This document shows positions 1 to 60,081 of a stretch of DNA of 60,081 nucleotides, one piece after another (position 1 is the stretch's first letter; each line of letters begins with the position of its first letter). Under the pieces are notes generated by a model. The model searched no databases and was not told where the DNA came from. It saw only the letters and a list, made by a program, of their open reading frames with translations. A program made the translations under genes and the position numbers. The DNA is from Spirogloea muscicola (taxonomy: Eukaryota > Streptophyta > Zygnematophyceae > Spirogloeales > Spirogloeaceae). The DNA is taken from positions 1,598,237 through 1,658,317 of the forward strand of contig WELB01000002.1 in the NCBI GenBank assembly GCA_009602725.1, written 5' to 3'.

Positions 1-245
1 GAGGGCTCTGCCTGCACGCAGGTGCAGCGCGCGGGCCATAGACCTCTGCAGCGAGACGGCCAAGCGCATGCGGTACACCTGCGCTAGCGACCCTGCTGCA
101 TGGGAGTCCACCAGCTCCCCATGGAAGCGGCGGACAATGGCGTGGCGTGAGAGCCGGTTGAGCAGCTCGAGCCACCGAGCGCCCAGCGCCCCGTGCGTAT
201 CGATGGCGAGCGGGAAGAACTCGTCTCCCCGCGGGTGATCTGGGA
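1..245 (-). mobile_element. RLE-type LINE, 3' (C-terminal) fragment, subfamily A
   Basis: Read on the minus strand, this stretch encodes the C-terminal tail shared by all RLE elements in the window. It contains VYRMRLAVSLQRSMARALHL and RAGRAL, preceded by a WLELLNRLSRHAI-like segment. It runs off the left edge of the window, so the stop codon is not visible. The closest relative in the window is the plus-strand copy at 47.87-48.13 kb, which has the same FHGE.VDSHAAGSL signature. No RT or catalytic endonuclease part is present, so this is a dead 3' fragment. Confidence 0.75.
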
Positions 246-314
246 AAGAGCCCCGCTCGACTGAGCTGGGGGTGGGCAAGTGCCCTGCTTCATGCAAAAA
301 GGATATTCATTTTT

Positions 315-333
315 GGGCTGGCTTTTCCAGCCC
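315..333 (+). repeat. Hairpin module (perfect 7-bp stem GGGCTGG/CCAGCCC)
   Basis: GGGCTGG and CCAGCCC flank a 5-base loop and are followed by CCTATCCTCAATGGGCGAGC. This module recurs tens of times on both strands, usually 50-250 bp beyond the stop codon of an RLE-element tail, so it is probably part of the element's 3' UTR. A diverged copy in the opposite orientation lies at about 389-405, followed by AAAAAGAATGGACAA. Confidence 0.8.
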
Positions 334-734
334 CTATCCTCAATGGGCGAGCCCTTCCGAGAGGAATGGTGGCCCTGAGAGAAGAGAGGCTGGCCAAGCC
401 AGCTCAAAAAGAATGGACAATATCCAAAGCCAAAAAGAGGTGCCGAAAAGAAAATCTACACAACTAGACACGAGACAATGCAGACGGAAGCTCAGTACCC
501 GCGAGTGAGCAACATCAAGTCTGAGTAACTCGCTGCAGAGTGCGGGCGTCCGGGCCCCGTGCCAGGCGCGTCGTTCCCTGTTTGTCTAAGGTCACCCGGT
601 GACCGACAATGGCAGGCGGACAGAACTGTCCATTACTCGGGGAGAGGCAAGGAATGCCAAATGCCAACAATGGGGAGCAAGCGTCACAAGCGCAGATCAA
701 GAGGACCAGAGCTGCAAAACAGGTGGAGCTTAGC

Positions 735-1010
735 CAGAAGCACGACCTCAAGCAGATGCTCAAGGTCAACAGGCTGAAGGACAGCCCAATGAAGCAAGAC
801 AAGGAGGTGGAGACTTCTTCTCCATTTGCTCAGGCAGTTGGGAGCATCAAGTACCTCAAGGCGACAGCTGACTTCAATGTGGTCTTCAAGGTGAAAAGAA
901 GCTGCTGGCGGGGTGGAGAGGCACAAGGCCAGGCTGATGGCCAAGGGCTACAGCCAGGTGGCGGGCATCGGCTAGGAGGTGGTATGTGGCCTGCCCATGT
1001 TAGGGAAGGC
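735..1010 (+). mobile_element. Ty1/copia reverse-transcriptase fragment, frameshifted
   Basis: At about 886-903 the plus strand reads VVFKVKR. After a one-base shift it reads AAGGVERHKARLMAKGYSQV, which matches the start of the copia RT domain (normally ...ERYKARLVAKGYSQ...). An in-frame TAG follows at about 976. Immediately upstream, 735-880 reads AVGSIKYLKATADFN and LKDSPMK, which resemble a stretch that lies near the end of the copia RT. The order is therefore scrambled, and this may be two joined fragments. The RT-start call is fairly firm; the upstream part is tentative. Confidence 0.5.
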
Positions 1011-1307
1011 CTGCATCCCTCAGGGCTAGTCAGGGCATTCTTTCAGCGGTCTAAGGTGGAGAACTGTGGATGTGGGGTCAACATCTGGTGTTAACAGGTA
1101 GACTTGGCTGATGGAAAGCCATAGTGCTAACCTAACCCAAATAGAATACGGCTCTTACCCGGTAGTTACATAGAGCAGCGAGGAGCCGCAAATGGCGGCA
1201 CCGCCGGGTGCCAGCTATCGGGAACAGTGAGAGAAGTGACTCTCCCAACGGGGGCAAGGGCAGTGAGAAGCCAGCCCGAAAGAAGGGGGGCTCGCCCATT
1301 GAGGATA

Positions 1308-1328
1308 GGGGCTGGGAAAAGCCAGCCC
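1308..1328 (-). repeat. Hairpin module, minus orientation
   Basis: GGGGCTGG, a short A-rich loop, then CCAGCCC, followed by AAAAAAGAATGAACGAAGTA and GAGAAGGGGCCAGGGG. A second, looser module (CTCTCCCAACGGGGGCAAGG, then GAGAAGCCAGCCC) lies just left at about 1241-1287. The two modules therefore sit in tandem in the same orientation. This tandem arrangement recurs at 14.2, 32.0, 46.1 and 48.2 kb. Confidence 0.75.
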
Positions 1329-1616
1329 AAAAAAGAATGAACGAAGTACGAGAAGGGGCCAGGGGAAGCACGAAGTAAAACAAGCACAAGAAGCAGCTAC
1401 AAAACACTCAGTATCCCCTGCTAAGCATTGAATTGACAAGGTTGAAAGGGGCCATACTACGAAAGGGGCCAGAAGCTCAATCTCAAAACTGGGGTAGGAT
1501 GAATCACCTGCACCTGCATTGAGCTCCTGTTGAGCTGCTGCTGCAAGTGCCCCCTTGTGCTGCTTCCCCAGCTGGCACCCCTTACAGATGCCTGACTTTT
1601 CTTCCTTCCAGTTGGT

Positions 1617-1970
1617 GGGGTCGAGTCCCTAGCGATGGACGTGCACGGGGCGTCAGGCAGTCGGTGGCTGGACCTCCTGGAGCGGCTTGCACGTCATGCC
1701 ATCGATCGTAGGCAGGGACAGCAAGGTGAGCTGCCAGCTTCAAAACCGCCAGGTCGCTTGCCCAGCTATTCCGCATGCGGCTATCCATCTCCTTCCCAGG
1801 CTCACGCAGTGCACTTGCGGGCTGGCCGCACTTCTGTTGCCACTTCTGGGTCTTGTTGGGGTGCCTCTTTGCCACCGGCTTCCATGGTGGTGCACGGGCT
1901 CCCCAAGTTAGCTTGTAGGATTTGGATGTGCTCACCCGTGGGTGACAACGTCACATTGTTACCTTAGACA
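1617..1970 (+). mobile_element. RLE-type LINE 3' fragment, subfamily A
   Basis: The plus strand reads MDVHGASGSRWLDLLERLAR and then HAIDRRQG. This matches the post-endonuclease segment of the copy at 6.13-7.51 kb (MDVHGAFGSRWLDLLQRLAR). The terminal part (AHAVHLRAGR...) is frame-damaged and ends at a stop near 1965. It is a non-functional 3' remnant. Confidence 0.7.
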
Positions 1971-2173
1971 CCTTAGTATAGGGCTTCATTTCATGCAGCC
2001 GTTTTTCTTGCACTAAACCTGAACAATGTATTGGCTTGGATTGGCCTCCCTTTCATATCATGCGTACCGTGCACCTTCTCTCTTTTTTTCAGCTGCAATT
2101 TACTCCAACTTGCGGTGAGCTCGGGGGTTACTAAGCTCCCATTCGCTGCAGTCTCGTCCATAGCTGCTTAGAT

Positions 2174-2600
2174 TTGGCGCCTTTCGGCCCTTTGGACCTT
2201 GTCCATTCTTTCTGGGCTGGCCTTCCACAGGCCCCGCCACCATTGGAAGAGCTCACTTCTCTCGGACCTTGTGTGACCTTTGGGCTGGCTGGCCTCTCAG
2301 AGCCATTGCCGTACATTGAGAGAGCTATTTCTTTCGACTTTGTGAAAGGCCAGCACTACACGATAAGGATAAGGTCCAAGGGAGCCGGAAAGCGCTTGCT
2401 GCACCTGTTGACTACAGGTTACTGAGCGTCCATCCGCAGAAGTTACGGTATGTAGTCTTTGCGCCTTCCTGCTCTTCCAGACCTCGTTCATGCCTTTTGG
2501 GCTGGCCTCGCACAGCCGTCGCCTTGCATTGAAATGCTCTTCCTTTTCGTCATTCAAACTTTTCGGCCTGGCATTTCACAGCCCTCGTCCCCTTTGTAAG
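2174..2600 (+). repeat. Tandem array of four diverged hairpin modules
   Basis: Four successive plus-oriented modules start near 2214 (CTGGGCTGGCCTTCCACAGG), 2281 (GGGCTGGCTGGCCTCTCAGA), 2500 (GGGCTGGCCTCGCACAGCCG) and 2565 (GGCCTGGCATTTCACAGCCC). Each is preceded by a GACCTTGTCCATTCTTT-like lead. No coding signal was found in this stretch. Confidence 0.6.
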
Positions 2601-2665
2601 ACCTCACTTCCTTTCCACAGAACGAGTGCCCGATGCCTGAAGCTCCACTCCCTGGGAGAAGGCGT

Positions 2666-2850
2666 GCGGTGCACATGAAATTGAAAGAGAGGCCAATTCT
2701 AGCCTTAGAAATGTCCTGGTAACGCGTGATGAGTTGGCTAAGGGGGGCACTAATATCCTCGAGTGAGCACATATATGTGTGACAAGCTAAGCTGAGGAGC
2801 CAGACCACCACCATGGAAGCCATTAGACCTGGCCTAACGCACGCCCAGCA
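2666..2850 (-). repeat. Dispersed 180-bp repeat (pair with 8146-8330)
   Basis: This segment and 8146-8330 align over about 180 bp in the same orientation. Shared blocks include GAGGCCAATTCTAGCCTTA, GAGTGAGCACAT and GCACGCCCAGCACGCT. The minus-strand reading ends in a degenerate version of the RLE tail (ACHTYMCSLEDI), so it is probably a decayed LINE 3' end plus 3' flank. Confidence 0.6.
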
Positions 2851-3059
2851 CGCTCCCTGATGAAAGATGAACAGCGCTTCCAAATTGACTGGTGGCTGTG
2901 AGAGGCCAGCCCAAAAGAATGGACAAGGTCTGGAGGGGCCGGATTGCGTAAAAGAAGCGGCTCTCCCAATGTAAATTTTCGTGTATTTGAGACAATCGAA
3001 GGCCAAAATGGCCAAGTACAAAGGCAAGCACATCTTATGACGTAGCAGCTAGCATCTAG

Positions 3060-3880
3060 CAGCTTCTGGAGCTGCTAGAAAGAAAGCGCGGCAAGATTGA
3101 CTGGTGGCTGGGAGAGGAGTAGGAGTAGGGCAGCAGCAAAGGTAGGAGGAGGAATGGCCGGGGGGGGGAGAAGGGATCGCAGTGCCCCTGGGGGCCTTTC
3201 CTGCGTCCGCTTCTGGAGCTGCTAGAAGAGTGAGGCAGCAGCAGTGGCAGGAGGAATGGAGGGGGAGAGAAAGAGGGCCGGAAGTGCCGATTGGGGCAGA
3301 AGGAAATGGGGCCTTGTCGACCTGTCCTGCTGGAGCTGCTAGAGGAGGAGTGGGGCAGCAGCAGTGGCAGGAGGGATGGCAGGGGAGAGGGGGAGAAGGG
3401 TCGGAAGTGCCGCTGAGGGCCTTGTCGACCTGGCCTGCGTCCGTTTCAGGAGCTGCTAGAGGAGTGGGGCAGCAGCAGTGGCAGGGGAGATGGGGGGGGG
3501 GGAGAGGAAGGAGGCCGGATGTGTTGATAGGGGTTTTGTCGACCCGTCCTGCGACCAATTCTCGAGCTGCTAGAGGAGTGGGAGGCAGCAGCAGTGGCAG
3601 CAGTGGCAGTGGCAGGAAGGATGGCGGGGGTGGGAAGGAGGGCCAAGAGTGCCGATGGGGGCCTGGGCAACCTGACCGGCGTCTGCTTCTGGAGCTGCAG
3701 GAGGAGTGGGAAGCAGCAGCTGTGGCAGGAGGGATGACGGGGGGGGGAAGGAGGGTGGGGTGGCAACGGAGCGAAGTGAGCCGAGCCGATGGGGGCCTTG
3801 TTGACCCGACCTGCATCCCGCTTCTGGAGCTGCTAGAGGAGTGGGAGGCAGCAGCTGTGGCAGGAGGGACGGCAGGGGAG
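3060..3880. repeat. Minisatellite, ~120-bp period, ~7 degenerate copies
   Basis: The anchor GGAGCTGCTAGAGGAGTGGG (with variants) recurs near 3068, 3216, 3334, 3450, 3566, 3693 and 3827, so the period is about 115-135 bp. Each unit contains GCAGCAGCAGTGGCAGGAGG, a purine-rich G run and a GTCGACC...CTGCGTCC stretch. Long frames exist on both strands only because the unit is largely stop-free. They encode simple Ser/Pro- or Gly/Glu-rich repeats and are not credible proteins. Confidence 0.8.
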
Positions 3881-4166
3881 GGAAGAAAGAAAGGGCTCGC
3901 CCATTGAGGATAGGGGCTGGAAAAGCCAGCCCAAAAAAGAAAGGAACAAAGTACAAGAAAGGGGCCAGGGGAAGCGCTAAGAAAAACAAGCACAACAAGA
4001 AACAAAGCAGCTACGTTTTACTCAGTAACCCCTGCTAAGGGAGGGGCGGGAGGGCTGGGGCATTGGGGGCTGGGCCGGAGGGGCAGGACCTGTCGCCGCG
4101 AATGCCATGGAGCCAAGGGGAGCTCGTGCCGACAAAAGAGAAGAAGTGCGCGGCCCATAGAGAAGA

Positions 4167-4280
4167 GGGGCTGGCAAAGCCAGCCCAAAAAAGAATGGAC
4201 AATGTCCAAAGCCAAAAGAAAGAGAGCCGGAAAAAGAGAAGAGCGCGCCCAAAGAAAAGAGGGGCTGGCAAAGCCAGCCC
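4167..4280 (-). repeat. Two tandem perfect hairpin modules
   Basis: GGGGCTGGCAAAGCCAGCCC occurs twice, at 4167-4186 and 4261-4280. Each copy is followed by an A run, AGAATGGACAATGTCCAAAG and CCAAA. The trailing GGACAATGTCC is itself a short inverted repeat (GGACA..TGTCC), so each module has two potential stems. The array lies immediately downstream (in minus orientation) of the RLE copy that ends near 4.38 kb. Confidence 0.85.
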
Positions 4281-4379
4281 AAAATAGAATGGACAATGTC
4301 CAAAGCCAAAGCAAGAGGAGCCGGAGAAAGGACTACACTACAACATACTGCAGAACACAGAAACGATGCAGAGGAAAGC

Positions 4380-5420
4380 TCAGTACCCACGAGTGAGCAA
4401 CATCAGGTCTGAGTAGCTCGCTGCAGGGAAAGAGGCACTCCGCCGAGACCCAAAGGCGGCGGCCATAGCACGGCTTGCTCGCGTGTGGACGGCGTGGGCA
4501 AGGGAGCGTTGAAGCGGTACGGCCAGGCGCATGCGGAAGACTTGGGCGAGCGAACCGGCGGCGTTGAAGCCGGGCATCGCCCCAGGCAGACCCGGCCGCC
4601 GGTCAATGGCCTGGCGGGCAAGCCGCTGAATGAGATCCAGCCAGCGGCTGCCGAAAGCCCCGTGTACATCCATCGCCAGGGCCGCGAATTCATCCCCAAC
4701 CGGGTGATCAGCATATTTTCGCTCCTTGCCCCGGGCCGCCTGGCCGACCGCGGGCCCTGCAAACGACGCCGATCTGGTGGGATTGGCGGAGTCGATGCAG
4801 TCAGTTGTCACCAGATCAGCGATGATGCGGGGACCGCCGCCGGGCGGGATGGCGACCAGGTCGGCGCGTCGCGTATGGGGCTGGCCGTCCGCGCCCAGCT
4901 GGATGGGCATGATGGAGAAGTTCTCCACCGCGACCTTGAAGCCAGCCTCTGAAAACACCCCCTGCATACCATCGCGCAGGAGGTCGTGGGAAGCGCTCCG
5001 CTCGCCCCCGTGTGCGCAACGGAGCATGTGGGCGGCCAGCTCCGCAGGATCAACGTGACGGACACCGCACTCGCATTGAGTGACGCCCACGAGGCAGGGA
5101 GGGAGGAGGCCCAAGAGCCGGTGGACCGCCGTCCGGGAGACCTCGTCGGGCATAGTGAGCGCCGCGTGGAGTGGGAGCGCTGATAGCCACGCCGCCGGCC
5201 CAGGGGAGGAGGCTGACAGCAGCCGGGCGCGCCCTCGAAGGTCAGCTGGAGGGAGAAGCTCCACCACCTGGTCGGAGGCCGTTTGTACAACCAGCGCCGA
5301 GAAGCGTGCCTGGGCACGCTGGTCTGGGGTGTGGGCGATTTGGATGAAAGGAAGGAACGGCCTGTTCCAACATGTGGGGGTGGACCGCCAGGAGCCCGTC
5401 GCGTGCAGAGCGTAGGGCAA
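4380..5420 (-). mobile_element. RLE-type LINE, C-terminal half with zinc knuckle and endonuclease (copy A1)
   Basis: An open minus-strand frame of 346 codons ends in the conserved LLTRGY-stop. In order it shows a linker (LLPPADLRGRARLLSAS), a CCHC knuckle (TQCECG...ELAAHMLRC), an LLRDGMQGVFSEAGF helix and a PD-(D/E)XK-like signature (RRADLVAIPPGGGPRIIAD followed by TTD). It finishes with the tail QVFRMRLAVPLQRSLAHAVH. A knuckle followed by such a signature is the established hallmark of R2/NeSL-type RLE retrotransposons. The RT is absent, so this is a 5'-truncated copy. It is very similar to the copy at 6.13-7.51 kb. Confidence 0.85.
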
Positions 5421-5584
5421 CCTGAAAAGGCAGGCCCCGGGTTGGAGCGGTCGACCACATCAGTGGTGACCACATCAGCAATGATGCGCGCGCCGCCGCC
5501 CGGCGTGGACGCCACCAGGTCGACGCGGCGCGTGTGGAGTCCGTCGGCCCTCTCGAGGATATGGCATGAAAAGCTAGCCCAATG

Positions 5585-5965
5585 GCATGCAGGGGGTGTT
5601 CATGGAGGCGGGCTTCAAGGTGGCTGTGGAAAACACCTCAATAATGCCCATCCAGCTGGGCGCGGACGGCCAGCCGCATACTCGATGCGCCGACCTGGTC
5701 GCCATCCCGCCCGGCGGCGGTCCCCGCATCATCGCCGATGTTGGTGACAACTGACTGCGTCGTTTCCGCCAATCCCACCAGATCGGCGTCGATTGCACGG
5801 CACGCGGTCGGCCTGGCGGCCCGGGGCAAGGAGCGTAAATACGCGGATCAACCCGGTTGGTGATGAATTCGCGGCCCTGGCGGTGAAATTTTACGGGGCT
5901 TTCGGCATCCGCTGGCTGGATCTCCTCCAGCGGCTTGCCCGTCAGGCCATTGACCAAAAAGGGAA
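5585..5965 (+). mobile_element. RLE-type LINE fragment, inverted between two minus copies
   Basis: The plus strand reads MQGVFMEAGFKVAVENTSIM, then PIQLGADGQPHTRCADLVA and IPPGGGPRIIADV, then frame-shifted tail segments. It joins directly to minus-type sequence near 5950, followed by a hairpin module at 5989-6006. The first Arg of the RRADLV motif reads Arg-Cys here and frames are broken, so it is inactive. The minus-plus-minus order over 4.4-7.5 kb can form inverted repeats. Confidence 0.75.
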
Positions 5966-6126
5966 AGAGGCACTCCCACGAGAAGAGAGGCTGGCAAAGC
6001 CAGCCCAAAAAAGAATGGACAATGTCCGAAGCCAAAGAAAGAGGAGCCGGAAAGAGGGCTACACTACAAAAACTGCAAAACACAGACGATGCAGAGGGAA
6101 GCTCAGTAACCCACGAGTGAGCAGCA

Positions 6127-7512
6127 TCAGGTCTGAGTAGCTCGCTGCGCGGAAAGAGGCACTCCGCCGAGACCCAGAGGCGGCGGCCATAGCACGGCCT
6201 GCGTGTGGACGGCGTGGGCAAGGGAGCGTTGAAGCGATACCGCCAGGCGCATGCGGAAGACTTGGGCGAGCGAACCGGCGGCGTTGAAGCCGGGCATCGC
6301 ACCTGGCAGACCCTGCCGCCGGTCAATGGCCTGGCGGGCAAGCCGCTGAAGGAGATCCAGCCAGCGGCTGCCGAAAGCCCCGTGTACATCCATCGCCAGG
6401 GCCGCGAAGTCATCACCAACCGGGTGATCAGCATGTTTTCGCTCCTTGCCCTGGGCCGCCAGGCCGACCGCGTGCCCTGCAAACGACGCCGATCTGGTGG
6501 GATTGGCGGAGTCGATGCAGTCAGTTGTCACCACATCGGCGATGATGCGGGGACCGCCGCCGGGCGGGATGGCGACCAGGTCGGCGCGTCGCATATGGGG
6601 CTGGCCGTCCGCGCCCAGCTGGATGGGCATTATTGAGGAGTTCTCCACAGCCACCTTGAAGCCAGCCTCCGTAAACACCCCCTGCATACCATCTCGCAGG
6701 AGATCGTGGGAAGCGGTCCGCTCGCCCCCGTGTGCGCAACGGAGCATATGCGCAGCCAGCTCCGTAGGTTCAGCGTGACGGGCACCGCACTCGCACTGAG
6801 TGACGCCCACGAGGCAGGGAGGGAGGAGGCCCAAGAGCCGGTGGACCGCCGTCCTGAAGACCTCATCGGGCATGGTGAGCGCCGCGTGGAGTGGGAGCGC
6901 TGATAACCACGCCGCCGCTCCAGGGGAGGAGGCTGAGAGAAGCCAGGCGCGCCCTCGAAGGTCAGACGGAGGGAGAAGCTCCACCACCTGGTCAGAGGCC
7001 GCTTTTACAACCAACGCCGAGAAGCGTGCCTGGGCACGCAGGTCAGGGGTGTGGGCGAGGTGGATGTAAGGGACGGCCTGCTGCGACATGTTGGGGTGGA
7101 CCGCCAGGAGCCCGTCGCGGGCAGAGCGGAGGGCACCCTGAAAGGGCAGCTGGCCGACCTCCACTTCAGCTGCCGCCCGCTCCAGGGCGCGCTGGCCTTG
7201 GACGAGGACTCTCTGGCACATGGGGGCTGCCACCTGAGCCCAGCTACCCATGTAGGCCGCCTCGCAGGCGCGGGCAACTGAGCGGCATCCCAAGCCGCCT
7301 CGGCTAGTCGGCAGGCTAGCCTGCAGCAGCGCAGCTGGTGAGGTGAGGAACGCACGGTGCTGCACGAGGGTGGCCGCGGACGGCAGGATGCCGGAGTCAA
7401 AAGCCTGGTATGCTGCCTTCACCGGCGATGAGGGAGGGATGGTGCGGGCCAGATAGTGTGGCCGCTGCGCAGTGCAGCGTGTCTGTCCTGGGCCTTGGCT
7501 ATCAAGCTCCAC
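6127..7512 (-). mobile_element. RLE-type LINE, longest subfamily A copy (461-codon frame)
   Basis: One uninterrupted minus frame covers the post-RT region: LPTSRGGLGCRSVARACEAA, an SARDGLLAVHPNM segment, the CCHC knuckle CECGARHAEPTELAAHMLRC, and then RRADLVAIPPGGGPRIIAD followed by VVTTD. The last residues are frame-shifted relative to copy A1 (HTQAVLWPPPLGL instead of HTRASRAMAAAFG), so the normal LLTRGY end is lost. Upstream (7.5-7.9 kb) I see no RT, so the copy is 5'-truncated within or just after the RT thumb. The knuckle and endonuclease residues look intact. Confidence 0.85.
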
Positions 7513-7866
7513 CGGGGCAGAGTTGCTTACGATGTGCTTCTTGGTGCTGCCATCCAGAACGACAGCTCGCCACTCTTGGAAAGAGTGTTCTTTGTAAACT
7601 CTTGACTGCTAGCTGCATATGGTCTAGGTCTAGCTGTTTTGTGTGGAGCTGCGCTGTAGCGCCTTGGGATGCTCATCACGGACAGCGGTAGACGAGGTCT
7701 AGGGTTTTTGACCTAGAAGTGGGTGGATGGCATGGGCCCCACACGCTGGTTGCCAGGTCAGCGGCTTATCTGCCGGGCTGGCCGACCAGCTCAGCCTCCC
7801 CGCGATTTCCCAATGGGTCGGGCCGGGTTCATAAGACACTGGAGGGCAGGCAGCCCTTCGCTCTTC

Positions 7867-8364
7867 TCAACACCTTCGGGCCCTCCTAGTCCGGTCGCTC
7901 CCCAGTCGCCGCCGCCGCTGCCGCCGCCGCCGCTGTCGCAGCCGCTGTCGTCGCCACGCCATGGCAGCCGCTGCGTTCTTACAGCCACAAGAAGAAAGAC
8001 TCTTCCAGTAGAGGGCTAAAGATGGTGATTGTCCCACAAGAGCTCTTCGCTCATTGCCGCCTCTTACGTTGCCGCTTTGTCCATTCTGGGCTGGCCCTCG
8101 CCCCTTTGGATAGCTCGTTTCCCCTACAAGAGAGTAGGCGCGCGCGGTGCATGACATTGAAAGTGAGGCCAATTCTAGCCTTACAGATGTCCTCTTACGG
8201 GGTAATGAGCTAGCTAAGGGGGACATTATATCCCCGAGTGAGCACATGCATATCTGACAAGCTAGCTGAGGAGCCAAATCACCACCACAGAAGCCATCGG
8301 CCCGGGCTAATGCACGCCCAGCACGCTGGTGTATCGCAAGTGCCTGGGAGCGCTGTAGACTCAA
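7867..8364 (-). mobile_element. Decayed RLE tail with CCG-repeat flank
   Basis: The minus strand reads MSLQRSQALAIHQRAGRALA followed by a degenerate end, matching the family tail VSLQRSMAHALHLRAGRALA. The right part (8146-8330) is the 180-bp repeat paired with 2666-2850. At 7905-7950 a run of CCG/CTG triplets adds low complexity. Confidence 0.6.
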
Positions 8365-8399
8365 TCATAGCCGCAAGAGCTCGTCTCCAACAAATTAAG

Positions 8400-10218
8400 C
8401 TTCCTTGAGTTATCCTGTCCGACTTGTAGATGCTCATTTGGGGCTTACGCCCCCTCCGGCCATGCTTGCGCCCTGCTTCTTTGGCGCCTACTAGCTTAGG
8501 GCTCTGCGTTGTGTAGCCCCAGTGGTTGCACTTCCTTATGTCATCCGCAGGACGGAGTATTGGCTCGGCTTAGACTCCTTTGCATTGCGGGCCCCTTCTC
8601 TTTCCACAACACGCACTTCGGTCTACAACTGAGGCGATGCTGCCCAACCTGCCCGAGCTTGCAGATATTCCTCAACGCTTGTTTGCCCTCAGTACACACC
8701 CCATAATCTTAGTGGCTTTGACGTGACCCTATACTTGCATTGAGATGTTGCCTTCCTTGCCGGCAATCTCGAGACAATCTGCAATTTGGCTCCATGTTCC
8801 TCGGTATACTTTTGAAGCATAAGGGTGAGCAATTCACATGGATGCTTGTATGTCTGTATGACGAGGACTACATAACCCAACTGCAGTTTCATATGCTACT
8901 GCTCGCATTCCCTCCAAGCAACATCCTGTCCGAGGCCTGGGCCCTGCCCTTGGACACTCTAACAGGCAGTCTGAGGAAATTTTTCTTGCATGTATTGGTT
9001 ACCCAGCATAACTGCTTTGGTCTTGAGCTTGCTTCAGGACAACCTAATGAGATTGCTTTGCCTTGTGATGAGTTTCATATTGTTTTGAGAGTGACTACTG
9101 CATGAGTGATGCTTCAAGGGCCGCCAGGCATACGCATACAACAAAATCAGCACAGATTTAGCAAGTTGGGAGCAAGTGCCCCGGGTCAATGTATGAGCAT
9201 GACACACAAATTAAGGTTTGACTCTTTTCACAGTAGAATTGACGATGTAGGCAAGCACAGGGTATTGTCGAGGCTGACAATTGCAGCTCAATCAAAGGTG
9301 AGGCACAACCCATATCCACTTCTCGGGAACATGGTGTACTTTGTGGCAGGCAATCACAAGTACGTGCACAATATGCGAGCAGGCTGGGCAGTACAGAACC
9401 ATACCCATTTTGTGAAAAGAGACAACTAGGACGTAAGACAGCAGCACACGATTACTGGGTAACATTGATCAGCTTTCATCTGGTGCCGTTATACTTTATA
9501 GTGGACAATGTGAACGTAGCTATATTCAGTACACACTTCCAACGTACAAACTCGCCATTCCATTGATACTATATAGCAGTCTCTCAAGGTCCATTCCATG
9601 CTTGAAGAAAATCATCTGCATTTGTGTGCAGCAATAAGCAGCACAATGGCTCAAATTTGTTGTGTGGCATGCCTATTCTGCACTTTTGTGATTGACCTGT
9701 CATGCCCTTGAGTGATCTGAAGTCTTAGCTGTTGTGCTAGTAGAACTTGCCTAAATGGGAAATAGGACATCAGTATGCAAGACCTCAACACCATGATTGG
9801 AAGGCGACTCATGACAAACACGGCGAATAGATTACAAGAATGTAAACTGTGCACAAGATGGTGATGCTACCTTCAATTTGTGATGAGCAGGTGAGCATGT
9901 GACACACACATAAAGGCTACTTGTCTGCTAGTCAATCTGCGATGTTGACACACGCTTGCCAAGTCTCCATTCTTCCATCCATCTGCACCATGCACGCATA
10001 TGCAACAAGCCACAAACATTGTGACTACCACTCATGTCTAGCTCACCTTCATTCTCCTTCTGTTTGACTAACTGAAGGAAAGCCAGTCAGATTCTAAGAT
10101 GAACAGACCCTTGCATGGACTTCACGCCAAGACATTCTACTGTACAGAAGGGCGATACAGTCACTACGAAAAGACATCTGAAATAGCCCAGCTCAAACCA
10201 TCCGTATCTACGCTCAAA
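8400..10218. other. 1.8 kb with no gene recognised
   Basis: Composition drops to a more AT-rich, intron- or UTR-like level. Frames of 107-121 codons exist on the plus strand (8740-9105 and 9106-9429). They show no recognisable domain and no convincing splice context, so I do not call them genes. Part of this could be the 3' region of the minus-strand MORN gene to the right. Confidence 0.5.
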
Positions 10219-10270
10219 TCACCACCTGCAATTCTTATTCTGATTAAAGCAGACTGTGTTGATGGCTAAC

Positions 10271-11138
10271 CTTGCACCATCATTTGAGGTGTAGAAGCCG
10301 ATGCCATGACGTTCACTGTTTTGGAACTCCCCAATGTCGCTGCTACCGTTTGCAAACGTGTACTTGCCCTTGCCATGCACCTGGCCCAAGGAGAATGAGG
10401 CACTCAAAGTGTCTCCCCGGTGCTACCTAACAAGTCCCTGACAACCAATCAGCACAAAGATCCACATGGAATACTTCAGCTTCAGACAAAAGCCCAAGCA
10501 CACAAGTCTTCGAACCAGGAAACCCTCAACCAAGGCATCCTTCAGAGAAGCGTTGATTTCATGACTGACTGGCACGAAGACCAGCTGGCAGATGTTGCTG
10601 GATATGGAGATCACGGACCTCGCCATGCTGCAGGTCTTGCTTCCAGGTTCCACACACCACATCGCCATTCGCCTCCCAGAGCTGGCCAATGCCATCCTTT
10701 GCACCATTTGACCATTCGCCCTTGTACCTACTTCCATCTGGCAATGAAAGCTCCCCCTGGACGAAGAACCATGCAGAGTAAGTCCTGAGATGTTGATTGC
10801 AGCGGCAGCATGCCATGCAGTCGGGAAGCCTCAGAAGCCAGAATTTGATTAACTTGATTGACCTTTATTGAACCCACAGATATAAGAAAACCCACAATCG
10901 ATTGTGAGTATCATCAACATGATCATGCGAGGTTGCACGGCATTGCTGACAAATAGCCTGAGCAGCATGAACTATGCTTATTGATGCATTTGAGCAGAGT
11001 CAGGGTTAAACGAGACAACAACTCTGGTCCCTGAAATACCTGGCCATCTGGTACACGCCCCCTGGTGTAGCCTTTGCAACTTCCCCCTTTGAATTGCATC
11101 TCCAGCAGCTGCCTCTGACAGGTTGCACTGTTCAATTC
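10271..11138 (-). CDS. MORN-repeat protein (three exons resolved, both ends open)
   Basis: Three minus-strand exons agree in phase: 11138-11040, 10756-10619 and 10380-10271. All have AG acceptors and GT donors. The second encodes GELSLPDGSRYKGEWSNGAK with DGIGQLWEANGDVVCGTW. The third encodes VHGKGKYTFANGSSDIGEF with HGIGFYTSNDGAR. These are MORN repeats (YxGxWxxGxxxGxG), membrane/phosphoinositide-contact modules in many eukaryotic proteins. The first exon (ELNSATCQRQLLEMQFKGG) leads into them. A likely 5' exon at about 11.75-11.45 kb is Ala/Glu-rich. The 3' exon after 10271 is unclear: phase is 2, and an exon near 10.17 kb reaching a stop is possible. Specific function unknown. Confidence 0.65.
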
Positions 11139-11369
11139 CTGATACATACCAAAGACGCCAGCAGACGTCGTTGAGAAGTCTACTACACACATGACACTAC
11201 TGAGAACCAGGGCAGAGCTGCCAGAGCTGCCTATTTTATGGCCCTAACATGCAGCTAACAGATACTCACAGATCTGTCACACTAAGAGCAAAGTCAGCTC
11301 GCAGTGGAGGAACCAATGAGCGATGCCCTTCAAAGACCACAGCTCACCAGAGCGACCTGCAACCGCCGC

Positions 11370-11760
11370 TTAGCTTTCCACTGGCCAGCAACCACGCCCT
11401 GCCTCTTCCTCCCTCCCCAAGGCCCGCTTCCTCGAGGCATCCAAGGACGCGTTCGCGATGGACCCTTCCTCGTTGCATCCTACCATAGCTTCTGCTTGTG
11501 CAGGCTGCAAGGCTGCCTCTTCATGAGGATCTCTAAATTTCTCAGCAGCCATGCCCAAAGACAGGGACACCTCCTCCAAAGACGTTGCTGTAACTCCGAC
11601 CTCACTTTCTCTCACTGTAGATGCTGACAGGCTGCCTTGCCCACTTGGTTCACTGTTATTCTGAGGCACCTCAAGTCTGCTTGCAGCTTGTGCAGGCAAA
11701 GGCAGCACAGTCTCCGCTGCCAACCTGGGCAAGAGCACACCTTGCAGTGAATATGAGGCC
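11370..11760 (-). CDS. Possible 5' exon of the MORN gene (low complexity)
   Basis: This minus-strand frame is rich in Ala, Glu and Ser (LAAETVLPLPAQAASRLEVP ... LEEVSLSLGMAAEKF). An ATG|GTAGGA donor after QAEAM leaves phase 0, which fits the phase-0 acceptor at 11138. No domain is visible. Assignment to the MORN gene rests only on position and phase. Confidence 0.35.
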
Positions 11761-11974
11761 GGTGCATAGGCGTTGATGTACAACGTGCATACTTTATACC
11801 AAACCCAACTATCCTTCACAACAAGAAGCTGGAGTAGTTAAACCACTTGACCAGAGCAAGAGCAAGGCAGGCCCACACAAAGAGAAGCAGTTGCCAGAGA
11901 CTGTCATAATAACTAGCTGAGTAAGCAATCACAAGATTACCCTACTACAAAATGGATTTCTTTCTTCATCGAGT

Positions 11975-12232
11975 GCAACCACTTTGTTCAGTGATAGTCA
12001 AGGTAGCATTGCTTCGATTAAGGATCCTGTCTATCATGCTCGTACTGAGCATATAGAGATACAACACCATTTCACCCGGGAGAAGGTAGACGAAGGAGTC
12101 ATCAAGATACAGTACTGTAGTACAGCAGATAGGACTGCAGATATTCTGACCAAGGGCTTGCCTAAGCCCGAGTGTGCTAGACGTAGAAATTTGCTAGGTC
12201 TGGCTGATTCACATATTCAGTGGGAGTGTTGA
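11975..12232 (+). mobile_element. Ty1/copia retrotransposon, RNase H C-terminus
   Basis: The plus strand encodes FSDSQGSIASIKDPVYHART, EHIEIQHHFTREKV, IKIQYCSTADRTADILTKGL and PKPECARRRNLLGL, ending in a stop at 12232. This is the typical end of the copia RNase H domain (canonical KNPVFHARTKHIEI...VADIFTKAL). Upstream RT and integrase are missing, so it is a truncated copy. It ends directly at a polypurine tract and LTR start. Confidence 0.9.
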
Positions 12233-12300
12233 ATATTGTAATATGGTGAATTGGCGGGTCGGGGTGGGTGACCATCCTGACCGTCTCATTGGGCCGTGAG
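12219..12300 (+). mobile_element. copia polypurine tract and start of 3' LTR
   Basis: CAGTGGGAG is followed by TGTTGAATATTGTAATATGG. In plant-type copia elements the LTR begins with TGTTG right after a (G)GGGAG purine tract overlapping the end of pol, and the arrangement here is the same. The LTR's 3' boundary was not identified. A matching 5' LTR is not in the window, so this is a lone 3' end. Confidence 0.65.
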
Positions 12301-13480
12301 AGTCTCCCCCTGGATAAGGGAGGCCTCGGCCACCCATCGGGTTTACACCCCACATCTGAGGCCACGCGGTGCGCCCGTGCGCCCTAGCCATGGCTGCCAC
12401 CACCTTGGGTGAGGGCGGAGCCTGTGCTGGTGGTCTGACTGACTGTCTGAGATCTGAATCGTCTGGCGCCATGAGCGCATCTGCATCTGTGCCGCCGCGT
12501 CGAGGGCGGTCTGCTGGGCCCGTAGACAAGGGCAAACGTCCAATGGAGGACTTCGACTGGCGGGAGGAACAATCTGGAAACACTGACTACAATAGACAGG
12601 AACAGGTACAGGAGCAGATACAGGAGCAGTCAGCCCAGGAATTCCAACAAGCCATGTGTTGGATGGCTCGCCGTCGAGTCGAAGAAGTAGCAGCACCTAA
12701 GGGCATGAGGATGAGGAACTGCCAGCCCACAAGGCACGCCCTCGAGTTGCACCAAGAAGTAGGAAAGTTCTTCGCTAGGCAGAAGCAGCTCTTGCAAAAC
12801 AGGGCAACGAACTGTGAAAGAAGAAGAAGCTGTGAAAGGCTAGCGTTAAGAAGGACGACAAGGTCTGGAGGAGGCCGGAAATCGCTACAATCAAGACCAC
12901 ACAGTTGCTCTTCTAGCCAAAGCGCAGTAGAAGATGATCTGCGCCCGTTCATTGTTCATAAATCTCAATGGCGGCGCTGCTATTACCACGGCCCGAGGGC
13001 GAAGCCGCGCGCGCCCAACCGCGACGATCTCCAGAAGGCGTTGAGCAGTCGAGTGCGGCCGGCTCCCCCGGCCGACAAGACCTCTCACGCTTTCCCTCAT
13101 CCAAGGGGCGAAGGGTGTGAGAAGGCCAGCCCGAGAGAAGCAGCACTTCCACAGGGTACGAGGGCTGTGAGAAGAGAAACAGCCCTTCCGCAAAAGAGGG
13201 CTCTTCAAATGTACAGGCAGTGGCAGCGAGAGGCCAGCCCAACAGAATGAAGAAAGAAAGTGGGCGCCCACAGAGAAGAGGGGAAAATTTGGAGAAAATC
13301 CAAAAGAGCCAAAAAGATGCAGAAAAGAGAATGACATAGCTGGACAGAAGCAAGACTCTTCCATAAGAGGGCGATGGCTGTGATTGGCCGGTCAGCAAAA
13401 GAAAGAGAAAGAACAAGGTCCGAAAGGGCCGCAAGAGGGACAAGCGCTGAGAGAAGCCAGCCCTCAGATTCATCCATCAC
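12300..13480. other. LTR/intergenic DNA with decayed hairpin modules
   Basis: A 293-codon plus frame (12369-13250) is Arg/Glu/Gln-rich without any recognisable domain. It overlaps hairpin modules near 13.10-13.25 kb (GAGAAGGCCAGCCCGAGAGA; GAGAGGCCAGCCCAACAGAA), so I regard it as non-coding repeat DNA. Confidence 0.5.
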
Positions 13481-13885
13481 AGCCGTTGTGTCATGACTCG
13501 ACCCCTGTAGACAGGCAATTAGGCCGTCAAGTCCTGATCGGGTTCGGACGTAGGGATGTAGGAGCAAACCCCTACACCGTGAAGCACCTCGCGCCCCAGC
13601 GCGCAGCGAAAGTCTTGCCCTGTGGTGCCGCCATCAGGCGGCGTCTCCACCTCTCGGGCACCAGCCCGCAGCTAGCCCGCCAAGGGCCGGCCACGGACGC
13701 CTTGCAGCGAGCCGGCAGCGTCCTGCCGGCGACGGGCTGCAGCAGCAGGCCCAGCAACAGGGCTGCGCCCCTCTCGGGGCTTCACTGATCCGAAGTGCCG
13801 TCCATGCCTCTGCCCCCAGACTCCTAGTGCTCCCGGTGCCGCCCCCCCTCCAGGGGCGCGTGAGGTCGCTCCATGGCCCACCCCG

Positions 13886-13913
13886 CGGGGCGGGCCGCAT
13901 GCGGCCCGCCCCG
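13886..13913. repeat. 28-bp perfect palindrome
   Basis: A GC-only arm (CGGGGCGGGCCGC) reads into its exact reverse complement across a central AT, so the dyad centre is GCATGC. It lies 60 bp before the 42-bp tandem array in an extremely GC-rich island (13.6-14.15 kb). Confidence 0.85.
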
Positions 13914-13970
13914 AGGGGCAGGCCTGTCGAGGGGAAGGCCCCGCTGTGGGGGCCGATGGGTCGAGGCGCC

Positions 13971-14125
13971 GGGTGGACACCGTGCCACCGCGGCCCCCGT
14001 TCGCCGGGCGCCAGGGTGGACACCGTGCCACCGCGGCCCCGTGCGCCGGGCGCCAGGGTGGACACCGTGACACCGCGGCCCCGTGCGCCGGGCGCCAGGG
14101 TGGACACCGCGCCACCAAGGCCCCC
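13971..14125. repeat. 42-bp tandem repeat, four copies
   Basis: GGGTGGACACCGTGCCACCG recurs starting at 13971, 14014, 14056 and 14098, giving spacings of 43, 42 and 42 bp. Units end in CGCCGGGCGCCA. The fourth copy diverges after CCACCAAGG. All six frames through it are open for long distances because of composition. I do not call a protein. Confidence 0.9.
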
Positions 14126-14224
14126 TTGAAGGACCGCCTTTCCAGGCCAAGTCGGCCACGTGCCAATTGGGTGAGCGTAACACCCTGGGTTAACGCTCAC
14201 AGTAAGTTGGAACGTTACACCTTG

Positions 14225-14370
14225 TCAGTTCTTTTCGGGCTGGCTTTCACAGCCCTTGCCCCATTTAGGAGAGCCACTTTCTCTCTATCACAGCGGTCGC
14301 CCTCTACGGGAAAAGTCTTTCCTTTGGGCTGTCCTCTCACAGCCATTGCCGTAAATTGGTAGAGCTTTTG
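14225..14370 (+). repeat. Two tandem plus-oriented hairpin modules
   Basis: GGGCTGGCTTTCACAGCCCT at about 14238 and GGGCTGTCCTCTCACAGCCA at about 14326 each precede a CCCATTTAGGAGAGCCAC-like segment. The spacing is about 90 bp. Confidence 0.65.
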
Positions 14371-14963
14371 CTTCGGATGGACAAGTCTCCGAAGCGGTCG
14401 GCGAGCGCAGATCACGCAGCCACTCATCTGGAAAATGCGCGGCCGCGGATCGCGGGCTGCCTGTGCCAAGCGAGCGCGAGGGGGCCAGCCGGCCCGGCTG
14501 CTGGGAGGCGAGGGCCGCCACTACGCCAATGATTGCCGCGCGGGGAGGGAGGAAGTGGAGGGAGGGCGCGGGTTGAGGGAGGTAAAAAGCGTGCACTGAG
14601 TGGGTGATTGGGGGGGGCCACGAGGGCCACAGCCACTCAGTCATTTGTCCTGGGCTGGCCGTTCACATGGTCCACGGCCCACGCCTTTCATCTGCTTGCT
14701 GGCCGTGCTGCAGCCTCCGGCTTCGTCAAGGGGATTGCTTTCCGGCGGGTAGTCTCCCTGACTTGCGGCTCCTAAGCAGAGGTTACTAAGGTGATTATCC
14801 TCCCGGGAAGCTCTGGGAAAGCGCTGTTCGGCCCCTTTGGACCTTGTCAATTCTTTTCGGGCTGGCAAAATTTCGTGTAATTGAAACAAACGAAGGCCAA
14901 ATGGCCAAGTAAAAAGGCAAGCCCATCTAAAGACCTACATAACTTACAGTAATTTTGACCCGC

Positions 14964-15340
14964 TCAGTAAGCACGGGTCAAAATATAAAGGTCGCTAACC
15001 GATGTCTGCATACTAGATGGCAGATACGAAGCCCTTCTGCCACCAACTAGAGCTCGCCCAGCTTTCTGGTGCAAAGCATTAGCCTGAGCACGCTGCAAAC
15101 AGGCCGAAACTCGTCGACGCAAGAACGACAGATATGCAGCTGGCAAGCCCATCTCAGCCGGGAACACATCTGCATGTCGTGTGTAGCCTAGATTGGCTAT
15201 ATTTGAAAGGAGTATAAGAAAACGAGGATCTAGGCAGGCAAAGATGTCGATTGCCGCGGGCAGGAGCTGATCACATTGGGGGTAATCGGAGTAGTGCTGC
15301 AACTTTCTTTCTTCAGCACTGCCCACTGCGTGGCCAGCGA
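14964..15340 (-). mobile_element. RLE-type LINE 3' end, subfamily B (uninterrupted tail)
   Basis: A minus frame of 120 codons reads RKLQHYSDYPQCDQLLPAAI, YTRHADVFPAEMGLPAAYLS, FLRRRVSACLQRAQANALHQ and finally DLYILTRAY-stop. It provides the uninterrupted reference sequence for the telomere-interrupted copy at 22.5-23.5 kb. Downstream (14.86-14.96 kb) is the subfamily B 3' flank, CGAAGGCCAAATGGCCAAGT. Confidence 0.85.
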
Positions 15341-15479
15341 TGTGTCGATGCTGGACCTTTATAGGCCTCCGTAACCACTGGCTGGCTGTCCACAGCCCTT
15401 GCTACCTTAGGAGAGCCACTTTCTTTCATTCGCAGCCCGCGGCCCTTTGAGATGGGCTCACTTCTGTTCACAAACAAGC

Positions 15480-16390
15480 ACCCGATGTGTACCACGGGCT
15501 GTGTGAAGGGAGGGGGTGGGGCAGAGCCGCCGCCGCCGCAAAGGGGGGGGTGAGGGACTGCCGCCCCAAAGCGGTGGCCGTCGGCAGCCACCGTCGCGAC
15601 GAGGTCCCTCAGTCATTACCTTTCGAACCTCTGTCAATTCTTTTCGGGCTGGCTTTTCACAGCCCTTGCCCCCGTTGGGGGAGCCACTTCTTCCTTCCGC
15701 CGGGGCGGGGCGAAGTAGGCAGTTGGCGCGTCTCGATGGTAGCCCTCGCGGGTGCGCCACGTGGCGCACCTGAGGTTGACCTGCCGGCCGGCAGTCGGCG
15801 GACGTCGGTGGCGCACGGGCGGGACGGTGAGTGGGGGGAGAGAGGAGGCCGGCCGGGAAGCGATGCGAAGAGTGCAGTCACGGGGTGGCGGGAGGGGAGG
15901 GAGGGCGCCACCCCCCGATGCGTCGTCACGACGGCTTCCATACGCGCCCGCGCTCCTGGTGACAGGTGCCGGGTTCTGAGCGGGTCGGAGCGAAACGTCG
16001 TGGAGCCGGTTGGGCGGCCGCCCCCCGCCCGTCAGACGCCGGCGGACTTTGTACGCGGCCACGCGGCAGGAGGGGAGAGGGTGGGCCAGCCGCGGCCGCG
16101 GGGGCAAAGCGAAGGGGGGGTCGGCCAGGCTCACTCCTGCTCGCGCTGCGGCGCCCCCCGCCTGCAGCCGCTGCCTGGCGGCTCGCCACTCCTGGCGCTC
16201 GCGAGCCCACGCCGCGGCGGCGTTTCGACGAACGCCGGTTACCGATCGCCAGCGTCTTCTCCGAGCCCACGAAAGGCGGTAGACGGACGCGCCGCTGGGT
16301 CCCATGCCTGCACGTTCACAATGCAGTCCCCTGCTCGTGCGAGCGCCCGCGGCTAGCTCCGCGCCCGAGCTTGCCTTGCGTCGTTTTGCA
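15480..16390. other. Very GC-rich stretch, possible CpG-rich promoter region
   Basis: About 900 bp of strongly GC-rich DNA with open frames on both strands (289 codons on plus). The frames encode Arg/Gly/Pro/Ala-rich sequence without domains and mirror each other. It ends just before the plus-strand gene starting at 16402, so it could be that gene's upstream region. A hairpin module lies at its left end near 15.65 kb. Confidence 0.4.
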
Positions 16391-16401
16391 GCACCACCGT
16401 C

Positions 16402-17555
16402 ATGGCCAACTTACCATTGGTGCACAGAAACAACGGCATTCCGGAGCTGACGGTCGTCTTAACCTGGGTGGTGAGTCACATTCAACCAGGATGCCACTCA
16501 CCTGAGCACATCTGTGCACCAACTTCATGTCAGTCAGCTGGTCCTGTAGATTCCAAGATGTCAATATTTGAGTGCGACCATATCTTCTCCCTGATATGCA
16601 TGAATGAATGCCTCAGAATGATGAGAAAGGAAAGGCGCACACCCTTTCAGCTGGGGACCACTGGTCAAGTGCAGAGGGCCGCTCAAGCGCCTGCAGATCG
16701 AGTGTAGCTGATGCACTCGGCAGCTCTGTCTGTTTTGTAGGCTGCGAAAGCTACTGCATTGGGAAGGGAGACCATCCACGTTGTTGGTGCCATTGAGATG
16801 CACCTCTATGCCTTTGTTGAATTGATGCAAGCCCTCGGAAGGCGGACTGTATATTCCGTAAGCAACTTTCTCCAGGTGAGCTAGCTATCAGTCAAGTCTA
16901 GGTAAACGCTTCGTGCTCCAAAAAACTCAAGTCAGTCGACTGTACCTTCTGAGTGCGAGTTTGGCCATTCTAAACAATCTGAAACATTGGACCGTTGGCC
17001 TCTGGCTCAGTGGCTTGTGCAAAGGGCACCAATTGCGGCATTGGATGTCATGGACAATCTGCCAACGGATGATGAAGGAGACTATAATGTATTTCTATTG
17101 GACAACCTCCTGCATTCATGGAAGCAACTGAAAAGCTGGCTGAACAATGTATAGATGGCAGACTTGTCGAAATTCAGCGACTTCTGGCTGCTAAGAACGT
17201 CATCTGTTGATCTATGTACAATGCCTGTGCGGCGGTGTTCTACGCCTTACCTAACCAAGGAACGGTTTCAGTGGTAGACAGGACGCAGAGGTGCTTAATC
17301 CTGTGCTTCACTAGCTTCAGTTTCTGGCTTGGTCTATCAGCCGCACGTAAAACTTACAGCTGAAGTTGGTCAGGGCAACCACAAGCCGCCTGCACTGCCA
17401 GCGTGCTGCCAAGTTAGACAATATTCTGCAAGACGAGGGTTTGGAACCCCGCAACTTGCATGGCCAGATTCAACAATTTCCACTCCCACAAGCACATTAT
17501 ATGACATATGGAGTGCAAATACAGTTGAATTCCCCTGCGCCTCTAATGTTTGAAT
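16402..17555 (+). pseudogene. Unrecognised multi-exon gene truncated by a LINE insertion
   Basis: Exons consistent in phase 0 are 16402-16470 (ATG in a good context; ...TVVLTWV|GTGAGT), 16741-16875 (AAKATALGRETIHVVGAIEM ... SVSNFLQ|GTGAGC), 16936-17088 (STVPSECEFGHSKQ ... DDEGDYN|GT) and 17360 onward (LKLVRATTSRLHCQRAAKLD ... MTYGVQIQLNSPAP). Coding sequence loses continuity near 17555, where minus-strand RLE retroelement sequence begins, and no further exons were found beyond the element. I do not recognise the protein; the second exon looks like a compact alpha/beta domain. An additional exon between the first two is possible. Confidence 0.4.
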
Positions 17556-20480
17556 TGTCGTCACAGCGCACGCATGTCAAGCTCCTGGACGCGGTCAGCC
17601 AGCTGCATGTCCTGCAGTGTGTGAAGTCGGTCCGCCTGCCGGAGGTGTTCCTACTGCCGCGCCTGCAGCTGCTCCGTCACAAAGGCAGGTGCGCCTAGGG
17701 GGACGCCGACGAGGGTGAGGCCCCCGGCTGGTGTCTGGCAACCCTCGGGCAGGCGCAGGTGGGCTGGCAGGCCCTGAGGGGACCAGGCGCTGCATTTGTC
17801 CGCCCGAGTGTCCAGGCCGATCGCGTTCAGCTGCACTTGGAGGGTGGCAAAGGCAGCTGCAACATCCTCTGGCTTCCCCACCAGCGTGGTGTCATCAGCG
17901 TATGTCGGCACGAGGACGCTGGGGTGACCCGCGACCATTGCCTGGAGGGCACGGTGATGTGCCAGCGCATAGTAGAACCCCCCCAGTGGATCTGAGAGGA
18001 GCTGAAAGAGGAGGAGGAGCTGAGAGAGGCCTTCCCCAGTCTTCTACCCTTCTTCAGGCTGGGGTACGGTGAGCCATGCGAGCTGCAGTGGCTGGCGGGG
18101 GGTGATGCGGTGGCAAAGGGGGGTCCACTGGCGGGTTTCTACTAGGCGCTGGCACATCACCCCTGGTGGAGTGGAGGGTCTCCACCGCATCACCCCCCGC
18201 CCGCCACTGCAGCTCGCATGGCTGACCGTACCCCAGCCTGAAGAAGGGTAGAAGACTGGGGAAGGCCTCTCTCAGCTCCTCCGTGATGACATCACGATCA
18301 ACGCTGTTGAAGGCGTTGCGGACGTTGACGGCCATGGCCACCCATTCGGGATGCAGGTCCAGGGTGGCCCGTATGCCGTGCACGACCGTGTCACCGTGGC
18401 TCCCCAGCCCCGCACCAGACTGTTGGGACGCCAGGTGTGCGCCTGGGGCCTGCCCTGCGTGCTGTTGCCAAAGCGCGCGCCCCACCAGGCGGTAGAGCAA
18501 CTCACCGATGGCGTTGGGCCTGACCCCCCCACCGGCCTTGCTGAGCGCCAGCAGTGTAGTGGTGCACAGGATGCCGCGAATGCTGGCCGGGACCTGGTCG
18601 CGAGCGAGGAGCTGGCACACCTGGTGGAGTGCCTGGGAGTCCGCCGGGTCGCCCTCCAGAGAGATTTCCTGGAGATGCTCGGTAAGGATGTGGGAAGGAC
18701 CTCCAGCGGCCGCGCGGCGGCTGCTCTGCAGGGCCCTCCGCAGGGCGTCGACTTCGAGGACCACCTCCTCCGGCGGCGCGAAGGTGGCCAGCCACGGAGG
18801 CAGGGGGTGGTGAGCCGCAGGGTGCAGGGACGCCAGGGCCGCCCTTGTGGCAGCATTGGTGGGCGCCAGCACCGAGTCGTCCAGGGCCTGGACCGCCCTT
18901 GACAACTCGCCCGCGTGACCGAAACGCAGAGCCCGGCGGACATTGGCGGCCCTGTCTGGTGCGGCCCGCGGGTCACCTCGGTTCGCTGCCGAGGCCGCCA
19001 CCGCTGCGTAATGGCGCGCGAGAAGCTCCTCCCAATGGCCGCTCTCGAACAATCGGACGCGCTCCAGAAGGGGCTGCTGGCCCTGCCAGCGGCCGTCGTG
19101 GGGGGCACGGCCGAGCAGTAGCCGGGGGAAGAGGAGAAACTGCTTCCAAGCCGCCTCGTCCCGGTGGTCCCTAGCAATTCGCTGCATCGCCGGGCAGAGA
19201 GCGCGGCGAATGTGCGGGCGCACCCAGCGGGGCACATGGCGGAGGAGCGGGAGGGCCGCCTGGCGGTGATGGCAGCCAGGTCGAGGCCGGCCAGCCACTG
19301 CCCGTGTTGAGGCGTGGGAGGGGTTGGCGAGGAAGGGACAGGCCTGCCTGGTCTGCCCCGTTGGCCGCCCGCAGACCTGCGCTCCACGCCTGCGCCGCAC
19401 AGTTGTTGTTGAGCGCGCAGGCGCGCTCGTGGTTGGCCCGGCCTGACCGCGTGGTGAAGGTCGTCTGGCAGTGCTGGCACAGCAGGGGGTCGGGCGAGCG
19501 AGGTGGGGGCAAGGGCGGTGGAGCTGGTGCGCTCGGTGAAGGCGGAGGCGGTGGTGGCGAGGGCGGCGTCGAGGGCGCCGACGGCGGGGGGCAGAGCTGC
19601 TCGAGAGGCGGGATGGTGGATGGCTGGGAAGGCAGAAGCGCAGACCGAGAAGGCGGCGGCGAGGTCGAGGCGGGTGGTGGACTCTGGGGTGGCATTGGCG
19701 GCGACGGCGGCGACGGTGGTGACGGCGGCAGAGGCGGCAGCGACGGCGGTGGGGACGGCGGCCTGGCTGCCACGGGAGGCGCACTCACGGGGATATCAGG
19801 GGCAGCATCACGCCCGGGGGACAAGGCACCCTGCGGAAAGACCGGGTTCACCTCGGGGGGCCCTTCACATCTCGAGGGCTGAGTCGATAAAGCAGGTGCC
19901 CGTTGCATCTCACGGGCGGGAGGCGATACATGCTCCTCCATGGTCTGCTCCTGAGGTGAGGCTGCCAGGACCGTGGCGATGGGGCCGCAAGCCGCGGCGG
20001 CCGCATCGGCTGGCTGGCACGGCGAAGGTGGCCTCTGTGGCGGCGGTGGCAGCGACGGCGGCGGCGGAGATGGCGGTGGCGGCGGCGGCGGCGACGGCGG
20101 TGGTGACGGCGGCCCTGGGGCGGGAGGCAATACATGCTCCTCCGGGATCTGTTCCTGAGGTGCGGCTGCCAGGACAGCGGCGTTGGGATTGCAGGTTGCG
20201 GCGGCCGCATCGGGCGTCGAGCCAGCGGGGCTGGGATACCCCTTGCAGTGTTTCCGGTGCGAGGAGACACCGCGGGGAGTAGCAAAACCCCGCGGACAGG
20301 TTGGGCACAGCACGCGCGTGGACGCCGCAGGCGGGGAAGACGGCGGCAGGAGAGATTGGGGGGGGGCGCAGGTGGGGGCGATGGCGCTGAGAGGGATAAA
20401 GGCGGAGGGGGCGGCGGCGGAGGTGGCGTGGTGGCGGCATGGAAGGCGGAGAAGGCGAGGAACCGCTGCGCCCAAGCGGA
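17556..20480 (-). mobile_element. RLE-type LINE with N-terminal zinc fingers and RT, lacking its 3' end
   Basis: On the minus strand, 5' to 3', there is C2H2 finger 1 (CPTCPRGFATPRGVSSHRKH-C), a Pro/Ser/Ala-rich spacer and finger 2 (CQHCQTTFTTRSGRANHERA-C). The RT start follows (LLALSKAGGGVRPNAIGELL), then motif A (VNVRNAFNSVDRD) and motif C (PTYADDTTLVG, near 17.9 kb), and a thumb-like end. Finger, finger, RT is the N-terminal layout of R2/NeSL/HERO-type elements. Motif A has Asn where the catalytic Asp is expected. Motif B is destroyed by an inverted duplication at 18.01-18.28 kb. The CCHC knuckle and endonuclease are missing, which is the opposite of usual 5' truncation. A single N at 20602 lies in the upstream flank. 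Confidence 0.8.
18013..18283. repeat. ~100-bp inverted repeat inside the RT region
   Basis: Arm 1 (18013-18114) and arm 2 (18183-18283) are reverse complements with only a few mismatches. Both include GAGGCCTTCCCCAGTCTTCT or its complement. The roughly 68-bp spacer reads as RT-like sequence (GFY.ALAHH) on the plus strand, although the surrounding element is on minus. This is an inverted duplication of the stretch around RT motifs A-B. Confidence 0.8.
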
Positions 20481-20782
20481 CTTGGCCGGGGGAAGTTCGG
20501 GACTCCGGCTCCGAAGGCGGCGCCGAGAACGCGCGGGCGGGGCGACGGCGGGCGGCGCGGCGGCGACGGGAGCGACGGGAGCGACGGTGGCAGCAGGGGC
20601 CNTTTTTGGAGGTATGTTTGTGGCGAGGACGTCCACTTGGCGCACAAGCGAGTCAGTGACTGGCGATCGAGGATGCCTGTTAGCTACTAGAGGCTGGGTG
20701 CGGAGAGGACCCCAAAGAAGAAGCTTCATAGATTCGTAATGGCCTGCCTCCGGAAGAGGGAAGGGCTCGCCCATTGAGGATA

Positions 20783-20802
20783 GGGGCTGGAAAAGCCAGC
20801 CC
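20783..20802 (-). repeat. Hairpin module
   Basis: GGGGCTGGAAAAGCCAGCCC is preceded by GGCTCGCCCATTGAGGATA and followed by a GAGCAAAGGATGAACAAAGT-type tail. It is nearly identical to the modules at 1.3 and 3.9 kb (minus) and 0.3 and 48.2 kb (plus). Confidence 0.8.
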
Positions 20803-20949
20803 AAGGATGAGCAAAGGATGAACAAAGTACGAGAAGGGGGCCAGGGGAAGCGCTAAGAAAAACAAGAACAACAAGAAATATAGCAGCTACGTATTACTCA
20901 GTAACCCCAGCTAAGCAGCCTCAGGTCAGAGAAGCTAGGCTCCTGGAAG

Positions 20950-22470
20950 TGGGTTCCTTGGCCAGAGCCAGAGGACGGCTGCCCAAGGGAGGGAGGTTGA
21001 GGTTGAGAGCGAGAGGAAATTGGAGTAGGGAGAAGGGACAGGGGTTCAAGAAGTGGGGAAAATCACAAGAGGGTGACTCCATCTACACTGGCACCACCGG
21101 ACTCCCTAGCCCGCATCTATCCCGTTCCCGTCTAGCGCTGTGTGTGATGAGCTTCATAAAGCATGTATTCAGATGGTAGCGCCCCGCCACCCACTGCACT
21201 GAACTTAAAGCATATGAGCTACCGTTTCAGAAATTTCATAGGACTTTCTCTTCAAAGACGTGCAGCCTGCTCAACGTCCGAGCAAAGTGAGCAAATAGCG
21301 ACGATGCCAAGCCCACCGGAGTGGCAAAGGCTGCGTGACGGGCCCCACTGCATATTGCAGTTTGAGCGGCCAAAGGACTTTGAAAGGAGCCAAAAGGCAT
21401 CCGGAAGGACGACGACAGCAGAGGACGCCGGTGCAGCAGATCAAAGCACCGTAGATCAAGAGAATGTTTGCAGGCACAACAAGTGGCGAGACGAGACGAA
21501 GAGCGTCACGTGGAAGCCAATTATCATCAGGTTTCAGAGAGAGAGAGACTGGAAGCTCCTTATAGTAGGGGCGATAGCTCTGATAGGTCAGCCCTTACAT
21601 TTAACCAGGTCCGAATGGGCGGGAAGTTCTAATTCACACAGCTACACAAATTAACTAGTCGAAGTGGGTGCTCAATGGTCCCTAGTCAGCAGCTGCAGTC
21701 AGAGTAGCTTACAGCCGAATAAACGAGAGAGGTGAGAAAAAGCTGTTCTTAAGTAAGACACTGGGTCGTACGAGGCCAGCCCAAAAGAATGAACAAGGTC
21801 CAGAACAGACCGGAAGCTGCAAAAGCACTAAATTTCTTTCCTGCTGCGAATGGACGCTCAGTGACCTCTACTCAAGAATGCAACAAGGGGGCGATGGAAG
21901 TAAAAGGCCAGCCCAATAAGCTCTAGTCAGCAGCCGCAACTTAGAGTAGCTTGCAACTCGGAAAGTGCTACCACGGGCAAAGGGAGAGAGGGGAAGACTC
22001 ACATCAGAGGTCGACGGCTGTGATAGGCAATCTCAGAAAGACAGAAGTGCTCGCCCATAGAGAAGGGGCTGGGAACGGCCAGCCCAAGAAGAAATAAACC
22101 ACTGCTAAAGGAAGCGCGGCCCAAATGACTGGTGGCTGTGAGAGGCCAGCCCAAAGGATGGACAAGGTCTGAAGGAGCCGGATGGCGCAGAAAGCAAGGT
22201 ACTACAGCTAAGCGGCCGCAGGTCCCCTGGCTAGAGCCAGAGGCGGCGGCAAGGGCTCGACCGGCGCGGAGATGCAACGCGCGAGCCATGGACCGCTGCA
22301 GCGAGACGGCCAAGCGCAGAAAGAAGACTGAACAGATTCGAAAGGGCCAGAAAATCACGCTCAACATACAGCGACTTAAGTGGCCTCTGGGTGCTCAACA
22401 TTCCCTCTTGGGCAGCCGCAGCTCAGAGAAACTAGCCTCCGGGTAGCAGGTCCCGTGGCTATAGCCAGAA
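20950..22470. other. Repeat-rich stretch without a supported gene
   Basis: Several diverged minus-oriented hairpin modules lie near 21.77, 21.90, 22.05 and 22.13 kb. There is also a short minus RLE tail fragment at about 22.21-22.33 kb (VSLQRSMARALHLRAGRALA). A 163-codon plus frame (21163-21654) has no recognisable domain; I leave it uncalled. Confidence 0.5.
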
Positions 22471-22529
22471 GAAAGTGCTCGCCCATAGAGAAGAGGGGCT
22501 GGCAAAGAAGAGAAGAAGAGGGCTCGCCC

Positions 22530-23531
22530 AGCTTCTGATAAGAGGAACACAATCCAGACTGGTTACGGCAGTGGAAGATGAGCGCTGCAGAAGGTTGAGG
22601 AGGCTGCCAGGGATTCAGAACAATCCAAGGAGCCTGGCAAGACTTACTTCTCTTGCCACACCGGGTGCCACAGACTGGATCGCCTCTGACGCCGTCGCGC
22701 CTTCAGCTTCAGCTCGGAGGCCTTTCGGACGTCGCGTCAATTCTTCCTCGGCCTACCACCTAACAGCCTGATTGGGGTGCGCCAGTGTGAGTGCGGCTTC
22801 CGTGCAGAGGGCGCTGAGCTCGCCACTCACATGCTGCGATGCCCCACTGGACCAGAAGTGGTGGACATCCACAACCTCCTTCGAGATGCCATGGCGGGTT
22901 TGACGCGCGACGTCGGGTACCGTGCGGTCGTGGAAGTGAACAACATTATGCCTATCACCATGGATGCCCAAGGACGTCATCATCGCCGCATACTTGACAT
23001 TGTGGGCGTGCAACGTGGTGGAGGACCACCGGCCTTGGTCGATGTTGGTCGATGTAGTTACGGAGGCCTGTAAAAGTCCAGCATCGATGGACATCGCTGG
23101 CCACGCTGTGGGTGGTGCCAAACTAAGAAAGCTGCAGCACTACTCCGATTACCCTCAATGCGATCAGCTCCTGCCAGCGGCAGTCGACATGTTTGGCTGC
23201 TTAGGTCCTCGTTTCCATTCTTCAAAATATTGCCACTCTAGGCTACACACGACATGCAGATGTGCTCCCGCCTAAACCCTAATCCCTAAACCCTAAAGTC
23301 CTAAATCCTAAATCCTAAACCCTGAACCCTAAACCGGTTGAGATGGGCTTGCCTGTTGCATATTTGTTATTCTTGCGACGACGAGTTTCGGCCTGTTTGC
23401 AGCGTGCTCAGGCTAATACTTTGCACCAGAAAGCTGGGCAAGCTCTAGTTGGTGGCAGAAGGGCTTCGAATCTGCCATCTAGTATTCAGGCATCGATTAG
23501 CGACCTTTATGTTTTGACCCGTGCTTACTGA
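22530..23531 (+). mobile_element. RLE-type LINE subfamily B, 3' copy interrupted by telomeric repeat
   Basis: The plus strand reads RLVTAVEDERCRRLRRLPGI, then (after a frame shift) LPPNSLIGVRQCECGFRAEG, AELATHMLRC, RRILDIVGVQRGGGPPALVD, KLQHYSDYPQCDQLLPAAVD and YTRHADVLP. Here 63 bp of CCCTAAA-like DNA intervene. The frame then resumes with EMGLPVAYLLFLRRRVSACL and ends DLYVLTRAY-stop at 23531. The RRADLV-type endonuclease signature of subfamily A appears here as RRILDIVG...ALVDV. It is inactive because of frameshifts and the insertion. Confidence 0.85.
23271..23333. repeat. Interstitial telomere-like repeat (CCCTAAA-type), 63 bp
   Basis: About nine units of CCCTAAA and near variants (CCTAAATC, CCCTGAA) in one orientation. 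The array interrupts the RLE tail exactly between the codons for VFP/VLP and EMG. CCG is found at both edges (23268-23270 and 23334-23336), compatible with a 3-bp target duplication. The uninterrupted sequence is seen at 14.96-15.33 kb and 23.9-24.4 kb. Confidence 0.92.
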
Positions 23532-23643
23532 GCGGGTCAATCTGCTGTAGTTTATGTAGGTCTCTAGATGTGCTTGCCTTCGTATTTGGCCATTTGGCCT
23601 TCGTTCGTTTCAAATGCACGATCTTTCTTGCCCATTGAGGATA

Positions 23644-23662
23644 GGGCTGGCAAAGCCAGCCC
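23644..23662 (-). repeat. Hairpin module between two tail-to-tail LINE copies
   Basis: GGGCTGGCAAAGCCAGCCC has a 7-bp stem and a 5-base loop, followed by an A run and GAATAAACACCTCC. It lies near the axis of the 22.5-24.85 kb inverted repeat. Confidence 0.8.
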
Positions 23663-23901
23663 AAAAAGAATAAACACCTCCTCCCGGAGGTGTAAGCACG
23701 TGGCTGGCTCTTCCAGCCGCACTTTTACGACCTTGTACATTCCTCTGGGCTAGCCTCTCACTTTACTTGTCGGGCTGGCTTATCACAGCCCTTGCCCCCA
23801 ATGGAAAGAAGATTGTGCATTTGAAACGAACGAAGGCCAAATGGCTAAGTACAAAGGCAAGCACATCTGAAGACCTACATAATGACAGCAGATTGACCCG
23901 C

Positions 23902-26900
23902 TCAGTAAGCACGGGTCAAAACATAAAGGTCGCTAATCGATGCCTGAATACTAGATGGCAGATTCGAAGCCCTTCTGCCACCAACTAGAGCTCGCCCTGC
24001 TTTCTGGTGCAAAGCATTAGCCTGAGCACGCTGCAAACAGGCCGAAGCTCGTCGTCGCAAGAACGACAGATATGCAGCTGCAAGCCCATCTCAGCCGGGA
24101 ACAAATCTGCATGTCGTGTGTAGCCTAGATTGGCAATATTTTGAAAAAGAGTGTGGAAACGAGGACCTAAGCAGCCAAAAATGTCGACTGCCGCTGGCAG
24201 GAGCTGATCGCAGTGGGGGTAATCGGAGTAGTGCTGCAGCTTTCTTTGTTTGGCACCACCCACTGCGTGGCCAGCGATGTCCGTCGATGCTGGACTTTTA
24301 TAGGCCTCTGTAACAACAACATCGACCAAGGCCCGTAGTCCTCCACCACGTTGCACGCCCACAATCTCAAGTGTGCGGCAATTATGACGTCCTTGGGCAT
24401 CCGTGGTGATAGGCATGATGTTGTTCACTTCCACGACCGCACGGTACCCGGTCGCGCATCAAACCCGCCAGGGCATCGCGAAGGAGGTTGTGGATGCCCA
24501 CCACTTCTGGTCCAGTGGGGCATCGCAGCATGTGAGTGGCGAGCTCAGCGCCCTCTGCACGGAAGCCGCACTCACACTGGCGCACCCCAATCAGGCAGTG
24601 GAAGAATTCTTCCTCGGTAGGCCGAGGAAGAATTGAAGCGATGTCCGAAAGGCCTCGGAGCTGAAGCTGAGTGCGTTGGCGACGGCGTGAGAGGTGATCC
24701 AGTCTGTGGCACCCGGTGTGGCGAGAGAAGTCTTGCCAGGCTCCTCGGATTGTTCTGAATCTTTGGCAGCCTCCTCAACCTTCTGCGGCGCTCATCTTCC
24801 ACTGCCGTAAGCAGTCTGGATTGTGCCCCTCTATCAGAAGCTTGGGCGAGGTCTGAGAATGGCGTGAGTAGGGATTGTATAGAGGGAAAAAGGTCGACTG
24901 CTGAGTCGCGGATGCTCCTCAGATCCGCTTGGAAAGGGAAGGAGCCTTCCTCCACATTGCGGACAGGGTCGTGGAGGCAAGGGAAGCACATGGGAAGCAG
25001 AGAGGCGATCTGGTGCCAGCAGCCCAGGAAGGCTGCTTTCGCCGTCTGCTCCAACGACCGGCAGCCAAGGCCGCCCATGCGAGTGGGGAGGGAGGCCTGG
25101 AGGGAAGCTGAAGCTGAGGGGAAAGATGAAGAATGTAGTATGGATGCCAAGGACTGCAGAAGGGAGTTATCATATTCCTTGTAGAGCTCCACCACCATGC
25201 CCATTGTTTCGATTGTCCGTTGCAGATAGCAAGCCCGTTGGCCGATGCAGCGAGTGAGAATGGCCAACTCAAGCTATGTGTCGCCAAGGAGGGAAAGGGA
25301 AGGGAGGGGGCGAGGTGTTTTTGAAGCCTTTCCCGCAAGTCCACCGCCACGTGAGCTGGTGTACTGAAGGGGACCTTGAGGATGGCCAGCCCATTGGCAG
25401 GGGTCTGACAGCCGAAAGGGAGCTGAAGGTTGGCGGGGAGACCGCGTGGGGACTATGCCACGCTCTTGGACGGGCAAATCCGCAGGCCCATCAGGTCCAA
25501 TTTGCGAACGAGCAAGGGGTAAGCCGCCATGACCTCCCGCGGGAGGTCTAATGATGTAGTGTGTCATCCTCGTAGGAGGGAAAGAGGAGGTCTGGGTGTT
25601 GGCTCTGGGTGCGCCGAATAGTCCGGCAATGTGCCAAGGCAAACAGGATTGGGCTAAGGGGATACCCCTGGTGTGTGCCAGAAGATGACCACAGCGTCTT
25701 CCACGACTCTCCGGCTTGCCACAGCAGCCGCCCTGGAAGGCCAAAGGCCATGGGGAAAAAGGGTACAAGGGAAGGGAAGTGGTTGCGCAGCTCCTCCATG
25801 ATGACGCTGCACTCCACGGTGTTGAAAACATTACTGATATCCAGCCCAAAGACCATCAATGAAGGGTCCACGTCGAGAGCAGCGCGGATGCCATGGATGA
25901 GGGCCTCCGCCCCGCAGGACATGCCAGCACCAAATTGGTGGGGTGATAGGTGGCTGGTCAGCTGGGGTTTCAGCTCGCTGCACACGGCCTTGATACTAGC
26001 CTCATGATAACCTCTGTCATCACAATGGGTCTCACACCGCCTGTCGGCTTCGCAAGGGCTAGCAGGTGGCTGGAGTTTAAGGCATCGGCAATGTGTGGCG
26101 GAATGGCAGCTCTGGCAATGTGCCGGCAGGTGGACAGGAACAGGGAGAAGCTCCTCTCATCCCCATCAAGGAAAAGGTCCTGTAGGTGCTCAAAGAGCCA
26201 TCCAGAAGGGCCTCCAGACACCCTTGGGTGGGCTTTGGTCAGGGCCACACGGAGCGCCTCTGCCGATAGGTCAAGAGGACTGGGGAGCTCGCCAGCCCAG
26301 GGCTCGAGGGGGTGTTGGGGGGTGGAGCTGTCGCAAGATAGCCTCCGTGGCGTCGTTGGCAGTAGCCAGGGGGTCAGGGCAAAGGGCCTGAGAGGCCCGA
26401 GAAAGTTCTCCTTCCTAGGTTTCGAAGGCCGTCAGGGATGAGAAGGGGGGTGAGGTCCACTGTGGCAGCCCAATGCCAGCTCTCTGGAGAAGGGGGTGGT
26501 GGAGGCCGAACGGTGCCCGGCACATGTGAACTCGCTGCCTGCTCCTGCCGATTCTGGCTATTTGCGGCAGTGATAGGCATGGACTGGCAGCCCTTTCGGG
26601 CTGAAACGTTGCTGGCATACTGGGCAGGGGACTCTCTGGTCTGGTGCATTTGGGAGGCCCGTGTGGACTGGGCTCGGGTCGTGAGACCGACCCTGGCGAG
26701 GTCGTCGTTGATGGTCACCAGCTGGATGGTCTTTCACAACAACAGGTCGAGGCAGCAAGGGAGGTAGAGGTACGGGTAGAGGCAACAGAGGAGGTAGAGG
26801 AGGGGCAATGGTGGCGGCGGCAATGGTGGCGGCGGCAATGGAGGTGGTGGTGGTGGTGGTGGCGGCTCCGGGGCGGGGACTGGTGCAGGCACTGGAGAAT

Positions 26901-27222
26901 GCACAGCTGGAGCTTGAGGAAGAGATGGGCGTTGCCTTCGAGTCGAGAGTAGATGCAGCAGACTTCGCGGCCGGCAGGAAAGAAAGGGCCCGTCCGCAGT
27001 AGAGGAGTCGCTTGACTGTGCCGGGCTGATGATAATTCCGACTCGGGGGTCCATGTTGGGGGCCTCGGACTCTGCATCCAAGGAGGCCGAGCCGGGGTCC
27101 GCAAGCCGAGCTATCTCATCAGGAGCAGGGACTGCAAGGAGGGGCTCGAGCTCCACAGCCGTCGTCGGGGAGGAGCGTGAAGAAGCTGAAGGGGCCGGTG
27201 AAGGACTGGGAAGGTCGGCCAC
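23902..27222 (-). mobile_element. RLE-type LINE subfamily B, nearly full length (~3.3 kb), inactive
   Basis: In minus-strand order: a Pro/Ser-rich N-terminus beginning near 27222, a C2H2 finger (CPVCQQRFSPKGLPVHAYHC, ~26.6 kb), RT start (PSGWLFEHLQDLF; LLALAKPTGGVRPIVMTEVI) and motif A (FGLDISNVFNTV). Motif B is SSGTHQGYPLSPILFALA and motif C is SYEDD (~25.57 kb). Then come the thumb, LPTRMGGLGCRSLEQTAKAA, the CCHC knuckle (CECGFRAEGAELATHMLRC), an endonuclease-like segment and the tail ending LTRAY-stop at 23902. Several frameshifts break it, including a 1-bp deletion near 24.08 kb relative to the 15-kb copy. Glu replaces Ala in the usual YADD box. Confidence 0.85.
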
Positions 27223-27750
27223 TGAGGCAATGGCAGCCCTCGTTTGCAGCAGTCGAGCTGCGGGTGCCGTAAGGGCAGGGGCGCGCCGCGACGGGTTGCG
27301 CGCCGCGCCTCGACCTTTGGCAGCCGCTGCTATGGCGGTGGGGTCGGTCCAGCGGGCGGTGGGCGATGGGGGCCGGCGGGGGGATTAANCGGTGGTGCTG
27401 GCGGCGGGGCTCGGCGCGGCGGCGGGCGGGTTCTCCGACATCCGCCCCGCCGGTGAGGGCGGGGCCGGCCTGGACGAGGCATCAAGAGGCGGCGGCGGCG
27501 GCGCCGGCGCTGTGACGAGCAATGGCCGTGTCCTGCGGGAGCGGCGGGGCCGGCCCCGAGATGGCGGCGGCGGAGGGCTCGACGGCGGGGATGACGCCGG
27601 CGCTGTCGCGGCCAAGGCGGTGCGGCTGCCGTGCGGTGACGACCCACCGACGCAGCGGCTGGCTCCCGACGAGCAGCTCTCGTGGCAGCCTCAGGTGACT
27701 GGCCGCCGCCGCCGATCGGTGCCGATCCATTCGGCGCTACAGTGGCCAGC

Positions 27751-27771
27751 CCCAAACCCTAACCCTAAAGC
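27751..27771. repeat. Two telomere-like units
   Basis: CCCAAACCCTAACCCTAAAG lies at the edge of the GC-rich stretch upstream of the fucosyltransferase gene. It contains two CCCTAA(A) units in the same orientation as the 23.3-kb array. This is too short to exclude chance. Confidence 0.5.
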
Positions 27772-27959
27772 TAAGCCCAATGAGAGCTGGATCTCTCAGC
27801 AGGCTGTGGAGTGCTGCTCTGCCGCGCTTGATGCTGGCTGACACCAATCTAGGCCACCCCGCGTGTTGTTAACACGCCGCCGTCGCCACCGTCTTGCCCA
27901 ACAGTCAAAGTATAACTTGATCTGTCTTGTCTTCGCCATTGTGTAAGAAATTTGCAAAG

Positions 27960-28025
27960 CCTACGACAGGACTTGAACCAGAGACCTTTTACTTACCAAA
28001 TTCTCTGCCAACTGGGCCTTCCTTT
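27960..28025 (-). ncRNA. tRNA-like relic (pol III A and B boxes); tRNA pseudogene or SINE head
   Basis: On the minus strand an A-box-like AGGCCCAGTTGG (28019-28008) matches TRGCNNAGYNGG except for its first base. It is followed 28 bases later by a perfect-looking B box, GGTTCAAGTCC (27979-27969). GGCAGAG and AAAGGTCTCTGG between them look like D-arm and variable-region sequence. The acceptor and anticodon stems do not pair, so it is not a functional tRNA. It ends a few bases before the acceptor of the next exon on the opposite strand. Confidence 0.5.
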
Positions 28026-28030
28026 CGCAG

Positions 28031-29529
28031 GCTGGTCGCTACCTGCTGGCCTTCTGCGGCTCGCCGGACGTGGGCAGCAGCCTGGCGTGCATCGAGGCGC
28101 ACCTCCTGCTCGCCGGCCTCCTGCAGCGCACACTCGTGGTGCCGCAGCGGCCCTGGGCCGGCTCCTCCGCGCGGCCCTCCGCCGCCTGGGACTGGAGCCT
28201 GGCCCTGGACGTCGCCGCGGCCGGCCGCTGCTATGGCGACAACACCATCTTGTCCCTCCGGGACTACAAGGTGGGTCCTTCCCGTGGCTCAGTGCTGCCA
28301 GAAATGGTGTAGAGTTGTCGCAGTGGCTGACAATGACCGCGCGCTTCACGAGGCAACTCGCACACTGTATGACGGCCTTCGTTTTCACGAGTACAGGAGC
28401 AGGAGGGCGGCCAGGACGACACGATCGTGGTGGACGAGTTGCGGTGCTGGAAGGCTGGCTGCCGGGAGCTGGTGCAGGACTCGGAGCGCTCTGATGTAGT
28501 TTGGCCCAACGAGGAGGCCTTCGCAGGGCTGCCGCCAGGCGGCGAGACGCTGGCGAGTGTGCAGGAGGGCTTCAGCTCAAGCGCGAAGATGCTGTGCCTC
28601 GGCGACCTCCTGGGCACGCACATAATCGACCAGCCGAGCTTCTATCTACAGCCATACAGCCCCTTCAAGCGGCGCTGCAAGCTACCGCTGCGGCCGCACA
28701 GAGCCATTGGGCGCACTGGCGAGGCTTTCATACACACGCTCCTTGGCCAGAATTACCTCGCGCTGCATCTGGAGCGTGGCGAGGCCTGGGACAGCTGGCG
28801 GACCTGCGCCAACGACAATGAGTGCTTCTGGCCGCTGCCCGACGTCGCTGACTGCCTGCTGGCAAAGGTGGAGGGCACGGCCATCCGCATGGTGTTCTTG
28901 GCCACAAATGCGCACCCGCTCGAGATTACAGTGCTCGAAGACCTGCTGAAGGCTGGAAATGGTCATACGGGCCCTGTGCAGCTCGTGCAAGTGAGTAACC
29001 TGCCATCAATTGGCAGACTAGGTCCTGATTCCCCTCCCAACTTATAATTATCCCTTTAACAGAGAAGAAATTTTGGTCTCTAAACTCCAGTCTAATATTC
29101 ACTTGGCCCTTGTCTTCACCAGGCTGTGCAGCAACTTTCCTCTCAAGTTTGATCAATCTGCACACGAATCTGGTCAGGTCGACTGAGAACTGCTCTATAC
29201 ATTCACTGATGTGACAACCCTGGTGGTTCTGTTGACAGTTACCGAGGAGTTGGAGAGACGAAAAAGGCCAGGTGCCAGCCTGGGTGGATGAGAAGTTCGA
29301 CCACCTTGGCATGGACAGCAGCTCGTTTGCGCTGTCATCTCTAGAGGTCGTGATATGTGCAGAAGCCAGGGTGTTCCTGGCTAGTGGCAAATCGCCCACA
29401 AGCACTCGCATCTTTGAGATGAGGACAGCGCTTGAGAAGGTTTCGTGCCTTGACAGCACAATTTGCGCTGGTCACAAGCTGCGAAAGCTACCGTCACTAT
29501 CAAGCTTTGATATTAGCAATAAGAGATGA
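28031..29529 (+). CDS. O-fucosyltransferase-like protein (5' exon not found)
   Basis: Three exons are in phase 0 throughout: 28031-28270, 28397-28990 and 29239-29529 (stop TGA). Together they give 374 residues plus an unresolved start. Seen motifs are RYLLAFCGSPDVG followed by LLLAGLLQRTLVVP at the start, YLALHLERGEAWDSW in the middle and SLEVVICAEARVFLASGKSP followed by STRIFEMR near the end. In GDP-fucose O-fucosyltransferases the corresponding parts are the N-terminal Rossmann start, the H-x-R-R-G-D donor loop and the ICA.A..F.G..ST.S segment. Asp of RRGD is Glu-Ala here and the Arg pair is Glu-Arg, so activity is uncertain. A secretory-pathway role is inferred. Introns are 126 and 248 bp. 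Confidence 0.7.
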
Positions 29530-29890
29530 ATTGTTACAACTATCTGATCCACTAAAATTTGATGTCCCAATCTATACATGTTGCAATTGGTGTCTAGTTC
29601 CTCAGCAGTATGATGTCTTCTGCATGTTTCACTTGACTTCAGCAAGTTATCACCCACGACTAGCTGGCGATAGTAGCATGTGACTTGCTGGCCTGACCAG
29701 GCCATCACTCAGACAAGTGGGCAATTGCATGTATCTGTGATATTGGCCACGTGGTATTCGAAACTTTTGTCGCGTGGTTCCCTGTAATTTTCCGTCGATG
29801 CTTCATCTCCATAATAATGGGCTTCATTGTCGTAGCTCTCACATCAAGCCCTCCATGGTACACCCGACAGCTGTGTGTGAAGGCTAAACA
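29530..29890. other. Intergenic, convergent gene ends
   Basis: About 360 AT-richer bases lie between the stop of the plus-strand fucosyltransferase-like gene and the stop of the minus-strand gene. Presumably they hold both 3' UTRs. No repeat or hairpin was noticed. Confidence 0.5.
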
Positions 29891-29897
29891 GCTGAGA

Positions 29898-31098
29898 CTA
29901 GCCAACCAGAAGCTGGTTGGCTCGAAGCTGCAGGTGCACCTGAATATAACCGCCGTTGCCTAGTGCTGTATCCAGCGTGCGGCTGGAGAGCTGGGTGCTG
30001 CTTCTCATAAAGGTGCTCAATGGAATTTGCATAGTAGCCAGGCCGCTGAGTGTGAGTAGCCCAGTGTGGTTGCGTCTTGACCCAGACCCCATTGAAAGGT
30101 GCCAGGCACTGTTGACAGCGCTTGCAAGGTCTTGCCTGCTCAAGCGTGTCGTCAGGGAGGTCTGGCTGCACATGTGAATAGTAGCAAATAGAGACACGAC
30201 ATTGTCATCACAGCCAGCTTAAAGGGCAACGACTGAGATGCAGATCGAGAATCTTGTGCAAGTACAGCATTGTGTAAGCCAGACAACCAATGAAGAAGAA
30301 GCACTAGCAGAAACTCTGCAAGGGTGGGAACGACTCCGATTTGGATTCGTCACTTAGACCAGCGCAAGAGACAAGCCAGATGTTTGTCATGTCTCACCTG
30401 TATGGGCTACCGGCAATGGTGCCTGTGAGATTGTGGAGAGTAATAGCAGCAGATGTAAGTATTGGCTGGAAGGTGCCCCTTGTGCTGACCCGAGCGGTCT
30501 GACTTTGCATGTCTAGTGTGGCACTGCTCGTGCGGATCCTTGCAAGTGATGCTGAACCGAGGGCCACGGTTGCTCCCATGTGCCTTGGATCTGCGGGCAA
30601 TTTTGCTCAGTCAACCAGTTGGGTTGGACAATAATGCGCACTTGCATTTTTCGAATCTGTAGCTTGCTCATTTTTATGCTCAATTTATAGCTTGCTCAAT
30701 AGCTTGCTCTATTTACCAAATTACTCTTGATTGAGGCCTGTCAATCTCCTTACGTGGCACTATGTCTTCTATAGCATCAAGGAACGTGCCCTTCTTGACT
30801 GTCAGAGTCCGTTGTTGCAACTGGCTTGGGTTGGTTGCAGGCTTTGACCTGTTGAGATAAGGGAGCTGACTATTGTAAAGCTGGATGGCAAGCTGCCGCT
30901 TGAGGCCACGTTGCCCAGCTGAGCTTGCAGAGATCCCCTTAGCTTAAAATTTTGAGGCTCCAGGGAGATCGTTGCAGTGCCATTGCTGGACGAAAGCCAG
31001 GAGGACTGCGACCTTGACGGATCAATTGACAGGGTCGTCTGGCCTGCATGCTTGCTCACGCACCAAGTAAGAGATCTCACGCTGCCGGCATGCGAGGA
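29898..31098 (-). CDS. Unrecognised protein, last three exons
   Basis: The exons 31098-30849, 30590-30398 and 30165-29898 join in consistent phases (0/1, 1/2, 2/stop). The donors are ACAG|GTCAAA and ACAG|GTGAGA and the acceptors are GCAG. They encode 236 residues rich in Ser, Thr, Leu and Asn: SIDPSRSQSSWLSSSNGTAT, ISLEPQNFKLRGSLQAQLGN, IRTSSATLDMQSQTARVST, GLLTLSGLATMQIPLSTFM. The alternating pattern suggests a beta-sandwich with several N-x-S/T sites, as in secreted or lumenal proteins. An upstream frame at 31.45-31.19 kb has a hydrophobic start (VFLLSRLFVILACTFAPVLT) and could be the 5' exon, but no in-phase junction was found. Family unknown. Confidence 0.5.
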
Positions 31099-31184
31099 CT
31101 GCGTGTGACATACACACCAACCACACCAGTGCAATCATCTACATCACAAGAGCGCACGCCAGCCAAGTGCATCAAGAGCTCCTG

Positions 31185-31449
31185 CTAACATTGTAATGTT
31201 GTTTCAACTGTTATATCTATACTGGATTCATCGTCAAGCTGCAGGGAGAGTTGACCTGCAGTGAGGACAGGTGCAAAGGTGCAGGCCAAGATGACAAACA
31301 AGCGGCTCAGCAGAAACACATGTCTGGTATAGATCACAATATGAGCCCTGCCCTGAGTGCGACACTGCCAGTCGCTGCCGCACATGCTCAACGCCATGCC
31401 TGCAGAGAGGGCAGTCGCAAAGTGTAAACGCCACTGGCGCCAACGGCAA
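31185..31449 (-). CDS. Possible signal-peptide exon for the minus-strand gene at 29.9-31.1 kb
   Basis: A minus frame carries a strongly hydrophobic stretch (FLLSRLFVILACTFAPVLTA) followed by GQLSLQLDDESSIDITVET, which resembles a signal or membrane anchor and a beta-strand start. It lies directly upstream of the exons ending at 29898. The splice junction could not be fixed: CAG|GTCAAC leaves phase 1, whereas the next exon needs phase 0. Confidence 0.3.
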
Positions 31450-31849
31450 GAGCTCGTCAGCAGATTGTGTGTCCGGCAGTCGCAGGCAACTGGCTGCAGC
31501 GACTGCTTGCTGGGGAGTGCGCTCAAGCCCGGGCCAGAAGGCCTCATACGTCGGCTGCAGTACTGGCAGTGACCCAACGCTAGCCTTTCACAGCAGGCGC
31601 TGCCTCATGGGCTGCAGGCCCGGGCACGAGCTAGGCGAGCTGCAGGGATGCCTCGGCGGCTGCTCCTGGCTGGCGCCTCGGCAGGCGCGTGCCTTTCCAA
31701 GCTGCTTCCTCGGGCGTGCCCCGGCAGGCCAATGGACCAACCAGAGCGCATTCACCCGGCGAAAAGGCGTTGAAAGGCTGCAGGCGGCCGGCTGTCACCC
31801 CGAAGGTGAGGTAGGGCCAGCCTTCCCGAGCCATTTAGAACCTGTTCAA

Positions 31850-33150
31850 TTTCTTACCACTGGGCTGGCCTTATCACTGCTGCTGCTGGGTCCCATCGGG
31901 TGACTCATTTCCAGCTGCAAATCACTCCAATTTGCCGCTGCTGACTCGGTATTAGTAAGCTCCCATTCGCTGTAGCCACTAGCATAGCTGTGTGAATTTA
32001 GCGCTTTTCGGCCCTTTGGACCTTGTCTGTATGTTCTGGGCTGGCTTCTTCTCAGCCCCCTTTGAAAGAGCCCCTACCTTTCTGGGAAGAACTTCCTCTC
32101 TTTTGGGCTGCCCTTGCACAGCCATCGACGATCGAGCTACTTCACTCCCGGCCGTTCCGGGAAAAGGCTCCCTGGGCAGTGCTCTAAGTAGACGCCAAAA
32201 GGGAAGGCGCGCGGTGCGCAAAAGGAAGTACCAATTCAGAAGAGGTTTTCCAAAAGGGGGGACGACTGTCAATTCAAAGCCTGATGGCGCGATGGCGCGA
32301 TGGCGTGATGAGGCCGTAAACTGTCAGTTCAAAGTGGGCAAGCCTTTCCAAGCCGTTGGAAGAAGTGGCTCTCCCAATGGGGGCAAGGACTGTGAGAAGC
32401 CAACCGAAAAAGAATTGACAAGGTTTGAAGGGGCCAAATTACGAGCTAAGCAGCGACTGCGGGGCCTGAAGAGGCTATGGCAGAACGGGGGAGGATGGAC
32501 CACTCAGTAGTTACGAGTAAGAAGCCTCACATCCGACAGACTAGCTGCCGGAAAACTATCCCCCTGACGAAAGCCGGAGGCCGCAGCGAGAGCACGGCCA
32601 GCACGCAGATACAAGGCGTGGGCCATGGACCGCTGGAGGGAGACGGACAAGCGCATACGATACACCTGAGCCCACGAGCCAGCGGCGTTGAAGCCTTTCT
32701 TAAGAAGGTGATTCTAGTTTCTGGGCTGGCCTCTCCTCTCTTCTTGGCTCACGCAGTCCACACGCGCGCCGGCAGCGCTATAGCTGCTGCCTCTGGGTCT
32801 CGGCGGAGTGCCTCTTACCCCAGCTTCGAGTTATTCTGACTTGCTGTTGCTCACTCGTGGGTACTGAGCTTCCATCTGCATCATTTCGTGTGTTTGGAAA
32901 GGCTTGCCCTGTGTAGAAATTTCTTATTGGCACCTTTCTGCGGCCTTCGGATATTGTCCACTCTGTTTTGGGCTGGCTTTGCTAGCCCCTCTTTTCCTAT
33001 ACACGACATTCTCTTTTCCTATAGGCGAGCAGTTTTTTCTTTCAGCCACCGCCGTCTCCTGGAAGCGTCTTTCTTCGTCTTTCTTCTTCTAAGAAGAGCA
33101 AGCGCGGCCAGATTAACTGGTAGCTGGGAGAGGCCAGCCCAAAAGCTTCT
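31850..33150. repeat. Cluster of hairpin modules and short RLE tails
   Basis: Hairpin modules in both orientations lie near 31.86, 32.04, 32.10, 32.37, 32.97-32.99 and 33.12 kb; the one at 32970-32988 is GGGCTGGCTTTGCTAGCCC. Short RLE tail fragments occur on minus (32.56-32.69 kb, AHALYLRAGRALAAASGF) and plus (32.74-32.84 kb, LAHAVHTRAGSAIAAASGSR). No gene is supported here. Confidence 0.65.
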
Positions 33151-33520
33151 AAGAAGGAATGACAAGCTGCTCTACAAAGGAGGCGAAGGTGGCAGCAGCC
33201 GCCAGGTGGGTATAAAACTTCGTCCTCTTTGTGGGCTGGCTTTTTTCCTCGCCCCCCGCGCTCGATGTAGCCTAGCGAAGGCACGGCCAGCCTTTCCAGG
33301 CCCCTTCTTGTACTTCGTTCTTTTTTGGGCTGGCTTTTCCCCAGAGCCCTTCTCTCTCTTTCCATGCCGTTCCGACCCCGGCGGCAGCTCCGGCCGATCG
33401 GCTCCACCTCGGGCCGGCCGGCCGCCGCCGACGGGCACCGGCCGGCCCACCTCGGGCCCGCCGCGTCCGCCCCCTCCCCCTCCACCTGTCCACTCCCAGC
33501 TTCAGTTTCTCCGCCCCCAN

Positions 33521-33544
33521 TTCAGACGTGTGCTCTTCCGATCT
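33521..33544. other. Illumina adapter remnant in the assembly
   Basis: Directly after a single N at 33520 the sequence reads TTCAGACGTGTGCTCTTCCG and then ATCT. This is the 3' part of the Illumina TruSeq multiplexing read-2 primer/adapter. It is an assembly artefact, not biology, so the join between the GC-rich left side and the pyrimidine-rich right side is suspect. Confidence 0.95.
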
Positions 33545-33780
33545 CCAACCTCTCTCCCCATTTCCCTCTCCTCATCTCTCGCTCTTCCCCACTCCCTCTC
33601 TCCCCCTCGCCCTTGACCTCTCTCTCCCTCTTCTCCTCTCCCTCTCTATCTTTCCTTCCCTCCCCCTTCCTTTTCCGGCTCACCCGCCCGTCCGCACCTT
33701 CCTGCCCCCTCCCCAGATCCACCTGCCCCCAGCCTGCATCAGCTGCCTGCCCTCCCTCCCCTCTGGCTGACCCGTGCTGC
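33545..33780. repeat. Homopyrimidine-rich low-complexity tract
   Basis: About 230 bp consist almost only of C and T on the plus strand (CTCTCCCCATTTCCCTCTCC and similar). They begin immediately after the adapter remnant and could represent an assembly end or genuine polypyrimidine DNA. Confidence 0.7.
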
Positions 33781-34060
33781 AGTCCTCGGCCGCGGCGCGC
33801 CTGGCCGTCGGTCGGCGTTCGGGCCCAGCACTCCCAGCTACTCGGGGTCGATCAGAGAACCAGAGCTTGCCAGCCTTCGCTTCTGCCAGCCGCACCTGCC
33901 ACTCTGCTGCGTGGCCAAGCTCAAACATTCAGACCAGCTATAGCTGCAGCCAGCGGCAAGTGATCGTAACTTCCCAGCAAGCCCCAGCATTTGGAGTTGC
34001 GTGCTCTAGCTAGCTGGAGCACGCAAGGGCCTCCACCTGCTGCTGCTCTTGCCACCATAG

Positions 34061-37000
34061 CCCCGGCCGCCGCTGATGCACAGGAGCCACTGGAGCGGCC
34101 ATTGGGCGTGTCGGAGGAGCTCTGGCATAGAGCATACGAACTGGGCACGGGCATCGTCCAGGTCGGCTTCGGGCTGGGCAGCATGCCAGATATTCGGCAG
34201 CTCCAGTCATCAGTAGACGCCCTGGTCAAGATGCATCCTTTTCTTGGTGAGCTGCTGGCATGCAGGAAGAGCACCAAGAAGCCAGCTGATCCAGAGCAAG
34301 CTTGCTTTGATCGTGTATGACTGGTTCACGTTGATCTGTAAGATCATCGCAGAAAGAGTCTCCAACTCTTGATTGAGACTAGGAGGACTAGAAAATGAAT
34401 TAGAAAGCTGAATCCGCCTGTGCATAGTGGCCAACATAGGCATGGCTCCTTGCTCGCTTCCTTAACTCCACATGGGAATCTCCAGCTGCACTAGCCGCCA
34501 TCTACAACTCGCGGCAGCCGTCGGCCACTTCTGGATGATCTCCCGCCAACTTGATTCCTCCTTACGAAACTTTCAGTCCATATGCAGGGGCACAAATTAT
34601 TAAAGATAGCAAGGGCAAACTCCGCTACAAGCTCAAGCCCGCTGGCCCAAGCGTCCTTGTTGACCCCAGCCTGCCATCATACACAGTAATATCAATGACT
34701 CCACAACCAGGACCTCATTCTCTGACCGTGTACATTGCATCTCGGATGTATGGCATGTGGTTGTTATCACACGAAACTCAGCTCATATGCCTCGCTAGCT
34801 ACCCTGGGCTTCATGGGCGTGCATGAAGTCGGTGGATGAAGAGCCAGAAGTGACGCCGCTGCAAAAGGTCATGGAGCTCGGCTTCGGCATTCCCCTAGGC
34901 ACAGATATCAAGGGGCCTGCTGATGTCTTCCAGGTATGCAGAAGAATGCAGATGGCTCTTAGTGCTTGATAAGCCTAGGATAACCAGAGTATGACTCTGA
35001 CTAGCCGGCTTGACCGTGGTATTTAGAACTATGCCTAGCAAGTTCGTTAAGTAGCGCACTGGGCATCTGAGAACCGTCTGTGAGCAATATGCAGTGAGCA
35101 ATATGCAGTGTTGCTGTGGTGACGTCTTGCAGGTGTGGTTCTTCCCAGCAAGCGCTGCTAGCTTTGGTGGCCACAAGGATTCATTGATATTGCTTCGCGT
35201 GCATGGCGGCAGCTTGGACCGGCAGAGCGTCATCACCATCTCGCAGTCCCTGCTGGAAGCTCTTAGCTGTGCTATGAACAAGGAGGCGAGTGCACTGCAT
35301 GACTGGCATGCCACGCATGATGCACTTGTCTTGGTTGTGCCTTCTCATCGACTTCTGTCTAGATTCTTGGGAAGAAGTATGGTGCAGCTCCACTGCAGCT
35401 CCACTTCTTCTGTTGTACAATTTCATACCATCCTGCTTCAGAGATGCATCCACTTATCTTGTCTGGTCAGGTGGGCGAGGAGCCACCTCTCGAGGCTCTT
35501 GTCAGCAATGTGAAGATGGATGACTGCAAAATTCCTCCAAGCTTGGAGGACCTCCTGCCTCTCAAACTCGACAAGGGCTTCTTTCAAAAAGGCATCGACA
35601 CAGTTGGTTACGCTGCAAATGCAAAGAAGGCTCTCCTGCCTTTCCAGCAGGGACTGAGCGACTACAGGACAAACAATTTCCATACACAGTTCATTAGCGA
35701 AGCTCTTGGAAAAGCAGGCGAGCCACACGATCAAAGCCATTAGCTGGAACACACACCCAATCCGTCTGTAGGGAGTACCACCTCGTTCTTACAAGTCGTA
35801 AATTACCAGAGCACTCCTTGCCTAGGATCGCGCACATGCCCAACAATAGCAAAATGAGAGTGATGGACTCACTTAGGAAGCTTCTACCCGTAGTGCTGCA
35901 GCAAGTGTGGCACTCCTCAGCGCCTGTGAGAAAGAAGGCACATCGGTTCATGGAGCAGAATGCGCTGCCTTGTTGAAAGCTGTGGCTGCAGTCAAGGGCC
36001 TCAAGGAGAACAAGATGGAAACGTACGGGATGACCAGGTATTGTCACTCGCTTCATTCCGGACGGCAGTGTCTGCACGTCAATTTTATCCAACCACTGTA
36101 CATATGCGTATCTCCCAAGCCTGCTCCAACTCCACGCACTGAAACCTTGTTGCAGTGTAATTGACGTCCGCAAATATCTGGAGCCACCTATGCCGCCCAA
36201 CTCTTTAGGCATGTTCTACTCAGCACTGCCAGCTGCAGAGAAAGTCGGAGAGTCCACAGATATCTGGGACCTGGCAAGACAGATATCGCAAACAGCTGCT
36301 GTCGCAGAGGCCAAAGGAAAGCACTTCACCGAGATGTCTGTCCTGAACATGCTCTTCTCTCAGGTGCAATGCAACACTTAGACTCGGCTCCCTTCTCTGG
36401 AACAGCTGATGGAACAGATGATGTACTTCACTTCATTGGCAGTGCTTGAATTCATTGGCATCACACTCTGCAAGTCATTGAACTTAATCAATCAACATCA
36501 CGTGCCTAGGCCTGCTCCTGACATCGTCTCATGTGCAGATTTACCTATGACGTTATCTATAGTGAAACGTCGACACAGTCGCATGCATGCAACCCCCAGT
36601 GAGCTAAATATCTGCTGAGAGAACAGGCAGACACTCTGGCAAGGCTATTCCTTTACTACTTTGCTCGTGCTCACACCATGTCAACAGGCTTTGAAGCACC
36701 CCGCTCTCACACCAGACCATTCCTTGCGCACATCGCTGGTGGCCGCCTTCACTAATGCACCCCACCAAGCAACCTGGAGAAATATTGACCACATTTGCCT
36801 AAACGAAAGTTTGGGTCCGTTTGCCTCCGTTCATGGAGTAGGCCCTTGCATCACCCTTGGAGATACACTTCAGGTACTGCTGGAAAACCGCCCCCCTTGC
36901 TTCACATATTTGCAATGCCTTCGGCCACTTTAGCACCTCAAATGCTGAACCTATACTTTCGCTCGTCCTGCTGCAATTGCCTCCATGCTCAAGCATACAG

Positions 37001-37260
37001 AGTTTTGGTCAGAAGGGCTTGTGTACTTCCAAATTACTCAGTGGTGGCGTCAAATGTGCCAGCGACCTGGCGCTTTAGTGGTTGTTGTGGCTGCTGAGTA
37101 GCCATTGCATAACTTGCTTGTACATGTACAGGCGGGGCCCGATCTTCACCTCGGCCTTGTGTATGCTGCACCACTCTACTCGCGGAAGCAAGTCCAGGAG
37201 GTTGCCTCACTCATGCGTCGTCAATTGATGGACTGCCTCGGCTTCCCATGCGAAGCATAG
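34061..37260 (+). CDS. Condensation/acyltransferase-superfamily protein (first exon unresolved)
   Basis: Exons by splice sites and phase: ~34061-34246, 34588-34685, 34829-34933, 35133-35285, 35471-35717, ~35881-36037, 36156-36363, 36688-36873 and 37132-37260 (stop), about 490 residues. Seen features are an early LQSSVDALVKMHPFLG segment (start of a CAT-like fold), LLRVHGGSLDRQSV (the place of the catalytic HxxxD), LLSACEKEGTSVHGAECAAL, PPNSLGMFYSAL, DIWDLARQISQT and a final LHLGLVYAAPLYSRKQVQEV. These follow the order seen in alcohol acetyltransferase/condensation-domain enzymes. The active-site His and Asp are four rather than three residues apart. Two introns (after 35285 and 35717) appear to use GC donors. 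Substrate unknown. The ATG must lie in an upstream exon near the damaged 33.5-kb region. Confidence 0.65.
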
Positions 37261-38400
37261 CTTAAAGAGTGTCAGACGAAACCCCATCGTATCTTTAAAT
37301 GTCCATATTAACTCTTAAAACCTTATCGATAGAGAGAATGCACAAGCATTCTGACCGTTGTGCTAGACCGATATATACGGCCGAGGAGCAATTTTGAAAG
37401 CTAGTGCTGTTGTCTACTGCCAACTGCTTGCTTGTCGAATGCTTGAGTCTTATCGGGCAGCAATACATGCTTTTTGAGTGATAGACATGTTCCACTTGGA
37501 TCATTCGATTCGTGGGCTAAAAGGCAGATAAGTTTTAAATTACTCAATGGCATGCATTCACACAGGAGTACAGGAGCAAAGAATTGGCCTTGACTGTCAC
37601 CATTAGCCATATTTGAGATTGGTTTCGGTGACACTTAGATAGAGAGAATACGACCTTGACTTGATGGAATTACGACCAAGATCGCAAAAGTAAGTGTTGA
37701 GCACGATGTTTCTAGCACAAGCTCCTTCAGCTCTCTGGGAGCAATGCCGTTTGCAATTCGAGTCTGGGCCTTGAAATTGGGGCCGAGATTGTGAGACTCA
37801 GTAGCTGCTCTCTGCAAGAAGAGAAACAGACAGTGCAATTGGTGGATGCAACGTTATTGGTAGCTCTCTTGATGCTGTGACCTCCAAAGACAGGGCATTC
37901 TGAGTGGGCATATGAAGAAGTGAAAGATATACCTTCTCTTTCGATTGAGCGGCTGCAGGATTGATCCAGTAATGAAATAATGAGGATGTAATGTAATCTC
38001 GAGCCCTTTCATGAAACTCAGCAACAGGTACTCGTTCTGCAATAAGCCTAGATAGGTTGTCACAATACCCAACAAGAGAGAGGGGGCTGGAAAAGCTTAA
38101 GCTGTTTCCCGCTGCAGAAAGCTAGGGCATTTAGAGTTAAGAGCAAGACAGCTGGCTACCGGCATCCAAAGGCAGGAAGCAAAACTTGGAAGAGGACATG
38201 ACTATGAGAGCCGGTCATCACGAGTGGCAGAGTAGCCAACAATCAGAGAAACTACTCGTCCTACAAGCTGGTGCAGGGCAAAGCACGTGTAAGAAAGTCT
38301 GTATACTCGTGAAATTGTAATGCAACCCGCGTCAGGCAAAGAATCGATCACAGACTAGGCATAGATTGACAGCAAAGCCACTCCTATGAGCAGATCTGTG
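37261..38400. other. Intergenic, no gene recognised
   Basis: AT-richer sequence follows the acyltransferase stop. Short minus frames (about 60-77 codons) show no domain. No hairpin module was noticed until about 38.46 kb. Confidence 0.5.
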
Positions 38401-38426
38401 CATTTAGGCTAGCCCATGTATGTCAA

Positions 38427-38678
38427 GTGGGCTTGCGCTTTCTGGCCCCTTCGTACCTTGTCATTTGTTGGGCTGGCGTCTCCCAGCAGCCATCGCCCCC
38501 ATCAGCCTACTTGTCGTTTTTGCGACGCCGAGTGTCAGCCTGTCTGCAGCGAGCTCAGGCTCATGCTTTGCATCAGAGAGCTGGGCGAGCCTTAGCTGGT
38601 GGCACAAGAGCTTGTCAATTGCCGTCCGGTATTGGGGCATCACTTAACGTCCTCCACGTGCTGACTCGTGGATACTGA
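38427..38678 (+). mobile_element. RLE-type LINE 3' tail, subfamily B
   Basis: The plus frame reads AYLSFLRRRVSACLQRAQAH, ALHQRAGRALAGGTRACQLP and LNVLHVLTRGY-stop, with a hairpin-module-like GTTGGGCTGGCGTCTCCCAG just upstream. Only the last 55-60 residues of the element are present. Confidence 0.8.
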
Positions 38679-38789
38679 GCCGGTCAGCTTAGCAGCCGGT
38701 GATGTATAACGTGCTTGCCTTTGTACTTGACCACACAGGCCCTTCATCACTAGATACAAACTCCATTCCTCTGAAAGTCTTTCTCCTAG

Positions 38790-38926
38790 CTCCTAGCCTT
38801 TTGCTAGCTTTTGCGGTCCACTTGCGCGCAGGCCGCGCTCTGGCGGCGGCCTCCGGCTTCATTCAGGGCGACGTCTTTCCGCCTGCTAGCTACTCAGATT
38901 TGCATCTACTGACGAGAGGTTACTGA
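38790..38926 (+). mobile_element. RLE-type LINE 3' tail, subfamily A
   Basis: FAVHLRAGRALAAASGFIQG, then DVFPPASYSDLHLLTRGY-stop. It is followed by a hairpin module at about 38.97-39.03 kb (GGGCTGGCCTCTCCCAGCCA). A further degraded tail and module follow at 39.09-39.29 kb. Confidence 0.8.
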
Positions 38927-39418
38927 GAGTTCGCTTACTGCTGTCTCAGTCCTTAGCACTCCGACTCCTTCAGACCTTGTCCATTCTTTTGGGCTGGCCT
39001 CTCCCAGCCACCAGTTAATCTGGCCGCGCTTGCTCTCTTTCTCTCAGGAAGAGCGGGTAGGTTTAAACTACACGAGCCTCAATTCTTGTCGGGCGGCTTT
39101 TCACAGCCCTTGCCCCCTTGGGAAGAGCCACTTCTTACATCAAACGCCGTCGCTTCGCTTGCTCGGGTATTAAACATGCCCGTCATTATCTATCTGCACT
39201 CTCCCTTGACGTTTGCCGTGCATGCGGGCAGGCCGCGCCTTGGCTGCTGCCTCCTGCTTTCGACAGAGCGACGCTTGGCTGTCCCTTAGTTACTCAATCT
39301 ACTACATTTGAGGAGGCGCAGTGGGCACACAAGGCGCCGGTCGACACGTTATTCGTGAACCTTCAGGGACAATCTGAGGCGGACTACTTGGTGGGCACGC
39401 TCGGGTCCATCTGGACCG

Positions 39419-39428
39419 CGCGCTCGCG

Positions 39429-39516
<88 letters not shown>
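39419..39516. repeat. (CG)n-(CA)40 dinucleotide microsatellite
   Basis: A short alternating CG run (39419-39436) passes directly into 40 uninterrupted CA units (39437-39516). Long alternating purine-pyrimidine DNA of this kind can adopt Z-form in vitro. Length is likely polymorphic. Confidence 0.95.
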
Positions 39517-39517
<1 letters not shown>

Positions 39518-39519
39518 GA

Positions 39520-41230
39520 TCAGTGGCCGCCAGCCTGCAGTTACAGTGGCATCAATCACTGGGAAAGCCAATGGCGCCCTTCGTGCCAGAAAGTAGCACT
39601 TATGGGCTCGGTGTCTGTCAGATTCTTTACGACTGAATATTCTCAACGTTTGAGCAATTGCACAGCATGGCGCTCAAAGAAATTGCTGCGCCAACATTCG
39701 GGGTTGCCATTATCGATATATCCACTTATCTATACGTGGTTGCCAAGGCAGCACACAGGAGGGTCACTCTGGCCTGGCACAGCTTTCTAAGGAGGTGGCT
39801 TCACTGCGCCAGCGCTGTCGTCCTTCCAGGGGCACATGGTGGATATCAGAACGTAGGTCTTTTACGTCCAAATACTGCAGCCGTGCATAGTGTTGCCCCG
39901 CAGAGAAGCAGGCATCTTTGAGCAGAAGCCGAAGAGGAGAGGGCCAAGAGTGTGACTTGACACTTGTCACACAGCTTGCCGATTGAACGTACAGGCTGGT
40001 CCCTCTCTGCTGAAGTAGATGCCAGCCTTCAGACACAACACTCTACAGTCGGTAAGTCCAAGCTGCTGGTGCCTGTGAGTCAGCAGTGGCGTGAGAATTG
40101 GACACTATCTCCATCCAAAGAAGGCCAGAACCTCTAAAGCGATGGACAAAATGTACTGCAGTGGGCTGGGTGGTGGCGTGGCTCGTCACGATTCAGGGGG
40201 CACATGGCGACTCGATAACCGATGGCTTTGGAGAAGGACTTACTAGATTTGCTCCTATATTCAGGCCTCTGTTGGTTGGTGTATCTTTGGAGAATGTGGC
40301 GAGGAGCTCTGCACCTATTTCTGCCCCTGCTGCAGACCCTTTCAGCACACCATCTTTCAAAGCGGCTGGAGCCGAGCAAGCAAGTGGAGGCCTGACGTAT
40401 AAAGGGCGCTTTCAGTGAACCACTGTCTGGGTGCACCAGACCCGAAGGCGTAGAGATCATATTTCTTGGCCTATCTACGCGTTTCGTCCTATCCCCCTCA
40501 CACAACCCCCCCTCCCCCCTCACCCCCCCCCTCTTTTACACGCAAACGTGAACTTAGCAACAGGAAAAAGGTCACCCCTTGCCCCCTCCCGTTCCCACCC
40601 TACCGCATGTTGAGCTTCTTGAGGAAAATTCGAAAGACACAAATGATGCACTACGCATGTACTCGCTCCAAGACTTCAGATCAGAAGACAGATAATCATG
40701 CCCAGTACTGAGGGTTAAGTCGGGCTAGTACAGATACGGATCTATCCATTCCACAAGCTTCTGACACTTGCATCTTCAACAGGCTGGAGACTGAAAGCTA
40801 TACCTCATATTGCTGTGAGAGTAGACCATCTCAGTCCTTCTCAATCAGGTGTCTCAGTCAATGTTGTGAGTTCGTATCGGCTCTGTCAAAGCATGTCCAA
40901 ATCACACACTTCATTGTACAGTTGATGATTCACGGTGGAGCTTTTCCTAACATTTCTGATCCCGGTTTGTCACAATTGCTGGAACGGCATTCTATGCTTC
41001 ACAGTTGCTGCAATGGCTGCACATTTGTGCCGTACAACACTGGTGTCACTGACACTTGGCATGGCAAACAGAAGCACCAGCATGTAAAGCGCCCTAGCTT
41101 CACCAGGCTGCAAATTCTATTCAGCAGTTTATGAATAATTTATGGACTGGCGAAAGAGACGCTCAGGGTGCCCACTGCAACAGCTATCCCCAAAACCAGC
41201 TGAGCTTACGCTCTTTAGAAGGAAAAGTGA
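39520..41230. other. Mostly unrecognised; one possible exon at 40098-40418 (+)
   Basis: A plus frame at 40098-40418 (KRWTKCTAVGWVVAWLVTIQ ... AGAEQASGGLTYKGRFQ-stop) has a hydrophobic stretch and a Pro/Ala/Ser-rich end. It could be a terminal exon, but it has no recognised family and no confirmed splice partner. C-rich runs lie at 40.50-40.54 kb. Confidence 0.3.
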
Positions 41231-41238
41231 CGATCACC

Positions 41239-44200
41239 TCACAGCTCCTCATGCCTAAGCGGACTTTCAGACTTGATGGCACCTTTCTCAATGACAGCTA
41301 GCTTGTCGTGCAGCAAAGCCACAACCGCAGCAAGGTCTATCTTCATGGTCATCCGGTAGGTGATGGCAAGTCTTATTGGCTCAGACAGCGCATCCTCCCC
41401 ATCCTGCAACCACGTACATGACTTCTCATCCTGCTCCTTGCACGTCTTTGCCCTGCAGACAGGGAGCACTTTACTAGGATCGTCACAAGACCATGACTTT
41501 GCCTTGCCTGACGTGCTACCTTCTGACATAAACATCTCCCAAAAGAAGATCACCAGGTTTGACAGGGTAAAATTACTCTCACGGCCATAGCAGCTATAGC
41601 ACCTAATCACATAGGAGCAGGGCTGCAAGAGAAGAAGATGAGCTGCTGATATCATAGCCCATCTTAATGAAGAAGAACTCACAACATATTGGAATAACTA
41701 ACCTTATAACAACATGCCATCTTACTCTAATTTGGCCCATCGGGAATTTGGATAGCTGACCTGTCCAGCAGATCCAAGTCATCTTGCACCGTAGTTGGAA
41801 AGGCGCTCATAATCTGGTGAAGCCGTAATGCAATAGTCCTGTAAGCAGCAAGTTGCGAGAGGCGTGCATCTCCCCAGGGATACGTCTCTGACGAACTCTC
41901 ATTTAGGTGGAGAGCCCAAGCCAGTGCCATGATGGCGGGTTTCAGGCGCGAGTCAATTGCACCCTTGTGTGCATTCACGATTAAGGCATCATCATCCTCT
42001 TCTGGACTCTCTAGTGAATCTGCTCCTTCACTGCCATCCTCTGCCAACTTCTCAGCATCGCTATCTCTGATCACTGATTCAATTGTCTCAACAACCGCTT
42101 CAAAGGAGGCATACTCGTCTCCCCCTGAATCCATGTATCTGTCCTCCACCTCAAGGTAATCAGCAACTGGCAAGCCACTGTCATCCTCCTCTACATATGC
42201 TTTGGCTACATCACTGGCCAGCCTCACTAGTCTGCTGTGTTCAGATTGCTCAAGCTCTGGGACTTGCAGAAAGTTCTCTGCAACCCAAATGACAAGCTCC
42301 TGAACCAGGAACAAGAAACACGAAATCAACTCCATATGTTCGTGCCTAAGGGCATCGGGACGAGCTATCATAAGGCCAAGAATAATTTTTGCATATGACA
42401 AGCTCCAGGGCTTGGCTACAGACCCCATAGTTTGTGAAGATTGGGACGTCGTTGTAAGGATTATCTGCAGGAACGAAACCTGCATGCAGGAATCGGGCCC
42501 ATCGCAACTCTGGACTTGCTTAAAGTTGTGCTCATGGGAAAGGCAGGATAGGCATGTTGACTGTGTTGAGCAGATAAACTGTACACTTTTCGAAGATACT
42601 CCAATATCTCAGCAGCTGGCTGCAACACTTATGCAGGAGACATGGCTTTGTAAAGGACAACCTTCCAAAAGCCTATCACTAAAGGTCAAGCAGTGCTGCA
42701 AAGAGCTCGATGCCACACCACAGAATATCTCTTCTGATGAGCCTCACTACACAGCTTACCCATCTCAACATAGTAACTTGTAGTGGACCTTTCACCATAA
42801 AAATCATATATTTGCTCTCCTTTCCTGATTGGCCGAGTGACCACCAGCTCAAGCTTATCATGTGTGATCTTCTCTTCCCATTCAATCTGGAGCACAAGAG
42901 GTTGCAGGAAAGTGTGTCGTAAGGTAGTGAGCAGCACTGCAAGAAGTACATCTGTCACCAGGACTGCATATAACCATTGCCCGAGAAGCCTGTGAGGACT
43001 AGGTTCCAAAGTCTGTGCTCACATGTGAAAGGCCTGCTGGATGGTGGTTGAAGAGGTCACCAAAAGGCATGAACATGGCCGTGACCTTGATAGTTCCATT
43101 CTCATCAGGCACCGGTAGTCTGAATCCACGGGTTGAGGCCATGGCCATGGCCCAGGCTGAACATACGCCCAACAACAGTGCATCAGTGTACATGGAATTT
43201 GGACTTGGAGCAGCAGATTGTCTATCTCTGATGCACCCACAGGTTGACATATATGTCAAAAGCCAGGATAGATGAACGAGATCTTGCAGAAGTATAAAGA
43301 CAAGTGAGAGTAAGCAGTAGTTCAATACTGGGTGGAAAGCTAACAAAAGGCTTCCCCTACCAAATTGCTCATATGAACCTCCTGTTTCTCCACTTAGATT
43401 ACACAACTTGTGAATGTTGTGTGTATAACTCCACCAGCTCTCCATGAAGCTAACAGCTGGTCCAAACTGCGCCTCCTTGTACTCCTGCAGTGTTGTGTGA
43501 CGAGCTCGAAGGCAACCAGTCAGTCTTAATTGCTGTTAAATTTGCTCCTGATAATTGACATATAAGCTTATGTCAGTATCCAGCTTTGAGTTGTGATGGA
43601 CCCAAGACGTACAAGCAGTATTCAACCTATGTCCATGGGTTAACTGACAAATAGTCTATTCAATAGCTACTCATAAGCAAAAGTTGGACGCGGCTTACCT
43701 CTGGCCTGAGGGTTATCCAAGGAACGTCCACGTTCCTTGGGAAAGTCCGTAGGAAAGGCGCATATAGTGACTTATTGCCTTTATGCCTAGTGAAGAACCA
43801 CCAAGGCTATGATTAAAAGCCTAAACCTGTATACTTGCAGAAGCCTGATCATGCAGGCCCCAATCATGACTCAGATAAGCCAGCATAACAAAGTATCTGA
43901 CTGTCTCTCTCCAGCAGCCTGCAGGTTCTCCAAACAGCATGCAGATCGTGCCGACTTTATCCCGTGAGTAATGTATGATGTGAGAAAGATTCTGAGGTGC
44001 TAGGCAGACTCATCAATCACGATGGCCTGGCCCTTCTGCATTTGCTGTGGTCAAATTTTGAAAGGCCATACAGTTCTTCCAAGAGGGCGACTGAGATTGA
44101 CACGTCCCAGGCCGCTGTTTCGCCACAAGGTTTGTACTCCTCTGGAAGGACAATCGTGGAATTAAACTGCAGGTGATCAAAGACAGACCTGCTAGCTTAT

Positions 44201-44819
44201 TCATCCCTGTCTGGTGCGAATTCCACAGTATCGGATTCTGGACTTGGGTGCTGGTCTGGTAATCGTCGAGTTGGCAACTAAGAGGGGACCACCAGCGTTC
44301 AAGGCCACCCTGCTGGCAAGCCAGAGTAAGGTAATTATCTTACAGGCACAACGAGGATCGTGTCTCCAATATTGGCATCCTGTGCGGCCACTATGCCACG
44401 CTCGGTGCCGCTTAGATCCGATCTTGCGGTCTCTTCTAAGCTCATGAGGTGGCTCAAGCCCTCCAGGCCTTCAGCAGGGCTGAAGATAAGCATCCGCTGG
44501 TTTGGCGGAGTAGCACCCTCTATGCCAACCTCGTCCAGCCATTCCGAAAACTGCAAAAAGCGGGCAATCGATAGTCAGTGCTCAGCCTCTTCATGAGCTG
44601 CACCACGATTTGACTGAGATCTGCCTGTCTGAGCTCGTCCGGACGAGCTGATGGAGGAGAAGCAGAGTCAACAAATACCTGGCTGGCGTACAAGAATCAG
44701 AATAGTACCTCTCTGTAGACTTCAGAACCACCCCCCCCGGAGCTCGCCAATGCCGGCACGGCAGTGCAGAGCAGGTTCGCCAAGACAAAGATAGTGAAGC
44801 CCTGCGTAAGGCCTGTCAT
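41239..44819 (-). CDS. SET-domain protein-lysine methyltransferase, Rubisco-LSMT-like
   Basis: Ten exons join with matching phases: 44819-44709, 44550-44344, 44166-44021, 43786-43699, 43484-43405, 43221-43023, 42886-42760, 42464-42424, 42299-41761 and 41452-41239. They total 583 residues. The SET start is FSEWLDEVGIEG followed by ERGIVAAQDANIGDTILVVP. Then come LYAPFLRTFPRNVDVPW, AWAMAMASTRGFRLP, the NH box MFMPFGDLFNHHP, IRKGEQIYDFYGE and YNDVPIFTNYG. The C-terminal part carries the Rubisco-LSMT substrate-binding signature, AYRTIALRLHQIMSAFPTTV with DDLDLL, then IRLAITYRMTMKIDL. The family methylates lysines of stromal or cytosolic proteins using SAM. Oddly, the N-terminus looks like a secretory or lumenal signal (hydrophobic, ending PALASS) rather than a clear chloroplast transit peptide. 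An Asp/Glu-rich loop lies within the 42299-41761 exon. The substrate is not deducible. Confidence 0.85.
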
Positions 44820-44824
44820 TGCCC

Positions 44825-45855
44825 GCGGAATATCGCAGCAGAGCAGGCCTTCTTCTCGGGCTTTAGGACGCCAAGATTGTCCTGGCCTACGGTCAGGAGT
44901 GCCGGGGGGCCATCATGGCTCCCCAATGCGAGCACGTAGATAGGCCCAGCTGTGGCCAGCAGGCGCCTGGAGCGCCGGAGCTGCAAAGAGTCGACGGCGG
45001 CCGATCGAAGTCCTGGGCCGTCTAGAATGTCGCTGCACCGCCGGGCATTCGCCGTGCGGCGGCGGCGACGGCGGCGGCGGTGGCGGCGGCGGCGGGGATT
45101 GCTGCGGCAGCCGTCGGCGGCGACAGAAGCGGGCGCAGTCGCCAGCCTCCACTGGAGGGGGTGCGCGGGGCCTGGTTTCGAAAATTATCCGGGCTCTGGC
45201 CAGTCGGTCAACTTCCTCGACGCCAGACCCGGCCCGCGTCGCGATTGCGTCCCACCTCATTGCGTTTGTACTTAAGCAACCCCACGGTATCCCGCAAACT
45301 AACTCTATCTGGTACACAAACAGACCTTGGGTGCTAAAGGTGAGGATCAAGAGGGAGACAGCCCAGGTACTGTCGTCAGATCCTCAAGAAATCAGTCAGT
45401 AGAAAGAACGATACGAGCATAGTCAATCAGGAGATGGGCTTGGAAGCAGCCATCCTCTGAAGAAGCGTATTGGCTTAATGGTCTAAGCTTAACTGCACTG
45501 AATTGGGAATGGGACTCAAGGACTCCATCCAAAATACAGAAGAAGAAGTAATTCACCGGAAGGAGTGTAAAGAGACCCATGCATTGGCGCAGACAGATTG
45601 CCAGGATTTGCTTGGTATATAGTCCTTGTCAAAGACATCTGTGTTCCTGCCTTTCTTTGTCCGAAGCAGAAGTAATTTTGGAACGCTTGTAGCGCCAGCT
45701 GCGTCCCCAATTGAAGAGAGAGCCGTCACCCAGCAAGCAATTGCTCTTCCAAAGGAGGTGGTGGTTGTGAGAGGCCAGCACACGATAGTATACTAGGCCT
45801 ATGAAAGCCACAGACCAGGGAGCGTAAGGATAGAGTGCTTCCCAAATGGGGCGCT
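44825..45855. other. GC-rich upstream region and unassigned frames
   Basis: From 44.9 to 45.2 kb is a CGG-repeat-rich island upstream of the SET gene start, probably its promoter or 5' UTR. On the plus strand an ATG at 45027 opens an Arg-rich frame of transit-peptide type, but no downstream exon was found. From 45.39 to 45.93 kb minus frames (for example KLLLLRTKKGRNTDVFDKDY) may be exons of an unrecognised gene. Evidence is insufficient. Confidence 0.35.
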
Positions 45856-45856
45856 T

Positions 45857-46290
45857 GCACTTTTGGCAGGCCGCGCTCTGGCTGCTACTTCTGATTTTCG
45901 TCGGGGTGAGTCTTTCCAGCTGCAGCATACTCCGACTTACGGCTGCTGACCGGGGTTACTGATTTCCCATCTGCTGTAGTCTCTTGCATAGCTGTGTGTC
46001 TTTAGTGCCCGTCGGCCCTTTGGACCTTTTCCATTCTGGGCTTTCTCGCTTCGGCAGCGGCTTCCGGCTTCCGTCAGGGCGACACTTGGTCACTTTGCAT
46101 CCTGCGCCATCCGGCTCCTTCAGACCTTGTCCATTCCTTCGGGCTGGCCTCTCACAGCCACAAGTCAATTGGGCTGCGCTTTCTCTTTCTGGGCTGGGCT
46201 TTCCACAGCCCCCGCCCTCTTTGCAAGAGCTCACTTTCTGGCGATGGTGGTAACCGGCCAGCCCAGTAAGAATGACAAGGTCCAAAGGGG
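45857..46290 (+). mobile_element. Degenerate RLE tail plus hairpin modules
   Basis: GCAGGCCGCGCTCTGGCTGC to GACCGGGGTTACTGA is a DNA-level match to the subfamily A tail (RAGRALAA...LLTRGY) with frame damage. Two plus hairpin modules follow near 46.14 and 46.19 kb (GGGCTGGCCTCTCACAGCCA; GGGCTGGGCTTTCCACAGCC), then a partial module in the opposite orientation near 46.25 kb. Confidence 0.65.
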
Positions 46291-46568
46291 CCATCGAAGC
46301 ACTACATCAAGAGCTAAGCAAGTAACTACCACAAAGGGGTGCTCAATAACACCTAGTCACCACCCGCGAGTCAAAGTAGCTTGCAGCCGGCAGAACTGCC
46401 ACCATGGCAAAAGCAAGAAGTAAAAGCAGCAGCTGAAGCGCGGACTGCTGCACTGCAAAATCGTGGAAGCCCAGGAGCGGGAGTGAGCAAGAAGAACTGC
46501 TGCTTCTTCTCTCGTAAGAGAGCTGCTTCCATTTCCCTGCTTGAAAGAGCTTCTTCTTCCTCGATTCT

Positions 46569-46757
46569 TCAGTAACCCATAGTTAGCAGCCGCAAGTTCA
46601 GAAAGACTAGCAGCCGGAATTGATGTACGGGAAACAGTCCCCTCGCTAGTAATAAGAGGCGGCAGCTAGGAGCACGGCGGGCTCGCAGATACAGGGCGTG
46701 AGCCGTGAACGGCTGCAGAGAAGTGGAGAGTCGCGTGTGCGTCTCTCTCTGATACAC
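46569..46757 (-). mobile_element. RLE-type LINE 3' tail, degenerate
   Basis: The minus frame includes TAHALYLRARRAPSCRLLL and ends LRLLTMGY-stop, a diverged family tail (AHALHLRAGRALAAA...LLTRNY). It abuts plus-oriented modules at 46.9 kb. Confidence 0.7.
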
Positions 46758-47215
46758 CTGCCACTTGTTCTCTGATACCGGCAGCTAGTCTGTCGGATGT
46801 GAGGCTTCTCACTCGTAACTATTAAGTGGTCCATCCTCCCCCGTTCTGCCATAGCATCTTCAGGCCCCGCAGTCGCTGCTTAGCTCGTAGTTTGGCCCCT
46901 TCGAACCTTGTCAATTCTTTTCGGGCTGGCTTCTCACAGCCCTTGCCCCCATTGGGAGAGCCACTTCTTCTGATACACCTGCGCTAGCGAGCAACTGGCG
47001 TCGAAGTCGGCCGGCTCGCCGTGCCGCCAGTGGACCATCCATTGCCGCCCTTTGTCTGGCTCCACTTTCTTTGGCTTTGGACATTGTCCACTCTTTTTTG
47101 GGCTGGCTTTGGGGGACGAACTCATCTGCAGCCGGGTGGTCGGCGTGTTTGGCCGCCTTGCTGCGAGCGGCCTTCGCCGCAGCGTGGCCAGCCCGCGAGG
47201 CAGAAAGCCCCGGGT

Positions 47216-47545
47216 TGGAGCGGTCGACCACCCGGCTGCCGATGAGTTCGTCCCCCTGGCTGTGGACGTGCACGGGGCTCTCGGATCCCACTGGCTCGAC
47301 CTGTTGGCCAGGCTTGCACGGCGCGCTGTGTCCCGCAGGCGCGGTGAGCCGGCTGACTTCAACGCCGCTGGCTCGTGGGCTCAGGTGTATCGTATGCGCT
47401 TGTCCGTCTCCCTCCAGCGGTCCATGGCCCACGCCTTGCATCTGCGTGCTGGCCGTGCTCTCGCTGCAGCCTCCGGCTTTCGTCTGATGGATAGTTTTCC
47501 AGCAGCAAGTCGGTGGGGGATGTGAGGCTCCTCACTCGTAACTAC
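47216..47545 (+). mobile_element. RLE-type LINE 3' fragment, subfamily A
   Basis: ADEFVPLAVDVHGALGSHWL, DLLARLARRAVSRRRGEPAD, VYRMRLSVSLQRSMAHALHL and RAGRALAAASGF are followed by a frame-shifted end (LMDSFPAASRWGM-stop, where the copy ending at 48944 has the tail LLTRNY). It is almost identical to 48.64-48.94 kb. A minus-strand near-mirror of the segment just before it suggests a local inversion around 47.0-47.23 kb. Confidence 0.8.
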
Positions 47546-47813
47546 TGAGTGGTCCATCCTCCCCCGTTCTGCCATAGCCTCTTCAGGCCCCGCAGTCGCT
47601 GCTTAGCTCGTAGTATGGCTTTGCCAGCCTCTCTTCTCTATGGGCGCGCACTTTCTTCAGACCTTGTCCATTCTTTTGGGCTGGCCTCTCCCAGCCACCT
47701 GTTAAGCTGGCCGCGCTTGCTTTCCCCTTGGTCCATCGTCCCCCGTTCTGACATAGCATCTTCAGGCCCTTTCGTCGCTCCGGCTCCTCTTTGGACATTG
47801 TCCATTCTTTTTT

Positions 47814-47832
47814 GGGCTGGCTTTGCCAGCCC
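47814..47832 (+). repeat. Hairpin module, perfect
   Basis: GGGCTGGCTTTGCCAGCCC is preceded by TTTGGACATTGTCCATTCTT. That lead itself contains a GGACA/TGTCC inverted repeat, so two adjacent stems can form. It is the exact reverse complement of the 4.17-kb module core. Confidence 0.85.
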
Positions 47833-47879
47833 CTCTTCTCTATGGGCGCGCACTTCTCTTCGTAGCTGCTTAGCGCTTT

Positions 47880-48134
47880 TTAGCGCTGCTCAACCAGCTC
47901 TCTCGTCACGCCATTGCCCGCCGCTTCCATGGGGAGCCGGTGGACTCCCATGCAGCAGGGTCGCTAGAGCAGGTGTACCGCATGCGCTTGGCCGTCTCGC
48001 TGCAGACGTCTATGGCCCGCGCGCTGCACCTGCGTGCAGGCAGAGCCCTCGCTGCTGCCTCTGGCTCTGGCCAGGGGACCCGCTTCCAGGAACCCAGTCT
48101 CTTTGACCTGAGGCTGCTTAGCAGGGGTTACTGA
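47880..48134 (+). mobile_element. RLE-type LINE 3' tail, subfamily A (same lineage as window start)
   Basis: The plus strand reads FHGEPVDSHAAGSLEQVYRM, then RLAVSLQTSMARALHLRAGR and FDLRLLSRGY-stop at 48134. Two hairpin modules follow at 48.22 and 48.32 kb. It mirrors the minus-strand fragment at 1-245 with few differences. Confidence 0.8.
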
Positions 48135-48369
48135 GTGCTTCGTAGCTGCTTCGCTTCTTTTCTGTGCTTGTTGTTCTTCGTACTTCCCCTGGCCCCTTCT
48201 CGTCCTTTGTACATTCTTTTCTGGGCTGGCTTTTTCCAGCCCCTATCCTCAATGGGCGAGCCCTTCTCTCGCTTTTTAGGCCCCTCCATCATTTGGCCCC
48301 TTTGAACCTTTGTCAATTCTTTTTCGGGCTGGCTTTTCACATTGGGAGTGCCACTTCAGTTTGTGATGG

Positions 48370-48944
48370 GCTTCTTCCGTCTTTGGAGATAGTGGCTTTG
48401 GATGTGGATGGAGAATACTTCTGTCATGCCCATCCTCCAGAGGGCCGACGGACTCCACACGCGCCGCGTCGACCTGGTGGCGTCCACGACGGGCGGTGGC
48501 GGCCCCATCATTGCCGATGTGGTCACCACTGATGTGGTCGACCGCTCCAACCCGGGGCTCTCTGCCTCGCGGGCTGGCCACGCTGCGGCAAAGGCCGCTC
48601 GCAGCAAGGCGGCCAAACACGCCGACCACCCGGCTGCCGACGAGTTCGTCCCCCTGGCTGTGGACGTGCATGGGGCTCTCGGATCCCACTGGCTCGACCT
48701 GTTGGCTAGGCTAGCACGGCGCGCTGTGTCCCGCAGGCGCGGTGAGCCGGCTGACTTCAACGCCGCTGGCTCGTGGGCTCAGGTGTATCGTATGCGCTTG
48801 TCCGTCTCCCTCCAGCGGTCCATGGCCCACGCCTTGCATCTGCGTGCTGGCCGTGCTCTCGCTGCGGCCTCCGGCTTTCGTCAGGGGGATAGTTTACCGG
48901 CAGCTAGTCTGTCGGATGTGAGGCTCCTCACTCGTAACTACTGA
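48370..48944 (+). mobile_element. RLE-type LINE subfamily A: endonuclease and tail
   Basis: The plus strand reads VWMENTSVMPILQRADGLHT, RRVDLVASTTGGGGPIIADV and VTTDVVDRSNPG, then ADEFVPLAVDVHGALGSHWL, VYRMRLSVSLQRSMAHALHL and SDVRLLTRNY-stop at 48944. The RRxDLV...IADVVTTD endonuclease signature is intact. The CCHC knuckle lies beyond the 5' break. A hairpin module follows at 49.04-49.08 kb. It is one of the youngest-looking copies in the window. Confidence 0.85.
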
Positions 48945-49099
48945 GTGGTCCATCCTCCCCCGTTCTGCCATAGCCTCTTCAGGCCCCGCAGTCGCTGCTT
49001 AGCTCGTAGTCTGGCCCCTTCGAACCTTGTCAATTCTTTTCGGGCTGGCTTCTCACAGCCCTTGCCCCCATTGGGAGAGCCACTTCTTCTTCTTTGGAG

Positions 49100-49548
49100 G
49101 CAAATTCAGGCTCCGCAGGAGGACGTACTGACGCTAAGATTTCTCAGTGGGCTTTCCTTTACACCGCCCGGCTAGCGCGGCGGGGCAAGGCGGCCCCGGG
49201 ACCCCGACTCTCGCGCCGATCGGCGGCTGGGACGGGGCTCCTCATTCGTAGAAGCACCCCGCTCAGTAGCCGCCACGGGGCACCCGACAGGCGGCTCGCG
49301 AGCGGGCCAAGCTATCCGCCGCAAAATCCACCTCGCCGCTGCCGCCGCCGCCGCCGCCGCCGCCGCGCCGCCGCCGCCGCCGAGGAATGCGGCGAGGGAG
49401 GCGCCGCGCGGAGTGCGGCGCTCTCGGCACCGGGCCGCAGGGCACTGGCCTTGTGTAGGCTCGGCGGGCCCTGTCAGCCAAGCGACGAGTCGAGCGTTCC
49501 TTGAGGCGGCGGCAGCTCTGGCCCTCTGCCGCCGTGGACGGCGCGGCC
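49100..49548. other. GC-rich island upstream of the Cu-ATPase gene
   Basis: About 450 bp of GC-rich sequence with a GCC-triplet run (49.33-49.38 kb). Long frames on both strands reflect composition. It is the likely promoter/5' UTR of the copper ATPase starting at 49549. Confidence 0.5.
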
Positions 49549-52500
49549 ATGGCGGCTGGGGCGCCAGCTGCTGTCCGCTCGCCCACGCGCTTTTCATCGA
49601 CTGCGCACCGGCTGCCGACCGCGCCGTTCTCTGGCGGCCACCGCCGGAATTACCCGCCGATTCAGCTGCCATTCGTGAGACGAGGCGTCCAGGATGCACT
49701 GCTCAGGTCTCAGTGGTCTTGCGGCAGAGGCTCCAATGGTGCAGCGCGGCGCCAGGGCAGAGTGCACGTTTTCACAAGAATACAGCCAGTCACTTGCAAA
49801 ACAGAAGCTGCTGCTGCATTGGGAAGCCATCTAGCGGCTGAGGCTGCAGGGTTGGCGGCGTCAGCGCCGTCAGAAGAGGCCGTGGTGCTGCTGGAAGTGC
49901 AAGGGATGATGTGTGGTGGCTGCGTCGGAGCAGTGCGGAGCATCCTCAGCAGCCACCCCTTCGTGACCTCTGCCAGCGTGAACCTCCTGACAGAGACAGC
50001 CGCCGTTGTATTGAGAACTGCTATACCAGTGGCAAACGATGGAGGTGAAGAGCTTGCGGCGCTCCTGACGGAGCGGGGCTTTTCTTCCCGTGTCAGAAGG
50101 GGGCTGGCTGAAGGCGAACTCTCAGGTATGCAGCTGGGGCAACAATGCGCTTCGCATCAGCTGACAGCACGTCAAGTAGTCACGTTTCATTTACTGTTTT
50201 GTTGAATGTTCCTTACCAACGTGTGTTTTACAACGTTCTGTAGTCCACGTGCTCAGCAGTACAATAATATTGTGACTCAGAAGTAACTCTTGTTGAATAT
50301 TGAAAGCTTACGCCAGCTTTCCACTTCCTTACTTTCTTAGGTCCCCATGCTTCTTGCAGCGGCCACGCACAGGCAGAAGGTGGCGAAGAGGAAGATGGCT
50401 ACATTGGCGCGCAGCCGCATACAGGTGGCTGGCGCCGTCGTGCTGGCCGCAGTCTGCTGCGGGTCTCACCTGGGCCACACCTTCCACGCCCTGGGCTGGC
50501 ACCATATTGCCCACGGGCCACTGTTTGCGGCCCTGGACGAGCCCTGGGTTAAGTGCACAATATCCCTGGCAGCTTTGCTCGGCCCTGCCAGAGGTTCGCA
50601 CTCTTGCAACACTCATCCTTTACATGCCATTGCAGCAGTTTGGCAGACAGGTAGGCTACTTCTGCATGGAATTTTCAGGCTTCCAAGCAACCATCAAAAG
50701 GAAGGGGTACCAGAGCACTTTGTGCTGTACAAATTGGTAGCTTCGTTATGACCTGCATATTGCAGTCCAGAGGAGATGAGTACGGCTGCTGCATAGGCTG
50801 CAGCCAATGTTATTTGACATGCAGAGAGCAGATGTGCAGGCCTGGTTATTGACGGCTTCAATGCCTTGGCCAAAAACGCCCCGGGAATGAACACGCTCGT
50901 CGGCCTAGGCGCGTGCGCTGCTTTCGCCACGTCATTTGTGTCACTTTCCGTTCCCTCCCTTGAATGGGGCGCCTCCTTCTTTGAGGAGCCGACGATGCTG
51001 CTAGCCGTTGTGCTCCTGGGGCGGTCCCTCGAAGCTCAGGCTCGAGCTGAGGCAGCCAGTGACCTCCAAGCCCTCCTTGTGAGTGATTGCTCTTCTCAAG
51101 CAATCCACTGAAGCAGCTGAAGGCTGCCCTGTCATCAAAGCTGGAGTGTAGATGCCTTGACACAGTGTTTCATATTGTGCTGGGAATGCTGAGCTGATGC
51201 TTTGTTTGTCCCTGTGGCAGTCGCTTCTGCCTGCCACGTGCCGCATGCTGGTTGATGACGCGGGGTCCATGGAAGACGGCGCTGGGAAGAGGCCCGAAGA
51301 TAGCTCGGAGCTTCTCTCTCCATCCTCGGCTCTCGTTGTGCCCATTGAGCAAGTGCGCCAAGGGGACTGCGTCCTGGTTCTCCCTGGCGACACCATACCT
51401 GTGGACGGAGTCGTTGTGCTTGGGCGAAGTGCCGTTGACGAGAGCATGTTCACGGGCGAAGCGATGCCGGTACCCAAGGAGAAGGGGATGAAGGTTCTCT
51501 CAGGAACCGTGAATTGGGAGGGCGCAATCCGGGTGAAGGCCACTGCCACTGGTGCAAAGTGTGCAGTGTCAGGCATTGCTCGGATGGTGAGAATCGATCA
51601 CTCCAAGCCTGCAAACCCTTGTTAGTCTCTGAGCAAAGCCCTGCTCTTGAGGGGTACATAATTGTGGCAGACCAAAGTCACAGATACTTACTCACTGTCT
51701 AGATTTGATCACTAGTTCAAGCTTGACTTTTAAGTAGCCGACTGACACAGCACGACGGCAAACAGGTGGAAGAGTCGCAGGGGCGAGAGGCTCCGGTCCA
51801 GCGGCTTGCCGACAAGATTGCCGGTCCCTTTGCTTACGCAATCCTCGGCCTTTCTGCCAGCACGTTTACATTCTGGTAGCCAATCTGGACTTTCAATCTG
51901 CTGCTACTTACATATTTCGGTTGAGAGGCTGGGTCTCCCGATGCATTTGGTGCTCCTGATGTGTAAGGAACAGGGACTTACATCAACTTTCTATGAGACA
52001 GAGCTTCATGACCATCGTGGTGTAATGGTTGCAGGTACTACCTGGGCACACGCCTGTTCCCTGATGTGCTGCTCAATGATGCTGCTGGGGAGAGTGGAAG
52101 TGCACTGCTTCTAAGCCTCAAGCTGGCAATTGATGTCCTGGTATGCACTTGCAGCACCAGTTCTGCAGCCATTTTGGAGCTTTCATTATCGAAATTTGAA
52201 TGGCAGAGATGGAATACTGAAAGGCAAGTCTGCTGCATCACGGTGTTGTCCAGGTCGTGGCTTGCCCGTGCGCGCTGGGGCTGGCCACTCCTACTGCCGT
52301 TTTGGTTGGCACCTCCCTGGGGGCTGGCAGGGGGCTCCTTCTGAGGGGCGGCGATGCCTTGGAGAAGCTCGCCAGTGTAGATACCGTCGTGCTTGACAAG
52401 GCAAGTGACTCATTGTGATTTTCATATAAGAAAACACACAAAAAGACTTCAAGAAAGCACACACATGTGCAGGTGCTCCATACTGTGAAGCCTGACTGCA

Positions 52501-54520
52501 ACTTCAAGCTTGTTACTCCAATGGATGGCAAGATGCCAAACGTACTGCTGATCAATACTTGGCATTGTGCACTCAGACGGGAACGTTAACGGAAGGGCAC
52601 CCAAGTATCGCAAACATCGCCTCTGTGGGGGAGCTTGCTGGCTTCATCTTAAAATCTGCGCCGTCAGCAGAACTAGCCATTCTGCAGTTGGCAGCAGCTG
52701 TTGAAGCGGGGACCAGGCATCCGCTTGCCACTGCCATCGTCAATGGGGCTGCAGAGCGCGGGCTCGCCCCGTTGCCCATTCGAGGAGCAATTACGGAGCC
52801 CGGGCAGGGCGCCGCAGCATCCCTGCCAGATATTGGGACTGTCTACGTGGGTTGCTTCGATTATGTGAACCAAAGAGCTGCAGGCCAACTCCAGGGCCAG
52901 GCATCAGCCTCCAGCAAAGCAGCAGCAGAGCTGGAGTTCGCTCTGGTTAACAGACTGCTTACTCAGGGGACTCAGCCTGAGGGCACTTCATGTACCATCG
53001 TTTTTGTGGGAGTTGAAGGCCGCGGGGTGGTGGGAGCCATCAGCCTCGTCGATTGTGTACGAACTGATGCCAGGCGGACAGTGGACAGGTGAAAAGAATG
53101 ATAGCTTGCGTACTGATATTCACAGGGAGGAGACCACTAGTTCGACTGAATGGCTTGCTCAGGTCCTCCTCCTTCTCTGCATAGAGATATGCGCTTTCAA
53201 TGACGACTTGCTTTGTATTGCCCATGCTATTCAGGCTGCACGCCATGGGCAAGCGTGTGCTTATCATGTCTGGGGATAACCTGGTTGCTGTACAAGCGGT
53301 TGCCTCAGAGGTTGGAGTAGCAGCAGAAGATGTGCTTGTAAATGCGACCCCCCAGAGGAAAGCAGAGGAGATTCATAGACTCCAGAAAGCTGGAGCTTGT
53401 GTTGCCATGGTGAGTCTTCATCCGATCCACTACTTGTCAGTAGGAGCTGGCACAGGTGGGCCAACTAAACAGACTTGCTATCATCTAAGTCAACACCATA
53501 CCCACTGTGTGGGGCAGTTGACGCCACAGATTGGCTGCGGAGGTATTACCGCAGTTCATTGAAGGAGCCCTGTCCATGAAATATCGCAGGTTGGCGATGG
53601 TGTCAATGATGCCCCTGCACTTGCTGTAGCGGATGTAGGAGTGGCTATGCGGCAGGGAGGTGCATCAGATGCTGCAGCTGATGCAGCCTCTGTTATCCTC
53701 CTGGGCAATCGACTGTATCAGGTGGCCTTCTTGTTACTCTAGGATGTGTGCATGCTCTTTGCATTTGACTGTCACTGTAGGGTCACAGCCACTCAACATA
53801 GTCGCTTTGAAGCTTCACTTTTGTCCAAGTTAGATGGCTTTGTGCAACATGGAGACCTTACTGCATGTTGACTTTGTGTGGAGCAATGATTGGCTTGCAG
53901 TTGGTGGAGGCTATGGAGTTGGCCCATCAGACTTTCCAAAAGATTCTGCAAAATCTGGTCTGGGCAGTTGCCTACAACACCGTGGCTGTTCCCCTGGCAG
54001 CTGGGGCCCTCTTGCCTGCATTCAATACTGCCCTGAGCCCAGCGGAGGCAGGTCAGTGCACTGGAAAAGCCGGCACTCCCTGCATTTGCCTCTCTGGTCT
54101 AGCCCGAGCTTCTGTCCAATCTGGTCGTAAGGACTGGCGATCACAGCAATCTGACCAGCGAGAACTTGCAGAGGCGTCTTACCGGAAATCGATCATCAAA
54201 TTTTAGCCTCGCTTTTGCCAACCCTGTGAATGGTGCTGCAATTTTGCGACCTTGGCAGAGCAGCTCATCGCAACTCTACTTGATGGGTGCATGACTTAGG
54301 TCTCATGCTTCGCTGAATACCAACATAAGCACCACTTGTACTAAAACCGGAAGATCTGCATGAGTGTTGTGCAGGAAGTATGATGGCCTTCAGCTCCATT
54401 GCAGTTGTTTCAAACTCTTTACTCTTACGATTGCACTCAGATTCTCTACCTTTATCATCAGCTGAAATTGCTAGGCAGATGGAGGGCCCTCGTGGCAAGA
54501 CTGCCTCATTTGTTAGCTGA
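49549..54520 (+). CDS. Chloroplast-type Cu+-transporting P1B ATPase (PAA/HMA6-HMA8 type)
   Basis: Twelve exons join in phase: 49549-50125, 50360-50593, 50840-51078, 51221-51586, 51766-51875, 52035-52140, 52254-52400, 52577-53088, 53235-53409, 53590-53721, 53901-54051 and 54375-54520. They give exactly 964 residues. The N-terminus is rich in Arg, Ser and Ala like a transit peptide. Then come the HMA copper site [27 protein letters not shown], the A-domain [38 protein letters not shown] in [17 protein letters not shown] and [19 protein letters not shown]. The last helix segment is [29 protein letters not shown] and the order match plant PAA1/PAA2, which carry Cu+ into the stroma or thylakoid lumen for plastocyanin. 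Which of the two is not decidable. The intron splitting DKTGTLT after DK starts with GC (AAG|GCAAGT). Confidence 0.95.
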
Positions 54521-54933
54521 CATAGCATGGCGCTTTGGTGAATTGAGCAACTTAAGTTGCTCTTACCAGCTTCGACAATTTAGCCTCCTCACACCTATTT
54601 TGTGCTCCTTTGGGCAGCTTCACTCACTTATTAATTTACACTTCATAGTCCCCCTTTGGTAAGGACAACTCTTGATTGATAATACCTCATAGTCAGCAGA
54701 GCCTGAGGCCGATGCAAGCAGGAGGTGCAAAGCCCTACCTGTAGCAAGTTTTCTGGTCAATCAATTCATTCACAACCAACCCATGAACTGCATCGGAGCA
54801 GAGAGCAACAGTATAGAGGGGCAAGCCAGCCAACTGTTGTAGGTCTCCGGGTAGCATACCAAAGTCTTCTCAGAGAACAGCTACAAGCAAGCTGCACAGG
54901 TGTAGCTGTGACAGGTCAAAATGCTGTTGGTAC

Positions 54934-55790
54934 TCAATATGGGGGTGAATTTTTGAGGAGGGGGTTTGCCAATCGTGCCCGCAGACGCTCCACCTCCTGC
55001 CTGCAATGCAAAACAGTCAGAGAAAGTGGTAACAGTGCCAGTCAGCATGAGAACAAGCCGTCAATGCACCGTAGGAAATAAGATGGCAGCCGGGGAAAGG
55101 AAAACAACCAAGCATAGAGGCGACTGCCACAGCAAGGTCTGTTTGCCTATTGCCAAGATCACTAGTAGATTGAGATTTCATAATGTAGGTACCTGAACTC
55201 ATGCACTTTCTCACTCTCAATCCTGCTCGCCAGGTATGCGAAGAAGCGGTCCTCAAAGCAGTGCGGCCTGCACCGCGAGCACCAAGCGACGAAGTGAGAG
55301 GAGCGTCGGGCCACGGCAGAGATTGTGGGCAGCGCAGCCTGTGCCTCGGTGGGCGGCAGGGTTTAGGGGTCGGCAGCCGAGGCAGCACCTGTATTTGTCG
55401 GCGACGTCGCCAAAGCGGGCCTTCTCCGCCCGCAGCAGCGCATCGAACATCTCGTCGTTCCCAGGCTGCCGCATGCACGGCTTGCGCTCCATCAGCCGCT
55501 GTACACGGAGGTGGGCAGGCTGTCACAAGTCCCTACCATGAACGGCGGCTTTTATGCGACAATGCAGCGAAAGGGACCTGCCTGGCCGCGCACCTCTGGC
55601 CCGGAGGAGGCGGCGGGGGCCTGACCAGCCGGCGGCGGCGGCGTTCTCCAGCTCGTCTCGCCGGTGGCGGTGTTCCAGTAGTATGGCTGCGCCAGACGGG
55701 AAGCCGCGGGGTTCAAAGAGCGGGCTGGAGCCGGGCCGGGCGACGACGGCGAGCCGCCGAGACGGCATAAGGTGTCTCGTTGATGACTCT
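54934..55790 (-). CDS. Small WW-motif/coiled-coil protein (5' end uncertain)
   Basis: Minus exons with matching phases are ~55790-55583, 55498-55389, 55267-55193 and 55000-54934 (stop). The first contains QPYYWNTATGETSWRTPPPP, the second half of a WW domain (aromatic pair, G-E-T-S-W, Pro) that binds proline-rich ligands. The rest reads RLMERKPCMRQPGNDEMFDA, LLRAEKARFGDVADKYRPHC, FEDRFFAYLASRIESEKVHE and FRQEVERLRARLANP, ending in a short coiled coil. The first intron would need a GC donor (CAG|GCAGGT). The start codon was not found. A single N at 55899 lies just upstream. The partner is unknown. Confidence 0.55.
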
Positions 55791-56169
55791 AGATGGCTGC
55801 GGTCAGACGGCGGACCTTGCCGGAGGCCGGGTCCTGGACCTCCCGCCATTCGGCGCAGCAGCCGGGCCGCCGGAGCCGGGCCGCCGGCGCCGCCGGGTNA
55901 TGGAAGCCGTATGGGAAATGCCACAGTCAGGACATGAAGGTGCTAGCAGCTACCCACAGCTTATTATCGGAAATTCTTGAGCATGACTGATGTGAGTGAG
56001 ATTGCAGCGCTCCAGGATTGGCTGGCTGTAATAGAATGACCCCTGAAGGGCTTGTGATGATTGTCGGAAACCATTCTCTGGGTATACGTGACAGATATAA
56101 ACATTTTCTTTGAAGAATGAGAACCCCCGAGCTGGCAGCGCTCTTAAGTGCTGCTCGCTCGCCCACACC

Positions 56170-56445
56170 ATGTTTGCGCATGCCACAGCTTACAGAGGGG
56201 GCCTCCTGTCGAGGAACTTCTACCAAGCGGCGCTCGAAGATGCGGAGGCGCTGCGCACGGCGCTCTCCTTGGCGGGCCAGCCTGGGCTGGGCAAGCGCAC
56301 GCGCCGCGTGCTGGACGGGGAAGGAAGCAGTGCGGTAGCGCCAGCAGCAACAGAGATGGCGGCAGCTGCACCGGCTGCGGCAGAGGAGCTGCACAGCCTC
56401 AAGGCCAAGGTCGCGCAGCTGGAAAGCGAGTTGAGACAGGCCGCT

Positions 56446-56481
<36 letters not shown>

Positions 56482-57797
56482 GTCCCCGGCGCCGCCGCCG
56501 GCGTCGTCCCAGCGACTGGCTGTGGTCCAGGCCGAACCAGCGGCGTCGAGTGTAGCGGGGGCTGCGGCCAGCGCCGTCGCAGTGGGAGGACGAACTGACG
56601 ACGTGTTGACGGCGTGTGGTGCCTTACAGGCGCATATCGACCGGTTGGCGCTGTATAACCTCCTGTACGGCACCGCCTTCATAGTCGTGGGCATCGTGGC
56701 CATGGTCTTCCCGGCCATCTTCACCGTCGCCATCGAGCAGTTCATCGGTGAGCTGCCCCGCTTTCCTTATATTGCTTGGCTGTGCTGTCGACGGTGTCCT
56801 CCTCGAACGGTCGAGCACCATGCTTACCCAGTTTTTGTGATTGGTGTCGAGTCGTGCGCTTCAGCCTGGCTGCTGGTCATCGGCGGCATCGCCACGCTGC
56901 TGCACACGTTCCTCATCTGCGGCGCGCCTGGCACCGTCGCCTTCCTCCTCCTCGGCCTCCTCCACCTCAGCGTCGGCCTCTGGCTCCTCATCTCCCCCAT
57001 CCAGGGCATCGTCTCCCTCACGTTCGTTGTCGCTGGCTGGTTCCTCGCTTACGTACGCGCCCACGCTGACAGAACCCTCGTGCTGCATCGTTGCTCTCGA
57101 TGCATGGCCGGCCGCACGCTTGAGACACGTTGATCAGCATGCAGCTTAACTGGGTTTGACACACTAATTAAGGCCTTCTTCTGTATGCAAAGGCCATGTG
57201 ACCACTCATGGTAACATTGTAAACAGTCAGGATTGATTATCGTTCATGCTAGTGTGTACCATCATTCTGTTGGTATTGCTGGCATACTGACAGCTGTGGG
57301 TTTGGCTTGACATTTGTGGCTCGCAGGGCATCTTCAAGCTCGTGCTGGCATGCAGCATGAGCAACGTGGCAACCTGGCCTGCAGTGCTTGTCAGCGGCCT
57401 GCTCTCGATCGTGCTCGCATTCACCATCCTAGGCCTCTTCCCGTCCAGCTCTCTGTGGGTCCTCGGCTTGCTCTTCGGCGCCAACCTTACCGTATCCGGC
57501 ATCTCGCTGCTCCTCATCTCCCTCATGGCCTACCTTGGTGAGTACGACCCTCCCAACCCTTCATGCCCGCACGGGGCTTTCCAGTACCCCCCTCCATTCT
57601 CCATGCAGTACAGCTTTGCTTTTCCATCCGAGCCAGCGGCACCTCTCACTTCTGCTGCAGACAGGCTCGTTCGCTACTTGCTGTGCTTGCAAAGCAGTGG
57701 GTTGGAGTCCAAGCACGACAATGCCCGCCACTGTGATGCAGCCAAGCGGGGGCAGGAGCAGGCCAGGGAGCCATTGGTGGCGCCGGGCTCCGTGTGA
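56170..57797 (+). CDS. HdeD/DUF308-like multi-pass membrane protein
   Basis: Exons 56170-56747, 56832-57052, 57327-57537 and 57661-57797 (stop TGA). The phases agree from the membrane part on. The first exon encodes a helical region (EELHSLKAKVAQLESELRQ, coiled coil), then a GCC-triplet run. The membrane part follows as pairs of hydrophobic helices: LYGTAFIVVGIVAMVFPAIF, WLLVIGGIATLLHTFLI, VAFLLLGLLHLSVGLWLLIS, IVSLTFVVAGWFLAY and WVLGLLFGANLTVSGISLLL. This Gly-rich helix-hairpin pattern is typical of HdeD (acid-resistance) proteins. Between coiled coil and helices the frame changes across the GCC run: a sequence error or a tiny intron. The tail is hydrophilic (REPLVAPGSV). The coiled-coil extension is unlike bacterial HdeD. 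Confidence 0.65.
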
Positions 57798-57799
57798 AA

Positions 57800-58870
57800 G
57801 TTTGGTGGGCCTAGGAGACATCGCTTTCCAAGAAACGACTTGGTAATTTAGCTGCAGTCAAAAGGAGAGCAGCTCAAGCACTTGCTACTGCTTGACGAAA
57901 GTGCAAAACTGGCAGGGTAGGATAAGGATAGTTGCAGTGGTGCCAGAGATCACATTGAGCAGCATTGCCCGTGTGAATGGACCTTCTTGAGAGATACACC
58001 TGACAAAGAACTAGCCGGCTGTCGCAGTGTGCCACAGTGCACCACGGCAGACCCGGTTGCACATACTCAAGTAAATGGGGGCCGTTGAGCAAGTCGTGAA
58101 CACCGGCAGCGTAGTTTGTCCAGTAGGATCCTGTGTAAGCTTGAAGTTGTCAAGAAAAGGATGCTTTGAGCCAAAGACATGACAACGGCATCGCATAGCT
58201 GTTGCTACCGACATGGTTTACATTCTGCAAACTAGTTTTCCACCAATCCTAGGTGATGGGGTGTAAGGAACGGGTCTTCATGCATCAAGCTCTATCAACA
58301 AGCAAGATTTGTAAAGCCTGGTCGAGTTGTTATACTTGCAACGTCAGTCAATGAAGCTTGCTGATCACTTTAGTGTCAATGTGGGAAATGCACCACGGCA
58401 GGTAACAAGTGCTTGAGTTGCAAGGCCATCAGTAACTATTAGTCAGCTGATCACAATGTGTAAGCATTGAGTAAGCAAATCCTTATCCTGGGTAAATTCC
58501 GCAAGCTGAGACGAACAACCCATTCATATCAGTCCATAAGTAATTTAACTTCTACAAGCATGGGCCAAAAATCATAAGCAACTTATTGAATATGTGCACG
58601 TTATCTGATACAGTAGCAACTGCAATGATGCCAGTGGAAACTAAAATAAATCGAAGATGGTACATATGTTGAAGAACCCGCGAGGGCACTTCCATCATCT
58701 AGCACCTGCATAGTGGCACATCTTGGGCAATGGGCCTATTGTCCTGTTATTGTTGCCCTTAGATACACCACTTTATTGTGGTCCGCTTTCTGTAGCTACT
58801 GACTCAGCAGCAAGCACGCTACATATATCTGTCTGTCATAGCCTTGGGTCTGCTCCCTTTTGCAGGGGCA
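57800..58870. other. Intergenic, no gene recognised
   Basis: About 1 kb of AT-richer sequence. Frames of up to 77 codons have no domain. It presumably holds the 3' UTRs of the converging HdeD-like (+) and LysM-Kazal (-) genes. Confidence 0.5.
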
Positions 58871-58878
58871 ATCACCAG

Positions 58879-58915
58879 CGCCCTTGCCTTCAAATCTGTA
58901 GGCAAGGCAAGGGCG
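58879..58915. repeat. Perfect 12-bp inverted repeat, 13-base loop
   Basis: CGCCCTTGCCTT (58879-58890) and AAGGCAAGGGCG (58904-58915) are exact reverse complements. The repeat lies about 160 bp beyond the stop codon of the minus-strand LysM-Kazal gene, so it may be in its 3' UTR or terminator region. Confidence 0.85.
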
Positions 58916-59075
58916 TGGGGGTTGGCAAGACAGCGATGGTCATTTATGACCAGTAAAGCACAGAGAGCCGGCGTAGCAGCGAGCGGCCCTGCAGCGAGCA
59001 AGTCACTATTGTAGGCTTACATCCTAGTGTACAGAGGGTGGAGGTCTGCTAGTTGTGGGCTTGCAGCAGCGAGCA

Positions 59076-60081
59076 CTAGCACTTGTAGGCGCGGCACGCA
59101 GTGAAGCAGGCCCTGAAGGCGGGTGTGCCGTAGCCAAGGCCGTAGCAGCAGCGCTGGCACTCGGCGAGGTAGTCGATGCAGCTGAACGAGAGCGGCGGGA
59201 ATGGTGGGTAGTGACACTGATAAACGCTGCAGTAAGCCGGCGCCGTAGAGCCGGGGCCACCGAAGCAGCGGCCGCCGCAGCCGGCCAGGCACGGCTGGCA
59301 GGTTCCGTCGGGCTGCCGAGGGAACGTGGGCGTGGCGAATGCGCACAGTGCGTCGCAGAGGCTCGGGTACAGCGTGCCATCCCAGCCGCAGACGGGTGTG
59401 CCGCCGCTGGCTGAGCAGCCGCACTGCCGTGCCGGCTGCCACTGGCACGGCACCTGCAGGGCAAGGAAGACGGGCGTTGATGAAAGCTGCTAAGACAGAC
59501 AGTCCTCAGAGTCCTCAGGACTGGGATGGGGCCCCATGGCGCGCGGTCAGAGTGGCCAGCATTGCAGCAAGGCGACGCACATCGAGAAGCTGGCCGGCGA
59601 GCACGGTCGCGTTGTTGCAGTCGGGCAGGGCGTTGCGCCAGCAGATGGCCGCGGGGCTGGCCACAGGGCCGCACGTCGCCGCCAGCGCCGAGGCCGCAGC
59701 TGCCAGCGGAGCACCCGCTGCTGGGACGGCATAGGGCAGGACGCCCGCGTAAGCCGTGGCATTGGCCGGCGGCGCCACGCACACGAGCTGCCCGACCTGG
59801 AGGCCAGTGGGGTCTCCGCAGCCTGCGCCCGGGTTGAGGCCGCGGAACTGGGCCTCGGTGAGGCCCGCCGCAGTGGCCACCGAGTGACACGTGTCCAGCA
59901 GCTGCACGCTGTACAGCTGCGAGCAATTGGCGCTGCCTCCGGCGGCTCTCAGCGGCTCGACGCACGGCACGAAGGTGAGCGGCAGCTGCAGGTCGACGCC
60001 GCCGCTGCTGCAGGCGAGGCCGGGGTTGAGCGCCGCCAGCGCGGCTACGGTTGTCCCGGCGGCCGCCGCCGCGCACGTGCA
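59076..60081 (-). CDS. LysM-Kazal extracellular protein (5' end outside the window)
   Basis: Minus strand, two exon segments: from the window edge to about 59.51 kb, and 59453-59076 (stop). The first carries a partial LysM (AALAALNPGLACSSGGVDLQ) and a full LysM (CSQLYSVQLLDTCHSVATAA, GLNPGAGCGDPTGLQVGQLV). LysM modules bind N-acetylglucosamine-containing glycans. A Cys-containing linker (ICWRNALPDCNNATVLAGQL) follows. The last exon begins VPCQWQP and has a Kazal-like motif, CGCSASGGTPVCGWDGTLYP then SLCDALCAF. A Cys-rich end follows (CQRCCYGLGYGTPAFRACF ... CRAYKC). All this implies secretion and disulfides. The donor of the last intron was not resolved. The Kazal part could be a protease inhibitor or just a binding module. 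Confidence 0.75.

Follow-up and report, generated by a model that had tools for sequence, protein, structure and literature searches.

How did a run of telomere repeats come to lie inside the reading frame of a retroelement, at a non-terminal position of its contig? The window, a stretch of 60,081 nucleotides from Spirogloea muscicola (C2:1598237-1658317 of a 153-Mb assembly in 471 contigs), holds nine degenerate CCCTAAA-type units that occupy 63 bp (23271-23333, plus strand) near the 3' end of a high-copy retroelement and break its open frame. A sequence-only reading of this DNA had reported a CCCTAAA-type insert of that length, and its extent is borne out, as the best cyclic alignment to CCCTAAA spans 23271-23335 (65 bp, score 98) around the 63-bp core, with 5 substitutions and 1 inserted G. 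On the contig of 2,225,403 bases the alignment corresponds to C2:1621507-1621571.

Elsewhere in the window, on either strand, a score of at least 30 is reached only by a weak tract (27750-27778, score 33). The reversed control unit AAATCCC reaches 47 inside the 23271-23335 tract and nowhere else in the window, against 98 for the true unit. Eight matches to the 14-mer (CCCTAAA)2 with up to 2 mismatches are present in the window, seven in the tract and one at 27750, whereas 100 shuffles lead to an expectation of 0.14, which excludes a chance origin. Three consecutive units carry the identical variant TCCTAAA. With up to 3 mismatches the tract sequence occurs only once in the 153-Mb assembly, and an Rfam search of the whole window returned no match at gathering score. 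Since CCCTAAA arrays are found at two sampled contig ends (C10:1-28 and C22:22-77), the unit is the terminal telomere repeat of the host, whose assembly contains the chlorophyll a/b-binding genes of the green lineage. The tract thus belongs to the short interstitial telomeric sequences (ITSs). Events of this kind are known, and the internal controls available in this case are unusually good.

The 3' part of the retroelement that carries the insertion was delimited by self-BLAST to 22523-23621 (plus strand), its 3' end near 23621 being placed by the 3' ends of other copies. A neighbouring copy lies inverted to it, 3'-to-3', on the minus strand (matching part 23815-24850), and is 89.5% identical to it in the 772 columns that align left of the tract. 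This neighbour probably continues upstream, towards higher coordinates, where a reverse transcriptase fragment (RVT_1, 25551-26156, minus strand, Pfam E 6.9e-8) is presumed to belong to the same element. A third copy is located at 14873-15378 (minus strand). In the neighbour the frame is open for 157 codons across the insertion site (23988-24458, minus strand), so that the insertion falls in coding sequence, and the telomeric block within a retrotransposon reading frame is real; just past the site the neighbour's frame looks shifted relative to the filled copy. Through the insert the latter gains 22 codons, two of which are in-frame stops. However, as a further stop is present upstream in that frame, the insert need not have inactivated the copy. 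Searched against Pfam, one of seven frame pieces gave a match and six gave none, and no endonuclease was matched (E 0.1) in the C-terminal frame pieces, where a cysteine/histidine motif was seen by eye only. The label RLE, given by eye both previously and in our own inspection, is therefore not confirmed by Pfam, while the reverse transcriptase is.

Two features of the surroundings deserve mention. The filled and the neighbouring copy, with a spacer of ∼195 bp, form a long inverted repeat (22523-24850) that is possibly break-prone, and the telomeric tract lies ∼290 bp from the inner end of its left arm. Further to the left, a segment of 1,911 bp (20603-22513) starts right after a single N at 20602 and is 100% identical to C50:21525-23435, with different flanking DNA on both sides; either it transposed very recently or the assembly duplicated it.

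Whether the repeats were gained by this copy or lost from others was read from other copies of the element. We compared the best-scoring 30 loci for each of two queries, whose first look had yielded 3,144 and 1,328 candidates with 40 each scored; the two sets of loci overlap. After merging of identical stretches, 75 left/right pairings gave 45 distinct junctions among these best-scoring copies, 40 of them empty (6-bp spacing), one filled (72-bp spacing, the window) and four mixed, the last pairing two different copies or reflecting local duplications. A second comparison, based on flanks, provided 44 other distinct junctions as counterparts to the window tract. The empty 29-mer matched 1,128 times genome-wide with up to 3 mismatches, and its reversed control 0 times. 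Both window copies named in the sequence-only reading, in which the codons were said to be contiguous, are indeed empty, with TTCCCGGCTGAG in the inverted copy near 24.1 kb and the exact empty 29-mer at 15142-15170 (minus strand), near 15.17 kb. The pre-insertion site is thus preserved next door, as had been claimed, and likewise in many other copies. An ancestral presence of the CCCTAAA repeats in the element, which that reading had named as its possible undoing, is rejected by the 40 empty junctions against one filled in the best-scoring copies and by the 1,128 empty 29-mers. Other tracts at the same element coordinate, for which it had suggested a genome-wide search, did not turn up in a gapped exact search, which gave four matches, three inside the window tract and one at C32:450563. 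The latter was considered as a second tract at the site and rejected, being a 5'-truncated element copy. The insert is private to the window copy.

These comparisons bear on the idea that a chance seed within the element grew as a microsatellite. The tandem run of one variant suggests that some slippage took place, but no CCCTAAA seed is present in the empty site (TTCCCGGCTGAG) and the gapped exact search recovered no intermediate copy, only the three matches in the tract and the truncated element. Moreover, CCG is found on both sides and the unit equals the host telomere repeat, which makes growth from a seed the least probable origin of those considered here.

The junction itself is well defined. 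The empty version reads TTCCCGGCTGAG and the filled one CTCCCG-[63 bp]-CCGGTTGAG, which places the insertion site at TCCCG/CCGG and amounts to a net gain of 66 bp (95 minus 29) over the adjacent empty copy. CCG forms the final bases of the left flank (23268-23270, plus strand), as the left half of an apparent 3-bp duplication, and is repeated at 23334-23336 (plus strand), where CC may instead belong to the telomeric tract. Since CC fits flank and tract equally well, the CCG on either side, previously likened to a target duplication, stands as a duplication of 1-3 bp; a 3-bp match of this kind is expected by chance in ∼1-2% of cases from base composition. When the bottom strand is read, ...CCGG closes the right flank and TTTAGGG follows, so that two nucleotides (GG) are in register with the repeat. 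This is as expected for priming by telomerase, although at a single locus it may be due to chance; PMC2246262 puts the chance of at least 2 in-register bases at up to 6.25%, and in its mammalian table 49-67% of the loci have that many.

Could the junction have been made by the assembly, with two element copies joined through telomeric reads? Four single-N marks occur in the window, one of them immediately before the 1,911-bp segment that has its identical counterpart in C50. The nearest N, however, is ∼2.7 kb away from the tract, both flanks keep to the element coordinates within 3 bp and show similar divergence (7.1% and 6.7%), and the tract itself is mutated. We therefore regard an artefact as very unlikely.

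How common such tracts are was estimated from the rest of the genome. Exact (CCCTAAA)2 matched 1,360 times genome-wide, compared to a single match for the reversed control. A hand count in C2-C10 (14.40 Mb) gave 49 interstitial clusters, ∼3.4 per Mb, and due to different thresholds the comparison with published densities allows only a rough 'denser here'. Among 44 sampled tracts, the window and two contig ends excluded, a 28-mer with at most 1 mismatch is contained in 10 and one with at most 2 in 14. Not all interstitial tracts are independent insertions, as L070, L072, L082 and L084 are copies of a single repeat and the same flank occurs at L083 and L104. The flanks of 59 tract entries were compared, where some loci give two entries and contig-end arrays are included. 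Clear empty counterparts were obtained for three of the 59, namely the window, L043 (36 distinct others) and L102 (11). For L070, L082 and L091 the differing spacings all came from comparison with a related repeat or with the entry itself, and the remaining entries had no counterpart in the limited sequence compared. Empty sites were also sought for L080 and L014 and none were obtained, because their flanks belong to different or variable repeats.

The two additional resolved loci differ from the window in their footprint. L043 lies in the same element family and holds a 37-bp tract ∼61 bp downstream of the window site (in the neighbour's coordinates), with TTTTGGCCT repeated beside the tract, a local 9-bp repetition; it is independent of the window tract. 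At L102, which lies in a different repeat, 28 bp are replaced by 33 bp. As footprints of break repair, the three loci thus present a 1-3 bp duplication, a local duplication and a replacement of 28 bp, and the comparison of footprints rests on these three loci since most sampled tracts gave no empty counterpart.

The sequence-only reading had also suggested that the break might have been at or near an endonuclease site of the element, and an element-linked origin would mean either a cut by the retroelement's own endonuclease or repeats added by its machinery. Of the three ITSs whose empty site was recovered, two do lie in the same element tail, though the loci concerned had been retrieved for their relationship to the window copy. 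The 3' junctions of the element speak against such an origin: among 60 distinct element 3' flanks, 34 start with AA and in 55 three or all of the first 4 bases are A/T; CCGG is present within 12 bases in 0 of 60 and CCCTAAA within 60 bases in 0 of 60. In addition, the window and L043 tracts are at different element coordinates, and many sampled ITSs have no element flank in the sequence compared. Further tracts at L014, L017 and L026 lie outside the element. With A/T-rich 3' junctions, an insertion site at TCCCG/CCGG and L043 placed elsewhere, the suggested endonuclease site finds no backing, and an element-linked origin is even harder to credit than an assembly artefact. Since sites and footprints differ, the repeat is of host type and the occurrence is private, repair of a double-strand break fits better than a fixed endonuclease site.

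We therefore conclude, with a probability of roughly 0.8, that the window tract consists of telomeric repeats inserted at a double-strand break by repair, whatever the source of the repeats; the origin in break repair put forward by the sequence-only reading agrees with the junction. The break, the type of overhang and the enzyme are inferred. A break inside the element would have left 3-nt 3' overhangs: at the left end CCG (top strand), at the right end CGG (bottom strand). Telomerase could then have primed on the bottom-strand 3' end of the right fragment (...CCGG-3'), with GG in register with GGG, and added about nine TTTAGGG units. Fill-in of the other strand and joining of the new end to the left fragment would produce CCG on both sides, and the inserted tract would subsequently decay by mutation.

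For the source of the repeats, direct extension by telomerase is the reading that we prefer, on account of the purity of the tract, the in-register GG and the lack of a donor, and we give it about an even chance overall. A rival for this step only is capture or templated copying, in which a telomeric or subtelomeric fragment with variant units was end-joined into the break without telomerase. Three identical TCCTAAA variants in a row could mean a copied variant array (or slippage) rather than a fresh telomerase product, and degenerate telomere-like DNA internal to the C22 end (L091) illustrates a possible kind of donor. Local filler duplications are seen with polymerase-driven end joining, and L043 has such a duplication. 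The assembly, whose ends may be incomplete, contains no donor with up to 3 mismatches, however, the tract carries no obvious non-telomeric passenger DNA, and GG is in register on the priming side. Due to the TCCTAAA run and the degenerate DNA at a contig end, capture stays a possible, if less favoured, source with about one chance in three.

Decay of the tract offers a rough date. As reference we took the majority base of each column among 42 sampled copies on the left and 54 on the right, counting the window copy; from this majority the window copy differs at 21 of 294 positions on the left and 19 of 285 on the right, together 40 of 579 (6.9%). In the tract, substitutions away from perfect repeats number 5 in 65 bp (7.7%). 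Provided that pure repeats went in, tract and copy may be of roughly equal age, and the insertion may have followed soon after the arrival of the copy, with a large error; an insert that was already degraded would invalidate this clock.

Several other telomeric tracts of this genome show structures of their own. At L014:3016-3052 a pure 37-bp telomeric tract starts exactly where copies of a dispersed repeat turn variable (GAGCTT). The repeat body shared by L070, L072, L082 and L084 holds telomere-like units, which in L070, L082 and L084 occur in both orientations as hairpin-like arms. L083 and L104 have a common left flank, followed by differing numbers of CCCTAAA units and then by related but different right flanks, and are members of a repeat family that carries a telomeric tract. 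In L079 five AACCCCG units precede normal CCCTAAA units as a variant array, and L091 consists of degenerate telomere-like DNA just inside the C22 end. At C27:905790-906317 minus-strand CCCTAAA matches are followed 3 bp later by plus-strand ones, a pattern reminiscent of a head-to-head fusion of two telomere ends or of a read folded back on itself.

Three TERT loci with open frames for the TERT RNA-binding domain were found (C8:566243-566854, C39:399826-400443 and C42:560545-561156). Their presence counts in favour of the proposed break repair with telomeric repeats. Over most of 1.2-1.5 kb their identity is 88-92%, which hints at a triplication of the genome or of the gene. The Spirogloea muscicola genome is triplicated.

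Short ITSs inserted at double-strand breaks are described for rodents, primates and horse in PMC2246262 and PMC7215372. They share with the window tract the host repeat in one lineage or copy, an empty ancestral site and in-register bases at the break. The junction classes listed in PMC2246262 (none, deletion, addition, duplication) comprise the same kinds as seen here, the 'duplication' class making up 6 of 130 loci in rodents and 4 of 25 in primates. That paper also has ITSs inside repeats scored against the repeat consensus or family; the empty site in our case is likewise provided by other repeat copies in one genome, as in 16 primate loci, and not by an orthologous locus. The window tract differs from the mammalian ITSs by its plant-type TTTAGGG repeat. 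SART/TRAS and Zepp are telomere-targeting or telomere-linked retroelements. In MoTeRs, elements of this class (PMC7367193), a retroelement and telomeric repeats are in contact as they are here. In contrast to MoTeR-type systems, the repeat in the window lies inside the element, and none of the 60 element 3' ends has CCCTAAA within 60 bases. Among the titles listed in literature searches that did not extend to subscription journals, none dealt with such insertions on a genome-wide scale in green algae or streptophytes.

Taken alone, the window tract is an ordinary scar of break repair. Its value is that of a clean worked example outside animals, with the filled and the empty version side by side. 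The same comparison could be extended to other tracts, as a test of telomerase action at internal breaks in cells of the green lineage. We tentatively suggest, as a possibility that we would not yet favour, that telomeric break repair may be ordinary and frequent in this organism, with hundreds of short tracts at several per Mb, that retroelements of about a thousand copies archive the empty sites, so that footprints may be readable at many loci from one assembly, and that the three diverged TERT loci might accompany a high action of telomerase at breaks.
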